64,000 bases of DNA from Pedobacter psychrophilus (GTDB lineage: Bacteria > Bacteroidota > Bacteroidia > Sphingobacteriales > Sphingobacteriaceae): assembly GCF_001652725.1 (NCBI RefSeq), contig NZ_LWHJ01000032.1, positions 62,001 to 126,000 of the forward strand, read 5' to 3'. The notes beneath the pieces were generated by a model, which saw only the letters and a program-made list of their open reading frames with translations, searched no databases and was not told where the DNA came from. The stretch's first letter is position 1. The number at the start of each line of letters is the position of its first letter. Position numbers and translations under genes: made by a program. Below are positions 1 to 64,000 of this stretch, piece after piece.

Positions 1-1
1 A

Positions 2-232
2 CAAAACGAATCTTCTTTGAAGGAAGCTCGTCCACAACCAAAAACAGATATGAGTAAATTAAAAGTTTCTAAAGCAGAAACAGCTCAAGAAAGCAATGGT
101 GTATTAATGGAAGATACTCGTGAATTACAAAAACCACAACCTGTAAAGGCAGAGGTTAAAATTGGAAGAAACGACCCTTGCCCTTGTGGTAGTGGTAAAA
201 AGTATAAAAGTTGTCACGGCTTAAATGCATAA
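2..232 (+). CDS. secA: Protein translocase subunit SecA, C-terminal end (5' truncated)
   Basis: This is the last 76 codons of a gene that enters from the left edge; the frame is open from base 2, so the apparent TTG start at 17 is probably internal. The tail carries the zinc-binding SEC-C motif ([19 protein letters not shown]), with the CxCx8CH ligands typical of the SecA C-terminus, which binds SecB or ribosomes. It is preceded by a Lys/Gln/Pro-rich flexible linker, as in SecA. Other SEC-C proteins exist, but the linker and terminal position favour SecA, the ATPase that drives Sec export. The rest of the protein is outside the window. Confidence 0.8.
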
Positions 233-256
233 ACTATTTAAATAAATTTTTGATAA

Positions 257-295
257 CAAAAAAGCCCCAAGTTTTAAAACTTAGGGCTTTTTTTA
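257..295. terminator. Bidirectional intrinsic terminator after secA
   Basis: A-tract, an inverted repeat with arms AAAAGCCCCAAGTTTT and AAAACTTAGGGCTTTT (one mismatched pair), then a T-run. It lies between the secA stop and the 3' end of the convergent collagen-like gene, and can serve both strands. Confidence 0.85.
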
Positions 296-316
296 TAAGA
301 TATTATTTTCTGAAAC

Positions 317-1420
317 TTATTGTAAAATGAGGGCTGAGAAAACAAGGGCAGAGGTATTTGCTTTTGAGTTTACCTTGTAACTAATAAAACTACCTGCCGG
401 TATATAAATATTTGAAGTAGATGACCCTGTCGAATTAGCAGCAATAGTAACGGCTAGAGCGGTATCGTTCATTGAAGTGGGGCTTGTACCAACCCTTAAT
501 GTTAAGGTTAAACTTTGTGAAGTACCATTAAAGACAGTTAGTTTTTTTGCCTTACACGCTACAGGAATTAATGATGAAACATAAGAATTTTCAGTTGCAG
601 CATTCGAATTTGAAGAAGTTACAGATGTAAATCTACTGCTATTATTTAAATTTCTGCTTGTTGTAAATAATGTTGGGATACCTAGAGTAAATTCGCTTAT
701 TGCATCTTCTCTTAAATAATTGTTAGAATTTGCTGCTTCAGAATTGATATTATTTGCACTAAAAGTTGTAGGACTTGTTAAACTTGTACCTACTGGTCCA
801 GTAGTTCCGGTAGCTCCTGTAGCCCCAGTAGAACCAGCAACTCCTCCAGTTGCACCAGTTGCACCAGTTGCTCCAGTAGCGCCCGTTGCTCCAGGAGTAC
901 CTACTATACCTGTAGCGCCGGTTGCGCCTATAGCGCCAGTAATACCAGTTGCACCAGTTGCTCCGGTAGTTCCTGTAACACCAGTTGCTCCCGTTGCTCC
1001 CGTTGCTCCTGTAGTGCCGGTAGCGCCAGTAGTTCCAATTGCTCCAGTAATACCAGTAGCACCTTGTGCTCCAGTTGCTCCCGTTGTTCCTATAGTTCCA
1101 GTAGCACCTTGTGCTCCAGTAGCGCCAGGAATGCCTTGAAGCCCTTGTGCTCCAAACAAAATCCAAGCTGATCCATTATAATAATAAAATCCAGAAGTTC
1201 CGTCTGTTTGATATATTAATAATGCTAATGCAGGATTTGTTATCGCATTTTTTTGAGCTGCTGTCATTCGTGGAATTAACATTCCTTTTGTTGTACTCTT
1301 TATATCTAAAATTGAACTATTATCTGCAGTAGAACCATCAGCATTGATGGCAATACTTTGCGCTTTTATAGTAAGTGAAGCACATAAAATGATGGCTAAG
1401 TAGAAAATTTTTATTTTCAT
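317..1420 (-). CDS. Secreted collagen-like (Gly-X-Thr repeat) protein
   Basis: 367 aa. An N-terminal signal peptide ([21 protein letters not shown]) is followed by a roughly 75-residue head that is common in Bacteroidota repeat proteins ([21 protein letters not shown]...). Residues about 93-213 are collagen-like triplets, mainly GAT, GTT and GIT. The C-terminal 150 residues form a beta-rich module resembling the C-terminal domain of BclA-type collagen-like proteins, which trimerise. It probably forms a trimeric, stalk-like surface or extracellular protein; that role is inferred from the architecture. It lies 7 bp downstream of a type IX cargo gene on the same strand, so the two are likely one operon. 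It has no type IX sorting tail of its own. Confidence 0.75.
789..1142 (-). repeat. Collagen-like coding repeat (9-bp units)
   Basis: Imperfect tandem 9-bp units encoding Gly-X-Thr triplets, seen on the plus strand as variants of CCAGTTGCT and CCTGTAGCG. The repetitiveness creates long open frames on both strands that are not genes. The unit number is likely to vary between strains. Confidence 0.85.
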
Positions 1421-1427
1421 TTGGTAT

Positions 1428-2774
1428 TTAATTTTTAATGAATTTAAATGTTTTATTTAAGGAGTTATTAGATGCTTTTAAGAAATAAGTTCCACTTGGA
1501 ATTTGTGAAACATCTAGAGAAAAATTGTTCAATCCAGCTTCAGCAGAAAAAGATTTTGAAATTTCTATTTTACCTATGCTAGATATGATTTGAAATGTTG
1601 TCAACTGTTTGTCTACTAAATAAAATGAACAAGATAGATGATGAGTGGTGGGATTGGGATAAATAACAACCGAATTATCTATTGATAAATCATAATTTAT
1701 AGCAATAGGAGAAGAGGTGTAATTGCCGCCATCATAATCAATGGATTTAATTTGATAGTAGTTTAAACCTTTAAAAGGATTTCTATCCTCAAATTCATAA
1801 TTATTATCTCTTCTTATACTGCTTAATGAAGTGGTTTTATTGATATCAATAAATGTTTTACCATCAGTACTTTTCTGTAATATAAAATGGCTCACATTAT
1901 TTTCACCTAAAGTTGCCCATTTTAATATTATGCTATTGATATTTTGTTTAGCTGATAATTGAAGCGAAGTAATTGGTAAAGTAGTAAAGTTATTTGCTAA
2001 TGACAATAAGTTCAGATTTGAAAGCCCTGAAGCTTCAACATAATTATTAGTTGTATTTAAAGTTTGAAAATTTATATTATTCCAGGTGATTCCTCCATTA
2101 GCTGAGGATATCAATTTCAATTGATTTTCATCTAAAGAACCAATTTCAGCATCCAGATAATTGAATCTTACAGTTGCATTTATGTTTGAATTATTAGTTG
2201 GAGTGATATCAAAAAATCTTTTTAAAGTGAAGTTTGTTCCATCTGAAAGTGAATAGTTGCCTCTCTTTATAGTTGTTAAACCCAAATTTGAAGAAGAAGT
2301 AATACTTAAACCTAAATTACCAGGATTGGTTGACGATGGTGCATTTAAGGTGGCCTGTCTGATTATAAATCCTGAACTCCCAGTTATAAAACTAGTTTCT
2401 GTTTCTCCTAATAGTTGACCATTTGTCCCTAAATCTAAATTATAACCGTTTAAATCTAATTTACCGCTAACTAGTTCTATAGTGCCATTTAAATCTACAG
2501 AGCTCAGTAATTTTACGCTAACACCCCCAGATTTATTAATGCTTAAATTTTTTATTGAACCATTTGTCATAATGGTATTATCTGGGGATAATCCGGAAAG
2601 TATTAATTTTCCGTCTCCAGATATAGCTGTGGTGCCATTTATTAATGATAAATTATCGATAACCAAATTAGCACCATTGCTAATAACTAGGTTGGTATTA
2701 TTTGCTATTTTGATTTGTCCTTTTGTAAAAAAAGGTGATAGAATGATTAGAATTAAGCCAATATAATATTTCAT
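1428..2774 (-). CDS. Secreted protein with type IX secretion C-terminal sorting domain
   Basis: 448 aa. Signal peptide [20 protein letters not shown]. The first half is rich in N, S, L and G with repeating beta-strand character. The last 80 or so residues are a Por secretion (type A) sorting domain: [13 protein letters not shown], then ISSIGKIEI, then IPSGTYFLK and the end KTFKFIKN. Such proteins cross the outer membrane by the type IX system and are anchored or released. The passenger function is not recognisable. A TACTTTTG -7-like element lies on this strand at 2791-2798, 17 bp before the start, without a clear -33 partner. The collagen-like gene follows 7 bp downstream. Confidence 0.8.
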
Positions 2775-2904
2775 AGATAGGGATGTAATACAAAAGTAAG
2801 CTAAAAAATTAAATTTTAATATTTTTAGCTTGTACTATAAAATAGAATGCCGATTTTTGTGGTGGCTGCAAATTTGTATCAATTCAGCAAAATTGCTGTA
2901 AATA

Positions 2905-3318
2905 ATGAAAAAAACTCTATACATATTTTTTATTTTTTTTAGTTCTTATGCATTTGCACAAAATGATGCTAAAGTTACTGTAGTAAAAGATCCATTGATT
3001 GATAGTTTAATCGCTAGAAGAATTGCGTTAACAAAAGGGGTTTCTAAAGATGGTACATTAATAACAGTATACGGTTTTAGAATTCAGATTTACTATGGCC
3101 CGGATAGAAAGGAGGCTTATAATGAACAAGCAAAATTTAAATCTTATTATCCAGAATATGAGACCTACTTATCATACATGCAGCCTAATTACAGCGTTAA
3201 AGTGGGCGATTTTAGGAGTAAGTCTGAAGCTCAAAATTTATTAAATAATTTAAGATCAACTTTTCCAACTGTTTTTATATTTAACCAACCTATTAATCCG
3301 CTTAAAGCCGATGAATAA
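2905..3318 (+). CDS. SPOR-domain periplasmic protein
   Basis: 137 aa. Signal peptide MKKTLYIFFIFFSSYAFAQ. After a short linker, residues about 55-130 fit the SPOR fold: a GFRIQIYYG first strand, a helix with KEAYNEQAKF, YSVKVGDFRSKSEAQNLLNNL, and a last strand TVFIFN. SPOR domains bind denuded glycan strands of peptidoglycan at division sites. This protein is little more than signal plus SPOR, so it may be an envelope-targeting accessory factor. Its stop overlaps the ATG of the next gene by 8 nt (ATGAATAA), indicating translational coupling to the M20 hydrolase. Confidence 0.75.
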   Translation: MKKTLYIFFIFFSSYAFAQNDAKVTVVKDPLIDSLIARRIALTKGVSKDGTLITVYGFRIQIYYGPDRKEAYNEQAKFKSYYPEYETYLSYMQPNYSVKVGDFRSKSEAQNLLNNLRSTFPTVFIFNQPINPLKADE

Positions 3319-4504
3319 CTCCTTAAAAGAAAAGATTTCTGCTCTTGCCCATCAAATTCATAACGAAGTAACACAAAACAGAAGGCATCTTCATTCGCAT
3401 CCCGAACTTTCATTTGAGGAATACAATACGGCTGCATTTGTAAAAAACGAACTGGAGAAATTGGGGATTTCTTTTACTGAAATGGCTGGAACAGGAGTAG
3501 TAGGCGTTATAAAAGGTGGAAAAATATCAGATAAGGTTATCGCTTTAAGAGCAGATATGGATGCTTTGCCCATATTTGAAGCTAATGAAGTAGAATACAA
3601 ATCGAAAAACGAAGGCGTGATGCATGCTTGTGGGCATGATGTGCACACTTCTTCTCTTTTGGGTACAGCAAAAATTTTAAATGAGCTTAAATCAGAGTTT
3701 GGAGGAATAGTTAAGTTGATCTTTCAGCCAGGAGAAGAAAGATTACCAGGCGGAGCAAATTTGATGATTAAGGAAGGCGTGTTAGAAAACCCAAAGCCAA
3801 ATGCAGTAATGGGGCAACACGTGATGCCTTTAATAGAAGCAGGGAAAATTGGAATGCGTTCTGGTAAATATATGGCCTCTACTGATGAAATTTATGTCAC
3901 CATCAAAGGTAAAGGTGGGCATGGCGCACAACCTCAGCAGAATATAGATCCGGTGGTAATAATGGCGCAAATGATAACCGCTTTGCAAACCATTATCAGC
4001 AGAAGTTCTGATCCACGTTTTCCTTCTGTCTTATCTTTCGGGAAAGTGATTGCCCAAGGTGCAACAAATGTTATCCCTAACGAAGTATATTTAGAAGGAA
4101 CTTTTAGGACTTTAAACGAAAAATGGAGAGCTGAAGCGCATATAAAAATGAAAAAATTGGCAGAAAGTATTGCCGAAGGAATGGGCGGAAGTGTTGATTT
4201 TAGGATTGAAAAGGGTTATCCATTTTTAGTTAACGAGGAACATTTAACCGCCAGGACCAAGGAAGCTGCCATAGAATATCTAGGTGAAGAAAACGTTTTA
4301 GATTTAGATATTTGGATGGCTGCTGAAGATTTTGCTTATTTCTCGCAAGCTGCTGATGCTTGTTTCTATAGATTAGGAACCAGAAACGAAGCAAAAGGAA
4401 TTACCTCTTCTGTTCACACACCTACATTTGATATAGATGAAAAAGCCTTAGGTTTAAGTACTGGCTTAATGGCTTATTTAGCGATTAAAGAATTAGGGAA
4501 CTAA
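3311..4504 (+). CDS. M20-family amidohydrolase (N-acyl amino acid / peptide deacylase)
   Basis: 397 aa, normal length for the M20D subfamily (IAA-amino acid hydrolase, hippurate hydrolase and N-acetyl-diaminopimelate deacetylase relatives). Zinc-site motifs are visible: HLHSHPELSFEE (about 26-37), HACGHDVHT (105-113), FQPGEE, GQHVMP and the late HTPTFDIDE. The dimerisation lid domain lies between the two metal-binding halves. No signal peptide, so cytoplasmic. It releases an acyl group from an N-acyl amino acid; the substrate cannot be told from sequence. Overlap with the SPOR gene suggests joint expression and perhaps a link to cell-wall-derived amino acids (inference). Confidence 0.88.
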   Translation: MNNSLKEKISALAHQIHNEVTQNRRHLHSHPELSFEEYNTAAFVKNELEKLGISFTEMAGTGVVGVIKGGKISDKVIALRADMDALPIFEANEVEYKSKNEGVMHACGHDVHTSSLLGTAKILNELKSEFGGIVKLIFQPGEERLPGGANLMIKEGVLENPKPNAVMGQHVMPLIEAGKIGMRSGKYMASTDEIYVTIKGKGGHGAQPQQNIDPVVIMAQMITALQTIISRSSDPRFPSVLSFGKVIAQGATNVIPNEVYLEGTFRTLNEKWRAEAHIKMKKLAESIAEGMGGSVDFRIEKGYPFLVNEEHLTARTKEAAIEYLGEENVLDLDIWMAAEDFAYFSQAADACFYRLGTRNEAKGITSSVHTPTFDIDEKALGLSTGLMAYLAIKELGN

Positions 4505-4573
4505 ATCCCTTTAAATTTGTTTAAAATATTAAACTCCTTTTAGTAGAGGATTCACTTGTCTTAATTTATTATT

Positions 4574-5539
4574 TTGAAAATTTCCTCCATTAAAATTATT
4601 CTTCTTTCTGCCTTTAGTTTTATATTTTTTTACTCAAATGCTTATTCTCAAGCAATTCCTCGCTTTAATCCTGATACCGTCCTAACCATGAAAATGGATA
4701 AAGATGCTGTTGTAAAAGTTGGTAAGGCAGGTTTAGACATAGAAGATTTTATCCAAGAGATTTTAATAGACACTAGCTTTTACCAAGCTTTTAGAAATAT
4801 GAAAAAGTATGCTTTTACAGCAGAAAATAGAGTGTACACCTATGATAAAAAAGATAAAGTAACTGGTAAGATTTACAGAAAATTATACCACAGCAACAAT
4901 AGTACTGGCCATAATATTAAAACCTTAGTAAAAGAAGATACCGGAGACCTTTTAAAGAAAAACGGAAAGTATGAGTTATATACGGTAGAAATGTTCGATT
5001 ATATTTTCATGAACGCCTATAATTCTGATTTTGTACCAAATAGTAGTTCTTCTGCGCCAGGTAAAGGGGGCAGTAACGAATCTTATAAAGACAAACTGAA
5101 AACATTGATATTTACGCCAGGAAGACCCATAAAAGGAGTTCCTTTTATCTCTAATAAAACAGAAATTTTTACGGCAAATAGCCGTGAAAACTATAACTAT
5201 CAATTTTTTAGGGGAACATATTTAGATTCTATTCCGGTTTATCGTTTTAAAGTTACGGTAAAACCTGATTTAAGCAATTGGACAAAAGATGGCATTATGA
5301 TTAAAGAATTGACTACCATTTTTGATCAGCGCAATTTCCAAATTTTAGGTAGATATATAGATATGAAGTTGGATAATTTAGCATTTGATTTTGATGTGCA
5401 GATGAACATTGAAATGAGTTATTTTGGCGAAGATTTATTACCTACTAAAATCAGCTATCAAGGCAATTGGGATATCCCATTTAAAAAAGAAGAAAAAGCA
5501 AGCTTTTTAGTGCTTCATAAAAACTATAAATTAGAATAA
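4574..5539 (+). CDS. Secreted protein of unknown function
   Basis: 321 aa from a TTG start at 4574, which gives a clean signal peptide ending SNAYSQ. I do not recognise the family with certainty. The mature part looks like an all-beta periplasmic protein: repeated F/Y-rich strands (YNYQFFRGTYLDSIPVYRFKV), a Ser/Gly-rich loop near residue 155, and a C-terminal 'MSYFGEDLLPTKISYQGNWDIPFKK' type strand region in which an aromatic substrate-like prompt is absent. The overall pattern resembles the DUF3108 or lipoprotein-carrier-like beta proteins of Bacteroidota but no diagnostic motif is present. It stands alone, 69 bp after the M20 gene and 116 bp before hemA. Confidence 0.6.
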   Translation: MKISSIKIILLSAFSFIFFYSNAYSQAIPRFNPDTVLTMKMDKDAVVKVGKAGLDIEDFIQEILIDTSFYQAFRNMKKYAFTAENRVYTYDKKDKVTGKIYRKLYHSNNSTGHNIKTLVKEDTGDLLKKNGKYELYTVEMFDYIFMNAYNSDFVPNSSSSAPGKGGSNESYKDKLKTLIFTPGRPIKGVPFISNKTEIFTANSRENYNYQFFRGTYLDSIPVYRFKVTVKPDLSNWTKDGIMIKELTTIFDQRNFQILGRYIDMKLDNLAFDFDVQMNIEMSYFGEDLLPTKISYQGNWDIPFKKEEKASFLVLHKNYKLE

Positions 5540-5601
5540 AACAATCCTGTCAAATAGCTTGTAATTTATACTCCTTCTAAATAACCTCAATTGACAAAGG
5601 A

Positions 5602-5635
5602 TTGACACATGCTAGCCCTCGCTATTATACTTTTG
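5602..5635 (+). promoter_or_regulatory. Candidate hemA promoter
   Basis: TTGACA at 5602-5607 and a Bacteroidota -7 element TACTTTTG (TAnnTTTG) at 5628-5635, 20 bp before the TTG start of hemA. The spacing from TTG to the -7 element is 23 bp, longer than the usual 19-21. The same stretch can also be read as TTGACA-N17-TTATAC. Confidence 0.45.
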
Positions 5636-5655
5636 TGGAGTCTAAAAAAATCTAA

Positions 5656-6885
5656 TTGAAGTATTTAAAAGTTATAGCATTCACTCACAAACTCATCGAT
5701 TTGAAAGAGTTGGGATGTTTGGTTTTATGTGAAGAGGCTATAGATAATAGACTTCAATTATTAAAATCTATCTACGATATTCCCGAAATTTTTTATTTAG
5801 CTACTTGTAACCGTGTAGAATTTGTTTTTACTGCTGAAGAAAAATTAGATAAATCGTTTGTTAAATCTTTCCTTCAAACATTACATGCAGATAGTTTAAG
5901 CGAATCTCAATTAGAAAGTATCACTGATAATAGTGAGCTTTTTGAGCAGGAAGATGCTTTAAATCACTTGATGAGGGTTTCTAGTTCTTTAGAAAGTTTA
6001 GTGGTTGGAGAGAAAGAGATTTTAGCACAAGTAAGAAAATCATATGAAAATTGCCGTTCTAAGCAATTCACAGGTGATTATTTGCGAATGATTATGAATA
6101 CTGTTGTAAAAACAGCAAAAGAGGTTTATACTTTTACAAATATTTCTAAAAATCCTATTTCAATAGTTTCTTTAGCTTACCGTAGATTGAGGGATTTACA
6201 AGTTTGCTCTAACTCTCGTATTTTAATAATTGGAGCAGGCGAAACCAATCACAATATTGCGAAATATTTAAAAAAACACACTTATACTAACTTTTCTATA
6301 TTTAATAGAACCTTAAGCAAAGCACAAGATTTAGCAAACGAACTTGGGGGTTTTGCTTATCCTTTAGAAGATTTAAAAACCTTTGATAAAGGTTTTGATG
6401 TCATCATCACCTGTACTTCATCAACCGAGCCTATTATCACACAGGAAGTTTATCAACATTTACTAGCTGGGGAAACTACTTCTAAAGTTATTGTTGATTT
6501 GGCCGTTCCTGGCGATGTTGCTCCCGATGTGATCGAAAATAATAATATCCAATATATTGAGATTAACTCTTTAAAGGAAGTTGCCAATAACAATCTTAAC
6601 GAGCGATATCAAGAACTTATAAAAGGGGAAGCTATTATTGCTGATAACATTGTTCAGTTTAGACCTGTTTTGCAACAGAGAAGAGTAGAATTGGCGATGA
6701 GAGAAGTTCCTCAAAGGATTAAGGAAATTAAAGAAAGAGCTTTAAACTCAGTTTTTGCAAATGAGATTGAAGGTTTGGATGAAAACTCACGTCAGGTTTT
6801 AGAAAAGGTAATGACTTATATGGAGAAAAAATACATCAGCGTTCCCATGGTGATGGCAAAAGATATTCTTATCAATTGCAAATAG
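5656..6885 (+). CDS. hemA: Glutamyl-tRNA reductase
   Basis: 409 aa. It reduces glutamyl-tRNA(Glu) to glutamate-1-semialdehyde with NADPH, the first committed step of C5-pathway tetrapyrrole synthesis, in the cytoplasm. The catalytic domain carries the nucleophilic cysteine in ATCNRVEF (Cys51), the SSLESLVVGEKEILAQVRKSYE signature follows near residue 110, then an NADPH fold (ILIIGAGETNHNIAKYL) and a C-terminal dimerisation helix. The start is a TTG preceded by a promoter-like element. Supply of uroporphyrinogen III also feeds the siroheme needed by the sulfite reductase encoded at 34.6-36.7 kb. No other hem gene is adjacent. Confidence 0.95.
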   Translation: MKYLKVIAFTHKLIDLKELGCLVLCEEAIDNRLQLLKSIYDIPEIFYLATCNRVEFVFTAEEKLDKSFVKSFLQTLHADSLSESQLESITDNSELFEQEDALNHLMRVSSSLESLVVGEKEILAQVRKSYENCRSKQFTGDYLRMIMNTVVKTAKEVYTFTNISKNPISIVSLAYRRLRDLQVCSNSRILIIGAGETNHNIAKYLKKHTYTNFSIFNRTLSKAQDLANELGGFAYPLEDLKTFDKGFDVIITCTSSTEPIITQEVYQHLLAGETTSKVIVDLAVPGDVAPDVIENNNIQYIEINSLKEVANNNLNERYQELIKGEAIIADNIVQFRPVLQQRRVELAMREVPQRIKEIKERALNSVFANEIEGLDENSRQVLEKVMTYMEKKYISVPMVMAKDILINCK

Positions 6886-6933
6886 ATTTGCTTCTAGTTT
6901 AAAACTAAAATTTATAGAATAATAAAGCCTATT

Positions 6934-7710
6934 TTATAATTTTTTTAAAGTTGATTTTAAACCCTCTGCCGTATTAATTTCTAGAATAATAGAACCTACT
7001 AAAACTTCAGCTTTAGCCCTAACTGGGATCCTGTTCGCATCATCACTAATCCATAAATAAAGTTTGCTTTCTCGTTTAAAAATTCTTCCAGGCCTAATTG
7101 ATGGGCTAAATTTTAAACAAGCAATTTTACCTAAACTGGTTCTGATCGTTTCTTTTCCAACATATTGTATAGTTAATGGAGTAATCTCATCATCTAAAAA
7201 ATAATTGACACTAAACTTATCGCCAATTTTTGCTCCTGTTAAATCTAAATTACGAGCAAAATAATAAGCTGAAACTAAATCGAATGTTTGTGTAACTGGA
7301 GATTTAAAAGTGCCTTTAGATGCCACAACTTTTTTTTGATCTTGATAAAAACGAGCCTTATCATTTCTTGTATATTTATCTTCCCTAACATTTTCGGTAT
7401 ATAAATAAGGAGTAAAATCTTTTTGGTCAATATAAGAATCGTACCTATTTCTTACTTTATAAAAAACATCAAAGCTACCAGAAGTGCTTCCATCTACCAT
7501 TAAATGATAGGTTGGTTTATTATCAAATTTTATATCGGTTGGTAATACTTGTATGGTTGCTTCTGCTGCAGTAAAAAAACCGTATTTAAGTTTGTAAGTG
7601 ATTTTTTCGCCAGCTTTAAAAGACGAACGGCTTAAAAAATCTAACTCCTGAGCAGATGATAGATTTGAAATAAATAATGACAAAAAAAAGATTGAAAAAA
7701 GCTTCTTCAT
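6934..7710 (-). CDS. DUF3108 domain periplasmic protein
   Basis: 258 aa from the ATG at 7710, chosen because it gives the signal peptide MKKLFSIFFLSLFISNLSSAQ; a longer frame from 7785 would run into the upstream gene. The mature protein matches DUF3108: an FKAGEKITYKLKYGFFTAAEA opening, a FDVFYKVRNRYDSYID segment, DLVSAYYFAR, and a late KLYLWISDDANRIPVR strand. DUF3108 proteins are beta-rich envelope proteins without a known biochemical activity. It follows the DUF2480 gene on the same strand with a 28-bp gap and converges on hemA. Confidence 0.8.
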   Translation of the reverse strand: MKKLFSIFFLSLFISNLSSAQELDFLSRSSFKAGEKITYKLKYGFFTAAEATIQVLPTDIKFDNKPTYHLMVDGSTSGSFDVFYKVRNRYDSYIDQKDFTPYLYTENVREDKYTRNDKARFYQDQKKVVASKGTFKSPVTQTFDLVSAYYFARNLDLTGAKIGDKFSVNYFLDDEITPLTIQYVGKETIRTSLGKIACLKFSPSIRPGRIFKRESKLYLWISDDANRIPVRAKAEVLVGSIILEINTAEGLKSTLKKL

Positions 7711-7738
7711 AATTGGGATAAAAAATAAACGAACCAAA

Positions 7739-8254
7739 CTAGTCTTTTCTTTTATAGATTGGGACAGTAGAACAAGGTTCGCCATACATAATACTTTTAG
7801 CTACATTGTTTAATTTATTTGTTATTGCCATAAACGCCGTGATGGGTACATATATTTCTCCGCATCCTTTAATTACAATACGCTGATCTTTAAAATGTGA
7901 TACATCCATAGCATCTATAGCCTTTAAATATAACGCAGTTTCTAAAACTTCTAAATCGCCAAAAACAAATAAGTTGGCAAAAGGACTAAGTTTAGAAGCG
8001 ATCAGCATATAAGCCCATGTTGGTACAATTGCATCTGCAGAACAAATTACACTTACATTTTTATCCTGATATTGCGCCCAATTATGTTGCTTAATAAACT
8101 CTCTAAAATCTTTTTCCCTTAACATTAATCCGTGAAAAAGATTATCCTTAATATCATAAACAACAAGTTCTCCACTGGATTTTAGTGTTGCTAAATCAAA
8201 TGAAATCAATCCACTTTGTGCAACCTTATTAACTATATTTTCTTGAATGTCCAT
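7739..8254 (-). CDS. DUF2480 family protein
   Basis: 171 aa, cytoplasmic, no signal or membrane segment. It matches DUF2480, a family almost confined to Bacteroidota: the start MDIQENIVNKVAQSGLISFD, the GLMLREKDFREFIK segment, DAIVPTWAYMLIASKL and KGCGEIYVPITAFM are the recognisable blocks. No function is established for the family. It lies downstream of the foldase gene but separated from it by a clear terminator, so it probably has its own promoter and is co-transcribed with the DUF3108 gene. Confidence 0.85.
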   Translation of the reverse strand: MDIQENIVNKVAQSGLISFDLATLKSSGELVVYDIKDNLFHGLMLREKDFREFIKQHNWAQYQDKNVSVICSADAIVPTWAYMLIASKLSPFANLFVFGDLEVLETALYLKAIDAMDVSHFKDQRIVIKGCGEIYVPITAFMAITNKLNNVAKSIMYGEPCSTVPIYKRKD

Positions 8255-8263
8255 TTTCTCTAA

Positions 8264-8301
8264 AATAAAAAACCCGAAGATAGCTGTATATCTTCGGGTT
8301 T
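8264..8301 (-). terminator. Intrinsic terminator of the foldase gene
   Basis: Perfect inverted repeat AAACCCGAAGATA (8270-8282) and TATCTTCGGGTTT (8289-8301) with a 6-nt loop, then TTTTATTTTA on the minus strand. It begins 19 bp after the stop of the gene ending at 8321. Confidence 0.92.
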
Positions 8302-8320
8302 AAATTTAAGCAATTTACTA

Positions 8321-10420
8321 TTAATAGAAATTTGCTCTATTGTCTTTAACTTTTGCTTTTTGTTTTAAAACTTCAAATACAGCACCGTCAACTTGTTGTG
8401 CTATAGCCTGTTCCATTTGTTCTTTCACTTTTAAAACGTTTGCTAAAGGTGCAGGGTTGGTAAAACTTTTTACAGTATAAACATAAATCCCTCTATCACC
8501 CTCTATTGGCTTAGAAACTTTATTAGGTTGTGATCCAAAAATGCTACCAATCACTTTGTTTTCCTGGGCAACACCTGGTATTACAGGGTTTGCAAAAACA
8601 ACGTTTTCTACAGGTGTAACCTGAACACCTATTTTTTGAGCTATTTGCGCAAGGCTTGTTGCACCACTAACATTTTTCTCGAATTGAGCTTTTAAAACTT
8701 TTCCTTGGGCCAATCTTTTAACATCAGGCTCAATTTGTTTTTTAACATCTTCTAAAGATAAAGTACCTTCAGGTTTGATAGCTGTTAATACTGCCACTAC
8801 GTATTTATCACCAATGTCAAAAATTTCGTTAGAAACATCCCCCTTATCTGCTTTATATGCCCAACGCACCAAATTTCTAGCGTCTTCTAATCCTAGTAAA
8901 GATCCTTGAATTGGAGTTACATTTTCTCCTACCAATTTGTTTAAGCCTTCTTTTTTAGCGTTTTCATCAAACTGTTTTGCATTACTTGCATTGCTTAAAA
9001 AGCTTTGCGCTTTTTGATAAGCACCTTGCTCTGTTACAGAACTTGGTGCCAAAGCTTTATCTACAATTGCTAATTTAACTACCTGAGAAGATCCAATTTG
9101 TTTTTCAATTTCTATTACGTGAACACCAAATTGAGTAGCTACAGTAATAATTTGACCCGTTGTTCCTGCAAAAACAGCATCTTCGAATGCTGGAATCATT
9201 GCTCCTCTTCCAAATGTTCCTAAATCGCCACCTTTATCTTTAGAAGCGTCGGTGCCAAACTTAGCGGCTAATGCGGCAAAGTCAGCCCCATTTTGTATTA
9301 AATTTTTCAAAGAATCTGCAGTAGCTTTTGCTTTATCTAATCCTCCAGAAGATGCTGGATTAATTAAGATATGACGAGCCTTTACAGAATCTGGACTAAT
9401 ACGTGAATCTATCAATTTGGCGATTTTATAAGTGCCATTAGAGAAAAACGGACCATATATAAAACCTTTACTAGCTCCAAACATAACTGAGTCTAATGCT
9501 GGTTCTAATTGTCCTTTCTTTTGATAAACAATTGGAGATTTTGTGTCAGAATTAATAGCAACAAATAATGAATCATTTGTTGAAGTTCTTAAACCTTCTG
9601 CAATCTTATCAATTTTAACTTTTGCATCTAAGGTATCTTGTTTAGATGGGGCGGCATTAAAAGCTACATATTCAAAAGTTCTAGTTTCTGTAGCATTTTT
9701 GAATTTATATTTATTTTGCTCGTAATATTCTTTATAATCCGCATCGGTAACAATTACGTCTTTTTCTGGTACGCTTGCATATTCTTTAAAAACATACTCA
9801 AAATTCACTAATTTATTACGGTTTGTATAATCGTCTTTAGCGTCTAAAGAATTTACATAAATACCATTTTTTACTAAATTGATGTACTTCTCGTTTACAC
9901 GTTGTTGTTGAACGTTATCTTCTAAAGCAACCCATTGTGCTTTTAATTGACCACTTGGATCTGTATCTGCACTTTTTCTTGAACTTAAAGCACTTGCTCT
10001 ATCAAACTCACCAGTTTGTTGGTTAGTGAAAATCTGCTTTACTTGTTGAGTAGGATTATTGAATAACAAATCAACAATCTCATCTCCGCCTACTACCAAA
10101 CCTAATTTTTCTGTTTGTTTTTTTAATATAATTCCAGAAACAGTTTGGTTCCAAGTGTTTTCTACTACATAGCTCGTCATTTGGCTATTCAAACTTCCCA
10201 TTTGTTGCTTAAACTGCTGAGAGTTTTGGTCTACACGTTGGTTAAAATCTTTGTAGGAAACAGATTCTCCTGCTACTTCTCCAACTTCTGTTCTAGAATC
10301 AGAAATAAAACCCTGTCCGCTTCTAATCGCATCACTTAACAAGAATGCCACAATCGCAAAACCGATAGCAATCACAATGATTACTCCTGCTCGGTTACGC
10401 AAAAAACCCATTATACCCAT
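8321..10420 (-). CDS. SurA/PpiD-type peptidylprolyl isomerase
   Basis: 699 aa. An N-terminal signal anchor (residues about 12-31, VIIVIAIGFAIVAFLLSDAI) holds the protein in the inner membrane with the rest in the periplasm. A SurA_N-type chaperone domain follows, then a parvulin (PPIC) domain at about 345-445 with the family block VKARHILI, GADFAALAAKFGTD, KGGDLGTFGRGAMIPAFE and FGVHVIEIE. The C-terminal half is a second, degenerate isomerase-like region. The layout is that of PpiD, which helps newly exported proteins fold and outer-membrane proteins mature. It is monocistronic: a terminator follows and the upstream gene is divergent. CAAATTTA at 10459-10466 is a possible -7 element on this strand. 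Confidence 0.87.
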   Translation of the reverse strand: MGIMGFLRNRAGVIIVIAIGFAIVAFLLSDAIRSGQGFISDSRTEVGEVAGESVSYKDFNQRVDQNSQQFKQQMGSLNSQMTSYVVENTWNQTVSGIILKKQTEKLGLVVGGDEIVDLLFNNPTQQVKQIFTNQQTGEFDRASALSSRKSADTDPSGQLKAQWVALEDNVQQQRVNEKYINLVKNGIYVNSLDAKDDYTNRNKLVNFEYVFKEYASVPEKDVIVTDADYKEYYEQNKYKFKNATETRTFEYVAFNAAPSKQDTLDAKVKIDKIAEGLRTSTNDSLFVAINSDTKSPIVYQKKGQLEPALDSVMFGASKGFIYGPFFSNGTYKIAKLIDSRISPDSVKARHILINPASSGGLDKAKATADSLKNLIQNGADFAALAAKFGTDASKDKGGDLGTFGRGAMIPAFEDAVFAGTTGQIITVATQFGVHVIEIEKQIGSSQVVKLAIVDKALAPSSVTEQGAYQKAQSFLSNASNAKQFDENAKKEGLNKLVGENVTPIQGSLLGLEDARNLVRWAYKADKGDVSNEIFDIGDKYVVAVLTAIKPEGTLSLEDVKKQIEPDVKRLAQGKVLKAQFEKNVSGATSLAQIAQKIGVQVTPVENVVFANPVIPGVAQENKVIGSIFGSQPNKVSKPIEGDRGIYVYTVKSFTNPAPLANVLKVKEQMEQAIAQQVDGAVFEVLKQKAKVKDNRANFY

Positions 10421-10584
10421 ATTGTATTGTATATTTTATTTTTAGAGGGCGCAAGATACAAATTTACTTAGTAAAGTGTAAAATTTCTAAAGCCTTATAT
10501 GTACAAGTAAATTAAGTACTTAGGGATTTAATATTTTTAAGTGATTATTTAAAAACAAATATCCTCTTAAATTGCTTTTTAATT

Positions 10585-11301
10585 GTGAAAAAACCTGTTT
10601 TCTTAACGGCACAATGGCGTAAATTAGTAATGGCAAACTATAAAGTTAACGCCGAAATTTTAGAGAAATACGTCCCTCCAAATACTCAATTAGACAGTTA
10701 TAATGGCAATTATTATGTGAGTTTAATTGGTTTTATGTTTCTAGATACCCGCATAAAAGGAATTAAAATTCCTTTTCACGTCAATTTTGAGGAAGTTAAT
10801 TTGCGGTTTTATGTAAAATATAATGATAGAGAAGTATGGAAAAGAGGAGCTGTTTTTATTAGTGAGGTAGTAAGTAAACCAATGATTGCTTTGGTAGCAA
10901 ATACTTTATTTCATGAGCATTATGAAGTATTAAAAACCAAACATTGTTGGGAAAAGCATAGCGATTATCAAAAAGTAAGCTACCAATGGAAAAAGAAAAA
11001 CTGGTACGAACTTTCTGTTTTGGCAGATATTAACGCTAAGAAAATCATCAGCGGAAGCGAAGAAGAATTTATTACCGAACATTATTTTGGGTATACGAAA
11101 ACAGGAAAGAATAAATCTTTAGAATATGATGTGGAGCATAAAAAATGGGAGATTTATAACGTAAAAGAATTTAATGTTAAAACTGATTTTGAAGATTTAT
11201 ATGGAAAGGATTTTGCTTTTTTAAACGAAGCCAAACCAAATTCTGTGTTTTTGGTAGAAGGGTCAGAGATTTTAATTAGGGACGGAAAAAAAGTTTATTA
11301 A
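10585..11301 (+). CDS. YqjF/DUF2071 family protein
   Basis: 238 aa with a GTG start. It matches DUF2071 (YqjF of Bacillus): the AQWRKLVMANYKVNAEILEKYVP opening, YVSLIGFMFLDTRIKGI, and VNLRFYVKYNDREVWKRGAVF are the family blocks, and an acetoacetate-decarboxylase-like beta fold is expected. Cytoplasmic. The function is not known in this phylum. It is monocistronic and converges on the next gene with only 4 bp between the two stop codons. Confidence 0.82.
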   Translation: MKKPVFLTAQWRKLVMANYKVNAEILEKYVPPNTQLDSYNGNYYVSLIGFMFLDTRIKGIKIPFHVNFEEVNLRFYVKYNDREVWKRGAVFISEVVSKPMIALVANTLFHEHYEVLKTKHCWEKHSDYQKVSYQWKKKNWYELSVLADINAKKIISGSEEEFITEHYFGYTKTGKNKSLEYDVEHKKWEIYNVKEFNVKTDFEDLYGKDFAFLNEAKPNSVFLVEGSEILIRDGKKVY

Positions 11302-11305
11302 ATCG

Positions 11306-11788
11306 CTATTTTGCCATTTCTTCTTTTACAGCATTAAAAAGTTCTGATTGTTTTTGTGTACCTATAATATATACCAAACCGTCTCTATCTACTAATTTTA
11401 CGGCGTCTTTTCCGCCGGCATAAAATCTGATGGTTCCATTTCGATGTAAATTATAAACTGGGTTATTTAAAAAATAGGTGCTATAATTTGTTTTTTCTAC
11501 GTTAACAATGCTATTCAAATCTATCTTAACAAGTCTGGTTGTCCATAATCCGTCTAATATCAATGCTTTGTTTTTGATAACCGTTTTATAATGGATCATA
11601 AAAAGCATTAGAATACTAACTACCAAAATGCCACAACCTACAACTAACAATAAATCGCCATTGCGCTCACGGTTTTCTGTCCAATAATAAGCTAAAAAAC
11701 AAAAAGTAGCCATCACCATTCTTATGCTGATGTAATTATAATCGCGACCTAAATATTGTTTTTCGTGAAATGGATGTTGGTTTGGCAT
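11306..11788 (-). CDS. Small membrane protein with PH-like domain
   Basis: 160 aa. Two hydrophobic segments near residues 23-37 and 47-66 are joined by a short charged loop (TENRERNGD), followed by an 85-residue beta-rich tail (KNKALILDGLWTTRLVKIDLNSIVNVEKT ... VYIIGTQKQSELFNAVKEE) that reads like a bacterial PH domain of the membrane-tethered type. I cannot name a function. It starts 2 bp after the stop of tilS on the same strand, so the two are probably co-transcribed. Confidence 0.6.
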   Translation of the reverse strand: MPNQHPFHEKQYLGRDYNYISIRMVMATFCFLAYYWTENRERNGDLLLVVGCGILVVSILMLFMIHYKTVIKNKALILDGLWTTRLVKIDLNSIVNVEKTNYSTYFLNNPVYNLHRNGTIRFYAGGKDAVKLVDRDGLVYIIGTQKQSELFNAVKEEMAK

Positions 11789-11790
11789 TT

Positions 11791-13131
11791 TTAATATTTC
11801 TCTACTGTGAAGATAATTATTTTTTTGGTTTTTGGTTTAATTTTAAATCTATCGTCGCTACGTAAGCCACAAACCCAAATAATTTTGCCATCTCCGTTAA
11901 TTAAAATTGGGATGTTATTTTTCTGTTGGATATTGATTTTTTGGTTAATAAAAAAATCACTCAATTTTTTTACGCCATTCATCCCGAAAGGTTTGAAAGA
12001 ATCACCTTGTTTCCAAAATCTTAATGTTAACGGATAAATCAGCAAATCAGAATCTACATAAATATTGTTTGTATCTACTTTAAATGATGACGGGAAAGTT
12101 TTTAGAAGTGTTTTTTTAAAATTAAATCCAGCGAAATATAATTGATTTTCATCTTCTGAAATAGTAATCTCTTCAATGCGATTTTCTTCTATTACATGAA
12201 TCAGGATATTTTCTCTATCGATAATGATTGAATGCGTATTAGAAAAAAACTGCTTCCCAGAAATTCCATTTAATGTATCTATGATGTCTTTAACAACAGA
12301 TTCTTTAAAATTGAAAGGTTTTAAAATCTCGAATAATAAAAGATTTTGAGGTTTTAAATTTTGGATGTCAGCGATTTTAATTAAAAATCCAGCATCGGTT
12401 TTAACCAAAATAATGGATCTTAATTTTTCTACTTCTAAATTTAAAAATTCTTCTAATTCATTAAAATGATAAAGGTTCCTGGTAAATGTCTGCTCTAAAG
12501 AAGGATTGATTTTTTTCATCTCTGGGATGATATCTAACCTAATTTTGTTACGGATATATTTGTTTGAAGCATTAGAACTATCTTCCACAAAAGCCAAATT
12601 ATTTTCTTTAACGATGTTTACAATATCATCGCTGTTAAAGCAAAGCATTGGTCTGATAATATTCTCTCTTAGTGCTTTTATGCCATGCAAACCCGCAATT
12701 CCGGTTCCTCTAATTAGGTTTTGCAAAACGGTTTCAATAGCATCATTTTGATGTTGTGCAATGGCGATTTTCTGATAATGAAATTGAGTTCTAATTTCGT
12801 CGAAATAAGCATATCTTAAATCTCTTGCTGCCATTTGGGTGCTGATTTTATTTTCCTCAGCAAATTTTTGGGTCTCAAAAGAAGTAAGGTGAAATGGGGC
12901 ATTAAACTGCTCGGATAAATTTTTTACAAAATCTTCGTCACGTTTAGACTCCTCTCCCCGTAAATTGAAGTTACAATGAGCTATCGCAAATTTGAAATCG
13001 AGAGAAAAAAACAAGTGTGCCATGGCAACAGAGTCTTTTCCACCGCTAACCGCTAACAGAATTTTATCTGTTGGGTTAAACAGGGCATTAGATTTGATAA
13101 AATCTTGTAGTTGTTTTGCTGCCAATAACAT
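11791..13131 (-). CDS. tilS: tRNA(Ile)-lysidine synthase
   Basis: 446 aa from the ATG at 13131; an upstream in-frame TTG at 13134 is less likely. The enzyme uses ATP and lysine to convert C34 of tRNA-Ile(CAU) to lysidine, making it read AUA; it is essential. The PP-loop SGGKDS is at 29-34, followed by HCNFNLRGEES and the AIAQHQNDAIETVLQNLIRGTG block. The C-terminal TilS domain ends with LTLRFWKQGDSFKPFGMNG and LSDFFINQKI, typical of the family. It is divergent from the OstA-like gene with 50 bp between start codons, so the two promoters overlap. Confidence 0.95.
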   Translation of the reverse strand: MLLAAKQLQDFIKSNALFNPTDKILLAVSGGKDSVAMAHLFFSLDFKFAIAHCNFNLRGEESKRDEDFVKNLSEQFNAPFHLTSFETQKFAEENKISTQMAARDLRYAYFDEIRTQFHYQKIAIAQHQNDAIETVLQNLIRGTGIAGLHGIKALRENIIRPMLCFNSDDIVNIVKENNLAFVEDSSNASNKYIRNKIRLDIIPEMKKINPSLEQTFTRNLYHFNELEEFLNLEVEKLRSIILVKTDAGFLIKIADIQNLKPQNLLLFEILKPFNFKESVVKDIIDTLNGISGKQFFSNTHSIIIDRENILIHVIEENRIEEITISEDENQLYFAGFNFKKTLLKTFPSSFKVDTNNIYVDSDLLIYPLTLRFWKQGDSFKPFGMNGVKKLSDFFINQKINIQQKNNIPILINGDGKIIWVCGLRSDDRFKIKPKTKKIIIFTVEKY

Positions 13132-13181
13132 CAATCAAAATTAACCGTTTAAAATCGATAGCAAAAAACTAATTTTGCCAA

Positions 13182-15302
13182 GTGAAAAAATCATTGCTGT
13201 TTTTCTTCTTTATTTGCATTTCTGCATTGGCTTTTGCTCAACAAGTTACGCAAGTACAACTATTACGTTCTGACTCTTTTATCGGCTTAAAACGTAATGG
13301 GGAGAACACCAACAAAGTAATTAACCCGGTTTTTCAGCAAGATAATGCTACTTTAACCTGCGATAGCGCTTACTTTTATCTTACCAAAAATAGTTTTGAA
13401 GCTTTTGGAAATGTCCATATAAACCAAGCTGATACCATAAATATCTATTCGGATAAGCTGAATTATGATGGTAATACCAAAATTGCCATCTTAAAAAACA
13501 ACGTAAAATTAACTGATAACGACGCCGTTTTAACCACAAACGATTTAGATTATAACCTTGGGACAAAAATTGGCCAATATTACAATGGTGGTAAAATTGT
13601 AAACGATAAAAATACGCTTACCAGTAGAAACGGTTATTATTTCACCAATAATAAGGATGCTTATTTTAGGTATAACGTAATCGTTAAATCGCCGGATGTA
13701 CTTATAAAATCAGATACTTTAAAATATAATACACAGTCGAAAATTGCATATTTCTTTGGTCCTACAAATATTTATGGCAAAACCGATACACTTTATACGG
13801 AGAACGGACAATATAATACAAGTAACGACCGAGCTGCTTTCGGGAAAAATAATTTGTACACCCAAAAAGCAAAAAGCCTAAAAGGAGATAGTTTATTTTA
13901 TGATGGTGTTGCTGGCTATGGACGAGCGGTAAAAAATATCTTGTTTATAGATACCGCACAAAAAATAGAGCTCCGAGGTAATCTAGGAATTTATAAAAAA
14001 GGCGATGAAAGTATCACGGTTTCTAATAATGCTTACATGACTTTTATCACCGAAAAAGATTCAGTTACGAAAGATAGTGTTTGGCTTACCGCTGATACTT
14101 TAAAGAGCAGAGTGTTAAGGAAGTTGGATTTGTATGCGATGCAACAAGCTAAAATTGAAAAGGAAAAAATAGCTAAAGCCGATAGTACAGAAACAGGTGA
14201 AGTCGCAAAAAAAATAGATAATAATGTTACCATAATTACCGATAGTCTAACTAAGGATAGCTCAAAAAATAAGCAGATTATAATCGATAAAAGTAAAATT
14301 GATTCGGTTAAAAAAGTTGCAATAGAAAAGCCAAAGAAAGTATCTGAAAAACCCAAAAATAGCAGGACCGAAGCAATTGCTATTGAGATTGCAACTCGAG
14401 CACCAAACAAAACCTTTAATTATCAAAATATAAAGGCAGTGAATGAGAATAAGTTAGGCTTGTATAGAGTAAAGCCAAAAGTAATTGCTGTGCCTAAAAT
14501 ATTTGATATAGAGTTACCGCCAGAAGCTACCGATACCGCAAAAATCAGGATTGTTTTGGCTTATCATAAAGTAAAAATCTTTAAATCAGATTTTCAGGCT
14601 AAAGCCGATTCTGCCTTTTTTAGCTATGGCGATAGCATCATGAGGATTTACAAAAACCCTTTGGTTTGGGCTCAAGGAAGTCAGTTAGGAGCAGATACCA
14701 TGTATGTGCAAATGAAGAATAAAAAGATTGATAATATGGATTTAATTAGAAAATCTATAATTGTGAATTCCGATAAAGATTCTGTTAAATTTAATCAGGT
14801 TGCAGGGAAAAATATGAAAGCGTTTTTCAAGAACGAAAAACTAGATGTTGTTTTTGTAAATGGCAATGCCGAAAGTATTTATTTCCCTACGGATAGCGCT
14901 AGCAGTAATGGAATGATGCGTTCCATTACCTCAAGAATGAGGATTAATTTTGATAAAGATAGTGTGATGAGCATTGCATTTTTAAGAAAACCAGAACACA
15001 ATTATTATCCTTTTGAACAGTTAACGGAGGAATTAAAAACGCTGCCCAATTTTAGTTGGAAACCAAAAGAAAGACCAAAATCCAAAGAAGATATTATCCC
15101 AAGTTTAGCGGTTAAAAAAACAAAACCAACTGTTAAAAAACCTTTTAAAGAAGTGCCAAAAGTAGAAAAACCACTTTATAACGATAAGGTGAAGCAAGCC
15201 AAACCAGCTTTCGAACCGCCAAAAGAAGAAAAGCCTTTATATAATGATAAACTGAAGCAGGCGAAGCCTGCTTATGAGCCGAAGAAGGAAGGTATGGAGT
15301 AG
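13182..15302 (+). CDS. OstA-like outer membrane biogenesis protein
   Basis: 706 aa, GTG start, signal peptide MKKSLLFFFFICISALAFAQ. The N-terminal 250 residues are an OstA/LptA-type beta-jellyroll: repeated short strands such as TCDSAYFYLTKNSFEAFGNV, KLNYDGNTKIAILKNNVKL and GYYFTNNKDAYF, each about 23-25 residues apart. This fold carries lipopolysaccharide across the periplasm. A Lys/Glu-rich insert (about 320-410) and a second OstA-like block follow. The tail has a duplicated Lys/Pro-rich unit (VEKPLYNDKVKQAKPAFEPP and EEKPLYNDKLKQAKPAYEP). Large OstA-like proteins of this kind are common in Bacteroidota; involvement in LPS transport is inferred from the fold. Confidence 0.82.
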   Translation: MKKSLLFFFFICISALAFAQQVTQVQLLRSDSFIGLKRNGENTNKVINPVFQQDNATLTCDSAYFYLTKNSFEAFGNVHINQADTINIYSDKLNYDGNTKIAILKNNVKLTDNDAVLTTNDLDYNLGTKIGQYYNGGKIVNDKNTLTSRNGYYFTNNKDAYFRYNVIVKSPDVLIKSDTLKYNTQSKIAYFFGPTNIYGKTDTLYTENGQYNTSNDRAAFGKNNLYTQKAKSLKGDSLFYDGVAGYGRAVKNILFIDTAQKIELRGNLGIYKKGDESITVSNNAYMTFITEKDSVTKDSVWLTADTLKSRVLRKLDLYAMQQAKIEKEKIAKADSTETGEVAKKIDNNVTIITDSLTKDSSKNKQIIIDKSKIDSVKKVAIEKPKKVSEKPKNSRTEAIAIEIATRAPNKTFNYQNIKAVNENKLGLYRVKPKVIAVPKIFDIELPPEATDTAKIRIVLAYHKVKIFKSDFQAKADSAFFSYGDSIMRIYKNPLVWAQGSQLGADTMYVQMKNKKIDNMDLIRKSIIVNSDKDSVKFNQVAGKNMKAFFKNEKLDVVFVNGNAESIYFPTDSASSNGMMRSITSRMRINFDKDSVMSIAFLRKPEHNYYPFEQLTEELKTLPNFSWKPKERPKSKEDIIPSLAVKKTKPTVKKPFKEVPKVEKPLYNDKVKQAKPAFEPPKEEKPLYNDKLKQAKPAYEPKKEGME

Positions 15303-15434
15303 CGATTAAAGATATTCTAATGTTTATCAAGGATTTATTTCCACTTTAGAATTATTAGTTTGACAAAAAATGTATTATACTTACAAAGTTTTATTATAAT
15401 TTTGAATTTAGAAAATAACTTAATCGTAATTAAA

Positions 15435-15863
15435 GTGAAAATCGATAACGAAAAACAACCAACTTACATCAATATTACAACAAAAAATAATGGTGTTAAT
15501 ATAACTTACGCTTATCATGTCCTTCAAAGTGATAAGAATGAATTTGGAAATATCAATTGTTATATCCCGGCTTTTGACATTTATTTCTTTGCAAAATCAG
15601 AAGAGGAAGGTGTATTAATTGGAAAAGCTTTAACTAAAACTTTTTTTAGCTATTGGTTTTCGAATCAAGGGATGGAAAAATTTGCATTGGAAATTAATAG
15701 ATTGGGGTTTACTTCTAAAAACCATCAAACTGCTATGTTCCAGCTTGTGAAAGAGAAAAAAATTAAGAATTCTATAAGATTTAATTCTATTAGAGAAAAT
15801 ATACCAGCTGGTTTTGAAACTGCAAGAAAAAAGATTCAAACAGGAGAATTAAATGCTGCTTAG
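15435..15863 (+). CDS. Unrecognised protein, first of a two-gene cassette
   Basis: 142 aa from the GTG at 15435 (VKIDNEKQPTYINITTK); a TTG at 15360 would add 25 hydrophobic residues. I prefer the GTG because a TAATTTTG element (TAnnTTTG type) lies at about 15396-15403, which would put a transcription start between the two. I do not recognise the family. The N-terminal 70 residues alternate strands and an amphipathic helix (CYIPAFDIYFFAKSEEEG then LIGKALTKTFFSYW), loosely HicB-like; the C-terminal part is basic and helical. Only 2 bp separate it from the next small gene, so the two form an operon. Confidence 0.55.
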   Translation: MKIDNEKQPTYINITTKNNGVNITYAYHVLQSDKNEFGNINCYIPAFDIYFFAKSEEEGVLIGKALTKTFFSYWFSNQGMEKFALEINRLGFTSKNHQTAMFQLVKEKKIKNSIRFNSIRENIPAGFETARKKIQTGELNAA

Positions 15864-15865
15864 TA

Positions 15866-16132
15866 ATGCAAGAAATATCTTTAGACCTTTTTTTAAATAC
15901 ATTACAAGATGCAGGTGTAGATGTTAAATTTTCCGAAACAATTGAAGGGTTTTTAATCCACATATTGAGAGGTCCAAATCAAGTTTCAATTGAATTATTA
16001 GCTCATTATGAAGATTTAGACCCTTATTATGCTGCTAATTGTTTGTCACAGTTAGGAGTGCTGCATCTTTTGCCAATATTAATTCCAAACCATCCAGCGG
16101 CTAAACAAGCGTCAAAATTAATAGCGCCTTAA
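15866..16132 (+). CDS. Unrecognised small protein, second of a two-gene cassette
   Basis: 88 aa, acidic, cytoplasmic. I do not recognise it. It opens with an amphipathic helix (ISLDLFLNTLQDAGVDV), continues with a strand-turn-strand (FLIHILRGPNQVSIELL) and ends with a Pro-rich helix (LPILIPNHPAAKQASKLI). Length and close coupling to the preceding basic protein fit a toxin-antitoxin or small regulator pair, but no known toxin or antitoxin motif is visible, so this stays a guess. About 220 bp of AT-rich DNA without a gene separates it from aspS. Confidence 0.55.
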   Translation: MQEISLDLFLNTLQDAGVDVKFSETIEGFLIHILRGPNQVSIELLAHYEDLDPYYAANCLSQLGVLHLLPILIPNHPAAKQASKLIAP

Positions 16133-16355
16133 AAATATTTTAAATTCCTATTCCTTTTATATAAATATTGAATTTATCTAATTATTGATGAGTTCAACAT
16201 TTATTTCTTTTAATCACCATTTGAGGAATGGATTTATTGTAAACTAAAGTAACCCTTGCTTTGCCAATAACCCTTCTACAACATTCCCATCAATTAAAAT
16301 TGAGTAAAATTATTTTTAAACTTATATTCGCAACTCTTACAAAAAAGGAAACGAA

Positions 16356-18146
16356 ATGCACAGAACACACACCTGCGGGGAATTGAACCTCTCAAATTTA
16401 AACCAAGAAGTAGTTTTAAGTGGTTGGGTACAAAAATCTCGTGATTTAGGCGGGACCACTTTTATTGATGTTAGGGACAGATATGGTTTAACGCAATTGG
16501 TGGTTAATACGGATGATGCTGATGATTTGCGCACTAAAGTGAAAGATTTAGGTCGTGAGTTTGTGATAAAAGTAACCGGAACTGTGGTAGAACGTTCTAA
16601 CAAAAATCCAAAAATGTCGACAGGCGATATTGAAATCAAGGTTTCTGACTTGGAAATTTTGAACATTGCTAAATTGCCTCCGTTTATGATTGAAGATGAA
16701 ACCGATGGTGGCGATGAACTGAGAATGAAATATCGTTATTTGGATTTGCGTCGTAATCCTGTTCGTAATAATTTGATTTTGCGCCATAAAATGGCGCAAG
16801 AAATCCGTAAATATTTAGATGCGGAAGGATTTTTAGAAGTAGAAACACCTGTATTAATAAAATCTACACCAGAAGGCGCAAGGGATTTTGTGGTACCAAG
16901 TCGGATGAATCCAGGTGAGTTTTATGCTTTGCCACAATCGCCACAAACATTTAAGCAGTTGTTAATGGTCTCTGGTTTCGATCGTTATTTCCAGATTGTA
17001 AAATGTTTTAGGGATGAAGATTTAAGGGCGGATAGACAGCCAGAATTTACACAAATTGACTGTGAAATGGCTTTTATTGAGCAAGAAGATATTTTAAATA
17101 TGTTTGAGGGTTTAACCCGACATATGTTTAAAAACGTAAAAGGTATTGAGTTTGATGCTTTCCCAAGAATGCATTATGCCGATGCGATGCGTTTATATGG
17201 TTCTGATAAGCCTGATATCCGTTTCGGGATGGAGTTTGTTAGCCTCACCCCAACCCTCTCCAAAGGAGAGGGAGAAACAGGAGAGGGAGCTGAAGACTTG
17301 GTAAAGGGTTTTGGATTTCCCGTTTTTGATAATGCGGAATTTGTGGTGGGTATAAATGCAAAAGGTGCCGCTTCTTACACTCGTAAACAATTAGACGAGT
17401 TAACAGACTTTATAAAAAGACCGCAAATTGGCGCCACAGGCTTAATTTATATGCGCCATAATGAAGATGGTTCTTTAAAATCTTCGGTAGATAAATTTTA
17501 TAACGAAGAGCAATTGCAAAAATGGTCGGTAGCGTTTAAAACAGAGCCGGGCGATTTAGTTTTAATTTTATCAGGGGTAAAAGAAAAAGCCAGAAAACAA
17601 TTAAACGAATTGCGTTTAGAAATGGGTAACCGTTTAGGTTTACGCGATAAAAATAGGTTTGCACCACTTTGGGTCATCGATTTTCCTTTATTGGAGTGGG
17701 ATGAAGAAACAGAGCGTTATCACGCCATGCACCATCCATTTACTTCGCCAAAGCCAGAAGATATTGAAATGTTAGATACCGACCCAGGAAATGTGAGAGC
17801 AAACGCATACGATTTGGTGATTAACGGAACTGAAATTGGTGGTGGTTCTATCCGTATCCACGATAAAAAACTGCAATCTTTAATGTTTAAGCATTTAGGA
17901 TTTTCGCCCGAAGAAGCTCAAAAACAATTTGGTTTCTTATTAGAAGCTTTTGAGTATGGCGCACCTCCGCATGGTGGTATTGCTTTTGGATTTGATAGAT
18001 TGGTTTCTATTTTGGCTGGTTTAGATAGTATTAGAGATGTAATTGCTTTCCCTAAAAATAATTCTGGTCGTGATGTGATGATTGATTCTCCATCTACCAT
18101 TGATGATAAGCAGAAAAAGGAGTTGAGTATTGAAACTACGGTTTAG
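16356..18146 (+). CDS. aspS: Aspartate--tRNA ligase
   Basis: 596 aa, class II synthetase that charges tRNA-Asp. The N-terminal OB-fold anticodon-binding domain ([21 protein letters not shown]) leads to motif 1, motif 2 ([18 protein letters not shown]) and motif 3 near the end ([13 protein letters not shown]). A GAD insertion domain occupies about residues 290-400. Inside it there is an insertion of about 16 residues, [16 protein letters not shown], encoded by a palindromic repeat (see the repeat at 17243); other synthetases I know have a short turn here. The start is an ATG preceded by AAAAAAGGAAACGAA, a usable ribosome site. A terminator follows the stop. Confidence 0.96.
17243..17290 (+). 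repeat. Palindromic dispersed repeat inserted in frame in aspS
   Basis: CCTCACCCCAACCCTCTCC, AAA, GGAGAGGGAG: a perfect 8-bp inverted repeat (17254-17261 and 17265-17272) with a GGAGAGGGAG echo at 17280. The text is a widespread intergenic repeat of Bacteroidota genomes, here translated as [11 protein letters not shown] within the GAD domain of aspartyl-tRNA synthetase. Confidence 0.75.
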
Positions 18147-18206
18147 GCTTTAAATAAGATCAAGGAATAAGGTTATAAAGAATAAAGATTAAGATATTTT
18201 TGATTT

Positions 18207-18234
18207 AAAACCGGTTTTTAAACCGGTTTTTTTA
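18207..18234 (+). terminator. Intrinsic terminator of aspS
   Basis: AAAACCGGTTT and AAACCGGTTTT arms followed by a T-run. It sits between the aspS stop and the convergent DUF4153 gene. The internal ACCGGT pairs allow it to function on both strands. Confidence 0.8.
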
Positions 18235-18246
18235 TGGATTAGAAAT

Positions 18247-20040
18247 TCAGTTTTTAGTGACAATTATATTTCCACTATAGGTAACATTATCTTTATTTCC
18301 GCTTAAATTATGGATGTAAAAAGTAAAGGTTAAATCATCTAAAGTATTAGAAACAATCATTTCTTTATTGCTCATTAAAAAAGCGCCATTGTTGTTTTTA
18401 GTTCGGATTTTATTATCATTAATCAGTTTATTTAATAAGCTTTCTATATTTAAAATAATAGCTGATTTTGAATTTGAAATTTTGATTAATTTTTTAGTTG
18501 TCACAGAGAACTTGAAATTTTGACTAATAATGTAAACATTAAAAACTGAGTCTTGGTAGTAATCATTGCCATTAATTGGGATTAGTTTAACGGCATTTTG
18601 TAGATCAACGCTTTTATCTTTTGTAGTGAAGTTATAATAGTTAAATGCTTGTGAATCAAATTCTGTCTTAAAATTGGGATTGATTTTCATCAAACTGATA
18701 ACGGTATCTTTCAATTTACGATTAACATCCCATTTACTCCAATTTGCTTTAACCATTTCCGCAGAAAGTTTGGTTTCAATATTTGATAAATTTGGTTTCA
18801 CAAATTGCTGTAAGCTTTTGATACCGTGATAATCTGCCAAATAATTTACAATGCTGTAAGCATCATTATCTTTTTTATTGGTTGGTTTGCCAGCTAAAAT
18901 TTTTTCTAGTCTATTTTGTTGAGATCGCTTAGAAACGTTTTTAATTCCCCAAGGTCCAAATACAATCAATATCGATAAAATGAAAAGACTGATTGGGATT
19001 AACCTGATTTGTTTTCTGCCTTTTATCAAAAAATAAATAGAGATAAAAGCGAGCCATAAAGCCATCACAATCAATAAATACCTACTTTCTGTAATGCCAT
19101 AATCAGCAACTCTTTTGTAAATGGATGCTGCTAAAAGAATTAATAATGGCAACATCAAGAAATAAAAACTCTTGCTAAAAAGATTAATCCATTTATTGCC
19201 ATCGTCGTTTCTTATTGGATGAACCAACAAATTTGATAATATCCCAAAAACGGCATAACCTAAAATAAGTATCGCAACAGAACTTTGCGGCAAACTCCAT
19301 TGGATAATAATTTTAACTTCATAAGCTAATAATATGGCTAAGTAGATTGTTGCTAAAGGAATTAAAACATATTGGGTAAAAACCTTTAATCCTTTTGGAT
19401 AAGCTGTTTCTGTTTCCAGGTTTTTTAAGGGTTGGCTTACGCCCGATAAAAAGAAAATGGTATTAAAAACACCAACTATAAAAATCCATAAACGGATATA
19501 AATTTGTTCCTTAAAATCTAAATTGAATAGAATTTTAGTGCTTAAAATAGCAATGCTTAAACCAATAAATAGCACAGCACTATACAATGCAGAAGTAGCA
19601 AATTGCAAAAAGAAAGTTTTATTGATTTGCCAAAAACCATTGTTTTCTTCTTTTGATGTAAACGCAGAAAACGCAACCAATAAATGAAAAGCAAAACCTA
19701 AAATCAGCAGTAAAATAATATCGGAATCATATAAATAAGGGTCTATTGAAAAATAGATTAAAGCTAAAACTAAAATGATGAGACCGTTAAAAAGATAAAA
19801 TTTGGCCTTAGAGAGCAAATTTATTTCTGTGTAAAGCGTTAATGCTAAAGAGAGCGCTAAACCAAAATTTCCCAAATAAATTCCTTTAATGTAATATTCA
19901 ATCCACGTATTATTATTGTAATTATCGGTAATGATAATAGCACAAACTGTTGCGATAATTGCGTACAGAATAGGAAAAGGAAACCTGTTACAAACCTTTA
20001 AGAACGAATTATAAAGTTGGATTATAGATGGGAATTTCAT
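18247..20040 (-). CDS. DUF4153 family polytopic membrane protein
   Basis: 597 aa. About 11-12 hydrophobic helices fill the first 375 residues (for example FPILYAIIATVCAIIITD, LIILVLALIYFSI, LILGYAVFGILSNLL, LLLPLLILLAASIY-like stretch and LFILSILIVFGPWGI), followed by a soluble domain of about 220 residues. The helical part matches DUF4153, a family of unassigned inner-membrane proteins. The soluble tail contains an NYLADYHGI-like segment and several beta strands, and is predicted to lie outside the membrane; its role is unknown. Monocistronic: the upstream gene ends in its own terminator. Confidence 0.75.
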   Translation of the reverse strand: MKFPSIIQLYNSFLKVCNRFPFPILYAIIATVCAIIITDNYNNNTWIEYYIKGIYLGNFGLALSLALTLYTEINLLSKAKFYLFNGLIILVLALIYFSIDPYLYDSDIILLLILGFAFHLLVAFSAFTSKEENNGFWQINKTFFLQFATSALYSAVLFIGLSIAILSTKILFNLDFKEQIYIRLWIFIVGVFNTIFFLSGVSQPLKNLETETAYPKGLKVFTQYVLIPLATIYLAILLAYEVKIIIQWSLPQSSVAILILGYAVFGILSNLLVHPIRNDDGNKWINLFSKSFYFLMLPLLILLAASIYKRVADYGITESRYLLIVMALWLAFISIYFLIKGRKQIRLIPISLFILSILIVFGPWGIKNVSKRSQQNRLEKILAGKPTNKKDNDAYSIVNYLADYHGIKSLQQFVKPNLSNIETKLSAEMVKANWSKWDVNRKLKDTVISLMKINPNFKTEFDSQAFNYYNFTTKDKSVDLQNAVKLIPINGNDYYQDSVFNVYIISQNFKFSVTTKKLIKISNSKSAIILNIESLLNKLINDNKIRTKNNNGAFLMSNKEMIVSNTLDDLTFTFYIHNLSGNKDNVTYSGNIIVTKN

Positions 20041-20182
20041 GTTTGTTTTAATCTATCTAGAATTATCATTTATACATAATTAAAATTATTAACCCAAGAT
20101 TATTCTACAGAAAACTAGTCTTTCTTTCGGGTCATGAGCACACAATTCGAGGTGAAGATTGGAGTGTATAAAAAGAACGACA

Positions 20183-20220
20183 AAAATCAGATTTACAAAG
20201 TTTTTAAAAATCGTAAATCT
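20183..20220 (-). terminator. Intrinsic terminator of the M1 peptidase operon
   Basis: AGATTTAC and GTAAATCT arms (20189-20196 and 20213-20220) with an A/T-rich inner stem, then GATTTTTG on the minus strand, immediately after the stop of the gene ending at 20231. Confidence 0.6.
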
Positions 20221-20230
20221 TAAAATTAGA

Positions 20231-22096
20231 CTACTTCAACATTTCATCTAAAGTATTGTAAGCAACAGAATGATAGTTTGGTCTTGCTTCTTTATAAATA
20301 TCTTTGGCCATTTTTTTACCTTCTGGAGTTTTAATTAAGGCTTTATAAATTGGAGTTAAAAATTTTCTTCTTCCCACATTAATTAAGAAATTTTTCATTG
20401 CTGGATAAGCAACGGTATAATTTTTATTTACAGCTAAAGTATACCAAGCGCATTGAATTTCTGAATTTCCACTATTTGTAAAACCAAATTCCTGGTCAAT
20501 TGATGCTATCAATTTTAAATCTACTGAGGCAGGAACGGTTCTGATAAAATATAATTTTTCGTTGGTAGATTTGATTACTTTGTTTAACCCTTTCGGATTT
20601 TTACTTGCCATCAATTGTTTTTGCAGGCTATCGATTTTATTAAAAGTTTCGCTTATTGGAGGTTTAAATTCTTTTGGTAAACCAGGTTGATAAACCCAGG
20701 CATAAGAGTTGATTTTATCTTTTAGGGCTTCGTCATTTTTAATGAGGTTATCATTTAAATAAGCTAAAAAGCCATCATTATCCATACTTGTAAAAGCATG
20801 GCTATTAAAATATTCCTTTAAAAAGGCATCAAATTTTTCTCGGCCAACAGCATTTTCAATATTTTTAAGAAAGGAAAATCCTTTTTCATAAGCAATATCT
20901 GTTACGCCTAAATCAGGATCACGTTTAGTGAAATCTACTTTTAAACGTGTATCAGGATTTGTTTCTCCCATTTCATCAATGCTTCCTTTTAAATCTTTAT
21001 AACCTAAAACTTCTTGCATCTGGGCTTCTTCTTTTCCATAAAGCTGCTCAACAATTCGGCGTTCAAAATACACAGTAAAACCTTCATTAAGCCAGAAATC
21101 ATTCCATGTCGCATTTGTAACCAAGTTTCCACTCCAACTATGCGCTAATTCATGTGCAATTAAACTCACCAAAGATCGATCGCCGGCAATAACCGTTGGT
21201 GTAGCAAATGTTAACATCGGATTTTCCATGCCTCCAAAAGGAAAACTTGGTGGTAAAACCAAAACATCATAACGTCCCCAACGGTAATCTCCGTAAATTT
21301 TTTCTGCAGCAGAAACCATTTTACCCATATCGGCAAACTCGTAAGCTGCTTTTACTAAAACAGCCGGTTCTGCATAAACACCAGTTCTTTTATCAATCGC
21401 TTTAAAAGAAATATCGCCAACGGCCAAAGCCATTAAATATGATGGAATTGCTTGTTTCTGTTCAAAATGATAAACCCCTGTTTCATTTTTTTGTTGAGGA
21501 TTTTCGGCACTCATTAAAGCTAAAAGCTCTTTCGGAACGGTGATATCCGCATTGTAAGTAAACCTTATCGAAGGGCTATCCTGACAAGGAATCCAAGTTC
21601 TGGCTAAAATTGCTTCTGATTGGGTAAATAAATAAGGGAACTTTTTACCAGCCGTTTGTTGCGGATTTAACCATTGTAATGCCGGAGCATTTTTAGTTGT
21701 AGAATAAAAAATATGGATTTTCTTTGTGTCAGATTGTATTTGTACACTCAATGGCTGACCCAAAAATTCATCTTTATCGCCTAAAGCAAAAAAAGCATTT
21801 TTGGTATCTTCATCTAATGTTACTTTTTCAATATTTAATCCTTTTGCATCAAAAATAACTTCATCAATTTTACCAATTTTATTGATGGTCCAGGTGGCCT
21901 CGCCTTTTAAAAGTTGAGTTGTAAAATCTACATTCAGTTTCAAATCGAGATGGGTAACTACACAATTGTCAGGTTCAGAAAAGGAATGTGGATCTTTTCT
22001 TTCTATTGGTTTTACCGTTTCTACACTGCTAGTTTTCTTTTTATCTTGATTACAGGCAAAAAGTATAATTGGGATAAACAACAATAGTTTTTTCAT
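20231..22096 (-). CDS. M1-family aminopeptidase (leukotriene-A4-hydrolase type), lipoprotein
   Basis: 621 aa. The N-terminus MKKLLLFIPIILFACNQDKKK carries a lipobox (FAC), so the mature enzyme is a lipid-anchored envelope protein. An N-terminal beta domain is followed by the exopeptidase motif GGMENP and the zinc site HELAH (315-319) with the third ligand Glu338 in WLNEGF, the correct HExxH-x18-E spacing. The C-terminal 130 residues are an ARM-like helical domain as in the LTA4H branch. It removes N-terminal residues from peptides. It is the third gene of an operon, 9 bp after the anti-sigma/TonB hybrid. Confidence 0.9.
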   Translation of the reverse strand: MKKLLLFIPIILFACNQDKKKTSSVETVKPIERKDPHSFSEPDNCVVTHLDLKLNVDFTTQLLKGEATWTINKIGKIDEVIFDAKGLNIEKVTLDEDTKNAFFALGDKDEFLGQPLSVQIQSDTKKIHIFYSTTKNAPALQWLNPQQTAGKKFPYLFTQSEAILARTWIPCQDSPSIRFTYNADITVPKELLALMSAENPQQKNETGVYHFEQKQAIPSYLMALAVGDISFKAIDKRTGVYAEPAVLVKAAYEFADMGKMVSAAEKIYGDYRWGRYDVLVLPPSFPFGGMENPMLTFATPTVIAGDRSLVSLIAHELAHSWSGNLVTNATWNDFWLNEGFTVYFERRIVEQLYGKEEAQMQEVLGYKDLKGSIDEMGETNPDTRLKVDFTKRDPDLGVTDIAYEKGFSFLKNIENAVGREKFDAFLKEYFNSHAFTSMDNDGFLAYLNDNLIKNDEALKDKINSYAWVYQPGLPKEFKPPISETFNKIDSLQKQLMASKNPKGLNKVIKSTNEKLYFIRTVPASVDLKLIASIDQEFGFTNSGNSEIQCAWYTLAVNKNYTVAYPAMKNFLINVGRRKFLTPIYKALIKTPEGKKMAKDIYKEARPNYHSVAYNTLDEMLK

Positions 22097-22105
22097 GATT
22101 TTGTA

Positions 22106-23344
22106 CTAAAATTTAACAGTTACTTTTGCTATTTGAGGGATTTTATCTGTAGAACCATTCCATCCTCCAGGATAGTCAATTACTAAATTTACAGCTTTTT
22201 CATCGGCGACAGCATTAAAACTTTTTAAAACTTTAAAATCCGTTAGTTTTCCATCTGCTTGTATCACAAATGTTAAAGTTACTTTACCGTGTTTGTTGTT
22301 TGGTAGTTTTGCTTGTTCATCTAAATATTTCCTAAAATTTGACCATCCATTTTTAGGTCCCGCAATTATATTTTGAGATTTTTTTAATTTGCCGTAACCA
22401 ATAACAACTACTTCTGATAGTGAAGATTGGGCTTGATTTAAAGCTATTTTTAAACTATCATTTCCATTTATGGGAATATTTTTTGTTTCATATCCAATAT
22501 AGCTAGCCACCAAATCACTAGTTTTGGAAGCCGAAATATTAAACTCTCCATTCGCATCAGATTGTGTGATTAAACCAGAAATTGGATCTTTTATTGATAC
22601 ACCAGGAAGTGACGAACCATCTTTTTCGTCAACTACCTTCCCTTTAATGTTATTGAATGGCGCTGCATTATTTATTTTTGATGAACGGGCAGCCATCAGA
22701 TTTTCTTGCTTTACAGAAGAAATAGAACCTACAATGTCTTTTTTATATTGGGTGGCATAACCAACTACGGCAACTTCATTTAAATTTCTTGATTTAATAG
22801 AATCTGCTGAAATTTTTTGAGGCTCTAAATAAATATCCTTTTCAGGATTAATTACTTTCGATTGGTTAGGCGCTAAATTATCATCCAATAAAGCAATTTG
22901 CTCTTCGTTTTTTGATTCAGCCAAAGGCGAACTATAAATCTTATTTTCAATTGAATCTGAAGAATCTAGTTTTATTTTCTCAGCTTGTGGAATTTGTTTG
23001 CTCTTCTGCAAATCCGCAAGTTTAAAGTTTTTATCATCTGGTATTTGGTTAAAATAGATTCCCGCTATAGTAATACAAAATATTATAGAAGCGGCAATTC
23101 CCCATTGTTTTATCCCCCAACTTAGGCTTAAAATTTTTCCTTTATCTTTTATTCTTTCATTAAGGCGGCTTTCTAAATCACTCAAATCTGAATTTTTAAT
23201 ATCAAATTCTGTAAAACCGTCCAAAGCATCTTGTAAAAATGGGTCGTCCAAAGCCCTAGCCTCTAAACTGTTCATTTCAGTTGGGCTAAGTTCTCCATTT
23301 AAATATTGGCGAATCAGTTCTATATCTTTATCCTGCTTGTTCAA
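22106..23344 (-). CDS. Anti-sigma-like membrane protein with carboxypeptidase-regulatory and TonB C-terminal domains
   Basis: 412 aa, TTG start overlapping the sigma gene by 17 nt. Residues 1-70 (IRQYLNGELSPTEMNSLEARALDDP) resemble the cytoplasmic zf-HC2-like anti-sigma head without zinc ligands; one membrane helix follows (about 80-100). The periplasmic part has an Asn/Lys linker with a SusC-plug-like motif (LNEVAVVGYATQYKKD), a CarboxypepD_reg beta domain (NIKGKVVDEKDGSSLPGVSI), a second plug-like motif (SEVVVIGYGKLKK) and a TonB-like C-terminal domain (GKVTLTFVIQADGKLTDFKV). It is likely to hold the ECF sigma factor and respond to an envelope signal; the TonB-like tail may contact outer-membrane proteins (inference). 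Confidence 0.7.
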   Translation of the reverse strand: MNKQDKDIELIRQYLNGELSPTEMNSLEARALDDPFLQDALDGFTEFDIKNSDLSDLESRLNERIKDKGKILSLSWGIKQWGIAASIIFCITIAGIYFNQIPDDKNFKLADLQKSKQIPQAEKIKLDSSDSIENKIYSSPLAESKNEEQIALLDDNLAPNQSKVINPEKDIYLEPQKISADSIKSRNLNEVAVVGYATQYKKDIVGSISSVKQENLMAARSSKINNAAPFNNIKGKVVDEKDGSSLPGVSIKDPISGLITQSDANGEFNISASKTSDLVASYIGYETKNIPINGNDSLKIALNQAQSSLSEVVVIGYGKLKKSQNIIAGPKNGWSNFRKYLDEQAKLPNNKHGKVTLTFVIQADGKLTDFKVLKSFNAVADEKAVNLVIDYPGGWNGSTDKIPQIAKVTVKF

Positions 23345-23909
23345 TTTTTGCCTCTATGCAAAGTTTTAAATTTCTTTTTCCGTTTTGAATGTAGCTTTTC
23401 ACTTTTTTTAAATCATAACCAGTTTCCTCTGCAACTTGGGTATAACATTTTTGTTGAAGATAAAATAGTTTAACGCTCAATTGCTGTTCGGTATTTAGCG
23501 TTTCAATGCAGTCTTCCATTAAAAGCAAAGATTTCTCTTTTTCATAAACATCTTCATGATGCAATAAAACGTTTGATTCCATAAATTGCTCATCAATAGC
23601 TACCATATTAACTTTTGATGTTTTTCGTAATTCCATCAAACAAAAATTACGACTTAAAACGTAAAGCCAGCTTTTAAAATTTTTTACCTCGTGTTGTTTC
23701 ACTTTTGATATCAGCTCTTCAAATATTTGCATAACAGCATCTTTACTACGCTCTTCATCTTTAAAATATTTAAGACAAACACCGTAAACTAAAGCCATAT
23801 AATCTTGATATAAAACGCCCAAAAGCTTTAAATCGCCCGATATTTTATATTGGGCAATCAGTTGCTCCTCATATAAAGAGCGTTCTTTTGGTTCAACAAT
23901 CATCGACAT
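23328..23909 (-). CDS. ECF RNA polymerase sigma factor
   Basis: 193 aa. Region 2 is recognisable (YQDYMALVYGVCLKYFKDEERSKDAVMQIFEEL, then KQHEVKNFKSWLYVLSRNFC) and region 4 follows (LNTEQQLSVKLFYLQQKCYTQVAEETGYDLKKVKSYIQNGKRNL), so it should redirect RNA polymerase to a small regulon. Its stop lies inside the start of the anti-sigma-like gene, the usual coupling for a sigma and its antagonist. A vWA protein is transcribed divergently from 88 bp away and shares the CarboxypepD_reg/plug-like motif with the antagonist, so it is a plausible member of the regulon. Confidence 0.87.
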   Translation of the reverse strand: MSMIVEPKERSLYEEQLIAQYKISGDLKLLGVLYQDYMALVYGVCLKYFKDEERSKDAVMQIFEELISKVKQHEVKNFKSWLYVLSRNFCLMELRKTSKVNMVAIDEQFMESNVLLHHEDVYEKEKSLLLMEDCIETLNTEQQLSVKLFYLQQKCYTQVAEETGYDLKKVKSYIQNGKRNLKLCIEAKIEQAG

Positions 23910-23996
23910 CTAATATCAATAATAAAAAAAATATTTGGGCTCTTTATGGAAAGTGGTTTTTAAGTGCATCATTATGATGAATTTAAAACAAAAATT

Positions 23997-25865
23997 ATGA
24001 AAAGGATATGCACTTTAATTATTGCCGCCACAATATTGATGGCTTTTAAAACCGATGATTTAAAACTAGTAACAGGTTATGTTTATGATATTAACCAACA
24101 AGCTTTGCCAGGAGTGAACATCAGCGCTAAGCAAAACGCTAATAATAGAACTTTAACAGATATTAATGGCTACTTCAAATTAAAAGTTTCGCAAAGCGAG
24201 AAAAAAATTATTGTTTCTTATATCGGTTATGAAACAAAAGAAATAGCAATTAAAAATGAAGTATTAAAAATCAATTTAACTTCTTCTAAAACAGCTTTAA
24301 ATGAAGTAGTTATTGTTGGTTACGCCCCTCAATACAAAAAAGATGTTTCTGGTTCGGTTACACAAATGAATACAATGGCAGTAAGAGGATTTGCTTCATC
24401 GCCTTCAATTATACAGCAAGATTTTAATACAGAATCTTACAACGCCATCAATGAAAATGGTTTTAAGAATGCAATTGATAATAGCCTTTCTACTTTTTCT
24501 ATAGATGTTGATGCCGCTTCTTATAGTAATATGAGAAGGTTTATAAAAATGGGACAAATGCCGCCAAAAGATGCGGTTAGGGTAGAGGAAATGATCAACT
24601 ATTTTGGATATGATTATCCAGAGCCTAAAACAAATGAACCAGTAAGTATTACTGCTGATGTTGCCGATGCGCCTTGGAATAAAAACCACAGATTGGTAAG
24701 GATTGGTTTAAAGGCGAAAAGTATCAAAACAGAAAATTTACCCGCTTCCAATCTTGTTTTTTTAATTGATGTTTCAGGATCTATGCAAGGGCCAGATAGA
24801 TTGGAGTTATTGAAAACTTCCATGAAATTATTAACTGACCAATTAAGGTCAAACGATAAAGTTGCCATTGTAGTTTATGCCGGTGCTGCCGGTTTAGTTT
24901 TACCAAGCACAAACGGCAACGATAAAAATAAAATTAAAGATGCGTTAACCAATCTTTCTGCAGGCGGCTCAACTGCTGGTGGAGGAGGGATAAAATTAGC
25001 TTATGAAACCGCAAAGAACAACTTTATCAAGGGCGGCAACAACCGTGTGATTTTAGCTACCGATGGAGATTTTAATGTTGGCGCAAATAGTGATGCAGAA
25101 ATGCAAAGGCTGATTGAAAGTTACAAAAACGATGGCGTTTTCTTGAGTGTTTTAGGTTTTGGAAGTGGAAATTTAAAAGACAGTAAAATGGAAGCTATCG
25201 CCGATAAGGGAAATGGAAATTATGCCTATATAGATGGAATTAATGAAGCCAAAAAAGTATTGATCAATGAATTTGGTGGAACGCTTTTTACAATTGCAAA
25301 AGATGTAAAAATACAGGTGGAATTTAATCCAGCAAAAGTAGCGGCTTACCGTTTGGTAGGATATGAAAACAGGTTATTAAACAACGAGGATTTTAAAGAT
25401 GATAAAAAAGATGCTGGAGAAATGGGAGCTGGGCATACGGTTACAGCACTTTATGAGATTATTCCAGTTGGTGTCAAAGATGAGTTTACTAAAAAGTTAA
25501 CAGATTTAAAATATCAAAAACCTATAGAAACCAAAAAATCCGATGAATTACTGACCGTTAAAATAAGATATAAAAATCCCGACGAAAATAAGAGTAAGGA
25601 GTTAAGCGTTTCATTAATTGATAATAATCAAAAGCTAGAAAATGCTCCAATAGATTTTAAATTTGTTGCCGCTGTCGCCGAGTTTGGATTGCTAATTAGA
25701 GATTCTGAATTTAAACAAAATGCTGATTTTAATCAGACAGTTAATTTAGCAAAAAGCGGAAAAGGAAAGGATGATAATGGTTACCGAGCAGAGTTTATTC
25801 AATTGGTAGAAAACGCTAAATTATTATCCAAAAAAGATGTAATTTCAAAAAATGATGATGAATAA
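23997..25865 (+). CDS. von Willebrand factor A domain protein with carboxypeptidase-regulatory domain (YfbK-like)
   Basis: 622 aa from the ATG at 23997, which gives an N-terminal hydrophobic signal (MKRICTLIIAATILMAF). A CarboxypepD_reg domain comes first (VTGYVYDINQQALPGVNI to about residue 90) and ends with the SusC-plug-like LNEVVIVGYAPQYKKDVSG. A conserved FSIDVDAASYSNMRRFI block precedes the vWA domain, whose MIDAS motif DVSGSM is at 258-263 with later Thr and Asp residues (LATDGDFNVG). The C-terminal DUF3520-type region follows. Such proteins bind a divalent metal and a protein partner at the cell envelope. The stop overlaps the DUF4197 gene, so both are translated together. Confidence 0.88.
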   Translation: MKRICTLIIAATILMAFKTDDLKLVTGYVYDINQQALPGVNISAKQNANNRTLTDINGYFKLKVSQSEKKIIVSYIGYETKEIAIKNEVLKINLTSSKTALNEVVIVGYAPQYKKDVSGSVTQMNTMAVRGFASSPSIIQQDFNTESYNAINENGFKNAIDNSLSTFSIDVDAASYSNMRRFIKMGQMPPKDAVRVEEMINYFGYDYPEPKTNEPVSITADVADAPWNKNHRLVRIGLKAKSIKTENLPASNLVFLIDVSGSMQGPDRLELLKTSMKLLTDQLRSNDKVAIVVYAGAAGLVLPSTNGNDKNKIKDALTNLSAGGSTAGGGGIKLAYETAKNNFIKGGNNRVILATDGDFNVGANSDAEMQRLIESYKNDGVFLSVLGFGSGNLKDSKMEAIADKGNGNYAYIDGINEAKKVLINEFGGTLFTIAKDVKIQVEFNPAKVAAYRLVGYENRLLNNEDFKDDKKDAGEMGAGHTVTALYEIIPVGVKDEFTKKLTDLKYQKPIETKKSDELLTVKIRYKNPDENKSKELSVSLIDNNQKLENAPIDFKFVAAVAEFGLLIRDSEFKQNADFNQTVNLAKSGKGKDDNGYRAEFIQLVENAKLLSKKDVISKNDDE

Positions 25866-26598
25866 AACACTCAATAAAATAACGCTTTCGCTGATGCTTT
25901 TAATGGCAAGCAGCGGAGCGTTTGCACAATTTGGTAAATTGATAGATAAAGCAAAAAGCGCTGCAGCAGGAAACGGAATTTCTGCAAGTCCGACGGATAT
26001 TGCAACCGCTTTAAAACAAGCTTTAGAGTTAGGCGCAACAAAAAGCGCAGATTTACTTTCAACACAAAATGGTTTTTTTGCTAATCCTTCGGTTAAAATT
26101 TTGTTTCCGCCAGAGGCGATTAAAGCTGAAGCAACTTTAAGAAAATTGGGATTAAATAAAATGTGTGATGATGCCATTTTAAGTTTTAACAGAGCTGCCG
26201 AAGATGCCGCCAAAACCGCAAAACCTATTTTTGTAAATGCAGTAAAACAAATGACCATCAAAGATGCAACCAATATTTTAATGGGCGCTAATGATGCGGC
26301 AACTACCTATTTTAAAAACAATACAACTGATTCTTTATCTAAAGTTTTTGAGCCTATTGTAGGTAACAGCATTGAAAAAGTTGGTGCAACAAGATTATAC
26401 AGCGATGTTGCAGAACGCTATAATAAAGTTCCATTTGCCAATAAAATAAACCCAGATTTAAAACAATACGTCACCCAAAAAGCCATTGAAGGTTTATTTA
26501 AACAAATAGCTGCCGAAGAACTCAAAATTAGAGAAAACAGTGCTTTCAGAACTACAGATTTAATGAAGAAAGTTTTTGCTCAGGCAGAGAAGAAGTAG
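25858..26598 (+). CDS. DUF4197 family exported protein
   Basis: 246 aa, taken from the third of three consecutive ATGs (25852, 25855, 25858) because it overlaps the upstream stop as ATGAATAA. Signal peptide ends in ASSGAFAQ. The mature protein matches DUF4197: ATALKQALELGATKSADLL, KILFPPEAIKAEATLRKLGLN, FNRAAEDAAKTAKPIFVNAVKQM and YVTQKAIEGLFKQIAAEELKIR are the conserved blocks. The function of the family is not known; the proteins are helical and periplasmic. A lipoprotein paralogue is encoded at 27731. Confidence 0.88.
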   Translation: MNKTLNKITLSLMLLMASSGAFAQFGKLIDKAKSAAAGNGISASPTDIATALKQALELGATKSADLLSTQNGFFANPSVKILFPPEAIKAEATLRKLGLNKMCDDAILSFNRAAEDAAKTAKPIFVNAVKQMTIKDATNILMGANDAATTYFKNNTTDSLSKVFEPIVGNSIEKVGATRLYSDVAERYNKVPFANKINPDLKQYVTQKAIEGLFKQIAAEELKIRENSAFRTTDLMKKVFAQAEKK

Positions 26599-26689
26599 GA
26601 TTTTTTATGCTGAAAGTTATTTTAATTAAAATATAGAATTTTATATTCAAACAACTTGATAAAAATAAAAGACACCAATTGAATAGAGG

Positions 26690-27124
26690 ATGAAAATAAA
26701 AATCATAAGCCAATATCAATATCGTAATTTTTGTGGGGTGTTGCTTTTTTTATTGATTTTAATAAGTTCTTGTTATTCTGTAGATGACAGTCAGTACCTT
26801 AATATTTCTTTTGATAATAGTAAAGTCAGTTCTCAATCTTTAAGAGAGTATATTGATAAAACTTCAGATAGAATTCCTGATTCGATTGTTACATTTTTTT
26901 ATGAAGATGAAAATATCCCTCAAAATGAACGGGTTGTCCATTTTAAAAATAAACCAGAAGAGTGGTATCTTATTGATTTTTCAATAACACCATGTTGGAT
27001 ATTAGCAATTTATAATCCTGATTTATCGGATAGCGCTTTCACAAATTATAATCAGCTTAGTGATAAAGAACTGATTAGGATTAAGAAAAGATTTGAATTA
27101 GAAATATTAAATAAAGTTAAGTAG
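26690..27124 (+). CDS. Small putative lipoprotein
   Basis: 144 aa. A basic start and a hydrophobic segment (FCGVLLFLLILISSCYSV) end in a lipobox-like ISSC, so it is probably lipid-anchored. The mature part is acidic and aromatic (DRIPDSIVTFFYEDEN, HFKNKPEEWYLIDFSITPCWILAIYNP) and fits no family I know. It sits alone between the two DUF4197 genes. Confidence 0.6.
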   Translation: MKIKIISQYQYRNFCGVLLFLLILISSCYSVDDSQYLNISFDNSKVSSQSLREYIDKTSDRIPDSIVTFFYEDENIPQNERVVHFKNKPEEWYLIDFSITPCWILAIYNPDLSDSAFTNYNQLSDKELIRIKKRFELEILNKVK

Positions 27125-27154
27125 TTACATTATTTATCAATGGCCCACCCATCT

Positions 27155-27201
27155 GTCCGTAGTCTGTCGGGTAAAGGCAAAAGAGGGAAAGGGGACTACG
27201 G
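27155..27201. repeat. Inverted repeat of unknown origin
   Basis: Arms TCCGTAGTC (27155-27163) and GACTACGGA (27193-27201), perfect over 9 bp, enclosing 29 purine-rich bases. The surrounding 160 bp (27125-27286) contain no gene and are richer in G than the neighbourhood. It may be the remains of a small mobile element. Confidence 0.45.
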
Positions 27202-27286
27202 ATTAGTAATAAAAAAGAGTTTCCAAACTCAAGAAAGTCAAAACAGAGCTGAAAGAGAAAAACAGGATTATCCTAAACCAACGGTT

Positions 27287-27517
27287 TTATAAACCATTCT
27301 TGCTTTTCAATTGGTCATAAATTTCATGAGCATCAGTAAATTGATTTAATGCTAAATTTTCCTGACTATCTAAAATTCTTTTTTGATCTTCTGATAAAAC
27401 ATAATCTTGTACATCACTATCTAATAGAGCATCCACATAACCAGACACTCTCTCTAAAACATTTTGTGGTGCATTTTTAAGTTTATCTGTCAGAGAATTA
27501 TAAGTGATTGAATCCAT
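27287..27517 (-). CDS. Small antitoxin-like protein, orphan
   Basis: 76 aa, acidic, mostly helical: a short N-terminal region followed by KNAPQNVLERVSGYVDALLDSD and a helix with SEDQKRILDSQENLALNQF. Size and sequence recall antitoxin components of RelE/ParE-type systems in Bacteroidota (a VLERVxGYVDALL-like helix is common there), but no toxin gene lies downstream, where antitoxin-toxin order would put it; 160 bp of non-coding DNA follow. Either an orphan or a protein with another role. Confidence 0.55.
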   Translation of the reverse strand: MDSITYNSLTDKLKNAPQNVLERVSGYVDALLDSDVQDYVLSEDQKRILDSQENLALNQFTDAHEIYDQLKSKNGL

Positions 27518-27730
27518 AACCTTTTTACGTTATCTTATTATTTATCCACATTCTTGTTTTGCTATTCTAAAATAGAGAACTATTAAATTGTTTTGTAAAT
27601 ATAACCAAATGGAAATCAATTTTAAAAAGACAAATTAGGACTGAAAAAAAAACGATTTTAAGATAATTCATAAATTTATATTACAATTTTCTCTTGGCAA
27701 CATTATTGCCTTTAATGCTTCAAAAAACAA

Positions 27731-28456
27731 ATGAAAAAACTTATCCTAATATCCATCCTATCAACAACTTTATTGTTTTCTAGTTGTGATACTTTAAATC
27801 AATATGCTGGGGTTATTAATCAGGCAACTGGCATTCCTACTAATACAGAAATTAACTTGGGCTTAAAACAAGCTTTAGAGTTTGGCACAAATTATAGCGC
27901 CGAAAGATTATCTGCAAAAGATGGATACTTAGGAAATTTGGCAGTTAAAATTTTGATGCCGCCAGAAGCGCAAAAAGTCGAGAAAACTTTACGTTCGCTT
28001 GGGTTAAATTCTTTATGCGATAATGTAATCACAAGTTTAAACAGAGCAGCAGAAGATGCGGCAATTCAGGCTAAACCTATTTTTGTTAATGCCATTAAAC
28101 AAATGAGTTTTCAGGATGTGAGCAACATTTTATTAGGGCAACAAGATGCAGCTACTATGTATTTTAAACGAACCACTAGTATTGCATTAGCAGATAAATT
28201 TAGACCAAGTATAAATACTAGTTTGAGTAAAGTTGGCGCAACAAAATATTGGGGAGATTTAACCAGCACCTATAATAAGATTCCCTTAGTAAAACCCATA
28301 AATACAGATTTGGCTGGTTATGTAACTGATAGAGCAATAGACGGTTTATTTATAGAAGTTGCCCAGGAAGAGTTAAAAATTCGCCAGAATTTAGTGGCAA
28401 GGAGCACTTCATTATTACAAAAAGTTTTTGGCTACGCCGATAGAAACAGACAATAG
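27731..28456 (+). CDS. DUF4197 family lipoprotein
   Basis: 241 aa. MKKLILISILSTTLLFSSCDTLN carries a lipobox (FSSC), so this copy is lipid-anchored whereas its paralogue at 25858 has an ordinary signal peptide. The DUF4197 blocks are present: IGLKQALEFGTNYSAERL-like opening, KILMPPEAQKVEKTLRSLGLN, LNRAAEDAAIQAKPIFVNAIKQM and YVTDRAIDGLFIEVAQEELKIR. The two proteins agree along their entire mature length, so the pair arose by duplication. Function unknown. Confidence 0.88.
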   Translation: MKKLILISILSTTLLFSSCDTLNQYAGVINQATGIPTNTEINLGLKQALEFGTNYSAERLSAKDGYLGNLAVKILMPPEAQKVEKTLRSLGLNSLCDNVITSLNRAAEDAAIQAKPIFVNAIKQMSFQDVSNILLGQQDAATMYFKRTTSIALADKFRPSINTSLSKVGATKYWGDLTSTYNKIPLVKPINTDLAGYVTDRAIDGLFIEVAQEELKIRQNLVARSTSLLQKVFGYADRNRQ

Positions 28457-28588
28457 AATGATTTTTTGAGTGAAAATAGGCATAGATTATGTCTGTTATT
28501 ATGTGATTGAAAATTTAAGAACGATTAACCATAAATCTTAGATTTTTATGATATATAATAATTTATTAACATCAAAACACAAAAAATC

Positions 28589-29167
28589 ATGAAAAAAGTA
28601 TTATTAACAATCGCAATGGCAGTTGTTGCTTTTACAATCACTCAAGCCCAAATCCAAAAAGGAAATGTATTAATGGGCGCTAACATTTCTAACATTAATT
28701 TCGGTTTAGATAAACCAAATGTATTTTCTTTTAATCTAAATCCTAAAGTAGCCTGGTTTGTAGCAGATGGTGTTGCATTAGGAACAGACCTTAATTTCGG
28801 TTTACAAACTGCAAAAAATGCTGGTACTGATATCAATTATGGAATTGGTGCTTTAGGTCGTTATTATTCTGGTGAAACTTCTGGAGAAGTAGTAAAAAAC
28901 TCTATGCTTTTCGGAGAAGCTACAGTAGGAATTTCAGGAGTTAATCCTTCTATTGGTGGTTCTACCAATGGTTTAGGTTTTAGCTTTGGTCCTGGTTTTA
29001 CTTATTTTATTACCAACTCTATTGGTTTAGAAGCTTTATTAAAATATAATGGAGTTGTAGGTTTTGGAAGTAGCGCTTATGCACATAGCTTAAGTTTGGG
29101 CTTTGGTTTCCAAGTTTATTTACCTGGACAAGCAACCGCTAGAAAAGTTAAAAACGATATGAACTAA
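28589..29167 (+). CDS. Outer-membrane beta-barrel protein (small porin-like fold)
   Basis: 192 aa, signal peptide MKKVLLTIAMAVVAFTITQAQ. The mature part alternates glycine- and aromatic-rich strands (VFSFNLNPKVAWFVADGVALGTDLNFGLQT, GLGFSFGPGFTYFITNSIGLEALLKYNG, AHSLSLGFGFQVYL), as in the eight-stranded outer-membrane proteins of Bacteroidota. The strand ends GFQVYL before a short charged tail. It is probably an abundant outer-membrane protein of unknown role. It is monocistronic, with a strong terminator after the stop. Confidence 0.75.
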   Translation: MKKVLLTIAMAVVAFTITQAQIQKGNVLMGANISNINFGLDKPNVFSFNLNPKVAWFVADGVALGTDLNFGLQTAKNAGTDINYGIGALGRYYSGETSGEVVKNSMLFGEATVGISGVNPSIGGSTNGLGFSFGPGFTYFITNSIGLEALLKYNGVVGFGSSAYAHSLSLGFGFQVYLPGQATARKVKNDMN

Positions 29168-29184
29168 TTAGTTCATTATTCATT

Positions 29185-29222
29185 AAAAAAGGCTTATCAA
29201 TTAAATTTGATAAGCCTTTTTT
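29185..29222. terminator. Bidirectional terminator between the barrel protein and cysN
   Basis: AAAAAAGGCTTATCAA and TTGATAAGCCTTTTTT arms with a 6-nt loop. It ends the barrel gene on the plus strand and the sulfate operon on the minus strand. Confidence 0.93.
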
Positions 29223-29256
29223 GGTTAAGCTTTTTGTTCGTTAATGGAGTTTTAAC

Positions 29257-30504
29257 TTATAATGCTGCTCTCAGCATCAAAGCACCAACAGTAACATTAG
29301 TTCTGCTATCTATAATTATGGCACCACCATTTCTTTTGTTACTTTCATAAGGATCAAAAGCTAATTCATCGGCAGTTTTAATTTCTACTCTGCCAATATC
29401 GTTTAAACCAAAAGTATCGGCATTCACTTTTTCTAAAGTATTGATATTTACTTTGTACAAAACCTCTTTAATTTTACAACGTGTAACTTTACTTTGGTGT
29501 TGGATAAAATAGGTGGCAGTAGTATCCAATTCCCTGGTATCCATCCAACAAATATCAGCTTCAATTTGGTTGGAAACTAAAGGCGAGCGTTCTATTTCTC
29601 CAATCATATCTCCTCGGCTAATGTCAATTTCGTCTTCTAAATGCAGAGTGATTGATTTTCCTTCCTCAGCAATTTGTAAATCACCATCAAAAGTTTCAAT
29701 TCTTTTTATTTTCGATTTATTTCCAGAAGGATAAACTTTAATTTCTTCGCCAACACTTAAGGCTCCACTTAGCACCCTTCCCGCATATCCGCGATAATCA
29801 TGTAATTCATCAGTTTGTGGCCTAACTACCCATTGAACTGCCATTCTTGCCGGTAACAAATGATCTACCTGATGTACAGGAACTGTTTCTAAATGTGCTA
29901 ACAAACTTTTTCCTTTGTACCAAGGCATATTTATCGAATCATTCACAATATTATCACCTTTTAAAGCACTTACAGGAATAAAAGTAACTTCTTTAATCCC
30001 TAATTTAATTGCTAATTGATGATAATCTGCATGAATTTTCTCAAAAACTTCCTCGCTATAATCCACCATGTCCATTTTGTTTACACAAACCACCACATGT
30101 TCTAAAGCCAATAAAGAAACCAAATAAGAATGACGAATAGTTTGCTCTATCACGCCTTTTCTCGCATCCACTAAAATAATAGCTAAATCCGCATTTGAAG
30201 CACCAGTAACCATATTTCTGGTATACTGAATATGCCCTGGAGTATCTGCAATAATGAACTTTCTTTTTTCTGTTTGAAAGTATTTATAAGCAACATCAAT
30301 CGTAATTCCTTGCTCACGTTCTGCCTTTAAACCATCCGTTAAAATGGCTAAATCAACCGTTCCGTCGTCATTTTTTCTGTTCGATTTTTGGATAGCTTCC
30401 AGTTGGTCGGCTAAAACAGAATCAGTATCGTACAAAAGCCTTCCAATCAAAGTGCTTTTTCCATCATCCACACTTCCTGCGGTTAAAAATTTTAATATAT
30501 CCAT
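29257..30504 (-). CDS. cysN: Sulfate adenylyltransferase subunit 1 (GTPase)
   Basis: 415 aa. The EF-Tu-like GTPase half of ATP sulfurylase: it couples GTP hydrolysis to formation of adenosine 5'-phosphosulfate (APS) by CysD. The G1 motif GSVDDGKST is at 10-18, G3 is DTPGHIQYTRNM and G4 is NKMD. The two beta-barrel domains follow. It stops after the third domain, with no C-terminal APS kinase (CysC) as found in NodQ/CysNC fusions. Its ATG overlaps the stop of cysD (TAATG), so the two subunits are coupled, and it is the last gene of the sulfate cluster. Confidence 0.96.
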   Translation of the reverse strand: MDILKFLTAGSVDDGKSTLIGRLLYDTDSVLADQLEAIQKSNRKNDDGTVDLAILTDGLKAEREQGITIDVAYKYFQTEKRKFIIADTPGHIQYTRNMVTGASNADLAIILVDARKGVIEQTIRHSYLVSLLALEHVVVCVNKMDMVDYSEEVFEKIHADYHQLAIKLGIKEVTFIPVSALKGDNIVNDSINMPWYKGKSLLAHLETVPVHQVDHLLPARMAVQWVVRPQTDELHDYRGYAGRVLSGALSVGEEIKVYPSGNKSKIKRIETFDGDLQIAEEGKSITLHLEDEIDISRGDMIGEIERSPLVSNQIEADICWMDTRELDTTATYFIQHQSKVTRCKIKEVLYKVNINTLEKVNADTFGLNDIGRVEIKTADELAFDPYESNKRNGGAIIIDSRTNVTVGALMLRAAL

Positions 30505-31394
30505 TAAAAATATCCTCCTTTTTTACGGTCTTCCATGGCTGCTTCAGAAACTTTATCATCCATTCTAGCACCACGCTCACTTATTTTTGATTGCGAAATC
30601 TCCAAAATAATATCATCTATTTCTGTTTTTTCCGATTCTACAGCTGCAGTACAAGTCATATCACCAACGGTACGGAAACGCACACTTTTTGTATAGATTT
30701 TATCATCAGCATCCATATTTAAAAACTCATGAGCCGCCATCCAAACCCCATTTCGCTCAATAACTTCACGATGATGAGAATAATAAATAGAAGGAATTTC
30801 TATATTTTCTCTTTTGATATAGTTCCAAACATCCAACTCCGTCCAGTTGCTAATCGGGAAAACCCTTACATTTTCTCCTTTATGGATTTTTCCATTAAAG
30901 GTGTTCCAAAGTTCTGGACGTTGGCGCTTTGGATCCCATTGTCCAAATTCATCACGAACAGAAAATATCCTTTCTTTTGCCCTTGCTTTTTCCTCGTCTC
31001 TTCTTGCGCCGCCAATACAGGCATCAAACTGATTTTTTTCAATGACTTCTAAAAGAGAAACAGTTTGCAAAGCATTTCTGCTGGCATTTTTACCTTTTTG
31101 CTCTATCGCTCTTCCACTATCAATAGCATCTTGTACATGCCCAATAATTAATTTCTCGCCAAGTTTTTGAACCAGTTGATCTCTAAATTCAATCACTTCA
31201 GGGAAATTATGGCCAGTATCAACATGTACCAACGGAAAAGGAAACTTTCCCGGACGAAAGGCTTTTTCTGCCAAACGAACCAATGTGATAGAATCTTTTC
31301 CTCCCGAAAAAAGCAAAGCTGGCTTCTCAAACTGTCCTGCTACCTCCCTTAAAATCGCTATGGCTTCCGCCTCTAGTTGATCTAAATAATCCAT
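30504..31394 (-). CDS. cysD: Sulfate adenylyltransferase subunit 2
   Basis: 296 aa, of normal length. This is the catalytic ATP-pyrophosphatase-type subunit that makes APS from ATP and sulfate in a heterodimer with CysN. The PP-loop SGGKDS lies in ALLFSGGKDSITLVRLAEKA, followed by HVDTGHNFPEVIEFRD, ACIGGARRDEEKARAKERI and FPISNWTELDVWNYI, all family signatures. It is coupled to cysN by a one-base overlap of stop and start codons. The 133 bp upstream, before cysH, contain two text-like repeats. Confidence 0.96.
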   Translation of the reverse strand: MDYLDQLEAEAIAILREVAGQFEKPALLFSGGKDSITLVRLAEKAFRPGKFPFPLVHVDTGHNFPEVIEFRDQLVQKLGEKLIIGHVQDAIDSGRAIEQKGKNASRNALQTVSLLEVIEKNQFDACIGGARRDEEKARAKERIFSVRDEFGQWDPKRQRPELWNTFNGKIHKGENVRVFPISNWTELDVWNYIKRENIEIPSIYYSHHREVIERNGVWMAAHEFLNMDADDKIYTKSVRFRTVGDMTCTAAVESEKTEIDDIILEISQSKISERGARMDDKVSEAAMEDRKKGGYF

Positions 31395-31405
31395 TTTTTT
31401 TATAA

Positions 31406-31438
31406 TAGTATCAAGTATTTAGTGTCAAGTATCAAGAT
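31406..31438 (-). repeat. Text-like repeat (TATCAAGTAT type)
   Basis: TAGTATCAAGTATTTAGTG and TCAAGTATCAAGAT: short self-similar units such as AGTATCAAG, seen in many Bacteroidota intergenic spacers. It lies in the cysH-cysD gap. Confidence 0.6.
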
Positions 31439-31494
31439 TTTGCAATCTGATAAGCACTATAATACTTTTATAAATTTATTTTAAAACATCCAAT

Positions 31495-31532
31495 CTTAAG
31501 ACTCCAGTCCTCAGACTCCCGACTCTCTTAAG
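31495..31532 (-). repeat. Text-like repeat (GACTCCCGACTC type) at the cysH stop
   Basis: Units of ACTCCAGTCC, TCAGACTCCC and GACTCTC bounded by CTTAAG at both ends (31495-31500 and 31527-31532). The right CTTAAG contains the cysH stop codon, so the repeat abuts or replaced the original 3' end of the gene. Confidence 0.6.
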
Positions 31533-32250
31533 GTTTAAAAACTTCCTCATGTGCGCTGGTTTCATGTAATCCACACTCTTTTTTACTCGCATCTTCCCAC
31601 CACCAGCGTCCTGCTCTAAAATCTTCGCCAGGTTGCACCGCTCTTGTGCAAGGTTGGCAACCAATACTTGGAAAGCCTTTGTCATGCAACGGATTATATG
31701 GCACATTTTTCTCTTTCACATAAGCCTTCACGTCTTCTAAAGTCCAGTTAAAAATAGGATGAACTTTTATCAATTGATGCGCTTCATCCCATTCTACCCA
31801 ATCCATATCTTCACGGTTTGCAGATTGCTCTGCTCTAATTCCGGTAATCCAAACTTTTTGCCCAGCCAAAGCTCTATTTAAAGGCTCAACTTTTCTAATT
31901 CCACAACATTCTTTTCTATTCTCTACAGATTCATAAAAGCTACTTGGTCCTTTTTTAGTCACTATCGCTTCCAGCTTTTCTTTATCGGGATAAAAGGCAT
32001 GAATTGGCTTTTTATACCTTTCTAAAGTACGGTTCCAAGTGTAATAAGTTTCTGTAAACAACCTGCCGGTTTCTAAAGTGAAGACTTTGATGTTTAAATC
32101 GGCAGTAAAAATCATATCAGATAATACTTGGTCTTCCCATCCAAAACTGGTAGAAAAAATCAAATCTTCTTTAAAATATGAAACAATAAAAGCCAAAACC
32201 TCTTGAGGTGATTTATCTTTTAATGCGTCTTTTAATTGTTTTATATCCAT
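31528..32250 (-). CDS. cysH: Assimilatory adenylylsulfate (APS) reductase
   Basis: 240 aa. The enzyme reduces activated sulfate to sulfite with thioredoxin. Two cysteine pairs, Cys115-Cys116 (ECCGIRKVEPL) and Cys198-Cys201 (CQPCTR), are the ligands of the [4Fe-4S] cluster that distinguishes APS reductases from PAPS reductases of the E. coli type; the redox-active Cys226 is in ECGLH near the C-terminus. The pyrophosphatase-like nucleotide site is FSTSFGWEDQ. No cysC is present in this cluster, consistent with direct use of APS. It is the first gene after repeat copy A in the spacer at 32268. Confidence 0.93.
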   Translation of the reverse strand: MDIKQLKDALKDKSPQEVLAFIVSYFKEDLIFSTSFGWEDQVLSDMIFTADLNIKVFTLETGRLFTETYYTWNRTLERYKKPIHAFYPDKEKLEAIVTKKGPSSFYESVENRKECCGIRKVEPLNRALAGQKVWITGIRAEQSANREDMDWVEWDEAHQLIKVHPIFNWTLEDVKAYVKEKNVPYNPLHDKGFPSIGCQPCTRAVQPGEDFRAGRWWWEDASKKECGLHETSAHEEVFKP

Positions 32251-32267
32251 TTTTATTTTAATGATTT

Positions 32268-32357
32268 GGGCGTTTTAACACGCTATCCGCTATATCTTTT
32301 TTTGCTATTTGCTAAATGGTTAGTGCAAAAAAAGGATGCCACTTCTATCGTTAACGC
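32268..32357. repeat. Dispersed palindromic element, copy A
   Basis: 90 bp from GGGCGTTTTAACACGCTATC to TCGTTAACGC. The core TCTTTTTTTGC and GCAAAAAAAGGA form an internal inverted repeat. A copy of the same length is at 48369 and a relative in the opposite orientation at 54885. It occupies the spacer between the TSUP fusion and cysH. Confidence 0.85.
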
Positions 32358-32384
32358 AAAACCTTTTATCCTCAAGTATAATAA

Positions 32385-33902
32385 TTAAAAAGCCATTAAA
32401 AACTTACCAATGCTGCGCAAACTTACTAAAATAACAATGATCGAAACTGCTACCATAATGGTTTTTGCTGATATTTTATTCGATATTCTTGCAGCGATTG
32501 GTGATGCAATTGCACTTCCCAAAACCAAACCAGCAACGGCGTACCAATGTAATCCGTTTAGCATCGTCACAAAAGTTAAAGAACTCATTAGCGCAATAAA
32601 AAAACGACTTAATTTTACAGTTCCTAAGGAGTAACGGGCATTTCTTCCTCCGGCAATTAATGAAGACAAAACAATCGATCCCCAGCCGCCACCACCAACT
32701 GCGTCTATAAAACCTCCTGTAAAACCCAAAACACCTATTTTTTTAATTTTTGGACCAGCTTTGGCATTTTTTAATTTTAAAACGCCAGATTTTTTTAAAA
32801 TCACGAAACCTAAAATTAAAGTATAAAGCGAAATTAAAGGTTTAGTATAATGTGCGTATTCTTCTAATGATGATAATAAAAAAGCTCCTAAAACAGCTCC
32901 GATAATTCCGGGAATCAGCAATAGTTTTAATAATTTTTTGTTGATGTTTCCCATTCTATAATGCATCCAACCGGCAATTCCATTACTTAAAATTTCTGAA
33001 ATATGAACCGCTGTACTTGCAGAAGCGGGTGGAATTCCCATTGATAGAGAAAATGTGGTAGAGGTTACTCCATAAGACATTCCTATTGCTCCATCTATCA
33101 TTGCGAAGATAAATCCTGCTATTAAAAACCAATAAAATTGTGGATTAACACCAGCAACATAATTACGGAAAACAGGTTCTTCTTTCCATAATACATAAAA
33201 GATGATAGCCGCAAAAACCACCACAAAACTCCAAATGATATAACTTAAGGTTGCTGGCTTTAAATTTTTATCTGGTTGTTTTTCAGAAACTAAACTTGCA
33301 GTCGCCTGGTTTAACGCTTTTACTTTATCGCTAAAATCGCCTTTAAGGGTTAATCTTAATTTATTGATTTGTTCTAAAGTATCATCAATTTCATTAGGAA
33401 TGTTTTCGTTTAAAACTTCTTTAATGCGTTTTGCAACCGTGGGCGATTTTCCGTTGGTTGAAATAGCGATTTTTAAATTTCCCTTTTTTACGATGGAACC
33501 TAAATAAAAATCACAAAGTTCTGGAGTATCTGCTACATTTAAAAGCAAGCCTTTTTCTTTTGCTATTTTTCTGATATATTCATGAAGTTCACGGTTATCA
33601 GTAGCTAAAATTACGAGTTCAATATCGTTTAAATCCTCATCCTGAAATTTGCGTTCTATTATATTAACCGATGGATGGTGGATGACTAATTCCTTCAACT
33701 CCGGTAAAAAACGATCAGCAACTACATTTACTTTGGCTTTTGGAGAATTGCCCAATAAAGCACTTAATTTCTCTAAACCTACATTTCCACCACCAACTAA
33801 TAAAGTTTGAAAGTTTTGTAGCTTTAAGAAAACGGGAAATAATTCGTTTCCATTTCCTTCATCTATGATTTTATCATCGTTATTCTGTGTCAACAAACTC
33901 AT
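32385..33902 (-). CDS. Fusion of precorrin-2 dehydrogenase-like domain and TSUP (TauE/SafE) transporter
   Basis: 505 aa. Residues about 20-215 are a siroheme-synthase N-terminal domain with the dinucleotide motif LLVGGGNVGLEKL and the family block STNGKSPTVAKRIKEVL; it oxidises precorrin-2 to sirohydrochlorin. Residues about 220-505 form seven or eight membrane helices of the TSUP family (IDGAIGMSYGVTSTTFSLSMG, SASTAVHISEILSNGIAGWMHY, GFIDAVGGGGWG), which move sulfur compounds such as sulfate, sulfite or taurine. The fusion joins siroheme synthesis for the reductase to a probable sulfate importer in one polypeptide. The start overlaps cobA by 23 nt. The ferrochelatase step is not covered by a separate gene here. 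Confidence 0.88.
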   Translation of the reverse strand: MSLLTQNNDDKIIDEGNGNELFPVFLKLQNFQTLLVGGGNVGLEKLSALLGNSPKAKVNVVADRFLPELKELVIHHPSVNIIERKFQDEDLNDIELVILATDNRELHEYIRKIAKEKGLLLNVADTPELCDFYLGSIVKKGNLKIAISTNGKSPTVAKRIKEVLNENIPNEIDDTLEQINKLRLTLKGDFSDKVKALNQATASLVSEKQPDKNLKPATLSYIIWSFVVVFAAIIFYVLWKEEPVFRNYVAGVNPQFYWFLIAGFIFAMIDGAIGMSYGVTSTTFSLSMGIPPASASTAVHISEILSNGIAGWMHYRMGNINKKLLKLLLIPGIIGAVLGAFLLSSLEEYAHYTKPLISLYTLILGFVILKKSGVLKLKNAKAGPKIKKIGVLGFTGGFIDAVGGGGWGSIVLSSLIAGGRNARYSLGTVKLSRFFIALMSSLTFVTMLNGLHWYAVAGLVLGSAIASPIAARISNKISAKTIMVAVSIIVILVSLRSIGKFLMAF

Positions 33903-34647
33903 AAGATGATAAAATAGGTTGAAAAGTTGGATGCAGACTAACTACTTCTCCAATTACGATTATCGCAGGAGCACCAATTTTGTTCTCCTCAATTTGTTCT
34001 ACAATGGTATTCATTACTCCAACTGCAGCCTTTTCTTTTGGGGTCGAACCATTTTGTATGATAGCAACAGGCAATCGGCCTAAGCCATTATTTTTATAAA
34101 TCTCAACAATTTCTTTAATTTTATTTACGCCCATTAAAATTACAACCGTTGCTTTTGTTTTTACGGCAACCTTTAAATCGTTAGAGATTTCTCCGTTTGC
34201 TTTTGTACCGGTAATTACCCAAAAACTCTCGCTTAAACCACGATGTGTTAAAGGAATGCCTTGCAAAGCAGGAACGGAAATTGAGCTAGAGATTCCAGGA
34301 ATTACTTCTGTTTGGATGTTGTAAGAATGCGCAAAATCAATCTCTTCATAACCTCTTCCAAAAACGAAAGGGTCGCCACCTTTTAAACGGACAACGTATC
34401 CATATCTTAAAGCACTATCCACTAAAAGTTGGTTAATTTCTTGTTGTTTTAAAGAATGTTGTCCAGCTCTTTTACCTACAAATATTTTGATGGAATTTTC
34501 TGGAGCCATTTCTAACAAGGCTTCATTTACCAAAGCATCGTACAATACAACCTCGGCTTTAGCCAAAGCTTTTGCACCTTTTATGCTAATTAATTCTGCA
34601 TCGCCGGGACCGGCACCAATTAAAGTTATTTTAGGTTCTAGTACCAT
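33880..34647 (-). CDS. cobA: Uroporphyrinogen-III C-methyltransferase
   Basis: 255 aa. It methylates uroporphyrinogen III twice with S-adenosylmethionine to give precorrin-2. The N-terminal GAGPGDAELISIKG, the RLKGGDPFVFGRG block and the VIPGISSSISVPALQGIPLTHRG block are diagnostic for the SUMT family (CobA, or the CysG C-terminal half). Together with the fused dehydrogenase domain of the next gene it makes the siroheme cofactor of the sulfite reductase encoded immediately upstream. One base separates it from that gene. Confidence 0.95.
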   Translation of the reverse strand: MVLEPKITLIGAGPGDAELISIKGAKALAKAEVVLYDALVNEALLEMAPENSIKIFVGKRAGQHSLKQQEINQLLVDSALRYGYVVRLKGGDPFVFGRGYEEIDFAHSYNIQTEVIPGISSSISVPALQGIPLTHRGLSESFWVITGTKANGEISNDLKVAVKTKATVVILMGVNKIKEIVEIYKNNGLGRLPVAIIQNGSTPKEKAAVGVMNTIVEQIEENKIGAPAIIVIGEVVSLHPTFQPILSSYEFVDTE

Positions 34648-34648
34648 T

Positions 34649-36745
34649 TTATGCTAATTCTTGGTTTGGCCTAAAAGCTTTTACCTTGTTTAAAAAATCA
34701 TTTGCTTCTGCTAAATAAGCTTCAGCGAAAGCGGGAGAAGGCTCATTTTTATTGATTTGTAGCACTAAATCACTAAAACTTTTAATGCCAAACTCTTCAG
34801 CAAATTCTTCATCAAACTTGTTTATAACACCTGTTTGTGTACTTTGGTTAATGCCTTTATCTAATAATAATGCTTTTGCTCCGCTAACCATTGTGTTGTA
34901 AGTGTGATAAATTGCATCTGCCCAAGCTTTATTATCGTAAGCTTCATTAGCCCAACCAAATTTCTCTTCTGCTTCGTAAATTAATGTGGCTACTAAATCA
35001 ATTACAACTCCGGCACATTCGCCCACACCAATTGCGGTAACAAAGGTTTCTTCATGTCCCCAATCCACAAATTCATCATCTTTAACATCCGACTGGTCTG
35101 CGATTGGTTTTAATAATTGATAGAAATAATCTTTCCCTAATTCATCGTAATAAGCATGAAAATTTTGATAGAAATTACCTTTAATTTTATAATCATCCAA
35201 AATAGCTCTCAAAACGTGAGGTGCTCTTTTAGAGGGAACTTTTAAAACTTTATCAGCAGCCCTGCCAATACCATCGCCAACAATTCCTCCTCCTAATAAA
35301 ACCTGAACAGAAGGCATTACTTTACCGTCAACTTTCATAGAACTTCCATGGAAACCAATGTGGGCTAAACCATGTTGACCACAACTATTCATGCAGCCAC
35401 TAATTTTTATTTTTATTTCTTTGTCTGCTACAAAATCAGGATATTCCTCGTAGATAACTGATTCTAAAACTCTTGATAGTTCCATAGAATTAGAAATTCC
35501 CAAATTACAAGTATCTGTTCCGGGGCAAGTGGTTACATCGGCAACGCCATCAAAACCTGGTGCAGCTAATTTTAATTCATCCAAAGCCAAGAAAAGATTT
35601 GGTAAAACTTCTGGTCTAACAAACTTCAATAGTAAACCTTGGTTAATAGTTATCCTGATTTCATCAGCAACCAAATCTTTAATAGCAGCCACAAAAGCTC
35701 TAGCCTGATTAGTTGGAATATCTCCGGTTTGCACTTTTATATAAACACCAAAAAAACCAGCTTGCTTTTGCTCAAAAATATTAGTTGCTTTCCATAAATC
35801 ATAAGCCAATTGCTTTTCTTTAGGAATGGCTAAAGTTTCAACTTTAATTTCTGAAGCTTGAGGTTGAATAATTGAATCACGATTGATTTTAAATGTTTTT
35901 GATTTGTTGGCAATTTGTTCCTCGGCAACCAATCTAATCACTTCTTCAATCCCCAACTTGTTCACTAAAAACTTTAACCGAGCTTTATTTCTGTTGTTTC
36001 TTTCACCGTATCGGTCAAAAACCCTTAACACAGATTCTGAAAATGGAATTATTAAATCTTCATGCAAAAATTCATGAACAACATGTGCTAATGAAGGCTG
36101 CGCTCCCAAACCACCGCCTAAAACAACCTTAAATCCTCTCACTTCTTCACCGTTTTCTTGTTTGATTTTTGGGATAAAACCTAAATCATGAATAAAAGAA
36201 AAAGCTGTATCTGCTTCGCTAGAAGAAAAAGCAATTTTAATTTTTCTGCCCATTTCTTGGCAGATTGGATTTCTTAAAAAATACTCGAAAAAAGCCTGAG
36301 CATAAGGCGAAACATCAAAGGGTTCTGTAGGGTCAATTCCTGCAGTTGGGGAAGCGGTTACGTTTCTTACGGTATTGCCGCAAGCTTCGCGTAAAGTAAT
36401 ATCATCTTTTTCAAGCTCCGACCAAAGTTGAGGTGTTCTATCTAAACTTACGTAATGGATTTGTATATCCTGACGGGTAGTTAAATGCAGATTTGAAGAT
36501 GCATATTCATCAGAAACGTCAGCTATTTTAAGGATTTGCTTAAAAGTTATTTTTCCATAAGGCAATTTAATACGCACCATTTGAACCCCAGCCTGGCGTT
36601 GGCCATAAACGCCACGAGCCAAACGTAGACTTCTAAACTTTTCTTCGTGGATTTTACCTTCATGAAAAGCCCTAATCTTTTTTTCAAGATCAATGATATC
36701 TTGCTCTACTAATGGATTTTCTAATTCTGTTCTAAAACTTTGCAT
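34649..36745 (-). CDS. Siroheme [4Fe-4S] sulfite/nitrite reductase with C-terminal HEPN-like domain
   Basis: 698 aa. Two ferredoxin-like and siroheme-binding halves form the reductase; the siroheme/4Fe-4S ligands are Cys407 and Cys413 (TTCPGTDTCNLG) and Cys451 and Cys455 (GCMNSCGQHG). Residues about 565-690 are a helical HEPN-like domain found in Bacteroidota members of the family. The gene sits in a sulfate cluster, so it most likely reduces sulfite to sulfide; nitrite cannot be excluded by sequence. It is the first structural gene after the Cys leader and attenuator, which would regulate it and the following cobA and TSUP genes. Confidence 0.9.
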   Translation of the reverse strand: MQSFRTELENPLVEQDIIDLEKKIRAFHEGKIHEEKFRSLRLARGVYGQRQAGVQMVRIKLPYGKITFKQILKIADVSDEYASSNLHLTTRQDIQIHYVSLDRTPQLWSELEKDDITLREACGNTVRNVTASPTAGIDPTEPFDVSPYAQAFFEYFLRNPICQEMGRKIKIAFSSSEADTAFSFIHDLGFIPKIKQENGEEVRGFKVVLGGGLGAQPSLAHVVHEFLHEDLIIPFSESVLRVFDRYGERNNRNKARLKFLVNKLGIEEVIRLVAEEQIANKSKTFKINRDSIIQPQASEIKVETLAIPKEKQLAYDLWKATNIFEQKQAGFFGVYIKVQTGDIPTNQARAFVAAIKDLVADEIRITINQGLLLKFVRPEVLPNLFLALDELKLAAPGFDGVADVTTCPGTDTCNLGISNSMELSRVLESVIYEEYPDFVADKEIKIKISGCMNSCGQHGLAHIGFHGSSMKVDGKVMPSVQVLLGGGIVGDGIGRAADKVLKVPSKRAPHVLRAILDDYKIKGNFYQNFHAYYDELGKDYFYQLLKPIADQSDVKDDEFVDWGHEETFVTAIGVGECAGVVIDLVATLIYEAEEKFGWANEAYDNKAWADAIYHTYNTMVSGAKALLLDKGINQSTQTGVINKFDEEFAEEFGIKSFSDLVLQINKNEPSPAFAEAYLAEANDFLNKVKAFRPNQELA

Positions 36746-36756
36746 ACATTTTTAAT

Positions 36757-36788
36757 AAAAAAACCCCTTCTAAATTTTGAAGAGGCTT
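36757..36788 (-). terminator. Attenuator terminator before the sulfite reductase gene
   Basis: On the minus strand AAGCCTCTTC, an 8-nt loop AAAATTTA, then GAAGGGGTTT and a T-run. Ten pairs form with two G-T wobbles. It lies 23 bp after the stop of the leader ORF and 11 bp before the reductase ATG, so it can only end transcripts before the structural genes. Confidence 0.88.
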
Positions 36789-36811
36789 AATTAACACACA
36801 TTAAAATAGGT

Positions 36812-36904
36812 TTATTTTGGTGCAACACTCCCCGTATTATCTTTGTTTAACTGCATACAGCAGCAACTTTTTGTTTTGCTTTTAAATGAAAATGAAATTC
36901 TCAT
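36812..36904 (-). CDS. Cysteine leader peptide (uORF)
   Basis: 30 codons: MRISFSFKSKTKSCCCMQLN followed by KDNTGSVAPK and TAA. Codons 14-16 (36857-36865) are TGC TGC TGT. The reading frame ends 23 bp before an intrinsic terminator, which in turn precedes the sulfite reductase gene. Cys is rare in proteins, so a run of three is unlikely by chance and would stall ribosomes when Cys-tRNA is low. It is too short for routine gene calling. A regulatory role is inferred from the arrangement; no protein function is expected. Confidence 0.82.
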   Translation of the reverse strand: MRISFSFKSKTKSCCCMQLNKDNTGSVAPK

Positions 36905-36908
36905 GCGA

Positions 36909-36916
36909 CAAATATA
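36909..36916 (-). promoter_or_regulatory. Candidate -7 element of the sulfur operon
   Basis: TATATTTG on the minus strand matches the Bacteroidota TAnnTTTG -7 box. It ends 4 bp before the leader ATG, so the leader would be at, or within a few bases of, the transcript 5' end. No -33 TTTG is visible at the usual distance. Confidence 0.45.
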
Positions 36917-37028
36917 TATAAAGTCTATGTATTTAGTAGATTTAATTTAAAAAAGTTTAAAAAAGATATAATCAATTGTTATTTACAATATTAATGAGGT
37001 TTTATTGAGTGAAATAATATTTAAATAT

Positions 37029-37973
37029 TTACAAGATGACTTCTTTTCCCTGTTCAGGAAAAACAATATTTAAATGAAGAAGATTATTGGCTTTAACTTC
37101 TTTCTTAATTTCTTCGATATGATTACCAAATGGTTTGATATGAGTAATCACAACATTCAAATTTTTTAAGGCGTTTGCTCCTGTATACTTGCTCAAATGT
37201 TGCATTTCTTCCATCAATAAATTAGGAGTTAAATGTCCAAAAAGTTGTTTTTCTGATTGTGAATTAGGAAAAGAAACTTCTATCATTATCGCTTTTAGCT
37301 GATGGCTTTTAATGAGCGGTGCAACAGTTTTCCAGAGACTATCCAATTTTTGGGATTGCTCAATTCTATCAGCTCCGGTATCTCCTAAATAAAGCAGATA
37401 ACTTTCCTTTGAGCGAACTAAAAAAGCAGTGCTTTCATAAGGTTTTCCATGACTTAAAGGAAAAGGCTTCATAAACATTTGCGTGTTTTCTAAAGGGATT
37501 TCTTTCCCTTTTTCTAACGTTACATAATGATATTTGCTTAATGCGGGTTTCTCTCCTTGGTTGGCAAAATTTGCCCAACTTTCCCAACTAAAATAATGCT
37601 TTTTAAAAACATCAATTATATAGGGCATCGCATAAATTGGTTTTGGGCTATCATCAGGGGCATTTAAAACAAGCCCAGCTAGATGATCTAAATGGCCATG
37701 AGAAATAAGATAACCTTTTATGCTATCTCTTAAAATTTGTTCGGCATCTCCTTTAAAAACATGATTATCGATTGCTTTTTGGATAGCGAAATGAAGCGTT
37801 CCTGCATCCAAGCAAACATATTGGTTTTGTCCGTCAGGAGCAACCATATAGGCAGAAAGATTATCTTCATGACTGCCGCCCATAACACCTAATGGAATTA
37901 TTTTAAAGTTTTGAGCAAAAATTAGTTCAGATGAACTGCTTAAAATAAATAATAAAAATAATCGCTTAATCAT
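37029..37973 (-). CDS. Class II 3',5'-cyclic-nucleotide phosphodiesterase-like metallo-hydrolase
   Basis: 314 aa from the ATG at 37973; the signal peptide MIKRLFLLFILSSSSELIFAQ supports this start over one 39 bp upstream. The metallo-beta-lactamase metal site HGHLDH (92-97) lies in ISHGHLDHLAGLVLNAP, close to the class II phosphodiesterase signature. Later metal ligands are in FPLSHG, LGDTGADR and THIKPFGNH. This class hydrolyses cAMP and cGMP in yeast and bacteria; a periplasmic location is expected, so the true substrate may be an extracytoplasmic cyclic nucleotide. Its start overlaps the stop of a small frameshifted gene (ATGATTAA). Confidence 0.82.
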   Translation of the reverse strand: MIKRLFLLFILSSSSELIFAQNFKIIPLGVMGGSHEDNLSAYMVAPDGQNQYVCLDAGTLHFAIQKAIDNHVFKGDAEQILRDSIKGYLISHGHLDHLAGLVLNAPDDSPKPIYAMPYIIDVFKKHYFSWESWANFANQGEKPALSKYHYVTLEKGKEIPLENTQMFMKPFPLSHGKPYESTAFLVRSKESYLLYLGDTGADRIEQSQKLDSLWKTVAPLIKSHQLKAIMIEVSFPNSQSEKQLFGHLTPNLLMEEMQHLSKYTGANALKNLNVVITHIKPFGNHIEEIKKEVKANNLLHLNIVFPEQGKEVIL

Positions 37974-38167
37974 TTTCGGAAATTGGATTAATGAGTTTGA
38001 ATTCTGGAACAAGCTTAATGTTTACTACTTTGCCATCAATATAATGACGAGTAAATTCTGCCTTATCTCCAAAGGTATATTTTCTAGTATCGGGTACTAC
38101 AGATTCTTCTGTAATAAAATAGGCATGTTTATAAAAAAATTAATATGCCAATAAATGCTTTTTTCAT
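37966..38167 (-). pseudogene. Small exported protein gene broken by a frameshift
   Basis: From ATG at 38167 the frame reads MKKAFIGILIFL and then a stop. If one base is removed from the A7 run at 38133-38139 (T7 on the coding strand), it continues as IFYKHAYFITEESVVPDT, then KYTFGDKAEFTRHYIDGKVV, ending in PISEND at 37966, about 66 codons in all. The intact tail overlaps the phosphodiesterase start by 8 nt. Either a real one-base slip, a sequencing error in the homopolymer, or regulated slippage; I cannot tell which. Confidence 0.6.
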
Positions 38168-38357
38168 CGATAAAGAAATGATTTAAAACAAATTTAGCAA
38201 TTTGCTGCAATTAGATGATTGCCAAAAGTGTTTATAAAAAATTATAATTTCCTATTTAACTGTTTTTCCATTGCTTTAATGGCTCTTGGCCTATTTCTAA
38301 AAACTAAATTAAAAATGCTTGTCTTTTATGCTTGATAAATAATTATACACCCAACCC

Positions 38358-38388
38358 TTTGATATTTAAATTGATAGTTCTATCTTTG
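38358..38388 (+). promoter_or_regulatory. rplM promoter (Bacteroidota consensus)
   Basis: TTTG at 38358-38361, a spacer of exactly 19 bp, then TATCTTTG at 38381-38388. This is a full match to the -33/-7 consensus of the phylum. It lies 52 bp before the GTG start of rplM. The 270 bp to its left contain no intact gene. Confidence 0.85.
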
Positions 38389-38440
38389 CAGTCCCTAAAA
38401 TTTGGGGATATTATATAATTAATCATTTAAATTAAAGCAA

Positions 38441-38884
38441 GTGAATACGTTAAGTTACAAAACTGTCTCTGCAAATAATAAAACCGTTGACAAACAATGG
38501 GTTGTTGTTGACGCTGAAGGAGAGATTTTGGGGCGCTTGTCTTCTAACATCGCTAAGGTGATCAGAGGAAAAAACAAGCCATCGTTTACCCCACACGTAG
38601 ACTGCGGCGATAATGTAATCGTTATCAATGCAGACAAGGTTAAATTGACAGGAGATAAGATGTCTGACAAGGTTTATGTTAGATATACTGGTTATCCAGG
38701 TGGTCAGCGTTTCATTACTCCAAAAGAGTTGATGCAAAAACACCCAACTCGTATTATTGAGAAGGCTGTACGTGGGATGTTACCTAAGAACAGGTTAGGA
38801 AGAGCAATCTTCAAAAACTTGTATATCTACGCAGGAAACGAACATCCGCATGTTGCACAAAACCCTAAAGAACTTAAATTTTAA
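38441..38884 (+). CDS. rplM: 50S ribosomal protein L13
   Basis: 147 aa, GTG start. L13 assembles early with 23S rRNA in the large subunit. The family blocks VVVDAEGEILGRLSSNIAKVI, FTPHVDCGDNVIVINADKV, YPGGQ and AVRGMLPKNRLGRA are all present. The order rplM-rpsI-rpsB-tsf is common in Bacteroidota. Initiation on GTG rather than ATG is unusual for a ribosomal protein gene, but the product begins at residue 2 of the family alignment, so the start is sound. A consensus promoter precedes it. Confidence 0.97.
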   Translation: MNTLSYKTVSANNKTVDKQWVVVDAEGEILGRLSSNIAKVIRGKNKPSFTPHVDCGDNVIVINADKVKLTGDKMSDKVYVRYTGYPGGQRFITPKELMQKHPTRIIEKAVRGMLPKNRLGRAIFKNLYIYAGNEHPHVAQNPKELKF

Positions 38885-38902
38885 ATTTAAAGGAGAAAAG
38901 AA

Positions 38903-39289
38903 ATGTCAGTTACTAATACTTCTGGAAGAAGAAAAACTGCAGTTGCCCGTATCTATTTAAAAGACGGCAACGGTACCATTACCGTAAACGGTAAAGATCA
39001 TAAAGAATATTTCCCTACGTTGCCTTTGCAATACATTGTTAACCAAGCTTTTATTGTTGCGGAAGTAACAGGACAGTTTGATGTTAAAGTAAATGTTGCT
39101 GGTGGTGGGGTTAAAGGACAGGCTGAGGCCGTTCGTTTAGGTATTGCTAAAGCTATTGTTGAATTAGACCCAATTAGAAAACCTTCACTTAGAGCTAAAG
39201 GTATCATGACACGTGACAGCCGTATGGTTGAGCGTAAGAAACCAGGTAGAGCTAAGGCTAGAAAGAAATTCCAATTCAGTAAACGTTAA
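38903..39289 (+). CDS. rpsI: 30S ribosomal protein S9
   Basis: 128 aa, of normal length. S9 sits in the head of the small subunit, and its C-terminal tail, KKFQFSKR here, reaches the P-site tRNA. The GRRKTAVARIYLKDGNG opening, GGGVKGQAEAVRLGIAKA and LTRDSRMVERKKPG-type block (MTRDSRMVERKKPGRAKARK) are diagnostic. The start is preceded by AAAGGAGAAAAGAA, a clear Shine-Dalgarno site in a genome where such sites are mostly weak. It follows rplM by 18 bp. Confidence 0.98.
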   Translation: MSVTNTSGRRKTAVARIYLKDGNGTITVNGKDHKEYFPTLPLQYIVNQAFIVAEVTGQFDVKVNVAGGGVKGQAEAVRLGIAKAIVELDPIRKPSLRAKGIMTRDSRMVERKKPGRAKARKKFQFSKR

Positions 39290-39307
39290 AATTCGGAGGA
39301 CAAGACA

Positions 39308-40204
39308 ATGGCAAGAACAACTTATCAGGACTTATTGGATGCAGGTGTACATTTTGGTCACCTTACCCGCAAATGGAATCCGAAAATGGCTCAATATATT
39401 TTTATGGAGCGTAACGGAATTCACATAATCGACTTAAATAAAACTTTAACAAGAGTTGAAGAAGCAGCATCTGCTATCAAACAAATTGTTAAATCTGGTC
39501 GTAAAGTATTATTTGTTTCTACTAAGAAACAAGCTAAAGACATCGTTGCAGAATATGCAAAATCTGTAAACATGCCCTTCGTAACCGAAAGATGGTTAGG
39601 TGGTATGTTAACTAACTTTGCTACTGTTAGAAAGTCGATCAAGAAGATGACAAACATCGACAAGATGACCAAAGATGGTACTTATGATGTACTTTCTAAA
39701 AAAGAAAAATTGATGATACAACGTGAGCGTATTAAATTAGAAAGCCTTTTAGGAGGTATTGCTGATTTAAACCGTTTACCAGCTGCATTATTTTTAATTG
39801 ATGTAAAGAAAGAGCATATCGCTGTTACTGAAGCTTTAAAGTTAAATATCCCAACTTTTGCAATGGTGGATACTAACTCTGATCCTTCTAACATTGATTT
39901 CCCAATCCCAGCTAACGATGATGCTACTAAATCTATCGCTTTAATTTCAGGAATCATTATTGATGCCATTAAAGAAGGTTTAGAAGAACGTAAGCATGAG
40001 AAGGATGCTGAAAGCGATAAGGAAGCTGCTGCTGAAAAAGCAAAAATTGATGCGCCAGAAGCTAAAGAAGCAAAAACAGAAAGAGCACCTTCTGAAGGTG
40101 GCAAAAGAATCCGTAAAGGAGCTGATGCCTCTGAGCCAGTTGCTGTAGCTGAGCCTGTTGCTCAAGAAGCTACTGCTCCTGCTGAAGAATCAAAGGGAGA
40201 ATAA
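39308..40204 (+). CDS. rpsB: 30S ribosomal protein S2
   Basis: 298 aa. The core (residues 1-230) is a normal S2: LLDAGVHFGHLTRKWNPKM, SGRKVLFVSTKKQAKDIV, RWLGGMLTNFATVRKSI and the IPTFAMVDTNSDPSNIDFPIPANDD block. The last 65 residues are a low-complexity Glu/Ala/Lys extension that S2 of E. coli (241 aa) lacks; similar tails are frequent in Bacteroidota. The start is preceded by CGGAGGACAAGACA, another strong ribosome-binding site. Two repeats separate it from tsf. Confidence 0.98.
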   Translation: MARTTYQDLLDAGVHFGHLTRKWNPKMAQYIFMERNGIHIIDLNKTLTRVEEAASAIKQIVKSGRKVLFVSTKKQAKDIVAEYAKSVNMPFVTERWLGGMLTNFATVRKSIKKMTNIDKMTKDGTYDVLSKKEKLMIQRERIKLESLLGGIADLNRLPAALFLIDVKKEHIAVTEALKLNIPTFAMVDTNSDPSNIDFPIPANDDATKSIALISGIIIDAIKEGLEERKHEKDAESDKEAAAEKAKIDAPEAKEAKTERAPSEGGKRIRKGADASEPVAVAEPVAQEATAPAEESKGE

Positions 40205-40205
40205 A

Positions 40206-40226
40206 CCCCTCTTTCCCCTAAAGGGG
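40206..40226. repeat. Short palindrome after rpsB
   Basis: CCCCTCTTTCCCCTAAAGGGG directly after the stop. The inverted repeat CCCCT/AGGGG is at 40215-40226. It belongs to the same class of C/G-run spacers as the element inside aspS. Confidence 0.5.
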
Positions 40227-40279
40227 ATGCCTATTATGGTGCTTTGCTATTCTAATTATTAATTCACAAAATATTCACA

Positions 40280-40320
40280 CCCAGTTCCTTTCTCCGCAGC
40301 TGGCGGAGGAGTTGGAAGGG
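40280..40320. repeat. Palindromic repeat between rpsB and tsf
   Basis: CCCAGTTCCTTTCTCCGC, AGCTG, GCGGAGGAGTTGGAAGGG. The central stem CTCCGC/GCGGAG around AGCTG is intact; the outer arms are partly decayed. It ends 17 bp before the tsf ATG, so it lies in the leader of tsf. Confidence 0.7.
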
Positions 40321-40337
40321 TTCTAAAAATTCATAAA

Positions 40338-41177
40338 ATGTCTACAGTACAAATTTCTGCAGCAGATGTAAACAAACTTCGTCAGCAAACTGGCGCAGGC
40401 ATGATGGATTGCAAAAAAGCTTTAATGGAAGCTAACGGCGATTTTGAAGCTGCAACTGATTATTTACGTAAAAAAGGTGCTAAAGTAGCTGCTTCTCGTT
40501 CAGATAGAGATTCTAACGAAGGTGTTGTAATTGCTAAAACTACCACTGACGGTAAAAAAGGGATTATAATTGAAGTTAATTGCGAAACTGATTTCGTTGC
40601 TAAAAATGCCGATTTCGTTGCTTTTGCTCAAGCTATTGCTGATAAAGCAGTTGCGACAAGTCCTACAACTATTGAAGAATTAGTTTCGTTAGAAATGGAT
40701 GGTGCAAAAATCTCTGATTTAATCATTGATCAAACTGGTAAAATTGGCGAAAAAATTGGTGTCTCTAAATTCGAGATTGTTGAAGCTGAAAAAGTTATTG
40801 CTTACATTCATGGCAATTACCGTTTAGCTGTTTTGGTTGGTTTTAACCAAGATGGTGAGGGCTTAGACGAAGCTGGAAAAGATGTTGCTATGCAAATTGC
40901 AGCAATGAGTCCAGTTGGGGTTGATAAAGAAGATGTTGATTCTAGAATTATCGAAAAGGAATTAGAAATTGCTAAAGAGCAAATTAGAGCAGAAGGTAAG
41001 CCTGAAGCGATGATTGAAAAAATTGCTGCTGGTAAACTAAACAAATTCTACAAAGAACAAACTTTATTAAATCAAGAATTTGTTAAGGATTCTTCTAAAG
41101 ATATCCGTAAATTTTTGGACGATACTAACAAAGGCTTAACAGTTACAGCTTTTAAAAGAGTTGTTTTAGGAGCTTAG
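40338..41177 (+). CDS. tsf: Translation elongation factor Ts
   Basis: 279 aa. It exchanges GDP for GTP on EF-Tu. The opening helix-turn ISAADVNKLRQQTGAGMMDCKKALMEANGD and the VNCETDFVAKN block with the TDFV motif that contacts EF-Tu are exact signatures. The dimerisation half ends with KDIRKFLDDTNKGLTVTAFKRVVLG. Its place after rpsB is conserved across bacteria, but the 133-bp spacer with two repeats is longer than usual. A terminator follows. Confidence 0.97.
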   Translation: MSTVQISAADVNKLRQQTGAGMMDCKKALMEANGDFEAATDYLRKKGAKVAASRSDRDSNEGVVIAKTTTDGKKGIIIEVNCETDFVAKNADFVAFAQAIADKAVATSPTTIEELVSLEMDGAKISDLIIDQTGKIGEKIGVSKFEIVEAEKVIAYIHGNYRLAVLVGFNQDGEGLDEAGKDVAMQIAAMSPVGVDKEDVDSRIIEKELEIAKEQIRAEGKPEAMIEKIAAGKLNKFYKEQTLLNQEFVKDSSKDIRKFLDDTNKGLTVTAFKRVVLGA

Positions 41178-41230
41178 TTTCTAGATTTAAGAAATAAGAA
41201 GCAAGAGTTAAGACCTTGCAAACTTTATAT

Positions 41231-41261
41231 AAATCCTCACCTTTTAGGTGGGGATTTTTTG
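41231..41261 (+). terminator. Intrinsic terminator after tsf
   Basis: AAATCCTCACC, TTTTA, GGTGGGGATTT then a T-run. One wobble pair. A close relative of this hairpin lies at 46358 (same stem ends, different core). Confidence 0.88.
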
Positions 41262-41273
41262 TTTATAATTTTC

Positions 41274-41361
41274 GCCACTAATTTCACTAATCTATATCGA
41301 TTTTAATCCAAACGCAGCAATCAAGAAAATCCTAGAATTCTGTAAATCAAGATTCAGACAA
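41274..41361. repeat. Dispersed repeat R1, left copy
   Basis: GCCACTAATTTCACTAATC, then TATATCGATTTTAATCC, CAATCAAGAAAATCCTAGAA and CTGTAAATCAAGATTCAGAC. The same units occur at 46404-46536 and, rearranged and inverted, at 52432-52545. The rest of 41362-41481 has no feature I can name beyond an upstream region for the sigma gene. Confidence 0.75.
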
Positions 41362-41481
41362 TTTTACTAGAAATGAATTAAGAATAATAAGTTTATTTTG
41401 TTCTCAATTTATATCTCACTCTAAATTAGGGTAAGCTAATAGTAGTTCGGTATATAGTTGTACTTGTAATATTTCAATTGA

Positions 41482-41970
41482 TTGGAAAAAGAAGATTTCA
41501 AATTCTTATTTGACAGCTATTTTGATAGTATAAAGAACTATGTTTTTTATAGAGTTGGTGACATGGATATTGCAACTGATATCACCCAGGATGTATTTGT
41601 TAAAATTTGGGAAAAGCAGATGATACTCGATTTAAAAAATGCTAAATATCTTCTATATAAAATAGCTAAGGATATGTTGATTAGTAAATATAGAAGGTTA
41701 GAAGTGGAAGCAAAATATACAAATAGAATGCAAATGCAACTTACTGAGCTAGTTATTGATACATCTTATGACTATAAACAACTACAAAATAATTATCAGA
41801 TAGCATTAGTACAATTGCCAGAAAAACAACGTACTGTTTTTATGATGAGCAGGATGGAAGAATTAAAGTATGCTGAAATTGCCGAAAGGCTAGATATAAG
41901 CATTAAGACAGTTGAAAAAAGAATGTCTAATGCATTAATTTATTTAAGAAAAGTATTAAAACATGAGTAG
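41482..41970 (+). CDS. FecI-like ECF sigma factor
   Basis: 162 aa, TTG start. Region 2 (FDSYFDSIKNYVFYRVGDMDIATDITQDVFVKIWEK) and region 4 (LPEKQRTVFMMSRMEELKYAEIAERLDISIKTVEKRMSNAL) match the group 4 sigma factors that control one TonB receptor operon. The gene overlaps the next one by 8 nt (ATGAGTAG), the normal coupling to FecR. The operon is sigma, FecR, receptor and a PepSY-like lipoprotein, so signal reception through the receptor probably activates transcription of the same operon. Confidence 0.92.
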   Translation: MEKEDFKFLFDSYFDSIKNYVFYRVGDMDIATDITQDVFVKIWEKQMILDLKNAKYLLYKIAKDMLISKYRRLEVEAKYTNRMQMQLTELVIDTSYDYKQLQNNYQIALVQLPEKQRTVFMMSRMEELKYAEIAERLDISIKTVEKRMSNALIYLRKVLKHE

Positions 41971-42832
41971 TTTAAACGATAAGGGTTTTAATGAAGACCC
42001 TGTAAACTTCATCAATAAGCTTAAACCAATTGAAGCTAAAAGGAGTAAAGAAGCAGTATGGTCAACGCTTGAATTGATGCTTGATAAACCTCTAAAAAAA
42101 CAAGGTAATGTTATTTCTAAGAATAGTAGAAAATGGCAAATTGCGGCAAGCTTAATTTTTGTAATGCTTTTTGCATCGGTATTTGGCAGCAAATTTTATA
42201 AAAAATCGGTAAGAGCAATTGCTGGAAAACAAGAAATAGCGTTTTTACCAGATGGTTCTGAGGTGCATTTAAATTCTAAGTCTGAAATTTCTTATAACCC
42301 AATTTGGTGGAAAGTTAATAGAGAAGTTGATTTAAAAGGTGAAGCTTTTTTCAAAGTAAAAAAAGGAAAGAAATTTACAGTGGTTTCTAATATTGGCATC
42401 ACTACGGTTGTTGGTACAAGTTTTAATATTTTTGCCAGAAACAATCATTATGTAGTTACTTGCTTAACAGGAAAGGTAAAGGTGGTTTCTGTAAAAACAA
42501 AACAGGAAACATTAATTACTCCTAATCAAATGGTTAGGTTTTCTGATGATGGAAAAATCCAATTAAATTCAAACGTTAATGCTAAATTAGCAACTTATTG
42601 GAGCGTAGGAAAGTTTGTTTTTACACAAGTTGCCTTGGATGAAGTTTTATCTGAAATTGAATTACGTTACGGTGTAAAAATAGAAAACTTAAGTAATTCT
42701 AAAGAGTTATACACTGGAAACTTCAATAAAGAAAACGATATAGAATTAGCCCTAAACCTAGTTTGCAAACCTTTTGGACTTGAATATAAAAAATTGCCTT
42801 CTGGGGCATACCTTATACAAAGAACACTTTAA
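41963..42832 (+). CDS. FecR-like anti-sigma factor / signal transducer
   Basis: 289 aa. A short cytoplasmic head (residues 1-50) binds the sigma factor; one membrane helix follows at about 54-70 (WQIAASLIFVMLFASVFG). The periplasmic FecR domain (about 80-190) contains ITTVVGTSFNIFAR and the SEVHLNSKSEISYNP block, and the C-terminal DUF4974 (LDEVLSEIELRYGVKIE) links to the receptor's STN domain. The 3' end overlaps the start of the TonB receptor by about 60 nt. Confidence 0.9.
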   Translation: MSSLNDKGFNEDPVNFINKLKPIEAKRSKEAVWSTLELMLDKPLKKQGNVISKNSRKWQIAASLIFVMLFASVFGSKFYKKSVRAIAGKQEIAFLPDGSEVHLNSKSEISYNPIWWKVNREVDLKGEAFFKVKKGKKFTVVSNIGITTVVGTSFNIFARNNHYVVTCLTGKVKVVSVKTKQETLITPNQMVRFSDDGKIQLNSNVNAKLATYWSVGKFVFTQVALDEVLSEIELRYGVKIENLSNSKELYTGNFNKENDIELALNLVCKPFGLEYKKLPSGAYLIQRTL

Positions 42833-45338
42833 ACTAAAGGCGTTTGCCTTTATCATAATTACACTATTATTAGCTAACGTATCTGCCTTTTCTCAAGAAA
42901 AGATACAGGTAACGGCATATAATATTGGTTTAAATAAAGTAATTACGAATCTTAGGGATAAATATAATATTGATGTTTCTTTTAATGATGATAAATTAAA
43001 TGCCTATAAAATAAATTTGCAAAAGGAATTTAGTTCATCAGATAAGGCATTAAGATATATTTTAAAGGGATTGCCTCTTAAATTAGAATTGATAAACAAC
43101 GTTTATGTTATCAGTGATTTAAAGCAAGTAAAGCAATTAAATTATATCTTAAGCGGCAATATTTCCGATGATATTAGTAACGAAACACTGCCTTTTTCTA
43201 CCGTAGTCATTAATGGTTTATCCTTAATTTCCGATCAAAAGGGAAATTTTTCTTTCTCTTCTAAAACAGATAGCATTTTTAAACTGCAAGTATCTTATTT
43301 GGGATTTATGAAACTAGATACTTTGGTTGATGCCAAAAATTATTTAGTTATAAAACTAAAAAATAATAATATCCAATTAACAGAAGTGATATTAAGTTCT
43401 GCTCAAAAAGATATTGAAAGCAATACATTTTATAGTGCTGGTAATTTAAAAATTAACCATAGTGTTGGCGAAAATTTACCTGGAGGAAGTGACAACTCCG
43501 TTTATAATCTATTGCGTTTACAGCCCGGTATTTTAGCGTCTGGCGAGCAAGCTAATGATCTATTGATTTGGGGAAGTTATAAAGGGCAAACTAAAGTATC
43601 CTTTGATGGCTTTACTTTATTTGGAGTAAGGAATTTTAATGATAATATTGGAGCAATTAACCCTCTTATCGCTAAGGATTTAAACATACAGAAAGGAGGT
43701 TATGGCGTTTCTCAAGGAGATAGGGTTGGGGGAATTGTTGATATTACTGGTATAGAAGGAAACACCATTAAACCTTCGCTTAAAATCGGGCTAAATAATT
43801 TAACCCTTAACGGAATTATAACTACTCCTCTTTTTAAAAATACCGCTTTAGTTATCGCCGCAAGGCAAACTTATTATAACGTATACAATCCATATCAATT
43901 AAGTGTTAATGTGCAAAACAGACAAAGAACATCTGATGTTATAGATTTTAATGTTGTTCCAAATTATGATTTTAATGATCTGAACCTTAAGTTTTCTGGA
44001 AAATCTATAACAGGAGACAATTATTATATAAGCTTATACAAAGGCAACGATGATTTTTCTTCCTTATTTAATACTATACAGGGGCGGTTTAAAATTAATG
44101 GTGATGATGAAGAGAAAAACAACCAATATGGAGGGGCGGCCAACTACAGTAAGATTTGGCAAAAGGGCTCAATATCAAATATTACACTTTCGTCATCAAG
44201 ATTAAAAAACCAAAGTGATAACAACACTATTATAAATTTTAATAATAATAATCAAAATTTTAGTACGCTTATAGATTTGCTAAACAATAATATAACAGAA
44301 CAATCTGTTAAGTTAACTCATCTATTACCCATAGTTACAAATAACAATTTTTTGCTCGGTGCAGGTTATATATATGATCAAACCTTATTAACAAGGGATT
44401 CTTTAAACTTTAGAAAACTGTATGAGCAAAATAGTAGTAATAGACTATATGCATTTATAGAAAACAATTATTTTATAAGCCCTAAACTTAAGATTACTCC
44501 AGGATTAAGAGTTGATTATGCCGGTAATTTAAACAAAGCTTATTTGCAACCAAGATTGGCAATAAAGTATCAAGTAAATAATCAATTTAAACTTTCTGGG
44601 TCTTGGGGAGTTTATAATCAATTTATTGCGTACAACGCTACTGTTGATGAACAAGGTAACCTTAAATATAATTGGACCGTTTGTGACAATAAAAAAACGC
44701 CCATATATGATGCCCAACATTGGGTTTTAGGAGCTAATTATCAAAAAAATAATTGGTCGGTTGATGGCGATTTTTATTACAGAACAACAACTGGTATTAC
44801 AAAATACATTCAAACAAAAACTACTAGAACTAACTTAATAGGAAATGGTAGGGCAATAGGACTAGATGTTTTAATCAAAAAAAATTATAAAGGAAGTACA
44901 GCCTGGGTTGGTTACACATTAAGTCAAACAACAGAACAATATCCCATTAAAATCAACAATAAAACAATAAATAATCAGTATCAAAGGGCGCCACAAGATC
45001 AACGTCATGAAGTTAAAATTGCCACTATTATAAATTTTGCGCCATTTTATTTATCTGCTAATTATGTTTACGGTTCAGGTTTTCCAAGTACTAATCCTCT
45101 TGATAATCAAAATGATAATGTTTTGCCTTATAGCCGATTTGATACTGCTTTAAATTATAAGTTTTATAAAAAACGGTATGGCTTAGAAACAGGGATATCT
45201 ATCTTAAATCTATTCAATACACAAAATCTTAAAATCAATAATTTAGAAAGAATACCTACCGAGCAAACAAGCACATTAAATATCTACAATCAGGCGGTTC
45301 CCTTTACGCCAACCTTATTTCTAAATATTTCATTATAA
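42774..45338 (+). CDS. TonB-dependent receptor with STN signalling domain (FecA-like)
   Basis: 854 aa counted from a TTG at 42774; a start at 42780 or a little later is possible, since the signal peptide proper is LKAFAFIIITLLLANVSAFSQ. Domains in order: STN (about 45-115, IQVTAYNIGLNKVITNLRDK), CarboxypepD_reg (about 122-205), plug (LPGGSDNSVYNLLRLQPGILA, about 230-330) and a 22-strand barrel. STN plus FecR plus sigma is the cell-surface signalling layout: substrate binding at the outer membrane relays through the plug to FecR. The ligand is unknown; no siderophore or SusD partner is adjacent. The overlap with fecR suggests coupling. Confidence 0.88.
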   Translation: MDLNIKNCLLGHTLYKEHFKLKAFAFIIITLLLANVSAFSQEKIQVTAYNIGLNKVITNLRDKYNIDVSFNDDKLNAYKINLQKEFSSSDKALRYILKGLPLKLELINNVYVISDLKQVKQLNYILSGNISDDISNETLPFSTVVINGLSLISDQKGNFSFSSKTDSIFKLQVSYLGFMKLDTLVDAKNYLVIKLKNNNIQLTEVILSSAQKDIESNTFYSAGNLKINHSVGENLPGGSDNSVYNLLRLQPGILASGEQANDLLIWGSYKGQTKVSFDGFTLFGVRNFNDNIGAINPLIAKDLNIQKGGYGVSQGDRVGGIVDITGIEGNTIKPSLKIGLNNLTLNGIITTPLFKNTALVIAARQTYYNVYNPYQLSVNVQNRQRTSDVIDFNVVPNYDFNDLNLKFSGKSITGDNYYISLYKGNDDFSSLFNTIQGRFKINGDDEEKNNQYGGAANYSKIWQKGSISNITLSSSRLKNQSDNNTIINFNNNNQNFSTLIDLLNNNITEQSVKLTHLLPIVTNNNFLLGAGYIYDQTLLTRDSLNFRKLYEQNSSNRLYAFIENNYFISPKLKITPGLRVDYAGNLNKAYLQPRLAIKYQVNNQFKLSGSWGVYNQFIAYNATVDEQGNLKYNWTVCDNKKTPIYDAQHWVLGANYQKNNWSVDGDFYYRTTTGITKYIQTKTTRTNLIGNGRAIGLDVLIKKNYKGSTAWVGYTLSQTTEQYPIKINNKTINNQYQRAPQDQRHEVKIATIINFAPFYLSANYVYGSGFPSTNPLDNQNDNVLPYSRFDTALNYKFYKKRYGLETGISILNLFNTQNLKINNLERIPTEQTSTLNIYNQAVPFTPTLFLNISL

Positions 45339-45420
45339 AATTAGGGTATTCATTATTCTACACGGTTTAAATATAACCAGCAACAAGCTGGTAGCAATTA
45401 TAAATTTAAACCCAGTAAAT

Positions 45421-46335
45421 ATGAAATCGTTAATTAAAAGAAATTTTCTTTTTTTAGCCTGTATGGCTTTGGCTTTTACGGCTTGTAAAAAAACTGACAG
45501 TATTGATAATTTGGATAATGCGCTTTTAGAAAATGGAGCAGTAGCAATTGCTGCAACTGAAAGTGTAATTGGCAATTTTAATCCTCCAAAAGATTCTCTT
45601 TATGCAATTGGTGCTTGCCAAAGAGATCACAAAAGAGTGATGATTTTAGCAGCAGATTTACGGCCTAATATAACAGCATATTTAAATGCTAATTATGCAG
45701 GTTATACTTTTATAAAAGCATTTAGTACCGCAATAAAGGGAAGCACAACAATTGATGGCTATGTTGTTGGTTTTATTTTTAATGGAAAACCTGTAGCACT
45801 AAGATTTACAGCTGAGGGAGTTTTTGTTAAAGTTTTAGAACTAAGAGAAGGTTCCGATTTGAGAAAAAACCGTGATCATCATGATGGAGGATGTTTTGAC
45901 AATAGAGATGGTAAACAAAGGGATAGTTTGGCGATCGCTAATTTATCTGCAAGTATTAAATCATATATGACTACCAATTATCCTAAAGATACTTTAAAAG
46001 GAGCTTGGTTAAATAAGGATTTAAGCATTGTTTTAGTGAGTAAAAATGTTACTTTTTTTGCTAATATTTTTAAAGTAGACGGAACTTTTATCGTTAGAAA
46101 TGCAATTCCAAGTCATGGGGGACAAGATAAAGAAATACAACAAAGCGCACTTCCTGCAAATACTTTAAGTTACTTAAATACAACTTATCCAAACTACGTA
46201 TTTAAAAAAGCATTTTCTGCATCAGAGAGAGGGGTTATAAAAGGTTATTTGGTAATTATTGATGCCAACTTAACCAAATATGCTATTCTTTTTGATTCTA
46301 GTGGTGTGTTTGTTAGTGCCAAGTCGGTAAGATAA
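45421..46335 (+). CDS. PepSY-like lipoprotein with three repeated domains
   Basis: 304 aa. MKSLIKRNFLFLACMALAFTACKK has a lipobox (FTAC). Three repeats of about 55-60 residues share the pattern I-x-x-Y-L/M-x-x-N/T-Y-P and end in a strand G-x-F-V: at about 83-140 (ITAYLNANYAGYTFIKAFS), 181-235 (IKSYMTTNYPKDTLKGAWL) and 249-304 (LSYLNTTYPNYVFKKAFSA). These look like PepSY-like units, which fold like small cystatins. A His/Asp-rich linker (RDHHDGGCFDNRDG) could bind a metal. The gene is last in the sigma-FecR-receptor operon, so it probably binds the same substrate or its metal outside the cell (inference). Confidence 0.65.
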   Translation: MKSLIKRNFLFLACMALAFTACKKTDSIDNLDNALLENGAVAIAATESVIGNFNPPKDSLYAIGACQRDHKRVMILAADLRPNITAYLNANYAGYTFIKAFSTAIKGSTTIDGYVVGFIFNGKPVALRFTAEGVFVKVLELREGSDLRKNRDHHDGGCFDNRDGKQRDSLAIANLSASIKSYMTTNYPKDTLKGAWLNKDLSIVLVSKNVTFFANIFKVDGTFIVRNAIPSHGGQDKEIQQSALPANTLSYLNTTYPNYVFKKAFSASERGVIKGYLVIIDANLTKYAILFDSSGVFVSAKSVR

Positions 46336-46357
46336 TTTCAGCAATAAATTGAGTTAT

Positions 46358-46386
46358 AAAATCCTCGTCTTTAGACGGGGATTTTA
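46358..46386 (+). terminator. Intrinsic terminator after the PepSY-like gene
   Basis: AAAATCCTCGTC, TTTA, GACGGGGATTTT, with a weaker T-run than the hairpin at 41231, which shares its stem ends and loop. Confidence 0.7.
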
Positions 46387-46403
46387 AGTTTACAACTTTT
46401 TTT

Positions 46404-46536
46404 GTCACTAATTTGTCTAATAATCACAAATCTGTTTGGATATACATGGTTTAGATTTCACTGATCTATATCGTTATTAATCGAAGTGCAGCAAATCAAG
46501 AAAATCCTAGAATCCTGTAAATCAAGATTCAGACAA
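46404..46536. repeat. Dispersed repeat R1, right copy
   Basis: GTCACTAATTTGTCTAATAA, an extra stretch of about 35 bp, TTTCACTGATCTATATCG, CAAATCAAGAAAATCCTAGA and CCTGTAAATCAAGATTCAGA. Same orientation as the copy at 41274 with a few substitutions. The remaining 85 bp up to the protease gene hold no recognisable feature. Confidence 0.75.
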
Positions 46537-46621
46537 AAAGATTCAAACATTTTTTCTCCCTCTCTTATCCTATCAATATAAATATTCCGTTCTAATTTGT
46601 AATTTAGAACATCGTATAGTT

Positions 46622-48325
46622 ATGGGAATTATAAAAAATAATATTAAACTGAGCTTAAGCATTGGTTTAATTGCAATAGCAGCACTCACCTTTTCTTTTA
46701 AAGAAGACCTTTTCCAAATATCCAAAAACCTGGATATTTTCGCTTCTGTTTATAAAGAGCTAAATATCAATTACGTAGATGAATTAAGTTCTGCTAAATT
46801 GATGCGAAATGGGATTGATGCCATGTTGGATAATTTAGATCCTTATACTGAGTTTGTACCAGAATCTGAGATTGAGGATTACAAAATGAAATATGTAAGC
46901 ACTCAATATGGAGGTATTGGGGCAGGTGTAATCCATAGAGATGGCAGGGTTTTTATCTCTGATCCTTTTGAAGGTTATCCAGCTCAAAAAGCAGATATAA
47001 GAGCAGGGGACGAAGTGATTTCTATCGATAATGAAAAAGTTTTAAACAAAAGTAACGATCAAATTAGCCAGCTTTTAAAAGGCCCAAAAGAAACTCCTCT
47101 TAAAATGGTTATTTTAAGGGATGGTAAAACAATTGATAAACTTTTAAATAGAGCAGAAATTAGTCAACCTAATGTGAGTTATTCTGGAATGCTAGATGGC
47201 AATATTGGCTATATTAAATTGGATAAATTTTTAGAAAATTCTGGTCAAGAAGTTAAAGATGCGCTGGTAAATATAAATAAGAATAACCCAAAAGGGTTGA
47301 TATTGGATTTGAGATATAATGGTGGCGGAATTTTGCAAGAAGCCGTAAAAATTGTTAATCTTTTTGTAGATAGAGATGTAGAAGTTGTGGTACAAAAAGG
47401 TAAAAATCCCGAAAAAACAATTGCGTATAAAACGTACATCAACCCTTTAGATCCTCAAATTCCTTTAGTGGTTTTGGTGAATAGTCGTTCTGCATCAGCC
47501 TCTGAGATTGTGGCCGGTTCTTTACAAGATTTAGATAGAGCGGTAATAATTGGTCAGCGTAGTTTTGGAAAAGGTTTGGTACAACAAACATTTAACTTGC
47601 CTTATAACAGCCTGGTTAAAATTACTGTTGCCAAATATTATACGCCTTCCGGCAGATGTATTCAGGCTTTAGATTACACCCATAGAAATGAAGATGGATC
47701 GGTAGATAAAATTCCTGATTCTTTAATTACAGCCTATAAAACAAAAATTGGTCGCTCTGTATATAACGGAAGCGGTATTTATCCCGATGTTTATGTAGAG
47801 CCTTATAAATTCCATCAAATTACACAGGTTTTAGTGAGCAAGTATTACGTTTTTGATTATGCTACAGAATTTGTAAAAAAGCATCCTTCAATTGCGCCAG
47901 CCATTAATTTTCAGTTGAGTGATGCTGATTATCAAAATTTTGTTTCTTATTTAGAAGGTAAAGATTACAACTATCAAACACCAACAGAACAAACCTTAGC
48001 CAGTTTAAAAGATGATGCAATAAGTGACAAAAAGTGGGAAGAAATTAAAACAGAATACGATAACCTAAAAGCTAAAGTTTCATACAGTAAGAAAAAAGAT
48101 TTAACTGAATTTAAACCAGAAATAAAACGTGTATTAGAAAGTGAGATTACACAACGTTATTACTTTGAGAACGGAAAAGCACAACAAGCATTTCAATATG
48201 ATTTAGAGCTAAAAAAGGCAAAAGATTTGTTAATTAATAATACTTTAATGGCAGCTGTTTTAAAAGGGGATGGAAATTATAAAACGATTGGTAAACCTGG
48301 AACTGTGAGTGCGCAAGCGGAGTAA
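46622..48325 (+). CDS. S41-family C-terminal processing protease
   Basis: 567 aa. An N-terminal hydrophobic segment (SIGLIAIAALTFSF) serves as signal or anchor. A PDZ domain (about 90-175; GIGAGVIHRDGRVFISDPFEGYPAQKADIRAGDEVISIDNE) is followed by the tail-specific protease domain with the catalytic serine Ser292 in SASASE (290-295) and Lys317 in SFGKG, 25 residues apart as in Prc. The C-terminal 200 residues are a helical extension. It degrades exported proteins by their C-termini. Monocistronic, between two repeats. Confidence 0.93.
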   Translation: MGIIKNNIKLSLSIGLIAIAALTFSFKEDLFQISKNLDIFASVYKELNINYVDELSSAKLMRNGIDAMLDNLDPYTEFVPESEIEDYKMKYVSTQYGGIGAGVIHRDGRVFISDPFEGYPAQKADIRAGDEVISIDNEKVLNKSNDQISQLLKGPKETPLKMVILRDGKTIDKLLNRAEISQPNVSYSGMLDGNIGYIKLDKFLENSGQEVKDALVNINKNNPKGLILDLRYNGGGILQEAVKIVNLFVDRDVEVVVQKGKNPEKTIAYKTYINPLDPQIPLVVLVNSRSASASEIVAGSLQDLDRAVIIGQRSFGKGLVQQTFNLPYNSLVKITVAKYYTPSGRCIQALDYTHRNEDGSVDKIPDSLITAYKTKIGRSVYNGSGIYPDVYVEPYKFHQITQVLVSKYYVFDYATEFVKKHPSIAPAINFQLSDADYQNFVSYLEGKDYNYQTPTEQTLASLKDDAISDKKWEEIKTEYDNLKAKVSYSKKKDLTEFKPEIKRVLESEITQRYYFENGKAQQAFQYDLELKKAKDLLINNTLMAAVLKGDGNYKTIGKPGTVSAQAE

Positions 48326-48368
48326 TAAAATATTTGTATAAAGGGAAAGATAAAGAATAATATATTTT

Positions 48369-48458
48369 GGGCGTTTTAACACGCTATCCACTATATCTTT
48401 TTTGCCAATGTGCATAGTGGTTAATTGCAAAAAAGGATGCCGTTTCTATCGTTAACGC
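48369..48458. repeat. Dispersed palindromic element, copy B
   Basis: 90 bp, same orientation and length as copy A at 32268: GGGCGTTTTAACACGCTATC to TCGTTAACGC, core TCTTTTTTGCC ... TGCAAAAAAGGATG. About 80% of the bases agree with copy A. It lies between the protease gene and the terminator of the BlaR1 gene. Confidence 0.85.
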
Positions 48459-48509
48459 AAAAAACCAAATCAGATAATGCTTGGTGATTTTAATTAACTC
48501 CGTTTAAAA

Positions 48510-48536
48510 ACAAAAAAGGTGGGTAAAACCCACCTC
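48510..48536 (-). terminator. Intrinsic terminator of the blaI-blaR1-like operon
   Basis: On the minus strand GGTGGG, TTTTA, CCCACC then TTTTTTGTTTTT, just after the stop of the gene ending at 48553. Confidence 0.9.
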
Positions 48537-48552
48537 ATTCAATTCACACTAT

Positions 48553-50427
48553 TTAATCTTTCTTTTTTGTGGTGATTTCAATCACTCCATTTTTACCTTT
48601 TTCTCCGTATTTTATTGTAGCAGCTTCGCCTTTTAAAATATTTGAAACCTCATTTTTTACAATGTTTATTCTTTCACTACCATGATATTCCACACCATCT
48701 ATAAGAAATAGAGATTTTTCAATAAAGTCATTGCTTATCGGAGGAGGAAAATTTACTTTTTTATTTATCTGAAAGAAAATAGGAACAGTATAAATTACCC
48801 TAACTTTCTCCCCGTTTTGGACTCCAGGATTCCATTTTGGAGATAATTCTAAAACTCTTTTTGCCTCTTCATCACAACCATACCCAATGCGTCTTACAAT
48901 TTTAACTTCAGTTAAACTACCATCTTTTTCTACCACAAATTGAGCATAAACTCTTCCCTCAATTTTGGCATCTTTTGCTGCTTTTGGATAATTTAAATTT
49001 CCACCTAAGAATTTTCCAAAGGCTTGTAAACCTCCAGGGAATGATGGTAAAACTTCTACGTTTTGAAAAATCGGATCTTTGCTAGATTGAGGATTTAATA
49101 TTATTGCTTTCTTGTCTTCTGCCTTTGGCAAATAACCTACAATCATTACCTCGCCTATATAATTCTTAATTATTCCTAAATCAGTTTCATTGTCTACAAT
49201 CATTTTATCTCCTTGTAAAGCATAGTTCAAAATTATAGAATAATTGCTGGGTGCAACATTAAGTTTATCTTTAAAAAGTTCTAATGCTCTTATCCCTTCT
49301 TTTTCGAAATCAAATCCAGAAAAAGTGTTTGCCTTCACGTTATCAATGTTTCCGTCTTCGTTTACATCAAATGTTAAAGAAACTTTGGCTACATTACTAT
49401 TGCTTCTTTCTATTGGCGGATATCTCAAATTTCTCCCAAGATGTTTCCTTAAATCTTTAAATACACTAGTATCTATAACTATTTCTACTATTGGTTTTTT
49501 AACTAATCCCGTAATCATTTTTTTAATATTTTTCGGTATAGACACATTTATAATCTCTTGTTTTGGCTGAACCGTTTTTGCAACTTTATCAATCATTTTA
49601 TTCTCGCTTATTTTTGCAGATGAAAGTATAATTGCCAATAAAAATAATGGGGCAGATAGACCATATTTTAGGATGGCTGCTTTTCTTGATTTTTGTTTAT
49701 TTAACATTTTTATCCTCCTTTTCAATAATGATTGGTTAAAGAAATTATTGGTTAACTGATTCGGTTTTACGCCAAAACTTTTACTAAATAATAGAATGGC
49801 ATATTCTTTTTTATCGCTCAATTTTACTGCTTCTTCATCGGCAATAAACTCATGGATATGTTTAATGGATTTTTTGTAGAGATAACAAACAGGATTAAAC
49901 CAGTTGATAATTGCTAAGATTTCAAAAAAGATCACATCTGCAGAATGCAACTGTTTAGCATGTGTTAATTCATGTTTTTCTATCTCTTTTAGGTTTGTTA
50001 AATTGGGATTGATCCTGATCTTTCCAAAAAATGAAAATGCTTCTGATGAGTTTTCACTTTTAAAAAGCTGTTTTACTTTTATCAGTTTATAAATTAATCT
50101 TAGCATTAAAACCGTAAAAACAAAAAGATAAACCAAGGTCAAATAATCGCCTAATGCCCAAGTATTATTATTAACCAGCGGACTAGCAAAACCTTGCATT
50201 ATCCTCACGTTTACATTTGTCCAACCAGTTTGCACTTGCTCGGTAATAAATAAAGATTTTACCCATTGCACCCTCGCCACTGGTATCATCATCGAAAAAA
50301 ATGCGGCGCCTAATAAATACGTTCTGTTTAAATTAAAAAAGGTTTCATCCTTTAAAAAGAGCTGGTAAAAAATGTAAAATACCGCTAGGTAAAGATTGAT
50401 CTGTATCAGATAATTGGCCCAATTCAT
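48553..50427 (-). CDS. BlaR1-type M56 metallopeptidase with TonB C-terminal domains
   Basis: 624 aa. Four membrane helices hold an M56 domain; the gluzincin motif HELTH is at 152-156, with EFIADE about 40 residues later. The cytoplasmic/exported second half carries a first TonB_C-like domain (KDLRKHLGRNLRYPPIERSN), a plug-like EVMIVGYLPKAEDKK, a second and better TonB_C-like domain (PAAKDAKIEGRVYAQFVVEKDG-like block) and a TonB-receptor-plug-like end (ISNILKGEAATIKYGEKGKN-type segment with GVIEITTKK). BlaR1 proteins sense a ligand and cleave the BlaI repressor. The TonB-like extension is a Bacteroidota speciality. Gap to the repressor gene is 2 bp. Confidence 0.85.
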   Translation of the reverse strand: MNWANYLIQINLYLAVFYIFYQLFLKDETFFNLNRTYLLGAAFFSMMIPVARVQWVKSLFITEQVQTGWTNVNVRIMQGFASPLVNNNTWALGDYLTLVYLFVFTVLMLRLIYKLIKVKQLFKSENSSEAFSFFGKIRINPNLTNLKEIEKHELTHAKQLHSADVIFFEILAIINWFNPVCYLYKKSIKHIHEFIADEEAVKLSDKKEYAILLFSKSFGVKPNQLTNNFFNQSLLKRRIKMLNKQKSRKAAILKYGLSAPLFLLAIILSSAKISENKMIDKVAKTVQPKQEIINVSIPKNIKKMITGLVKKPIVEIVIDTSVFKDLRKHLGRNLRYPPIERSNSNVAKVSLTFDVNEDGNIDNVKANTFSGFDFEKEGIRALELFKDKLNVAPSNYSIILNYALQGDKMIVDNETDLGIIKNYIGEVMIVGYLPKAEDKKAIILNPQSSKDPIFQNVEVLPSFPGGLQAFGKFLGGNLNYPKAAKDAKIEGRVYAQFVVEKDGSLTEVKIVRRIGYGCDEEAKRVLELSPKWNPGVQNGEKVRVIYTVPIFFQINKKVNFPPPISNDFIEKSLFLIDGVEYHGSERINIVKNEVSNILKGEAATIKYGEKGKNGVIEITTKKKD

Positions 50428-50429
50428 AG

Positions 50430-50807
50430 CTATTTGTTTTTGAGTTTTTCAATCATTTTTAAAATTTCATCAGCTTCTGCCAAGTCAATTTTTTCTTTTT
50501 TAACAAAGTAAGAGAACATGCTTTCTACTGAGTTTTCAAAATAGCCGTTCATCAATTTATCGGTTGCAAAACTTTTATATTCCTCTTTACTTACAATCGG
50601 GTAATATTGGTGGCTTTTGCCAAAAGCGATGTGATCTATAAAACCTTTTGTCTCCAAAATCCTAATAAACGTAGAAACGGTGTTATAAGCCGGTTTGGGA
50701 ATGGGCAATTGATCAATAATTTCTTTTACAAATGCTTTCTCCAAATCCCAAAGTATTTGCATCAGCTGCTCTTCTGCCTTTGTTAATTCTTTTATCTCTT
50801 TATCCAT
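50430..50807 (-). CDS. BlaI/MecI-family transcriptional repressor
   Basis: 125 aa from the ATG at 50807; a start at 50831 would add 8 residues and lie inside the operator region. A winged helix (ELTKAEEQLMQILWDLEKAFVKEIIDQL, then PAYNTVSTFIRILETKGFI) precedes a dimerisation and cleavage region. It represses its own operon with the BlaR1-like protease downstream, which should inactivate it on receipt of a signal. Two 18-bp dyads lie in its promoter, the expected binding sites. No beta-lactamase gene is nearby, so the regulated function may be at another locus. Confidence 0.93.
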   Translation of the reverse strand: MDKEIKELTKAEEQLMQILWDLEKAFVKEIIDQLPIPKPAYNTVSTFIRILETKGFIDHIAFGKSHQYYPIVSKEEYKSFATDKLMNGYFENSVESMFSYFVKKEKIDLAEADEILKMIEKLKNK

Positions 50808-50828
50808 TATTTTTAAAATTGCTATAAT

Positions 50829-50859
50829 CAAATATAAAACTAATATTTTAGTTTACAAA
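50829..50859 (-). promoter_or_regulatory. Promoter of the blaI-blaR1-like operon
   Basis: On the minus strand TTTG (50856-50859), a spacer of exactly 19 bp, then TATATTTG (50829-50836). A full match to the Bacteroidota consensus, ending 21 bp before the repressor ATG. Confidence 0.8.
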
Positions 50860-50874
50860 CTATTTCTTTAGTTT
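50837..50874. promoter_or_regulatory. Double operator for the BlaI-like repressor
   Basis: Two 18-bp dyads, AAACTAATATTTTAGTTT (50837-50854) and AAACTATTTCTTTAGTTT (50857-50874), with the shared pattern AAACTA-N6-TAGTTT. Their centres are 20 bp apart, two helical turns. The first fills the promoter spacer and the second covers the -33 box. Confidence 0.8.
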
Positions 50875-50953
50875 ATTTTTTTGGTTGAGTATTTGTCTGC
50901 TTAAATCGATAATTAAATAATTATCTTATTACATATAGCCGATTATAAATTTT

Positions 50954-52357
50954 ATGAAAATAACCTTTCATGGTGCTGCGCAAACCGTTACCGGCAGTAA
51001 ACATTTGTTAGAAACTGACAACGGAAAAAAAATTTTATTGGATTGCGGTTTGTTTCAAGGGCATGGATCCGAAACCAATAACATGAACGAAGACTTTGGT
51101 TTTGATCCAAAAACTATTGATTTTTTAGTCCTGTCCCATGCACATATAGATCATTCTGGTTTAATCCCAAGATTAGTGGCTCAGGGTTTTAAAGGTGATA
51201 TCATCTGTACACCGGCAACTTACAGATTGTGTAAAATCTTATTATTAGATTCTGCAAAAATCCAGGAAAACGATATTCGTTACACTAACAAAAGAAGAGA
51301 AAAACAAGGTAAACCTTTATTTGAACCACTTTACACTACAAAAGATGCAATAACAGCCCTAACTTTTTTTAAGAGCGTAAAATATGGCATAGTTTATCAA
51401 TTATTTGATGGTACAACGGTTTCTTTTGAAGATGCCGGACATATTATAGGAAGTGCCTCGGTTCATTTAAACATCAAAGAAAACGGTAAGGAGCCAGTAA
51501 AAATTTCTTTTAGTGGCGATGTTGGTAGGTATAAAGATTTAATCTTAAAAGCGCCAAATCCATTTAGACAGGCAGATTATATTTTATTAGAATCTACTTA
51601 TGGCGATAGCTTTCATGAGGATGCAAACCCAGCGGAAGATAGACTTTTGCAGATTATTGAAGAAACCTGTATAAATAGAAAAGGGAAAGTAATTATCCCG
51701 GCTTTTAGCGTTGGCAGAACACAAGAAATTTTATACTCCTTAAATAATTTAGAATTAAAAGGAAAATTACCCGATGTTAAATATTTTGTGGATAGCCCGC
51801 TATCAGAAAAAGCGACCATAGTGGTAAAATCTTTCCCTCATAATTTTAACGATAATGTACAAGAAGTTTTAAAAGTAGATGATGATCCGTTTGATTTTAA
51901 AGGCTTGCATTTTATAGAAGATACAGAAGAATCTATTGCATTAAATAGTGATCATTCGCCAATGGTTATTATTTCTTCAAGTGGCATGGCCGAAGCTGGA
52001 AGGGTAAAACATCATATAAAAAATAACATTGAAAACCCAAATTGTACTATTTTGATGGTGGGTTATGCAGAACCTTCTTCCCTTGCGGGGAGATTGAAAA
52101 ACGGTGTTAATCCTGTCGGGATTTTTGGAGATGATTATCCTGTTAACGCCAAAATAGAATCTTTACAATCTATGAGCGCACATGGAGATCAGCATGATTT
52201 ATTGCATTTTTTAGCTTGTCAGGATAAAAAGCAGATTAAGAAAATATTTTTAGTTCATGGCGATCCAAAAGTGCAATTCAATTTTAAGAAAAAACTACAA
52301 GAAGAAGGTTATGATGAGGTAGAAGTTCCATATAGACATCAGAGTTTTGAGATTTGA
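50954..52357 (+). CDS. Metallo-beta-lactamase/beta-CASP RNA-processing nuclease
   Basis: 467 aa. The MBL metal site HAHIDH is at 62-67 in LVLSHAHIDHSGLIPRLV; later ligands are FEDAGHIIGSASVHL and the SGDVGRY block. The beta-CASP domain and the C-terminal RMMBL region follow (PAFSVGRTQEILYSLNNL, SSSGMAEAGRVKHHI, HLVHGDPK-type block LVHGDPKVQF). This is the bacterial counterpart of CPSF73 (YsgA/TTHA0252 group), an RNA endonuclease or exonuclease acting on single-stranded RNA. It is divergent from blaI and monocistronic. Confidence 0.9.
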   Translation: MKITFHGAAQTVTGSKHLLETDNGKKILLDCGLFQGHGSETNNMNEDFGFDPKTIDFLVLSHAHIDHSGLIPRLVAQGFKGDIICTPATYRLCKILLLDSAKIQENDIRYTNKRREKQGKPLFEPLYTTKDAITALTFFKSVKYGIVYQLFDGTTVSFEDAGHIIGSASVHLNIKENGKEPVKISFSGDVGRYKDLILKAPNPFRQADYILLESTYGDSFHEDANPAEDRLLQIIEETCINRKGKVIIPAFSVGRTQEILYSLNNLELKGKLPDVKYFVDSPLSEKATIVVKSFPHNFNDNVQEVLKVDDDPFDFKGLHFIEDTEESIALNSDHSPMVIISSSGMAEAGRVKHHIKNNIENPNCTILMVGYAEPSSLAGRLKNGVNPVGIFGDDYPVNAKIESLQSMSAHGDQHDLLHFLACQDKKQIKKIFLVHGDPKVQFNFKKKLQEEGYDEVEVPYRHQSFEI

Positions 52358-52379
52358 TTTTGTTTGTTTTACCACAACG

Positions 52380-52545
52380 GACACCGAGGAAATAGCATAG
52401 AGGAAACAGAGGGGTTTTGAAAGTTAATTATTTGTCTGAATCTTGATTATTAGGATTTCAGGATGATTGACGTTTATGAAGCTTATTCAGCGTAAATCAG
52501 CGAAATTTGCGGGAGAAATTTAAAGTTTTTTTGCCACTAATGCAC
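52380..52545. repeat. Mosaic of text-like repeats in the spacer after the beta-CASP gene
   Basis: Successive fragments: ACACCGAGGAAATAGCATAG and AGGAAACAGAGG; TTGTCTGAATCTTGATTATT and AGGATTTCAGGATGATTG (inverted relative of R1); CAGCGTAAATCAGCGAAATT and TGCGGG; then GCCACTAATGCACTAATT. All are widely dispersed text types in Bacteroidota. The 350-bp spacer (52358-52708) holds no gene; the last 160 bp are AT-rich upstream sequence of the M28 gene. Confidence 0.7.
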
Positions 52546-52708
52546 TAATTTAACTAATCAAAATTTAACTAATCTGAATTAACCAAATCAATCAAAAGAA
52601 TCACGGTTCCTATAATTAAATTTAAGACAAATTATTTCTTCTATAAATTTGTTACTTTATAAATCATTCTAAATTAAGATATTGAACTTTCTTTAAACTC
52701 AATTTTAT

Positions 52709-54058
52709 ATGAAATATATCAAACTCTTACTTCTACTTTTCGTTACTAATATTTGTTTTGCGCAAACGGCAATCATTAAACAAGACATCAATATCAAAAA
52801 TATGGTGAATGATGTTTCTGCAAAAAATGTGGAGGCAACCGTCAGGAAGCTGGTAAGTTTTGGCACTCGCCATACTTTAAGTGATACTACGAGCAAAACT
52901 ACAGGAATTGGTGCTGCAAGAAATTGGATTAAAAGTGAGTTTGAAAAATACAGCACAGAAAGCGGGGGAAGATTAAAAGTTTCTTTCGATACTTTTATAC
53001 AACCTGCAGATGGTAACAGAGTTCCTAAGGACGCAACTTTAAAAAATGTGTTGGCAACATTACCTGGCACTGATCCAACCGATGATAGGATATTTATAGT
53101 TTCAGGGCATTATGATTCCAGGGTTTCACAAGCTAACGATGCGGTTTCGAAAGCACCCGGAGCAGTAGATGATGCATCAGGAACAGCAACTGTGATGGAA
53201 TTGGCAAGGGTAATGAGCAAGCAAAAATATAGTGCAACTATTATTTTTATGGCCGCTGTTGGCGAAGAACAAGGTTTATATGGTGCAACTCATTTAGCTA
53301 AAAAAGCAAAAGCAGAAGGTTGGAATGTGGTAGCCATGATTACTAATGACATTGTAGGTAATACTTATGGCGAACAAACTGATTTAAAAGATAACCGATC
53401 TGTAAGAGTTTTTAGCGAAGGTGTACCAGTAACTGAAACAAAACAAGAAGGTGGATTAAGGATTGCAGTTGGTGGCGAAAATGATAGCCCGGCGAGGGAA
53501 TTTGCTAGGTATGTAAAAGAGGTTGCAGAAAGATACGTAGATCAATTAGAGGTTAAATTGATTTACAGAAGAGACCGCTATTTACGCGGTGGCGACCATA
53601 CCGCTTTTTCTCAAGAAGGTTTTGCCGCAGTGAGGTTTACAGAAATGAATGAGAATTTTAATAGACAACATCAGGATGTAAGGGTAGAAAAAGGCGTTGA
53701 TTATGGAGATATGCCAGATTTTGCAGATTATAATTATATCCAAAAAGTTTGTCGAATGAATTTATCTGTATTGGCAAATATTGCCAAAGCACCTGCTGCT
53801 CCGGTAAATGTGGGAATTGTAACTTCAGATTTAACAAATAATACTACGTTAAAATGGGAAGCTCCAAAAAGTGCTAAACCGGCTGGTTATTATATTTTAA
53901 TGAGAGAAACAACATCACCTTATTGGGAGAAGAAAATTTATGTAACAGAAAACCAAGTTACTTTACCTTATTCTAAGGATAATTACTTTTTCGCGGTTCA
54001 ATCTGTAGATGCAGAAGGACATGAGAGTTCAATTGTTTTTCCTAAACCGGTGAGATAG
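52709..54058 (+). CDS. M28-family aminopeptidase with C-terminal fibronectin-like module
   Basis: 449 aa, signal peptide MKYIKLLLLLFVTNICFAQ. The M28 zinc site is visible: SGHYDSR (first His and nearby Asp), PGAVDDASGTA (bridging Asp), AAVGEEQGLYG (catalytic Glu-Glu), the Asp in TNDIVGN and a late His in RGGDHTAFSQEGFAAVRF. The last 90 residues are a fibronectin-type-III-like strand set (PAAPVNVGIVTSDLTNNTTLKWEAPKSAKPAG). It removes N-terminal residues from peptides outside the cytoplasm. truA follows after 15 bp, probably on the same transcript. Confidence 0.9.
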   Translation: MKYIKLLLLLFVTNICFAQTAIIKQDINIKNMVNDVSAKNVEATVRKLVSFGTRHTLSDTTSKTTGIGAARNWIKSEFEKYSTESGGRLKVSFDTFIQPADGNRVPKDATLKNVLATLPGTDPTDDRIFIVSGHYDSRVSQANDAVSKAPGAVDDASGTATVMELARVMSKQKYSATIIFMAAVGEEQGLYGATHLAKKAKAEGWNVVAMITNDIVGNTYGEQTDLKDNRSVRVFSEGVPVTETKQEGGLRIAVGGENDSPAREFARYVKEVAERYVDQLEVKLIYRRDRYLRGGDHTAFSQEGFAAVRFTEMNENFNRQHQDVRVEKGVDYGDMPDFADYNYIQKVCRMNLSVLANIAKAPAAPVNVGIVTSDLTNNTTLKWEAPKSAKPAGYYILMRETTSPYWEKKIYVTENQVTLPYSKDNYFFAVQSVDAEGHESSIVFPKPVR

Positions 54059-54073
54059 AATCAATTATTTTTA

Positions 54074-54877
54074 ATGAGATATTTTTTCCACATCGCATAC
54101 GTTGGTGCAAATTATAATGGTTGGCAAAAAAATGGAAAAACAAATAGCGTTCAAAAAGTTATTGAAGAATGCTTAAAGCAGATTTTAAAAATTGATGTTA
54201 ATATAAATGGTTGTGGCAGAACTGATGCAAAAGTTAGCGCCAGTCAGTTTTTTTTCCATTTGGATGTTGATGTTATTTTAGATGAGGTTTTCTTTTTTAG
54301 ATTGAACAAACTTTTACCATCTGATATTTCTGTATTTGATATTATTAAAATGGATGGTTTGCCTCATGCCCGGTTTGATGCCATACAAAGGAAATATGAT
54401 TATTTTATCCATACCTATAAAGACCCTTTTTTAAATCCGTCCAGTTCGCTTTATTTAGGATTAAATGTTGATGTGGAAAAACTTAAATCCGCAACTGCTT
54501 TGTTGCTCAATTATAACGATTACCGCCCGTTTTGTACCGCTCCAGATAAAAACGAACACACTATTTGTCACATTTCTGAAGCCAAATGGTTGATGAGTAA
54601 AAGCGGAGACAGATTGAGGTTCCAGATTTCTGCCAACCGTTTTTTAGGTAAGATGATCAGGATAATTGTAGGACAATTATTGAAAGTTGGAGAACACAAA
54701 TTAACAGTAGAAGAATTTGAAAGTTATTTAATCAATTTAGAAACACCCAAAATTTTATCTCCGGCGCATCCTCAAGGCTTATATCTATCAAAAGTTACTT
54801 ATCCATATTTAGATTTAAAACCAAAAACATCTTTCTTTAACCTCAATTTTGAGGAAGATTATTGGAGAGAAATATGA
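54074..54877 (+). CDS. truA: tRNA pseudouridine synthase A
   Basis: 267 aa. It makes pseudouridine at positions 38-40 of the anticodon stem of many tRNAs. The catalytic Asp51 is in GCGRTDAKVSA, and the FHIAYVGANYNGWQKNGKTNSVQ opening and the RFLGKMIRIIVGQLL block are signatures. It is 15 bp after the M28 gene and converges on the barrel protein gene, with repeat copy C between them. Confidence 0.94.
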   Translation: MRYFFHIAYVGANYNGWQKNGKTNSVQKVIEECLKQILKIDVNINGCGRTDAKVSASQFFFHLDVDVILDEVFFFRLNKLLPSDISVFDIIKMDGLPHARFDAIQRKYDYFIHTYKDPFLNPSSSLYLGLNVDVEKLKSATALLLNYNDYRPFCTAPDKNEHTICHISEAKWLMSKSGDRLRFQISANRFLGKMIRIIVGQLLKVGEHKLTVEEFESYLINLETPKILSPAHPQGLYLSKVTYPYLDLKPKTSFFNLNFEEDYWREI

Positions 54878-54884
54878 GTTTTTT

Positions 54885-54986
54885 GCGTTAGGGATTACAG
54901 CGGTATACTTTTTTTCTTTTTCTGAAAAAGAGATTTAGCGGAAAGCCCGACATCATTTGCCCAATTAGGCAAATGATGTAACGCCC
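54885..54986. repeat. Dispersed palindromic element, copy C (inverted)
   Basis: 102 bp from GCGTTAGGGATTACAGCGG to TAACGCCC, opposite in orientation to copies A and B. It contains an additional perfect hairpin CATCATTTGCC/GGCAAATGATG and the block AGCGGAAAGCCCGA seen in the wider family. Its TTTCTTTTTCTGAAAAAGA core is an inverted repeat. It sits between the convergent truA and barrel genes and may act as their terminator. Confidence 0.8.
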
Positions 54987-54998
54987 AAATATTATTTT

Positions 54999-57746
54999 TT
55001 AATCTCTTCTAAATTCTCTTCTTTCGCCACCAATATTATCTGGTACCGTTGTGTTGCCGCCAGCAAATTTTGATATATTGAAAGTAAAGCTTAGCATAAA
55101 ATATCTTGATAATCTGTTGCTTTGAGATAAAATGGTTGAAGTACTTGTAGCCGTATAAGAAAGACTGGTGCTTTGGTCTAATAAATCAAATGCTTGTAAT
55201 TTTAAGCTCCCCTTTTTACCCTTAAAAAATTGCTTTTCTAAATAAGTATTGATAATAAATGGGTTAGTGCTAATGCTATTAAAACCGCTATTAAATGTTT
55301 TATCTAAAGTAGTTCCCCAAATCCAACTCTTTAAGAAATATATTTTAGAATCTAAACTGGTTGAATAAGAATTAACTTCAGAATTGGCTCTAGTATTAAT
55401 GGTATTATTGTTTCTATTATAAGTATAGGTTGCAGAAGGTTCAACATCAAACCATTCTGTAGGGTTAATTTGAATTCCTAATCTTTGGCTTATAATTAAG
55501 TTTTTACCTGTATTAGAGACATTATCTACAAATGATATGTTATTGTTATAAAAAGCAGATCCTCTTAATCTAACAACATATTTTTTATCTGAAAAAGGCT
55601 TAGAAAACGCGTAAAAACCATTTAAGGTATAATAACCATCGGCATTTACATAAGTGGTATTTTGTAATACGGTACGATCATTAGCTACAGGATAATTGGT
55701 AACGCTTGTTACAATTTTATCGTTAGTGAAATTATAAGATAAATTAGTGAATAATACATTGCCACTGGCAAAATCAAAATTGTTGTAACGAATGCTTGCG
55801 CTATTGGTAAATTCTGGCAATAAGTTGCTGTTACCGGTTACATAATATTGTGCGTTAGATTTATCGATAATTGGTTGTAGCTGATTATAGCTAGGCTGAT
55901 TTGACCTTCCGTTATAATTGAAACTTAACTCCCTGGTTCTGGAAAATTTATAACTAAATCTTGCATTTGGAAAAATATTGGTAACTATCCTATCAGGATT
56001 ATTTGTGCCCGTTAATGTTGCAGGTTGTACCGCAAAACCTAAACTGTAATTATATTTTTTTTCGTTTACACGATAATTTGCTCCAAATCGGTTAGTAATA
56101 TAATCAGAAACATATTGATTACTTTGGTTTGTATCAAATATTGGATCTTGTCCAAATATGTTACTATTAAATACTCGTCTATCATTATCTGCCCTCGCAA
56201 AACCATAAGCATAGTTAAATTCTAAATTTTTAGTCTTGGTTAAAGGCTCTGTATATGACAAGCGCAATCTTACGTTATCATTTTTATTATCGCCATTGAT
56301 GATTTGATTTTGATATTTTTCTAACTGAGTTGTTTGAGTATTGTATACATTATATAAATAATCCTGGTCTAGGTTAGTGCTAGTAGAATTGAAAGATCCC
56401 TCAAAAGATAAATTTCTCGCCTGTGCACCAAATCTATGGTTGTATAAAAATTCCACCCCGTAATTAGGATTAGAATTTTCAGAATTATTTAAAGAATTTC
56501 CGTAGGTGTTTGTATTAGGACTTTGGTTAGTAAAATTTGAAATGTAACCAGAATTATTTGTTCCAAATGAAAGATTTGGTGTTAATTTTAAATAATTTAA
56601 ACTATCAATTTTGTATTCTAGGTTAAAGTTGAACCTGTGTGTATTATTTTTAGTTTCTGAATTATCTAAAGTATTGTTATTTAAAACCACACCACCACCT
56701 AGTAAAGTATTTAGATTGGTACTATTTGTATTGTTATCTCTATTCGCAAAGCTATAACTGCCATAAGCTGTAATTTTTGGTCCCCATACGTCCCGGTAGT
56801 TAAAACCTATTGAATTTACATTGGTTAAACCATCATTACCTCCGCCGCCGCCTCCAAAATTACCTCCGCCTCTTCTGCCACTGCCACCGCCACCTGTTGC
56901 TCCTTGTGTTAAGCTGAAAACATTTGCATTGGTATTATTAAAATTCCCTAAAACGGCTAATTGTTGATCATTATCAAAAGAAGCTGCAAAAACAGAACCT
57001 TGATAACGTTCTTTATCTCCGCCACCAACAACTCCCCTTGCTAAATATCCTTTGTTTTTATCTTTTCTGATGGTAAAGTTTAATATTTTATCAGGATCAC
57101 CATCTTTAACACCGGTAATATTTGCCTGATCACCGTAATCATCTATAATTTGAACTTTTTCAATCACGTCTGCAGGTAATTGTTGAGTTGCAGTTTTTAC
57201 ATCACCACCAAAAAAATCTTTTCCGTTAATACGGATTTTTGTAATTGCTTTACCTTGTGCAGTTACATTGCCATCTCTATCTACTTCAATTCCAGGTAAT
57301 TTTTTTAATAAATCTTCTGCTAAAGCATTCTCTTTAAGTTTATATGCTCCTGCTCGGTATTCTAAAGTATCTTCTTTTACGGTTACGTCTGGCGTTCCGT
57401 TTACTACAACCTCATTTAAAACCCTGCTATCATTCTTTAGAATAATTGGGTCTAAAACAATTCTTGTAGCTTTTGCATCATTTAAATATCTTCTTTTTAT
57501 GGGTTGATATCCCAATGCAGTTATCGTTATTACAAACTCAGATGATTTTATGTTATTGAAAACGAAAATCCCATCTAAATTGGTTATTGCAGATGTAGTG
57601 TCTTTTACGGAAACTAATTTAACAGCTGCGCTAATAACAGGATTATCCAAAGAATCTTTAACAACTCCGCTAACTTCTAATTTTGTTTGTGCCTTTAATC
57701 CTTGTAAAGCCAAAAGGCAAATTAGAAGTAAGTATATTTTTTTCAT
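54999..57746 (-). CDS. Large TonB-receptor-like outer-membrane barrel protein
   Basis: 915 aa from the ATG at 57746, which begins the signal peptide MKKIYLLLICLLALQGLKAQ; the frame extends 60 bp further upstream without a better start. A CarboxypepD_reg domain (about 22-100) is followed by a plug-like region (VVVNGTPDVTVKEDTLEYRAGAY, then LPGIEVDRDGNVTAQGKAITKIRINGKDFFGGD) and an OMP_b-brl_3-type barrel. A glycine-rich loop, GGGGSGRRGGGNFGGGGGGN, lies near residue 290. It probably imports or exports something in a TonB-dependent way; the substrate is unknown. The preceding gene also has a Gly-rich tail, and both follow the two-component genes. Confidence 0.82.
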   Translation of the reverse strand: MKKIYLLLICLLALQGLKAQTKLEVSGVVKDSLDNPVISAAVKLVSVKDTTSAITNLDGIFVFNNIKSSEFVITITALGYQPIKRRYLNDAKATRIVLDPIILKNDSRVLNEVVVNGTPDVTVKEDTLEYRAGAYKLKENALAEDLLKKLPGIEVDRDGNVTAQGKAITKIRINGKDFFGGDVKTATQQLPADVIEKVQIIDDYGDQANITGVKDGDPDKILNFTIRKDKNKGYLARGVVGGGDKERYQGSVFAASFDNDQQLAVLGNFNNTNANVFSLTQGATGGGGSGRRGGGNFGGGGGGNDGLTNVNSIGFNYRDVWGPKITAYGSYSFANRDNNTNSTNLNTLLGGGVVLNNNTLDNSETKNNTHRFNFNLEYKIDSLNYLKLTPNLSFGTNNSGYISNFTNQSPNTNTYGNSLNNSENSNPNYGVEFLYNHRFGAQARNLSFEGSFNSTSTNLDQDYLYNVYNTQTTQLEKYQNQIINGDNKNDNVRLRLSYTEPLTKTKNLEFNYAYGFARADNDRRVFNSNIFGQDPIFDTNQSNQYVSDYITNRFGANYRVNEKKYNYSLGFAVQPATLTGTNNPDRIVTNIFPNARFSYKFSRTRELSFNYNGRSNQPSYNQLQPIIDKSNAQYYVTGNSNLLPEFTNSASIRYNNFDFASGNVLFTNLSYNFTNDKIVTSVTNYPVANDRTVLQNTTYVNADGYYTLNGFYAFSKPFSDKKYVVRLRGSAFYNNNISFVDNVSNTGKNLIISQRLGIQINPTEWFDVEPSATYTYNRNNNTINTRANSEVNSYSTSLDSKIYFLKSWIWGTTLDKTFNSGFNSISTNPFIINTYLEKQFFKGKKGSLKLQAFDLLDQSTSLSYTATSTSTILSQSNRLSRYFMLSFTFNISKFAGGNTTVPDNIGGERREFRRD

Positions 57747-57827
57747 TATTATTTTTTTAAATATTTTATGATTGATTATTGCAAAACTGAATATTTGTTT
57801 TAACATAATATTCAGTTAGCCAAAATG

Positions 57828-58670
57828 TTACTTAACTAATTTAGCTTTAACCCAGAAATCAGTTGGAGAAAATAAGGACATGTAATCAGAACCACCCTGA
57901 GCCCCAGTTCTAGCTCCACCACCAAAATTACCGCTACCACCACTGCTGCTTCTAACTCCATCTCCACCCATTCCTCCGCCAAAGCCACCGCCTCCGCCAC
58001 CCATTTCGGGCATTTCAATTCCATTGAGTTTAATATTAATCGCAAATTCATTTGCATTAGCAGCATCTAAGCCAACTAATTTTAATGGAACGGCTAACTC
58101 ATAAATCAATGCGTTCTTATCATTATAATTAATACCTGTTTTAATACCATAAGTATTATAGATAGAAATACTTTCTACTGTAATATCGCTAAAACCAGTA
58201 ACCTTAATTTCTTTTAAACCAGTCAGAGTTTTTTGTCTAATTTCGGTTCTTTCTTTCGCTCTTTCTTCAGGTGTTTTTTGAGTAGTATTTTCGCTATTTC
58301 TATTACCGCGGTTTCTCATTTCAGCCATCATAGCTGTGCGGTCTACAATTGGAAAGGTAATAGCTGAAACGGCTTTTTTCTTCCCTGTTGCATTTACAGA
58401 AACGCTTACACCACCCGCCATAATTTTATTTCCTTCCATTTGCTTATTCGCTTTCAAAAAAACATAAAGATTGTTTTGATCATGAGTAAAGGCGTAATTA
58501 AGTTTAGTTGTTTTATCGTAATTGACTAAGGAATCTGAGAACTCTAAAAGTTTACCATCAATTTTTATGGTTGCATTAGAGGTTGGTATTTCAATAACAT
58601 CTTGTGCCATTAGATTGGTAGTAAACAATAAAACAGATAGAAGTGAAATATAAAAGGATAAAATTTTCAT
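57828..58670 (-). CDS. Secreted glycine-rich protein of unknown function
   Basis: 280 aa. Signal peptide ending LLFTTNLMAQ. An N-terminal beta-rich region (VIEIPTSNATIKIDGKLLEFSD, then YAFTHDQNNLYVFLKANKQ) suggests a small carbohydrate- or ligand-binding-like sandwich; I do not recognise the family. Near the C-terminus is a tail of glycine with few charges, GGGGGFGGGMGGDGVRSSSG. It lies 81 bp upstream of the barrel gene on the same strand and 107 bp downstream of the response regulator, so it may be regulated by it. The shared Gly-rich segments suggest the two exported proteins act together (inference). Confidence 0.65.
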   Translation of the reverse strand: MKILSFYISLLSVLLFTTNLMAQDVIEIPTSNATIKIDGKLLEFSDSLVNYDKTTKLNYAFTHDQNNLYVFLKANKQMEGNKIMAGGVSVSVNATGKKKAVSAITFPIVDRTAMMAEMRNRGNRNSENTTQKTPEERAKERTEIRQKTLTGLKEIKVTGFSDITVESISIYNTYGIKTGINYNDKNALIYELAVPLKLVGLDAANANEFAINIKLNGIEMPEMGGGGGGFGGGMGGDGVRSSSGGSGNFGGGARTGAQGGSDYMSLFSPTDFWVKAKLVK

Positions 58671-58777
58671 TTTGTATTAATTTAGAATGTAATGATAGCG
58701 TGTTTATTGATTAATTAAGATTGTTTTATACCTAACCATCATATTTGTAGCTGAAAGGCTTTTATATAGAGATTAGA

Positions 58778-59497
58778 TTATAGATTTTTATTATTGATAT
58801 GTTGTATTAATGAATCTCTATAATGATCAGAAACAGAAATTTCTTTGTTGGGAAGTATAACATGATTTCGTTTAAAAGCAATCATGTGGTTTAGGGATAC
58901 AATAAAAGATTTATGAATTCTTAAAAAATCATTTACAGGCAATTTCTCTTCTAGATATCGCATACTTAAGCGGGTAATAATTGGCTTATCATTTCCTAAT
59001 AAATAAATTTTTATATAATCCTTTAAAGCTTCAATGTATTCTATATCTTCTATTTTTATCTTGATATTGGCATAATCTTCATTAACAAAAAGATAATCAT
59101 TTTTGATGTTTTGAGAATTTTCATTCTGATAGGTTAAGTTATAAAGATCATATGCCTTATTTGCCGCTTTTAGAAACCTATCAAAAGGGACAGGTTTTAA
59201 TAAATAATCTAGAACATCTAAATCAAAACCATCTAATGCATATTTTTCATAAGCTGTAACCAAAATTACCATTGGTGGTTTAGCCAATGTTTTTAATAAT
59301 TGTAAACCGCTTATTCCCGGCATTTGTATGTCTAAAAATATCAGGTCGATTTTTTCATTTTTGATGATTTCTAATGCTCCAATACCGTTTTTGCACAAGC
59401 CTTTTAAATTTAAAAAAGGAACCTGATTTATATTGTCCTCCATTAACTCACGAGCCAGTTTCTCGTCGTCAATTACTAAGCAATTAATCATTTGCAT
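58778..59497 (-). CDS. LytTR-family response regulator
   Basis: 239 aa. The receiver domain has Asp10-Asp11 and the phosphoacceptor Asp56 (IFLDIQMPG), with the conserved [23 protein letters not shown] block. The C-terminal LytTR DNA-binding domain (about 135-235) contains [17 protein letters not shown] and [15 protein letters not shown]. It overlaps the kinase gene by 14 nt. Phosphorylation by that kinase should drive transcription of nearby genes, of which the glycine-rich and barrel protein genes are the first candidates. Confidence 0.94.
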
Positions 59498-60509
59498 CTA
59501 ATTTAAGATTAACAATATATTTACCATCTTGGTTTGATATGGTTAACTTATAATTGTTTTCATAAAGTAAGTCTAATCTTCGCTTTACATTAATTAAACC
59601 AATCCCAGAACTATCGTCTTTACTTTCGCTGATGTCTGCAATATCATTCTCAACTAAAAAATTTAATGTTTTATCTACCGCTGTAAGTTTGATTTTGATA
59701 GTTGGGTTTTCTAAAGATCCCATGCCATGTTTAAAAGCATTTTCTACAAACGGAATCAATAACATAGGTTCTAAATCAAAATTCTCAATGTTGCCTTCTA
59801 CCGTAAATATAATGATTACATCATCTCCAAATCTTAATTTTTGAAGATCTATATAACCGTTTAAATATTTTAATTCTTGAGATAAGTTAATTTTACCTTG
59901 ATTTCCCTCATACAGCATATATCTCAATAAATTACTTAATTGTATCAATGCCGGCTCCATTTTATCACTTTTTTTACGAGCCAAAGAAACCAGGTTATTA
60001 AGCACATTAAACATAAAATGAGGACTTATCTGCGATCTTAAAAAGCTCAACTCAGTTTTAAGGTTTTCTGTTTCCTTATCCTTGTTTAACTTTCTGGATT
60101 TTAAATTATCGATAATAATCCGGTAGCTACAACTGGTAACTATAATAAAAATATAAGATATAAAATTGGCGAAAAACGGTCTTCCCCATTTCCTTTTAAT
60201 TGGAAACAGTTGTTGATCTACATATTTTGATAAGAACCAAACTATTATTAATGATAATGCAATCACCAATAGATAAATTAGAACACCTTTCTTTTTTAGA
60301 ATTGAAGGGAAAAAATAATATGCATTAGCATAGAATATAATCGCCAGTATGGTATTATTAATTAGCGACCTGTAAATATAATAATCAGAAAAATTACTTG
60401 ATGGGCCATTATACCTAAACAAAAAAGAAGGAAGGATTAATAATACCCAAAATACAGTGTTAATTACTATCAACTGAAAGCTATACCCTTTATTATTTAT
60501 GCTGTTCAT
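59484..60509 (-). CDS. LytS-type sensor histidine kinase
   Basis: 341 aa. Four membrane helices occupy the first 125 residues ([62 protein letters not shown]), with no periplasmic sensor domain. The histidine lies in [17 protein letters not shown], the His_kinase domain of the LytS/YehU branch, and the ATPase N-box and G-box follow ([29 protein letters not shown]). It pairs with the LytTR regulator downstream. The 133 bp upstream, before a hairpin at 60643, hold no gene. Confidence 0.93.
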
Positions 60510-60632
60510 TTATAAATTTATCTTTTTATGTAGGATAACACATTAGCAAATGAAAACATTATCATTTTTAAAACGATAAAATTTAGCTAAGCTTGGTATA
60601 TAAATATACAAAAGAGGAATTGAGTGCTATAA

Positions 60633-60679
60633 GGTAAAAATAAAAATGCCCGTTCTCACGTTCTGAGATCGGGCATTTT
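60633..60679 (-). terminator. Orphan intrinsic terminator (minus strand)
   Basis: AAAATGCCCG, a one-base bulge, TCTCA, CGTTC, TGAGA, one base, CGGGCATTTT: an almost perfect hairpin with a TTTTTATTTTT tract on the minus strand. No gene ends here on either strand, so it must end a transcript that is not annotated as coding. It is the 3' boundary of the candidate RNA at 60680-60908. Confidence 0.85.
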
Positions 60680-60800
60680 ACACAATAAAACTTAGAAAAG
60701 ATTAATAAACCCAATTTTACAATTTAAGTTAAAATCTTCCTTTTGGCAATCAGCACAACTGCCATGAAATCTTGTACGGAAAACTTTTAATTAGGTTATA
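60643..60800 (-). ncRNA. Candidate small RNA or leader RNA upstream of the lytS-like operon
   Basis: No gene occupies 60510-60908. Reading the minus strand, a hairpin TGGCAGTT/GATTGCCA at 60744-60764 is followed by AT-rich sequence and the orphan terminator. A short open frame on this strand, with no start codon, reads VFRTRFHGSCADCQKEDF. A short AUG frame also exists (MAVVLIAKRKILT). No TAnnTTTG promoter was found, so the transcript is inferred from the terminator only. Confidence 0.35.
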
Positions 60801-60908
60801 TTTTCTTTAATAAATTATTAAAAATTTTATTACGATAGAATTTTTAATTTAATATTTAGGTAACCAAACATTTACTTTATCGTATGAGCATTAATAAATT
60901 GTGAAGAT

Positions 60909-61289
60909 ATGATTTCAACCAGCTTAGATAGTCTCAATAAAAAAAAGCATTTCAATACAGACCGTATGTTTCGATATCTAGGTCAGGATATAGAAACAGC
61001 CAAAGAAATACTAAATATGGTTTTAATAGAACTAGAAGTTTCTCTAAAAACATTTGAAGATTATATTTTTACAAATAATTTAAATGGAATAAAATCAACC
61101 GCACATAAATTAATTGGTACATCATCTTCTGTTGGCCTAATAGAATTAAGTAATATTGCCAGAAAGTTTGAAAGTGAACCAGAGTTTGATCCAATTTTAA
61201 TAAATATTTATTTTTCGAAAATAAAAAAGGAAGTTAATTTTGTGGTTCAGTTAATCAATAATTTTTTAAGATATCCTTCGTTTTCATAA
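60909..61289 (+). CDS. Hpt-domain phosphotransfer protein
   Basis: 126 aa. A single histidine phosphotransfer domain of four helices: the phosphoaccepting His66 is in STAHKLIGTSSSVG. Hpt proteins carry a phosphoryl group from the receiver of a hybrid kinase to another receiver. The gene is followed, 99 bp downstream on the same strand, by a hybrid kinase with a receiver domain, its most likely partner. No output domain is attached. Confidence 0.88.
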   Translation: MISTSLDSLNKKKHFNTDRMFRYLGQDIETAKEILNMVLIELEVSLKTFEDYIFTNNLNGIKSTAHKLIGTSSSVGLIELSNIARKFESEPEFDPILINIYFSKIKKEVNFVVQLINNFLRYPSFS

Positions 61290-61388
61290 TTAAAGTTTCT
61301 AAATATGTAATTTTTAGGTTTCCCATATTTAAGCAGCTATTATTGTTTTAAGCTTTAAATATCGGTTAATTCCTCATTATTTATTAAG

Positions 61389-64000
61389 ATGCAGACAGGT
61401 CCAGAATCTTCTTTAGAAGAAAAAAGATTAGCAGCTTTAAAAAGCTATCAAATTTTAGATACCCTCCCAAAAGAAACATTTGATAGATTTACTAAACTCG
61501 CATCCATCATTTGTAACACCCCAATTTCTTTAGTTTCTTTAATTGATGAGGATAGGCAATGGTTTAAATCTAAAGTAGGTTTAGATGTAAATCAAACCCC
61601 AAGAGACATCGCTTTTTGCCATCATTCTATTTTAGGGCAAGATATTATGGAGGTGCAAGATGCCACTAAAGATTTTCGTTTTAAAAACAATCCCTTAGTT
61701 ACTTCAGACCCTAATATTAAATTTTATGCAGGTTATCCTTTAAAAGATTCTAATGGTTATAATTTAGGGACAATTTGCGTTATTGATAGGGTTCCTCGGA
61801 AACTAGATGATCATCAAAAAGAAGCTTTAAAAATCTTGGGAGATGCGGTAGTAGATTTAATTGCCCAGCAAAGAAAAGTTCAAGAAACAGAAAATTTTAA
61901 CGAACTTTTTAAAATATCTAAAGATATTATATGTGTTTTTGATTATGATGGCATTTTCCGAAATGTTAATCCTGCTTTTGGGAAGCTATTATCATATCAA
62001 GAAGATTATATTTTAAATCGTTCTATCTATGATTTTATTCATCCAGATGATTTATCAGCAACCAAAAATAAATTACAAAGTTTAGCTAAAGGAAATAAGA
62101 CCGTTGTTTTTACTAACAGATTAAAAGGTAAAGACGATAGTTATAAAATATTACAATGGGCAGCAACGCCAGAACCTTCTAGTCAATTGTTTTTTGCAAT
62201 TGCCCGCGATATTACCACAGAAAAAGAAAAAGAGATTTTAATAGAACGTTCTGAAGCTAGACTTAGGGCATTTTTTGAAAATTCATCCGGATTTATGTGC
62301 ACCCATAACTTAGCCGGTAAAATTTTGACCATTAATTCTGCAGGAGCAAAAAGCCTGGGTTATGAGACTGAAGAATTAGTTGGCCATTTTTTACATGAAG
62401 TTGTTCCTGAATCAAGGAAGCAAGCTTTGCAAATGTATCTTGAAGGTATTGTAACGCAAGGTAAAATGCAAGGTTTAATGTACACTAAACATAAAAAAGG
62501 GAATGTATTAACATGGTTATTTAATAATGTTTTAGAAACGGATGCTAATGGCGATAAATATGTAATTGGCAACGCTGTTGATATTACAGAAAGACACCAG
62601 TTAGAAGCAGATTTAAAGCGAACAAAAGAGATGTTGGAGACAACAAATGAGGTAGCAAAAATTGGAGCGTGGGAAGCAGATATGGTCAGCCAAAATATTT
62701 ATTGGTCTAACGTTACAAAAGAAATTCATGAGGTTGAGGAAGATTTTATTCCTTCCCTGGAGTCTGGAATTTCATTTTACACTAAAGAACATCAAGAAAT
62801 TATATTAAATGCTTTTAATGAAGCTAAAGATTTGGGAATCCCTTTTGATCTAGAATTACAGATTAAAACTAAAAAAGGAAAGTATATTTGGATACGTTCT
62901 ATTGGGAAAACAGAATTCATAAAAGGAAAATGTGTGCGAATTTATGGTACTTTCCAGGATATTAATGAAAATTATTTACATAGAAGCGATTTAAAAAAGG
63001 CCAAATTAATAGCCGATCAAGCAAATAGCGCTAAGTCAGAATTTTTAGCCAGTATGAGCCATGAAATACGGACACCGTTAAATGGCGTTATCGGTTTTAC
63101 TGATTTGGTTTTAAAAACCACGCTTAATCAAACTCAGCAGCAATACCTTAATATTGTAAACCAATCTGCAAATTCTTTGCTGGTTATTATTAACGATATT
63201 TTAGATTTCTCTAAAATTGAAGCAGGCAAACTAGAGTTAGACATAGAAAAGTCTGATCTTTTTGAATTGAGTAGTCAAGCTTCAGATATCATTACTTACC
63301 AAGCTCAAAATAAAGGATTAGAAGTTCTCTTAAACATAGATCCAAAGCTGCCCAGGTTTGTTTTTATAGACAATATCCGTTTAAAGCAAGTTTTGGTAAA
63401 CTTATTAGGCAATGCTGTCAAGTTTACTGAATCTGGAGAGATTGAACTTAAAATATATGCAGATAGTAATATAAATGATAGCGAGATAGACTTTCATTTT
63501 GAAGTAAGAGATACAGGTATCGGAATACAATCTGATAAACAAAATAAAATATTTGAGGCTTTCTCTCAAGAAGACGCCTCAACCACCAAAAAATATGGAG
63601 GTACAGGCTTAGGCCTCACTATTTCTAATAAGCTTTTGGGCTTAATGGGCAGTAAGCTTCAATTAAAAAGCAGAGTAGGGCAGGGAAGCACTTTTTATTT
63701 CAAGATTAGGCTTAAAGCCGAGGAAGGGAATTCACTTTCAACCAGCGATCTTTCGCATATCAAAAATGTTTTAGTTGTTGATGATAATGAAAATAACCGG
63801 ATCATTCTAAGACAAATGTTATTATTAAAAAACATTAAAGTTACAGAAGCAAAAAACGGATTAGAAGCTTTGCAGTTATTAACCGAAGGGAAAGGTTATG
63901 ATGTGATTTTAATGGATTATCATATGCCATTTATGGATGGTTTAGAAACCATAGAAAAAATCAGAAATAATTTTAACATCAATGCAGAAGAACAACCCAT
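61389..64000 (+). CDS. Hybrid sensor histidine kinase (3' truncated by the window)
   Basis: 870 codons visible, open at the right edge. From ATG at 61389: a GAF domain (about 20-165; FDRFTKLASIICNTPISLVS and AFCHHSI), three PAS domains (about 170-275, 283-400 and 415-525; each ends in an FxDI-type strand), HisKA with His558 in SMSHEIRTPLNG, the HATPase with NLLGNAVKFTESG (about 671), DTGIG (707) and GGTGLGL (737), and a receiver beginning near 794 (VLVVDDNENN) with Asp843 in ILMDYHMP. No membrane helix, so a cytosolic sensor. Phosphate probably passes through the receiver to the Hpt protein encoded just upstream. Further domains may lie beyond the window. Confidence 0.93.
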   Translation, partial: MQTGPESSLEEKRLAALKSYQILDTLPKETFDRFTKLASIICNTPISLVSLIDEDRQWFKSKVGLDVNQTPRDIAFCHHSILGQDIMEVQDATKDFRFKNNPLVTSDPNIKFYAGYPLKDSNGYNLGTICVIDRVPRKLDDHQKEALKILGDAVVDLIAQQRKVQETENFNELFKISKDIICVFDYDGIFRNVNPAFGKLLSYQEDYILNRSIYDFIHPDDLSATKNKLQSLAKGNKTVVFTNRLKGKDDSYKILQWAATPEPSSQLFFAIARDITTEKEKEILIERSEARLRAFFENSSGFMCTHNLAGKILTINSAGAKSLGYETEELVGHFLHEVVPESRKQALQMYLEGIVTQGKMQGLMYTKHKKGNVLTWLFNNVLETDANGDKYVIGNAVDITERHQLEADLKRTKEMLETTNEVAKIGAWEADMVSQNIYWSNVTKEIHEVEEDFIPSLESGISFYTKEHQEIILNAFNEAKDLGIPFDLELQIKTKKGKYIWIRSIGKTEFIKGKCVRIYGTFQDINENYLHRSDLKKAKLIADQANSAKSEFLASMSHEIRTPLNGVIGFTDLVLKTTLNQTQQQYLNIVNQSANSLLVIINDILDFSKIEAGKLELDIEKSDLFELSSQASDIITYQAQNKGLEVLLNIDPKLPRFVFIDNIRLKQVLVNLLGNAVKFTESGEIELKIYADSNINDSEIDFHFEVRDTGIGIQSDKQNKIFEAFSQEDASTTKKYGGTGLGLTISNKLLGLMGSKLQLKSRVGQGSTFYFKIRLKAEEGNSLSTSDLSHIKNVLVVDDNENNRIILRQMLLLKNIKVTEAKNGLEALQLLTEGKGYDVILMDYHMPFMDGLETIEKIRNNFNINAEEQP

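Follow-up and report, generated by a model that had tools for sequence, protein, structure and literature searches.

Classical attenuators of the trp, his, leu and ilv type consist of a leader ORF whose codons include those for the product of the pathway, an antiterminator and an intrinsic terminator placed before the first gene. The mycobacterial polycysteine attenuators, which are leaderless short ORFs (Canestrari 2020), respond to cysteine and are cited as translational in passages of PMC13236596 and PMC9031893. In Bacteroidota, passages of two transcriptome studies present short ORFs in long 5' UTRs as candidate leader-peptide attenuators (PMC9723704, PMC7366714), and in Flavobacterium psychrophilum short 5' UTR ORFs precede amino-acid operons, for which attenuation was proposed (PMC9723704). 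Those passages yielded no cysteine or sulfite reductase case, although the supplementary tables of the two studies may contain one; likewise, no Bacteroidota cysteine attenuator was found among the articles that our literature search covered. Moreover, sulfur amino-acid genes are regulated by the SAM-I riboswitch (RF00162).

Here we describe a locus within a 64,000-nucleotide stretch of Pedobacter psychrophilus DNA (the window), in which the sulfite reductase gene is preceded by a short ORF in which codons for cysteine, the end product, stand in a row, and by an intrinsic terminator between the stop codon of this leader and the first gene. With a probability of about 0.85, we read it as a ribosome-mediated transcription attenuator that senses charged Cys-tRNA, perhaps also Met-tRNA, and controls the sulfite reductase, or assimilatory sulfate reduction, operon. 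Judged by its computable features, the leader would work like a classical attenuator, sharing the product-codon ORF, the antiterminator and the terminator upstream of the first gene, but it differs in being directed to cysteine (perhaps methionine), in being probably leaderless, in having no clear anti-antiterminator, and in the tandem units found at 7 of 37 loci across the class. With the mycobacterial ORFs it shares contiguous Cys codons, a predicted leaderless short ORF and a position upstream of sulfur genes, whereas the competing pairing, the Met enrichment and the terminator set it apart from those ORFs as they have been described, and because of the terminator we do not class it with them. 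It resembles the Bacteroidota transcriptome candidates in the short ORF of the 5' region and in the idea of attenuation. If correct, a complete cysteine attenuator, with leader, competing pairing and terminator, would be added to the actinobacterial leaders, which passages of PMC1262725 describe as having no obvious terminators.

Leader, terminator and operon in the window

The first-pass annotation had reported a cysteine leader ORF, its Cys run, a GGGGAG segment, a terminator hairpin and the sulfite reductase start, and on re-reading the sequence its coordinates were exact to the base. The features of the locus are the following:

36924..36940, minus strand: promoter element TCTACTAAATACATAGA, a possible regulator site; similar elements lie before the -7 box in relatives
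36916-36909, minus strand: Bacteroidota -7 box TATATTTG (TAnnTTTG), from the sequence
36904, minus strand: predicted transcription start at the A of the leader ATG, from TTTG plus 4 nt
36904-36812, minus strand: leader ORF MRISFSFKSKTKSCCCMQLNKDNTGSVAPK, 30 codons, from the sequence; Cys-containing counterparts in relatives
36865-36857, minus strand: Cys codons 14-16 (TGC TGC TGT), from the sequence; predicted stall site
36833-36828, minus strand: predicted antiterminator strand GGGGAG, partner of the terminator 5' arm (fold without the 3' arm; position model)
36814-36812, minus strand: leader stop codon, from the sequence
36788-36761, minus strand: intrinsic terminator hairpin (terminator scan; counterparts in relatives)
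34649..36745, minus strand: siroheme sulfite reductase (NIR_SIR and NIR_SIR_ferr domains; weak C-terminal HEPN match)
33880..34647, minus strand: uroporphyrinogen-III C-methyltransferase (TIGR01469 above cut-off)
32385..33902, minus strand: siroheme synthase N-terminal domains fused to a TauE/SafE permease (PF13241, PF14824, PF01925)
31528..32250, minus strand: cysH, (P)APS reductase (TIGR00434 and NF002537 above cut-off)
30504..31394, minus strand: cysD (TIGR02039 above cut-off)
29257..30504, minus strand: cysN (TIGR02034 above cut-off)

The GGGGAG segment covers the last base of codon 24, codon 25 and the first two bases of codon 26. The terminator stem, which begins 23 nt after the leader stop, is formed by AAGCCTCTTC, an 8-nt loop and GAAGGGGTTT (10 pairs, -11.8 kcal/mol); its T-tract ends at about 36757, and the hairpin lies some 15 nt upstream of the sulfite reductase ATG at 36745. 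Taken alone, this hairpin is within chance: over 3.5 kb, chance would give 2.3 terminator-like sites, and the scan found 2. The folding of the leader as a whole is only moderately better than that of its shuffles (z -1.69, 13/200 equally good). Conservation was therefore chosen as the test, and it is conservation in relatives that raises the hairpin above chance.

Downstream of the leader, sulfite reductase, the siroheme genes, cysH, cysD and cysN follow on one strand. Since the NCBIfam sulfite/nitrite reductase models match the first enzyme only below their cut-offs, the name sulfite reductase rests on its domains and the operon context. An Rfam scan of the window at the gathering threshold gave no riboswitch or T-box match at the leader, SAM-I included, and matched three Flavo-1 RNAs (RF01705; 32272-32362 minus, 48373-48463 minus and 54880-54956 plus), of which the one at 32272-32362 occupies the intra-operon gap upstream of cysH.

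Between the end of the -7 box and the leader ATG lie exactly 4 nt, a spacing kept in 48/69 leaders of the family set described below (window included). According to passages of PMC9723704, mapped starts in F. psychrophilum have the TAnnTTTG box at -12 to -5; the leader AUG would therefore sit at +1, and the predicted mRNA is probably leaderless, or nearly so, in the Sphingobacteriaceae set. The same two transcriptome studies, as far as their passages go, give leaderless mRNAs as 5.5% in F. psychrophilum (PMC9723704) and 5' UTRs shorter than 10 nt as about 3.7% in B. thetaiotaomicron (PMC7366714), and describe the phylum as one where Shine-Dalgarno signals are absent and leaderless mRNAs rare (PMC7366714, PMC9723704).

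We infer that transcription begins at or beside the leader AUG and that a ribosome loads on the nearly leaderless mRNA. With Cys-tRNA scarce, the ribosome would stall at codons 14-16 and leave the downstream G-rich segment free to capture the terminator's 5' arm while the 3' arm has yet to be synthesised, so that RNA polymerase would enter the operon. With cysteine plentiful, it would reach the stop codon and cover the G-rich segment, and the terminator would form before sulfite reductase.

Recurrence of the module among relatives

The family set comprised 81 loci, the window locus and the best 80 of at least 581 confirmed matches. Seven rows were adjusted by hand before the tally: leaders were credited at L055, L063 and L076 and discounted at L077, and terminators were credited at L031, L032 and L048, whose hairpins are visible under the scan threshold. 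After this adjustment, a leader with at least one Cys together with a terminator was present in 67/81 loci, neither in 11/81, a terminator only in 3/81 (L003, L005, L008) and a leader only in none, the terminator thus standing upstream of sulfite reductase in 70/81. Leader and terminator are also lost together: the enzyme tree offers 10 independent pairs with a difference in the leader, and among these the terminator was concordant in 7, opposite in 0 and not different in 3 (sign test, p 0.016). When short ORFs were called by position only (start within 25 nt of a -7 box), 69/81 loci had one, with Cys in 65/69 and CC or CxC in 54/69, and a stricter rule of three Cys in six residues was passed by 27/81 loci (controls: reverse strand 2, shuffles 1). 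At L020, L021, L061, L064 and L075 the module is absent and the promoter is kept close upstream of the gene.

The alignment of relatives proposed by the first-pass annotation thus bore it out in most loci, where the Cys leader, the terminator and the competing pairing recur. It had also held that missing Cys codons or a missing hairpin in close relatives would speak against an attenuator; in L003, one of the two closest relatives, the Cys leader is indeed absent, and the terminator is kept.

At the level of the class, 149 Bacteroidia genomes were screened, of which 38, our own included, had the enzyme at E 1e-60, giving 37 loci (G136 has a further, partial sulfite reductase match outside this set, and L119 contains masked bases). 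The rule demanded an 8-50-codon ORF in which two Cys fall within four residues, followed within 110 nt by a T-tracted hairpin of -8 kcal/mol or lower. Leader and terminator were found in 21/37 loci, against 0/37 on the reverse strand and 0/37 in shuffles, and outside Sphingobacteriaceae in 19/33 loci belonging to 13 families. L083 was missed by the rule; by eye, it has an upstream Cys- and Met-containing ORF and a hairpin. Furthermore, two leader-terminator units stand in tandem at the seven loci L092, L094, L095, L098, L105, L108 and L119.

Competing pairing and rival explanations

When the RNA is folded without the 3' arm of the terminator, a segment near the leader stop pairs with the 5' arm in most loci. 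In most relatives this antiterminator strand surrounds or closely follows the leader stop (median position -4 to +10 relative to it); the window differs from them in having it inside the ORF. Cognate arms of antiterminator and terminator form better duplexes than swapped arms do (z -3.7, 0/5000 permutations), while plain duplex energy is better than in dinucleotide shuffles, at the 5% level, for only 12/60 loci (median z -0.62); both tests used the 60/81 loci with a rule-called Cys leader and a scanned terminator, related loci being counted repeatedly.

Ribosome position was modelled with a constrained partition function, in which the ribosome footprint is held unpaired and the score is the sequestration of the 5' arm. 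For the window, the score was 0.79 with the ribosome stalled, 0.14 with it at the stop codon and 0.79 without a ribosome, which reproduces, with shuffles far below over the whole set, the earlier proposal that a stall on Cys frees GGGGAG and a ribosome at the stop covers it. Over the 61/81 family loci that had a rule-called Cys leader and a scanned terminator, among which related loci are again counted repeatedly, the scores were 0.61, 0.35 and 0.46, respectively; the expected direction (stalled above stop) was seen in 54/61, and the stalled-minus-stop difference was 0.258, which shuffling of the intervening RNA brought down to 0.061 +/- 0.019. Outside the family, 27 units from 19 loci, called with a stall codon rule slightly different from that of the family run, gave 0.78 stalled, 0.42 at the stop and 0.73 without a ribosome, with the expected direction in 23/27 and a difference of 0.354 against 0.042 +/- 0.036 in shuffles (L084 and L085 were excluded as family members, and two L098 ORFs that share one terminator are both included). 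By computation, then, an antiterminator that would exclude the terminator is gated by ribosome position. Since sequestration without a ribosome is near the stalled level in the window and in the outside set, the model predicts readthrough for a leader that is not translated.

Covariation was sought in three alignments (24, 22 and 12 sequences). The Pedobacter alignment of 24 sequences gave no consensus antiterminator, and its terminator helix had no excess covariation over shuffles; the Mucilaginibacter terminator helix did have such an excess (0/500 shuffles reach its score). Antiterminator pairs changed on both sides were no more frequent than in shuffles in two alignments (1 vs 1.1 and 1 vs 0.8); the number of sequences so changed was equalled in only 10/500 and 19/500 shuffles, though with about two independent events this is non-significant. 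In the Mucilaginibacter alignment, one terminator base covaries with both competing partners in five sequences, again about two independent events.

What the leader reads bears on a reading in which the nascent peptide itself is the sensor, its cysteines binding a metal, an Fe-S cluster or sulfide instead of reporting tRNA charging. CC and CxC clusters resemble metal-binding motifs, and sulfite reductase requires siroheme and an Fe-S cluster; against this, the peptides diverge widely and have little in common except Cys and Met, and several retain a single Cys adjoining Met. Compared with shuffles and with the start codon excluded, the position-called family ORFs are enriched in Cys (4.6x, z 22) and internal Met (4.2x, z 16), mildly in Asn (1.65x), Gln (1.42x), Thr (1.3x) and Lys (1.17x), and not in His (0.86x). 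Outside the family, Met stands at 5.1x, His at 0.85x and Cys at 4.6x, Cys being there the criterion by which the ORFs were selected. Both Cys codons are used in the family leaders (106 TGT, 66 TGC), and an NCBIfam search with five leader peptides returned no model. The enrichment of Cys and Met, together with the use of both Cys codons, favours charging of sulfur amino-acid tRNAs over a metal-binding peptide, and we regard the peptide sensor as very improbable. The signal may thus comprise both sulfur amino acids, with the Met part less certain, as some of the internal ATG codons may be alternative starts.

Two other rivals concern the hairpin. It could be the terminator of the upstream gene, with the short ORF there by chance, and indeed that gene lies on the same strand and chance alone would yield comparable hairpins at about the same rate; yet a promoter box intervenes, the window's neighbour stands upstream of sulfite reductase in 0/80 relatives, and 13 of the 16 relatives (of 80) whose nearest upstream ORF is divergent have leader and terminator. 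Because the upstream neighbour is not conserved and the module is kept behind divergent ORFs, we assign the module to sulfite reductase and give this alternative hardly any credence. A less remote one, though still unlikely, is that the leader acts on sulfite reductase translation or through Rho, with an incidental hairpin, in the manner of actinobacterial cysteine leaders, which passages of PMC1262725 describe without obvious terminators and of which those of M. smegmatis are cited as translational attenuators in passages of PMC13236596 and PMC9031893. A qualifying terminator is also missing at most metY loci and at all five cysH loci with Cys-rich ORFs (see below). It is the constancy of the hairpin that argues against this, since a T-tracted hairpin accompanies every family Cys leader at sulfite reductase (67/67) and the two are lost together.

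Promoter element and other sulfur genes

The element TCTACTAAATACATAGA upstream of the -7 box is a candidate for a possible second layer of control at the DNA level, and elements resembling it persist in several relatives without the attenuator. In the own genome it has one exact copy and two more with one mismatch; a search there for a second full copy found none, and pattern counts for the palindrome-like element were no higher than those of a reversed-pattern control. It resembles the own-genome palindromes CTACTAAATYAGTAG at L252 and L251, whose neighbours we take to be an Rrf2-like gene (L252) and a downstream peroxiredoxin-like gene (L251). At L252 (G000:C22:774651), the CTACTAAATYAGTAG palindromes are separated from a TonB-receptor-like gene by an ORF, MILKIAHRLTEISYRSGRCC, that diverges from the Rrf2-like gene; this ORF, ending in RSGRCC, was set aside as not recurrent (2/295 genomes, the other one in an unrelated setting).

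Cys leaders were also sought with the pattern ATGATGTGYTGYTGY in 395 Bacteroidia, where 65 genomes matched and only 10 of the 70 inspected places were leader-like: at sulfite reductase (L136, L179), metY (L149, L154, L165, L167), cysC (L170, a presumably cysC-like gene named from sequence), cysH (L171, L173) and a contig end (L182). By appearance, the remaining places are chance or pieces of other genes, and for this reason the count was discarded as evidence.

The metY set, built with L167, an O-acetylhomoserine sulfhydrylase (TIGR01326), comprised 25 loci at E 1e-140, including the query itself (L220). Short ORFs passing the rule of three Cys in six residues were present in 15/25 (reverse strand 0/25, shuffle 1/25), and 7/25 passed the leader-plus-terminator rule, some far upstream. 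A SAM-I riboswitch was found at 15 of the 20 metY loci scanned, and coordinate comparison placed a Cys-rich ORF between aptamer and metY in 10/15 (L230 from an internal ATG). The loci with SAM-I, then the Cys-rich ORF, then metY are L223, L227, L229, L230, L232, L233, L234, L236, L237 and L239. In this context, riboswitch and ORF would form two sulfur sensors in series, the role of the ORF being predicted. The own genome had no metY match at E 1e-140; at L246 (G000:C27:197554-197656, minus strand), it has a SAM-I element followed by an ORF ending in TICMCYFMS, and the gene after these is, we assume, homoserine dehydrogenase-like.

At even odds, sulfur assimilation in Bacteroidia would be governed by fast-evolving attenuators of Cys and Met codons, leaderless in Sphingobacteriaceae, sometimes in tandem, and elsewhere placed behind SAM-I at metY or the presumed homoserine dehydrogenase-like gene, thereby integrating, on one transcript, the SAM level with Cys- and Met-tRNA charging. 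If so, this would be a class-wide RNA regulon based on ribosome stalling. The proposed attenuator, recurring in 13 families besides Sphingobacteriaceae in a phylum where leaderless mRNAs are reported to be rare, offers a model of the control of cysteine supply that can be tested directly. The tandem and riboswitch-coupled layouts would offer natural material for studies of signal integration.

At cysH, leader and terminator together were found in 0/29 loci (12 further matches fall outside this count, and L206 had only 13 nt upstream), and a Cys-rich ORF alone in 5/28, against 1 on the reverse strand and 0 in shuffles. These ORFs (L197, L198, L200, L201, which is the same place as L171, and L202, the same as L173) have up to seven consecutive Cys codons with the qualifying terminator absent, and perhaps represent another mode of control.
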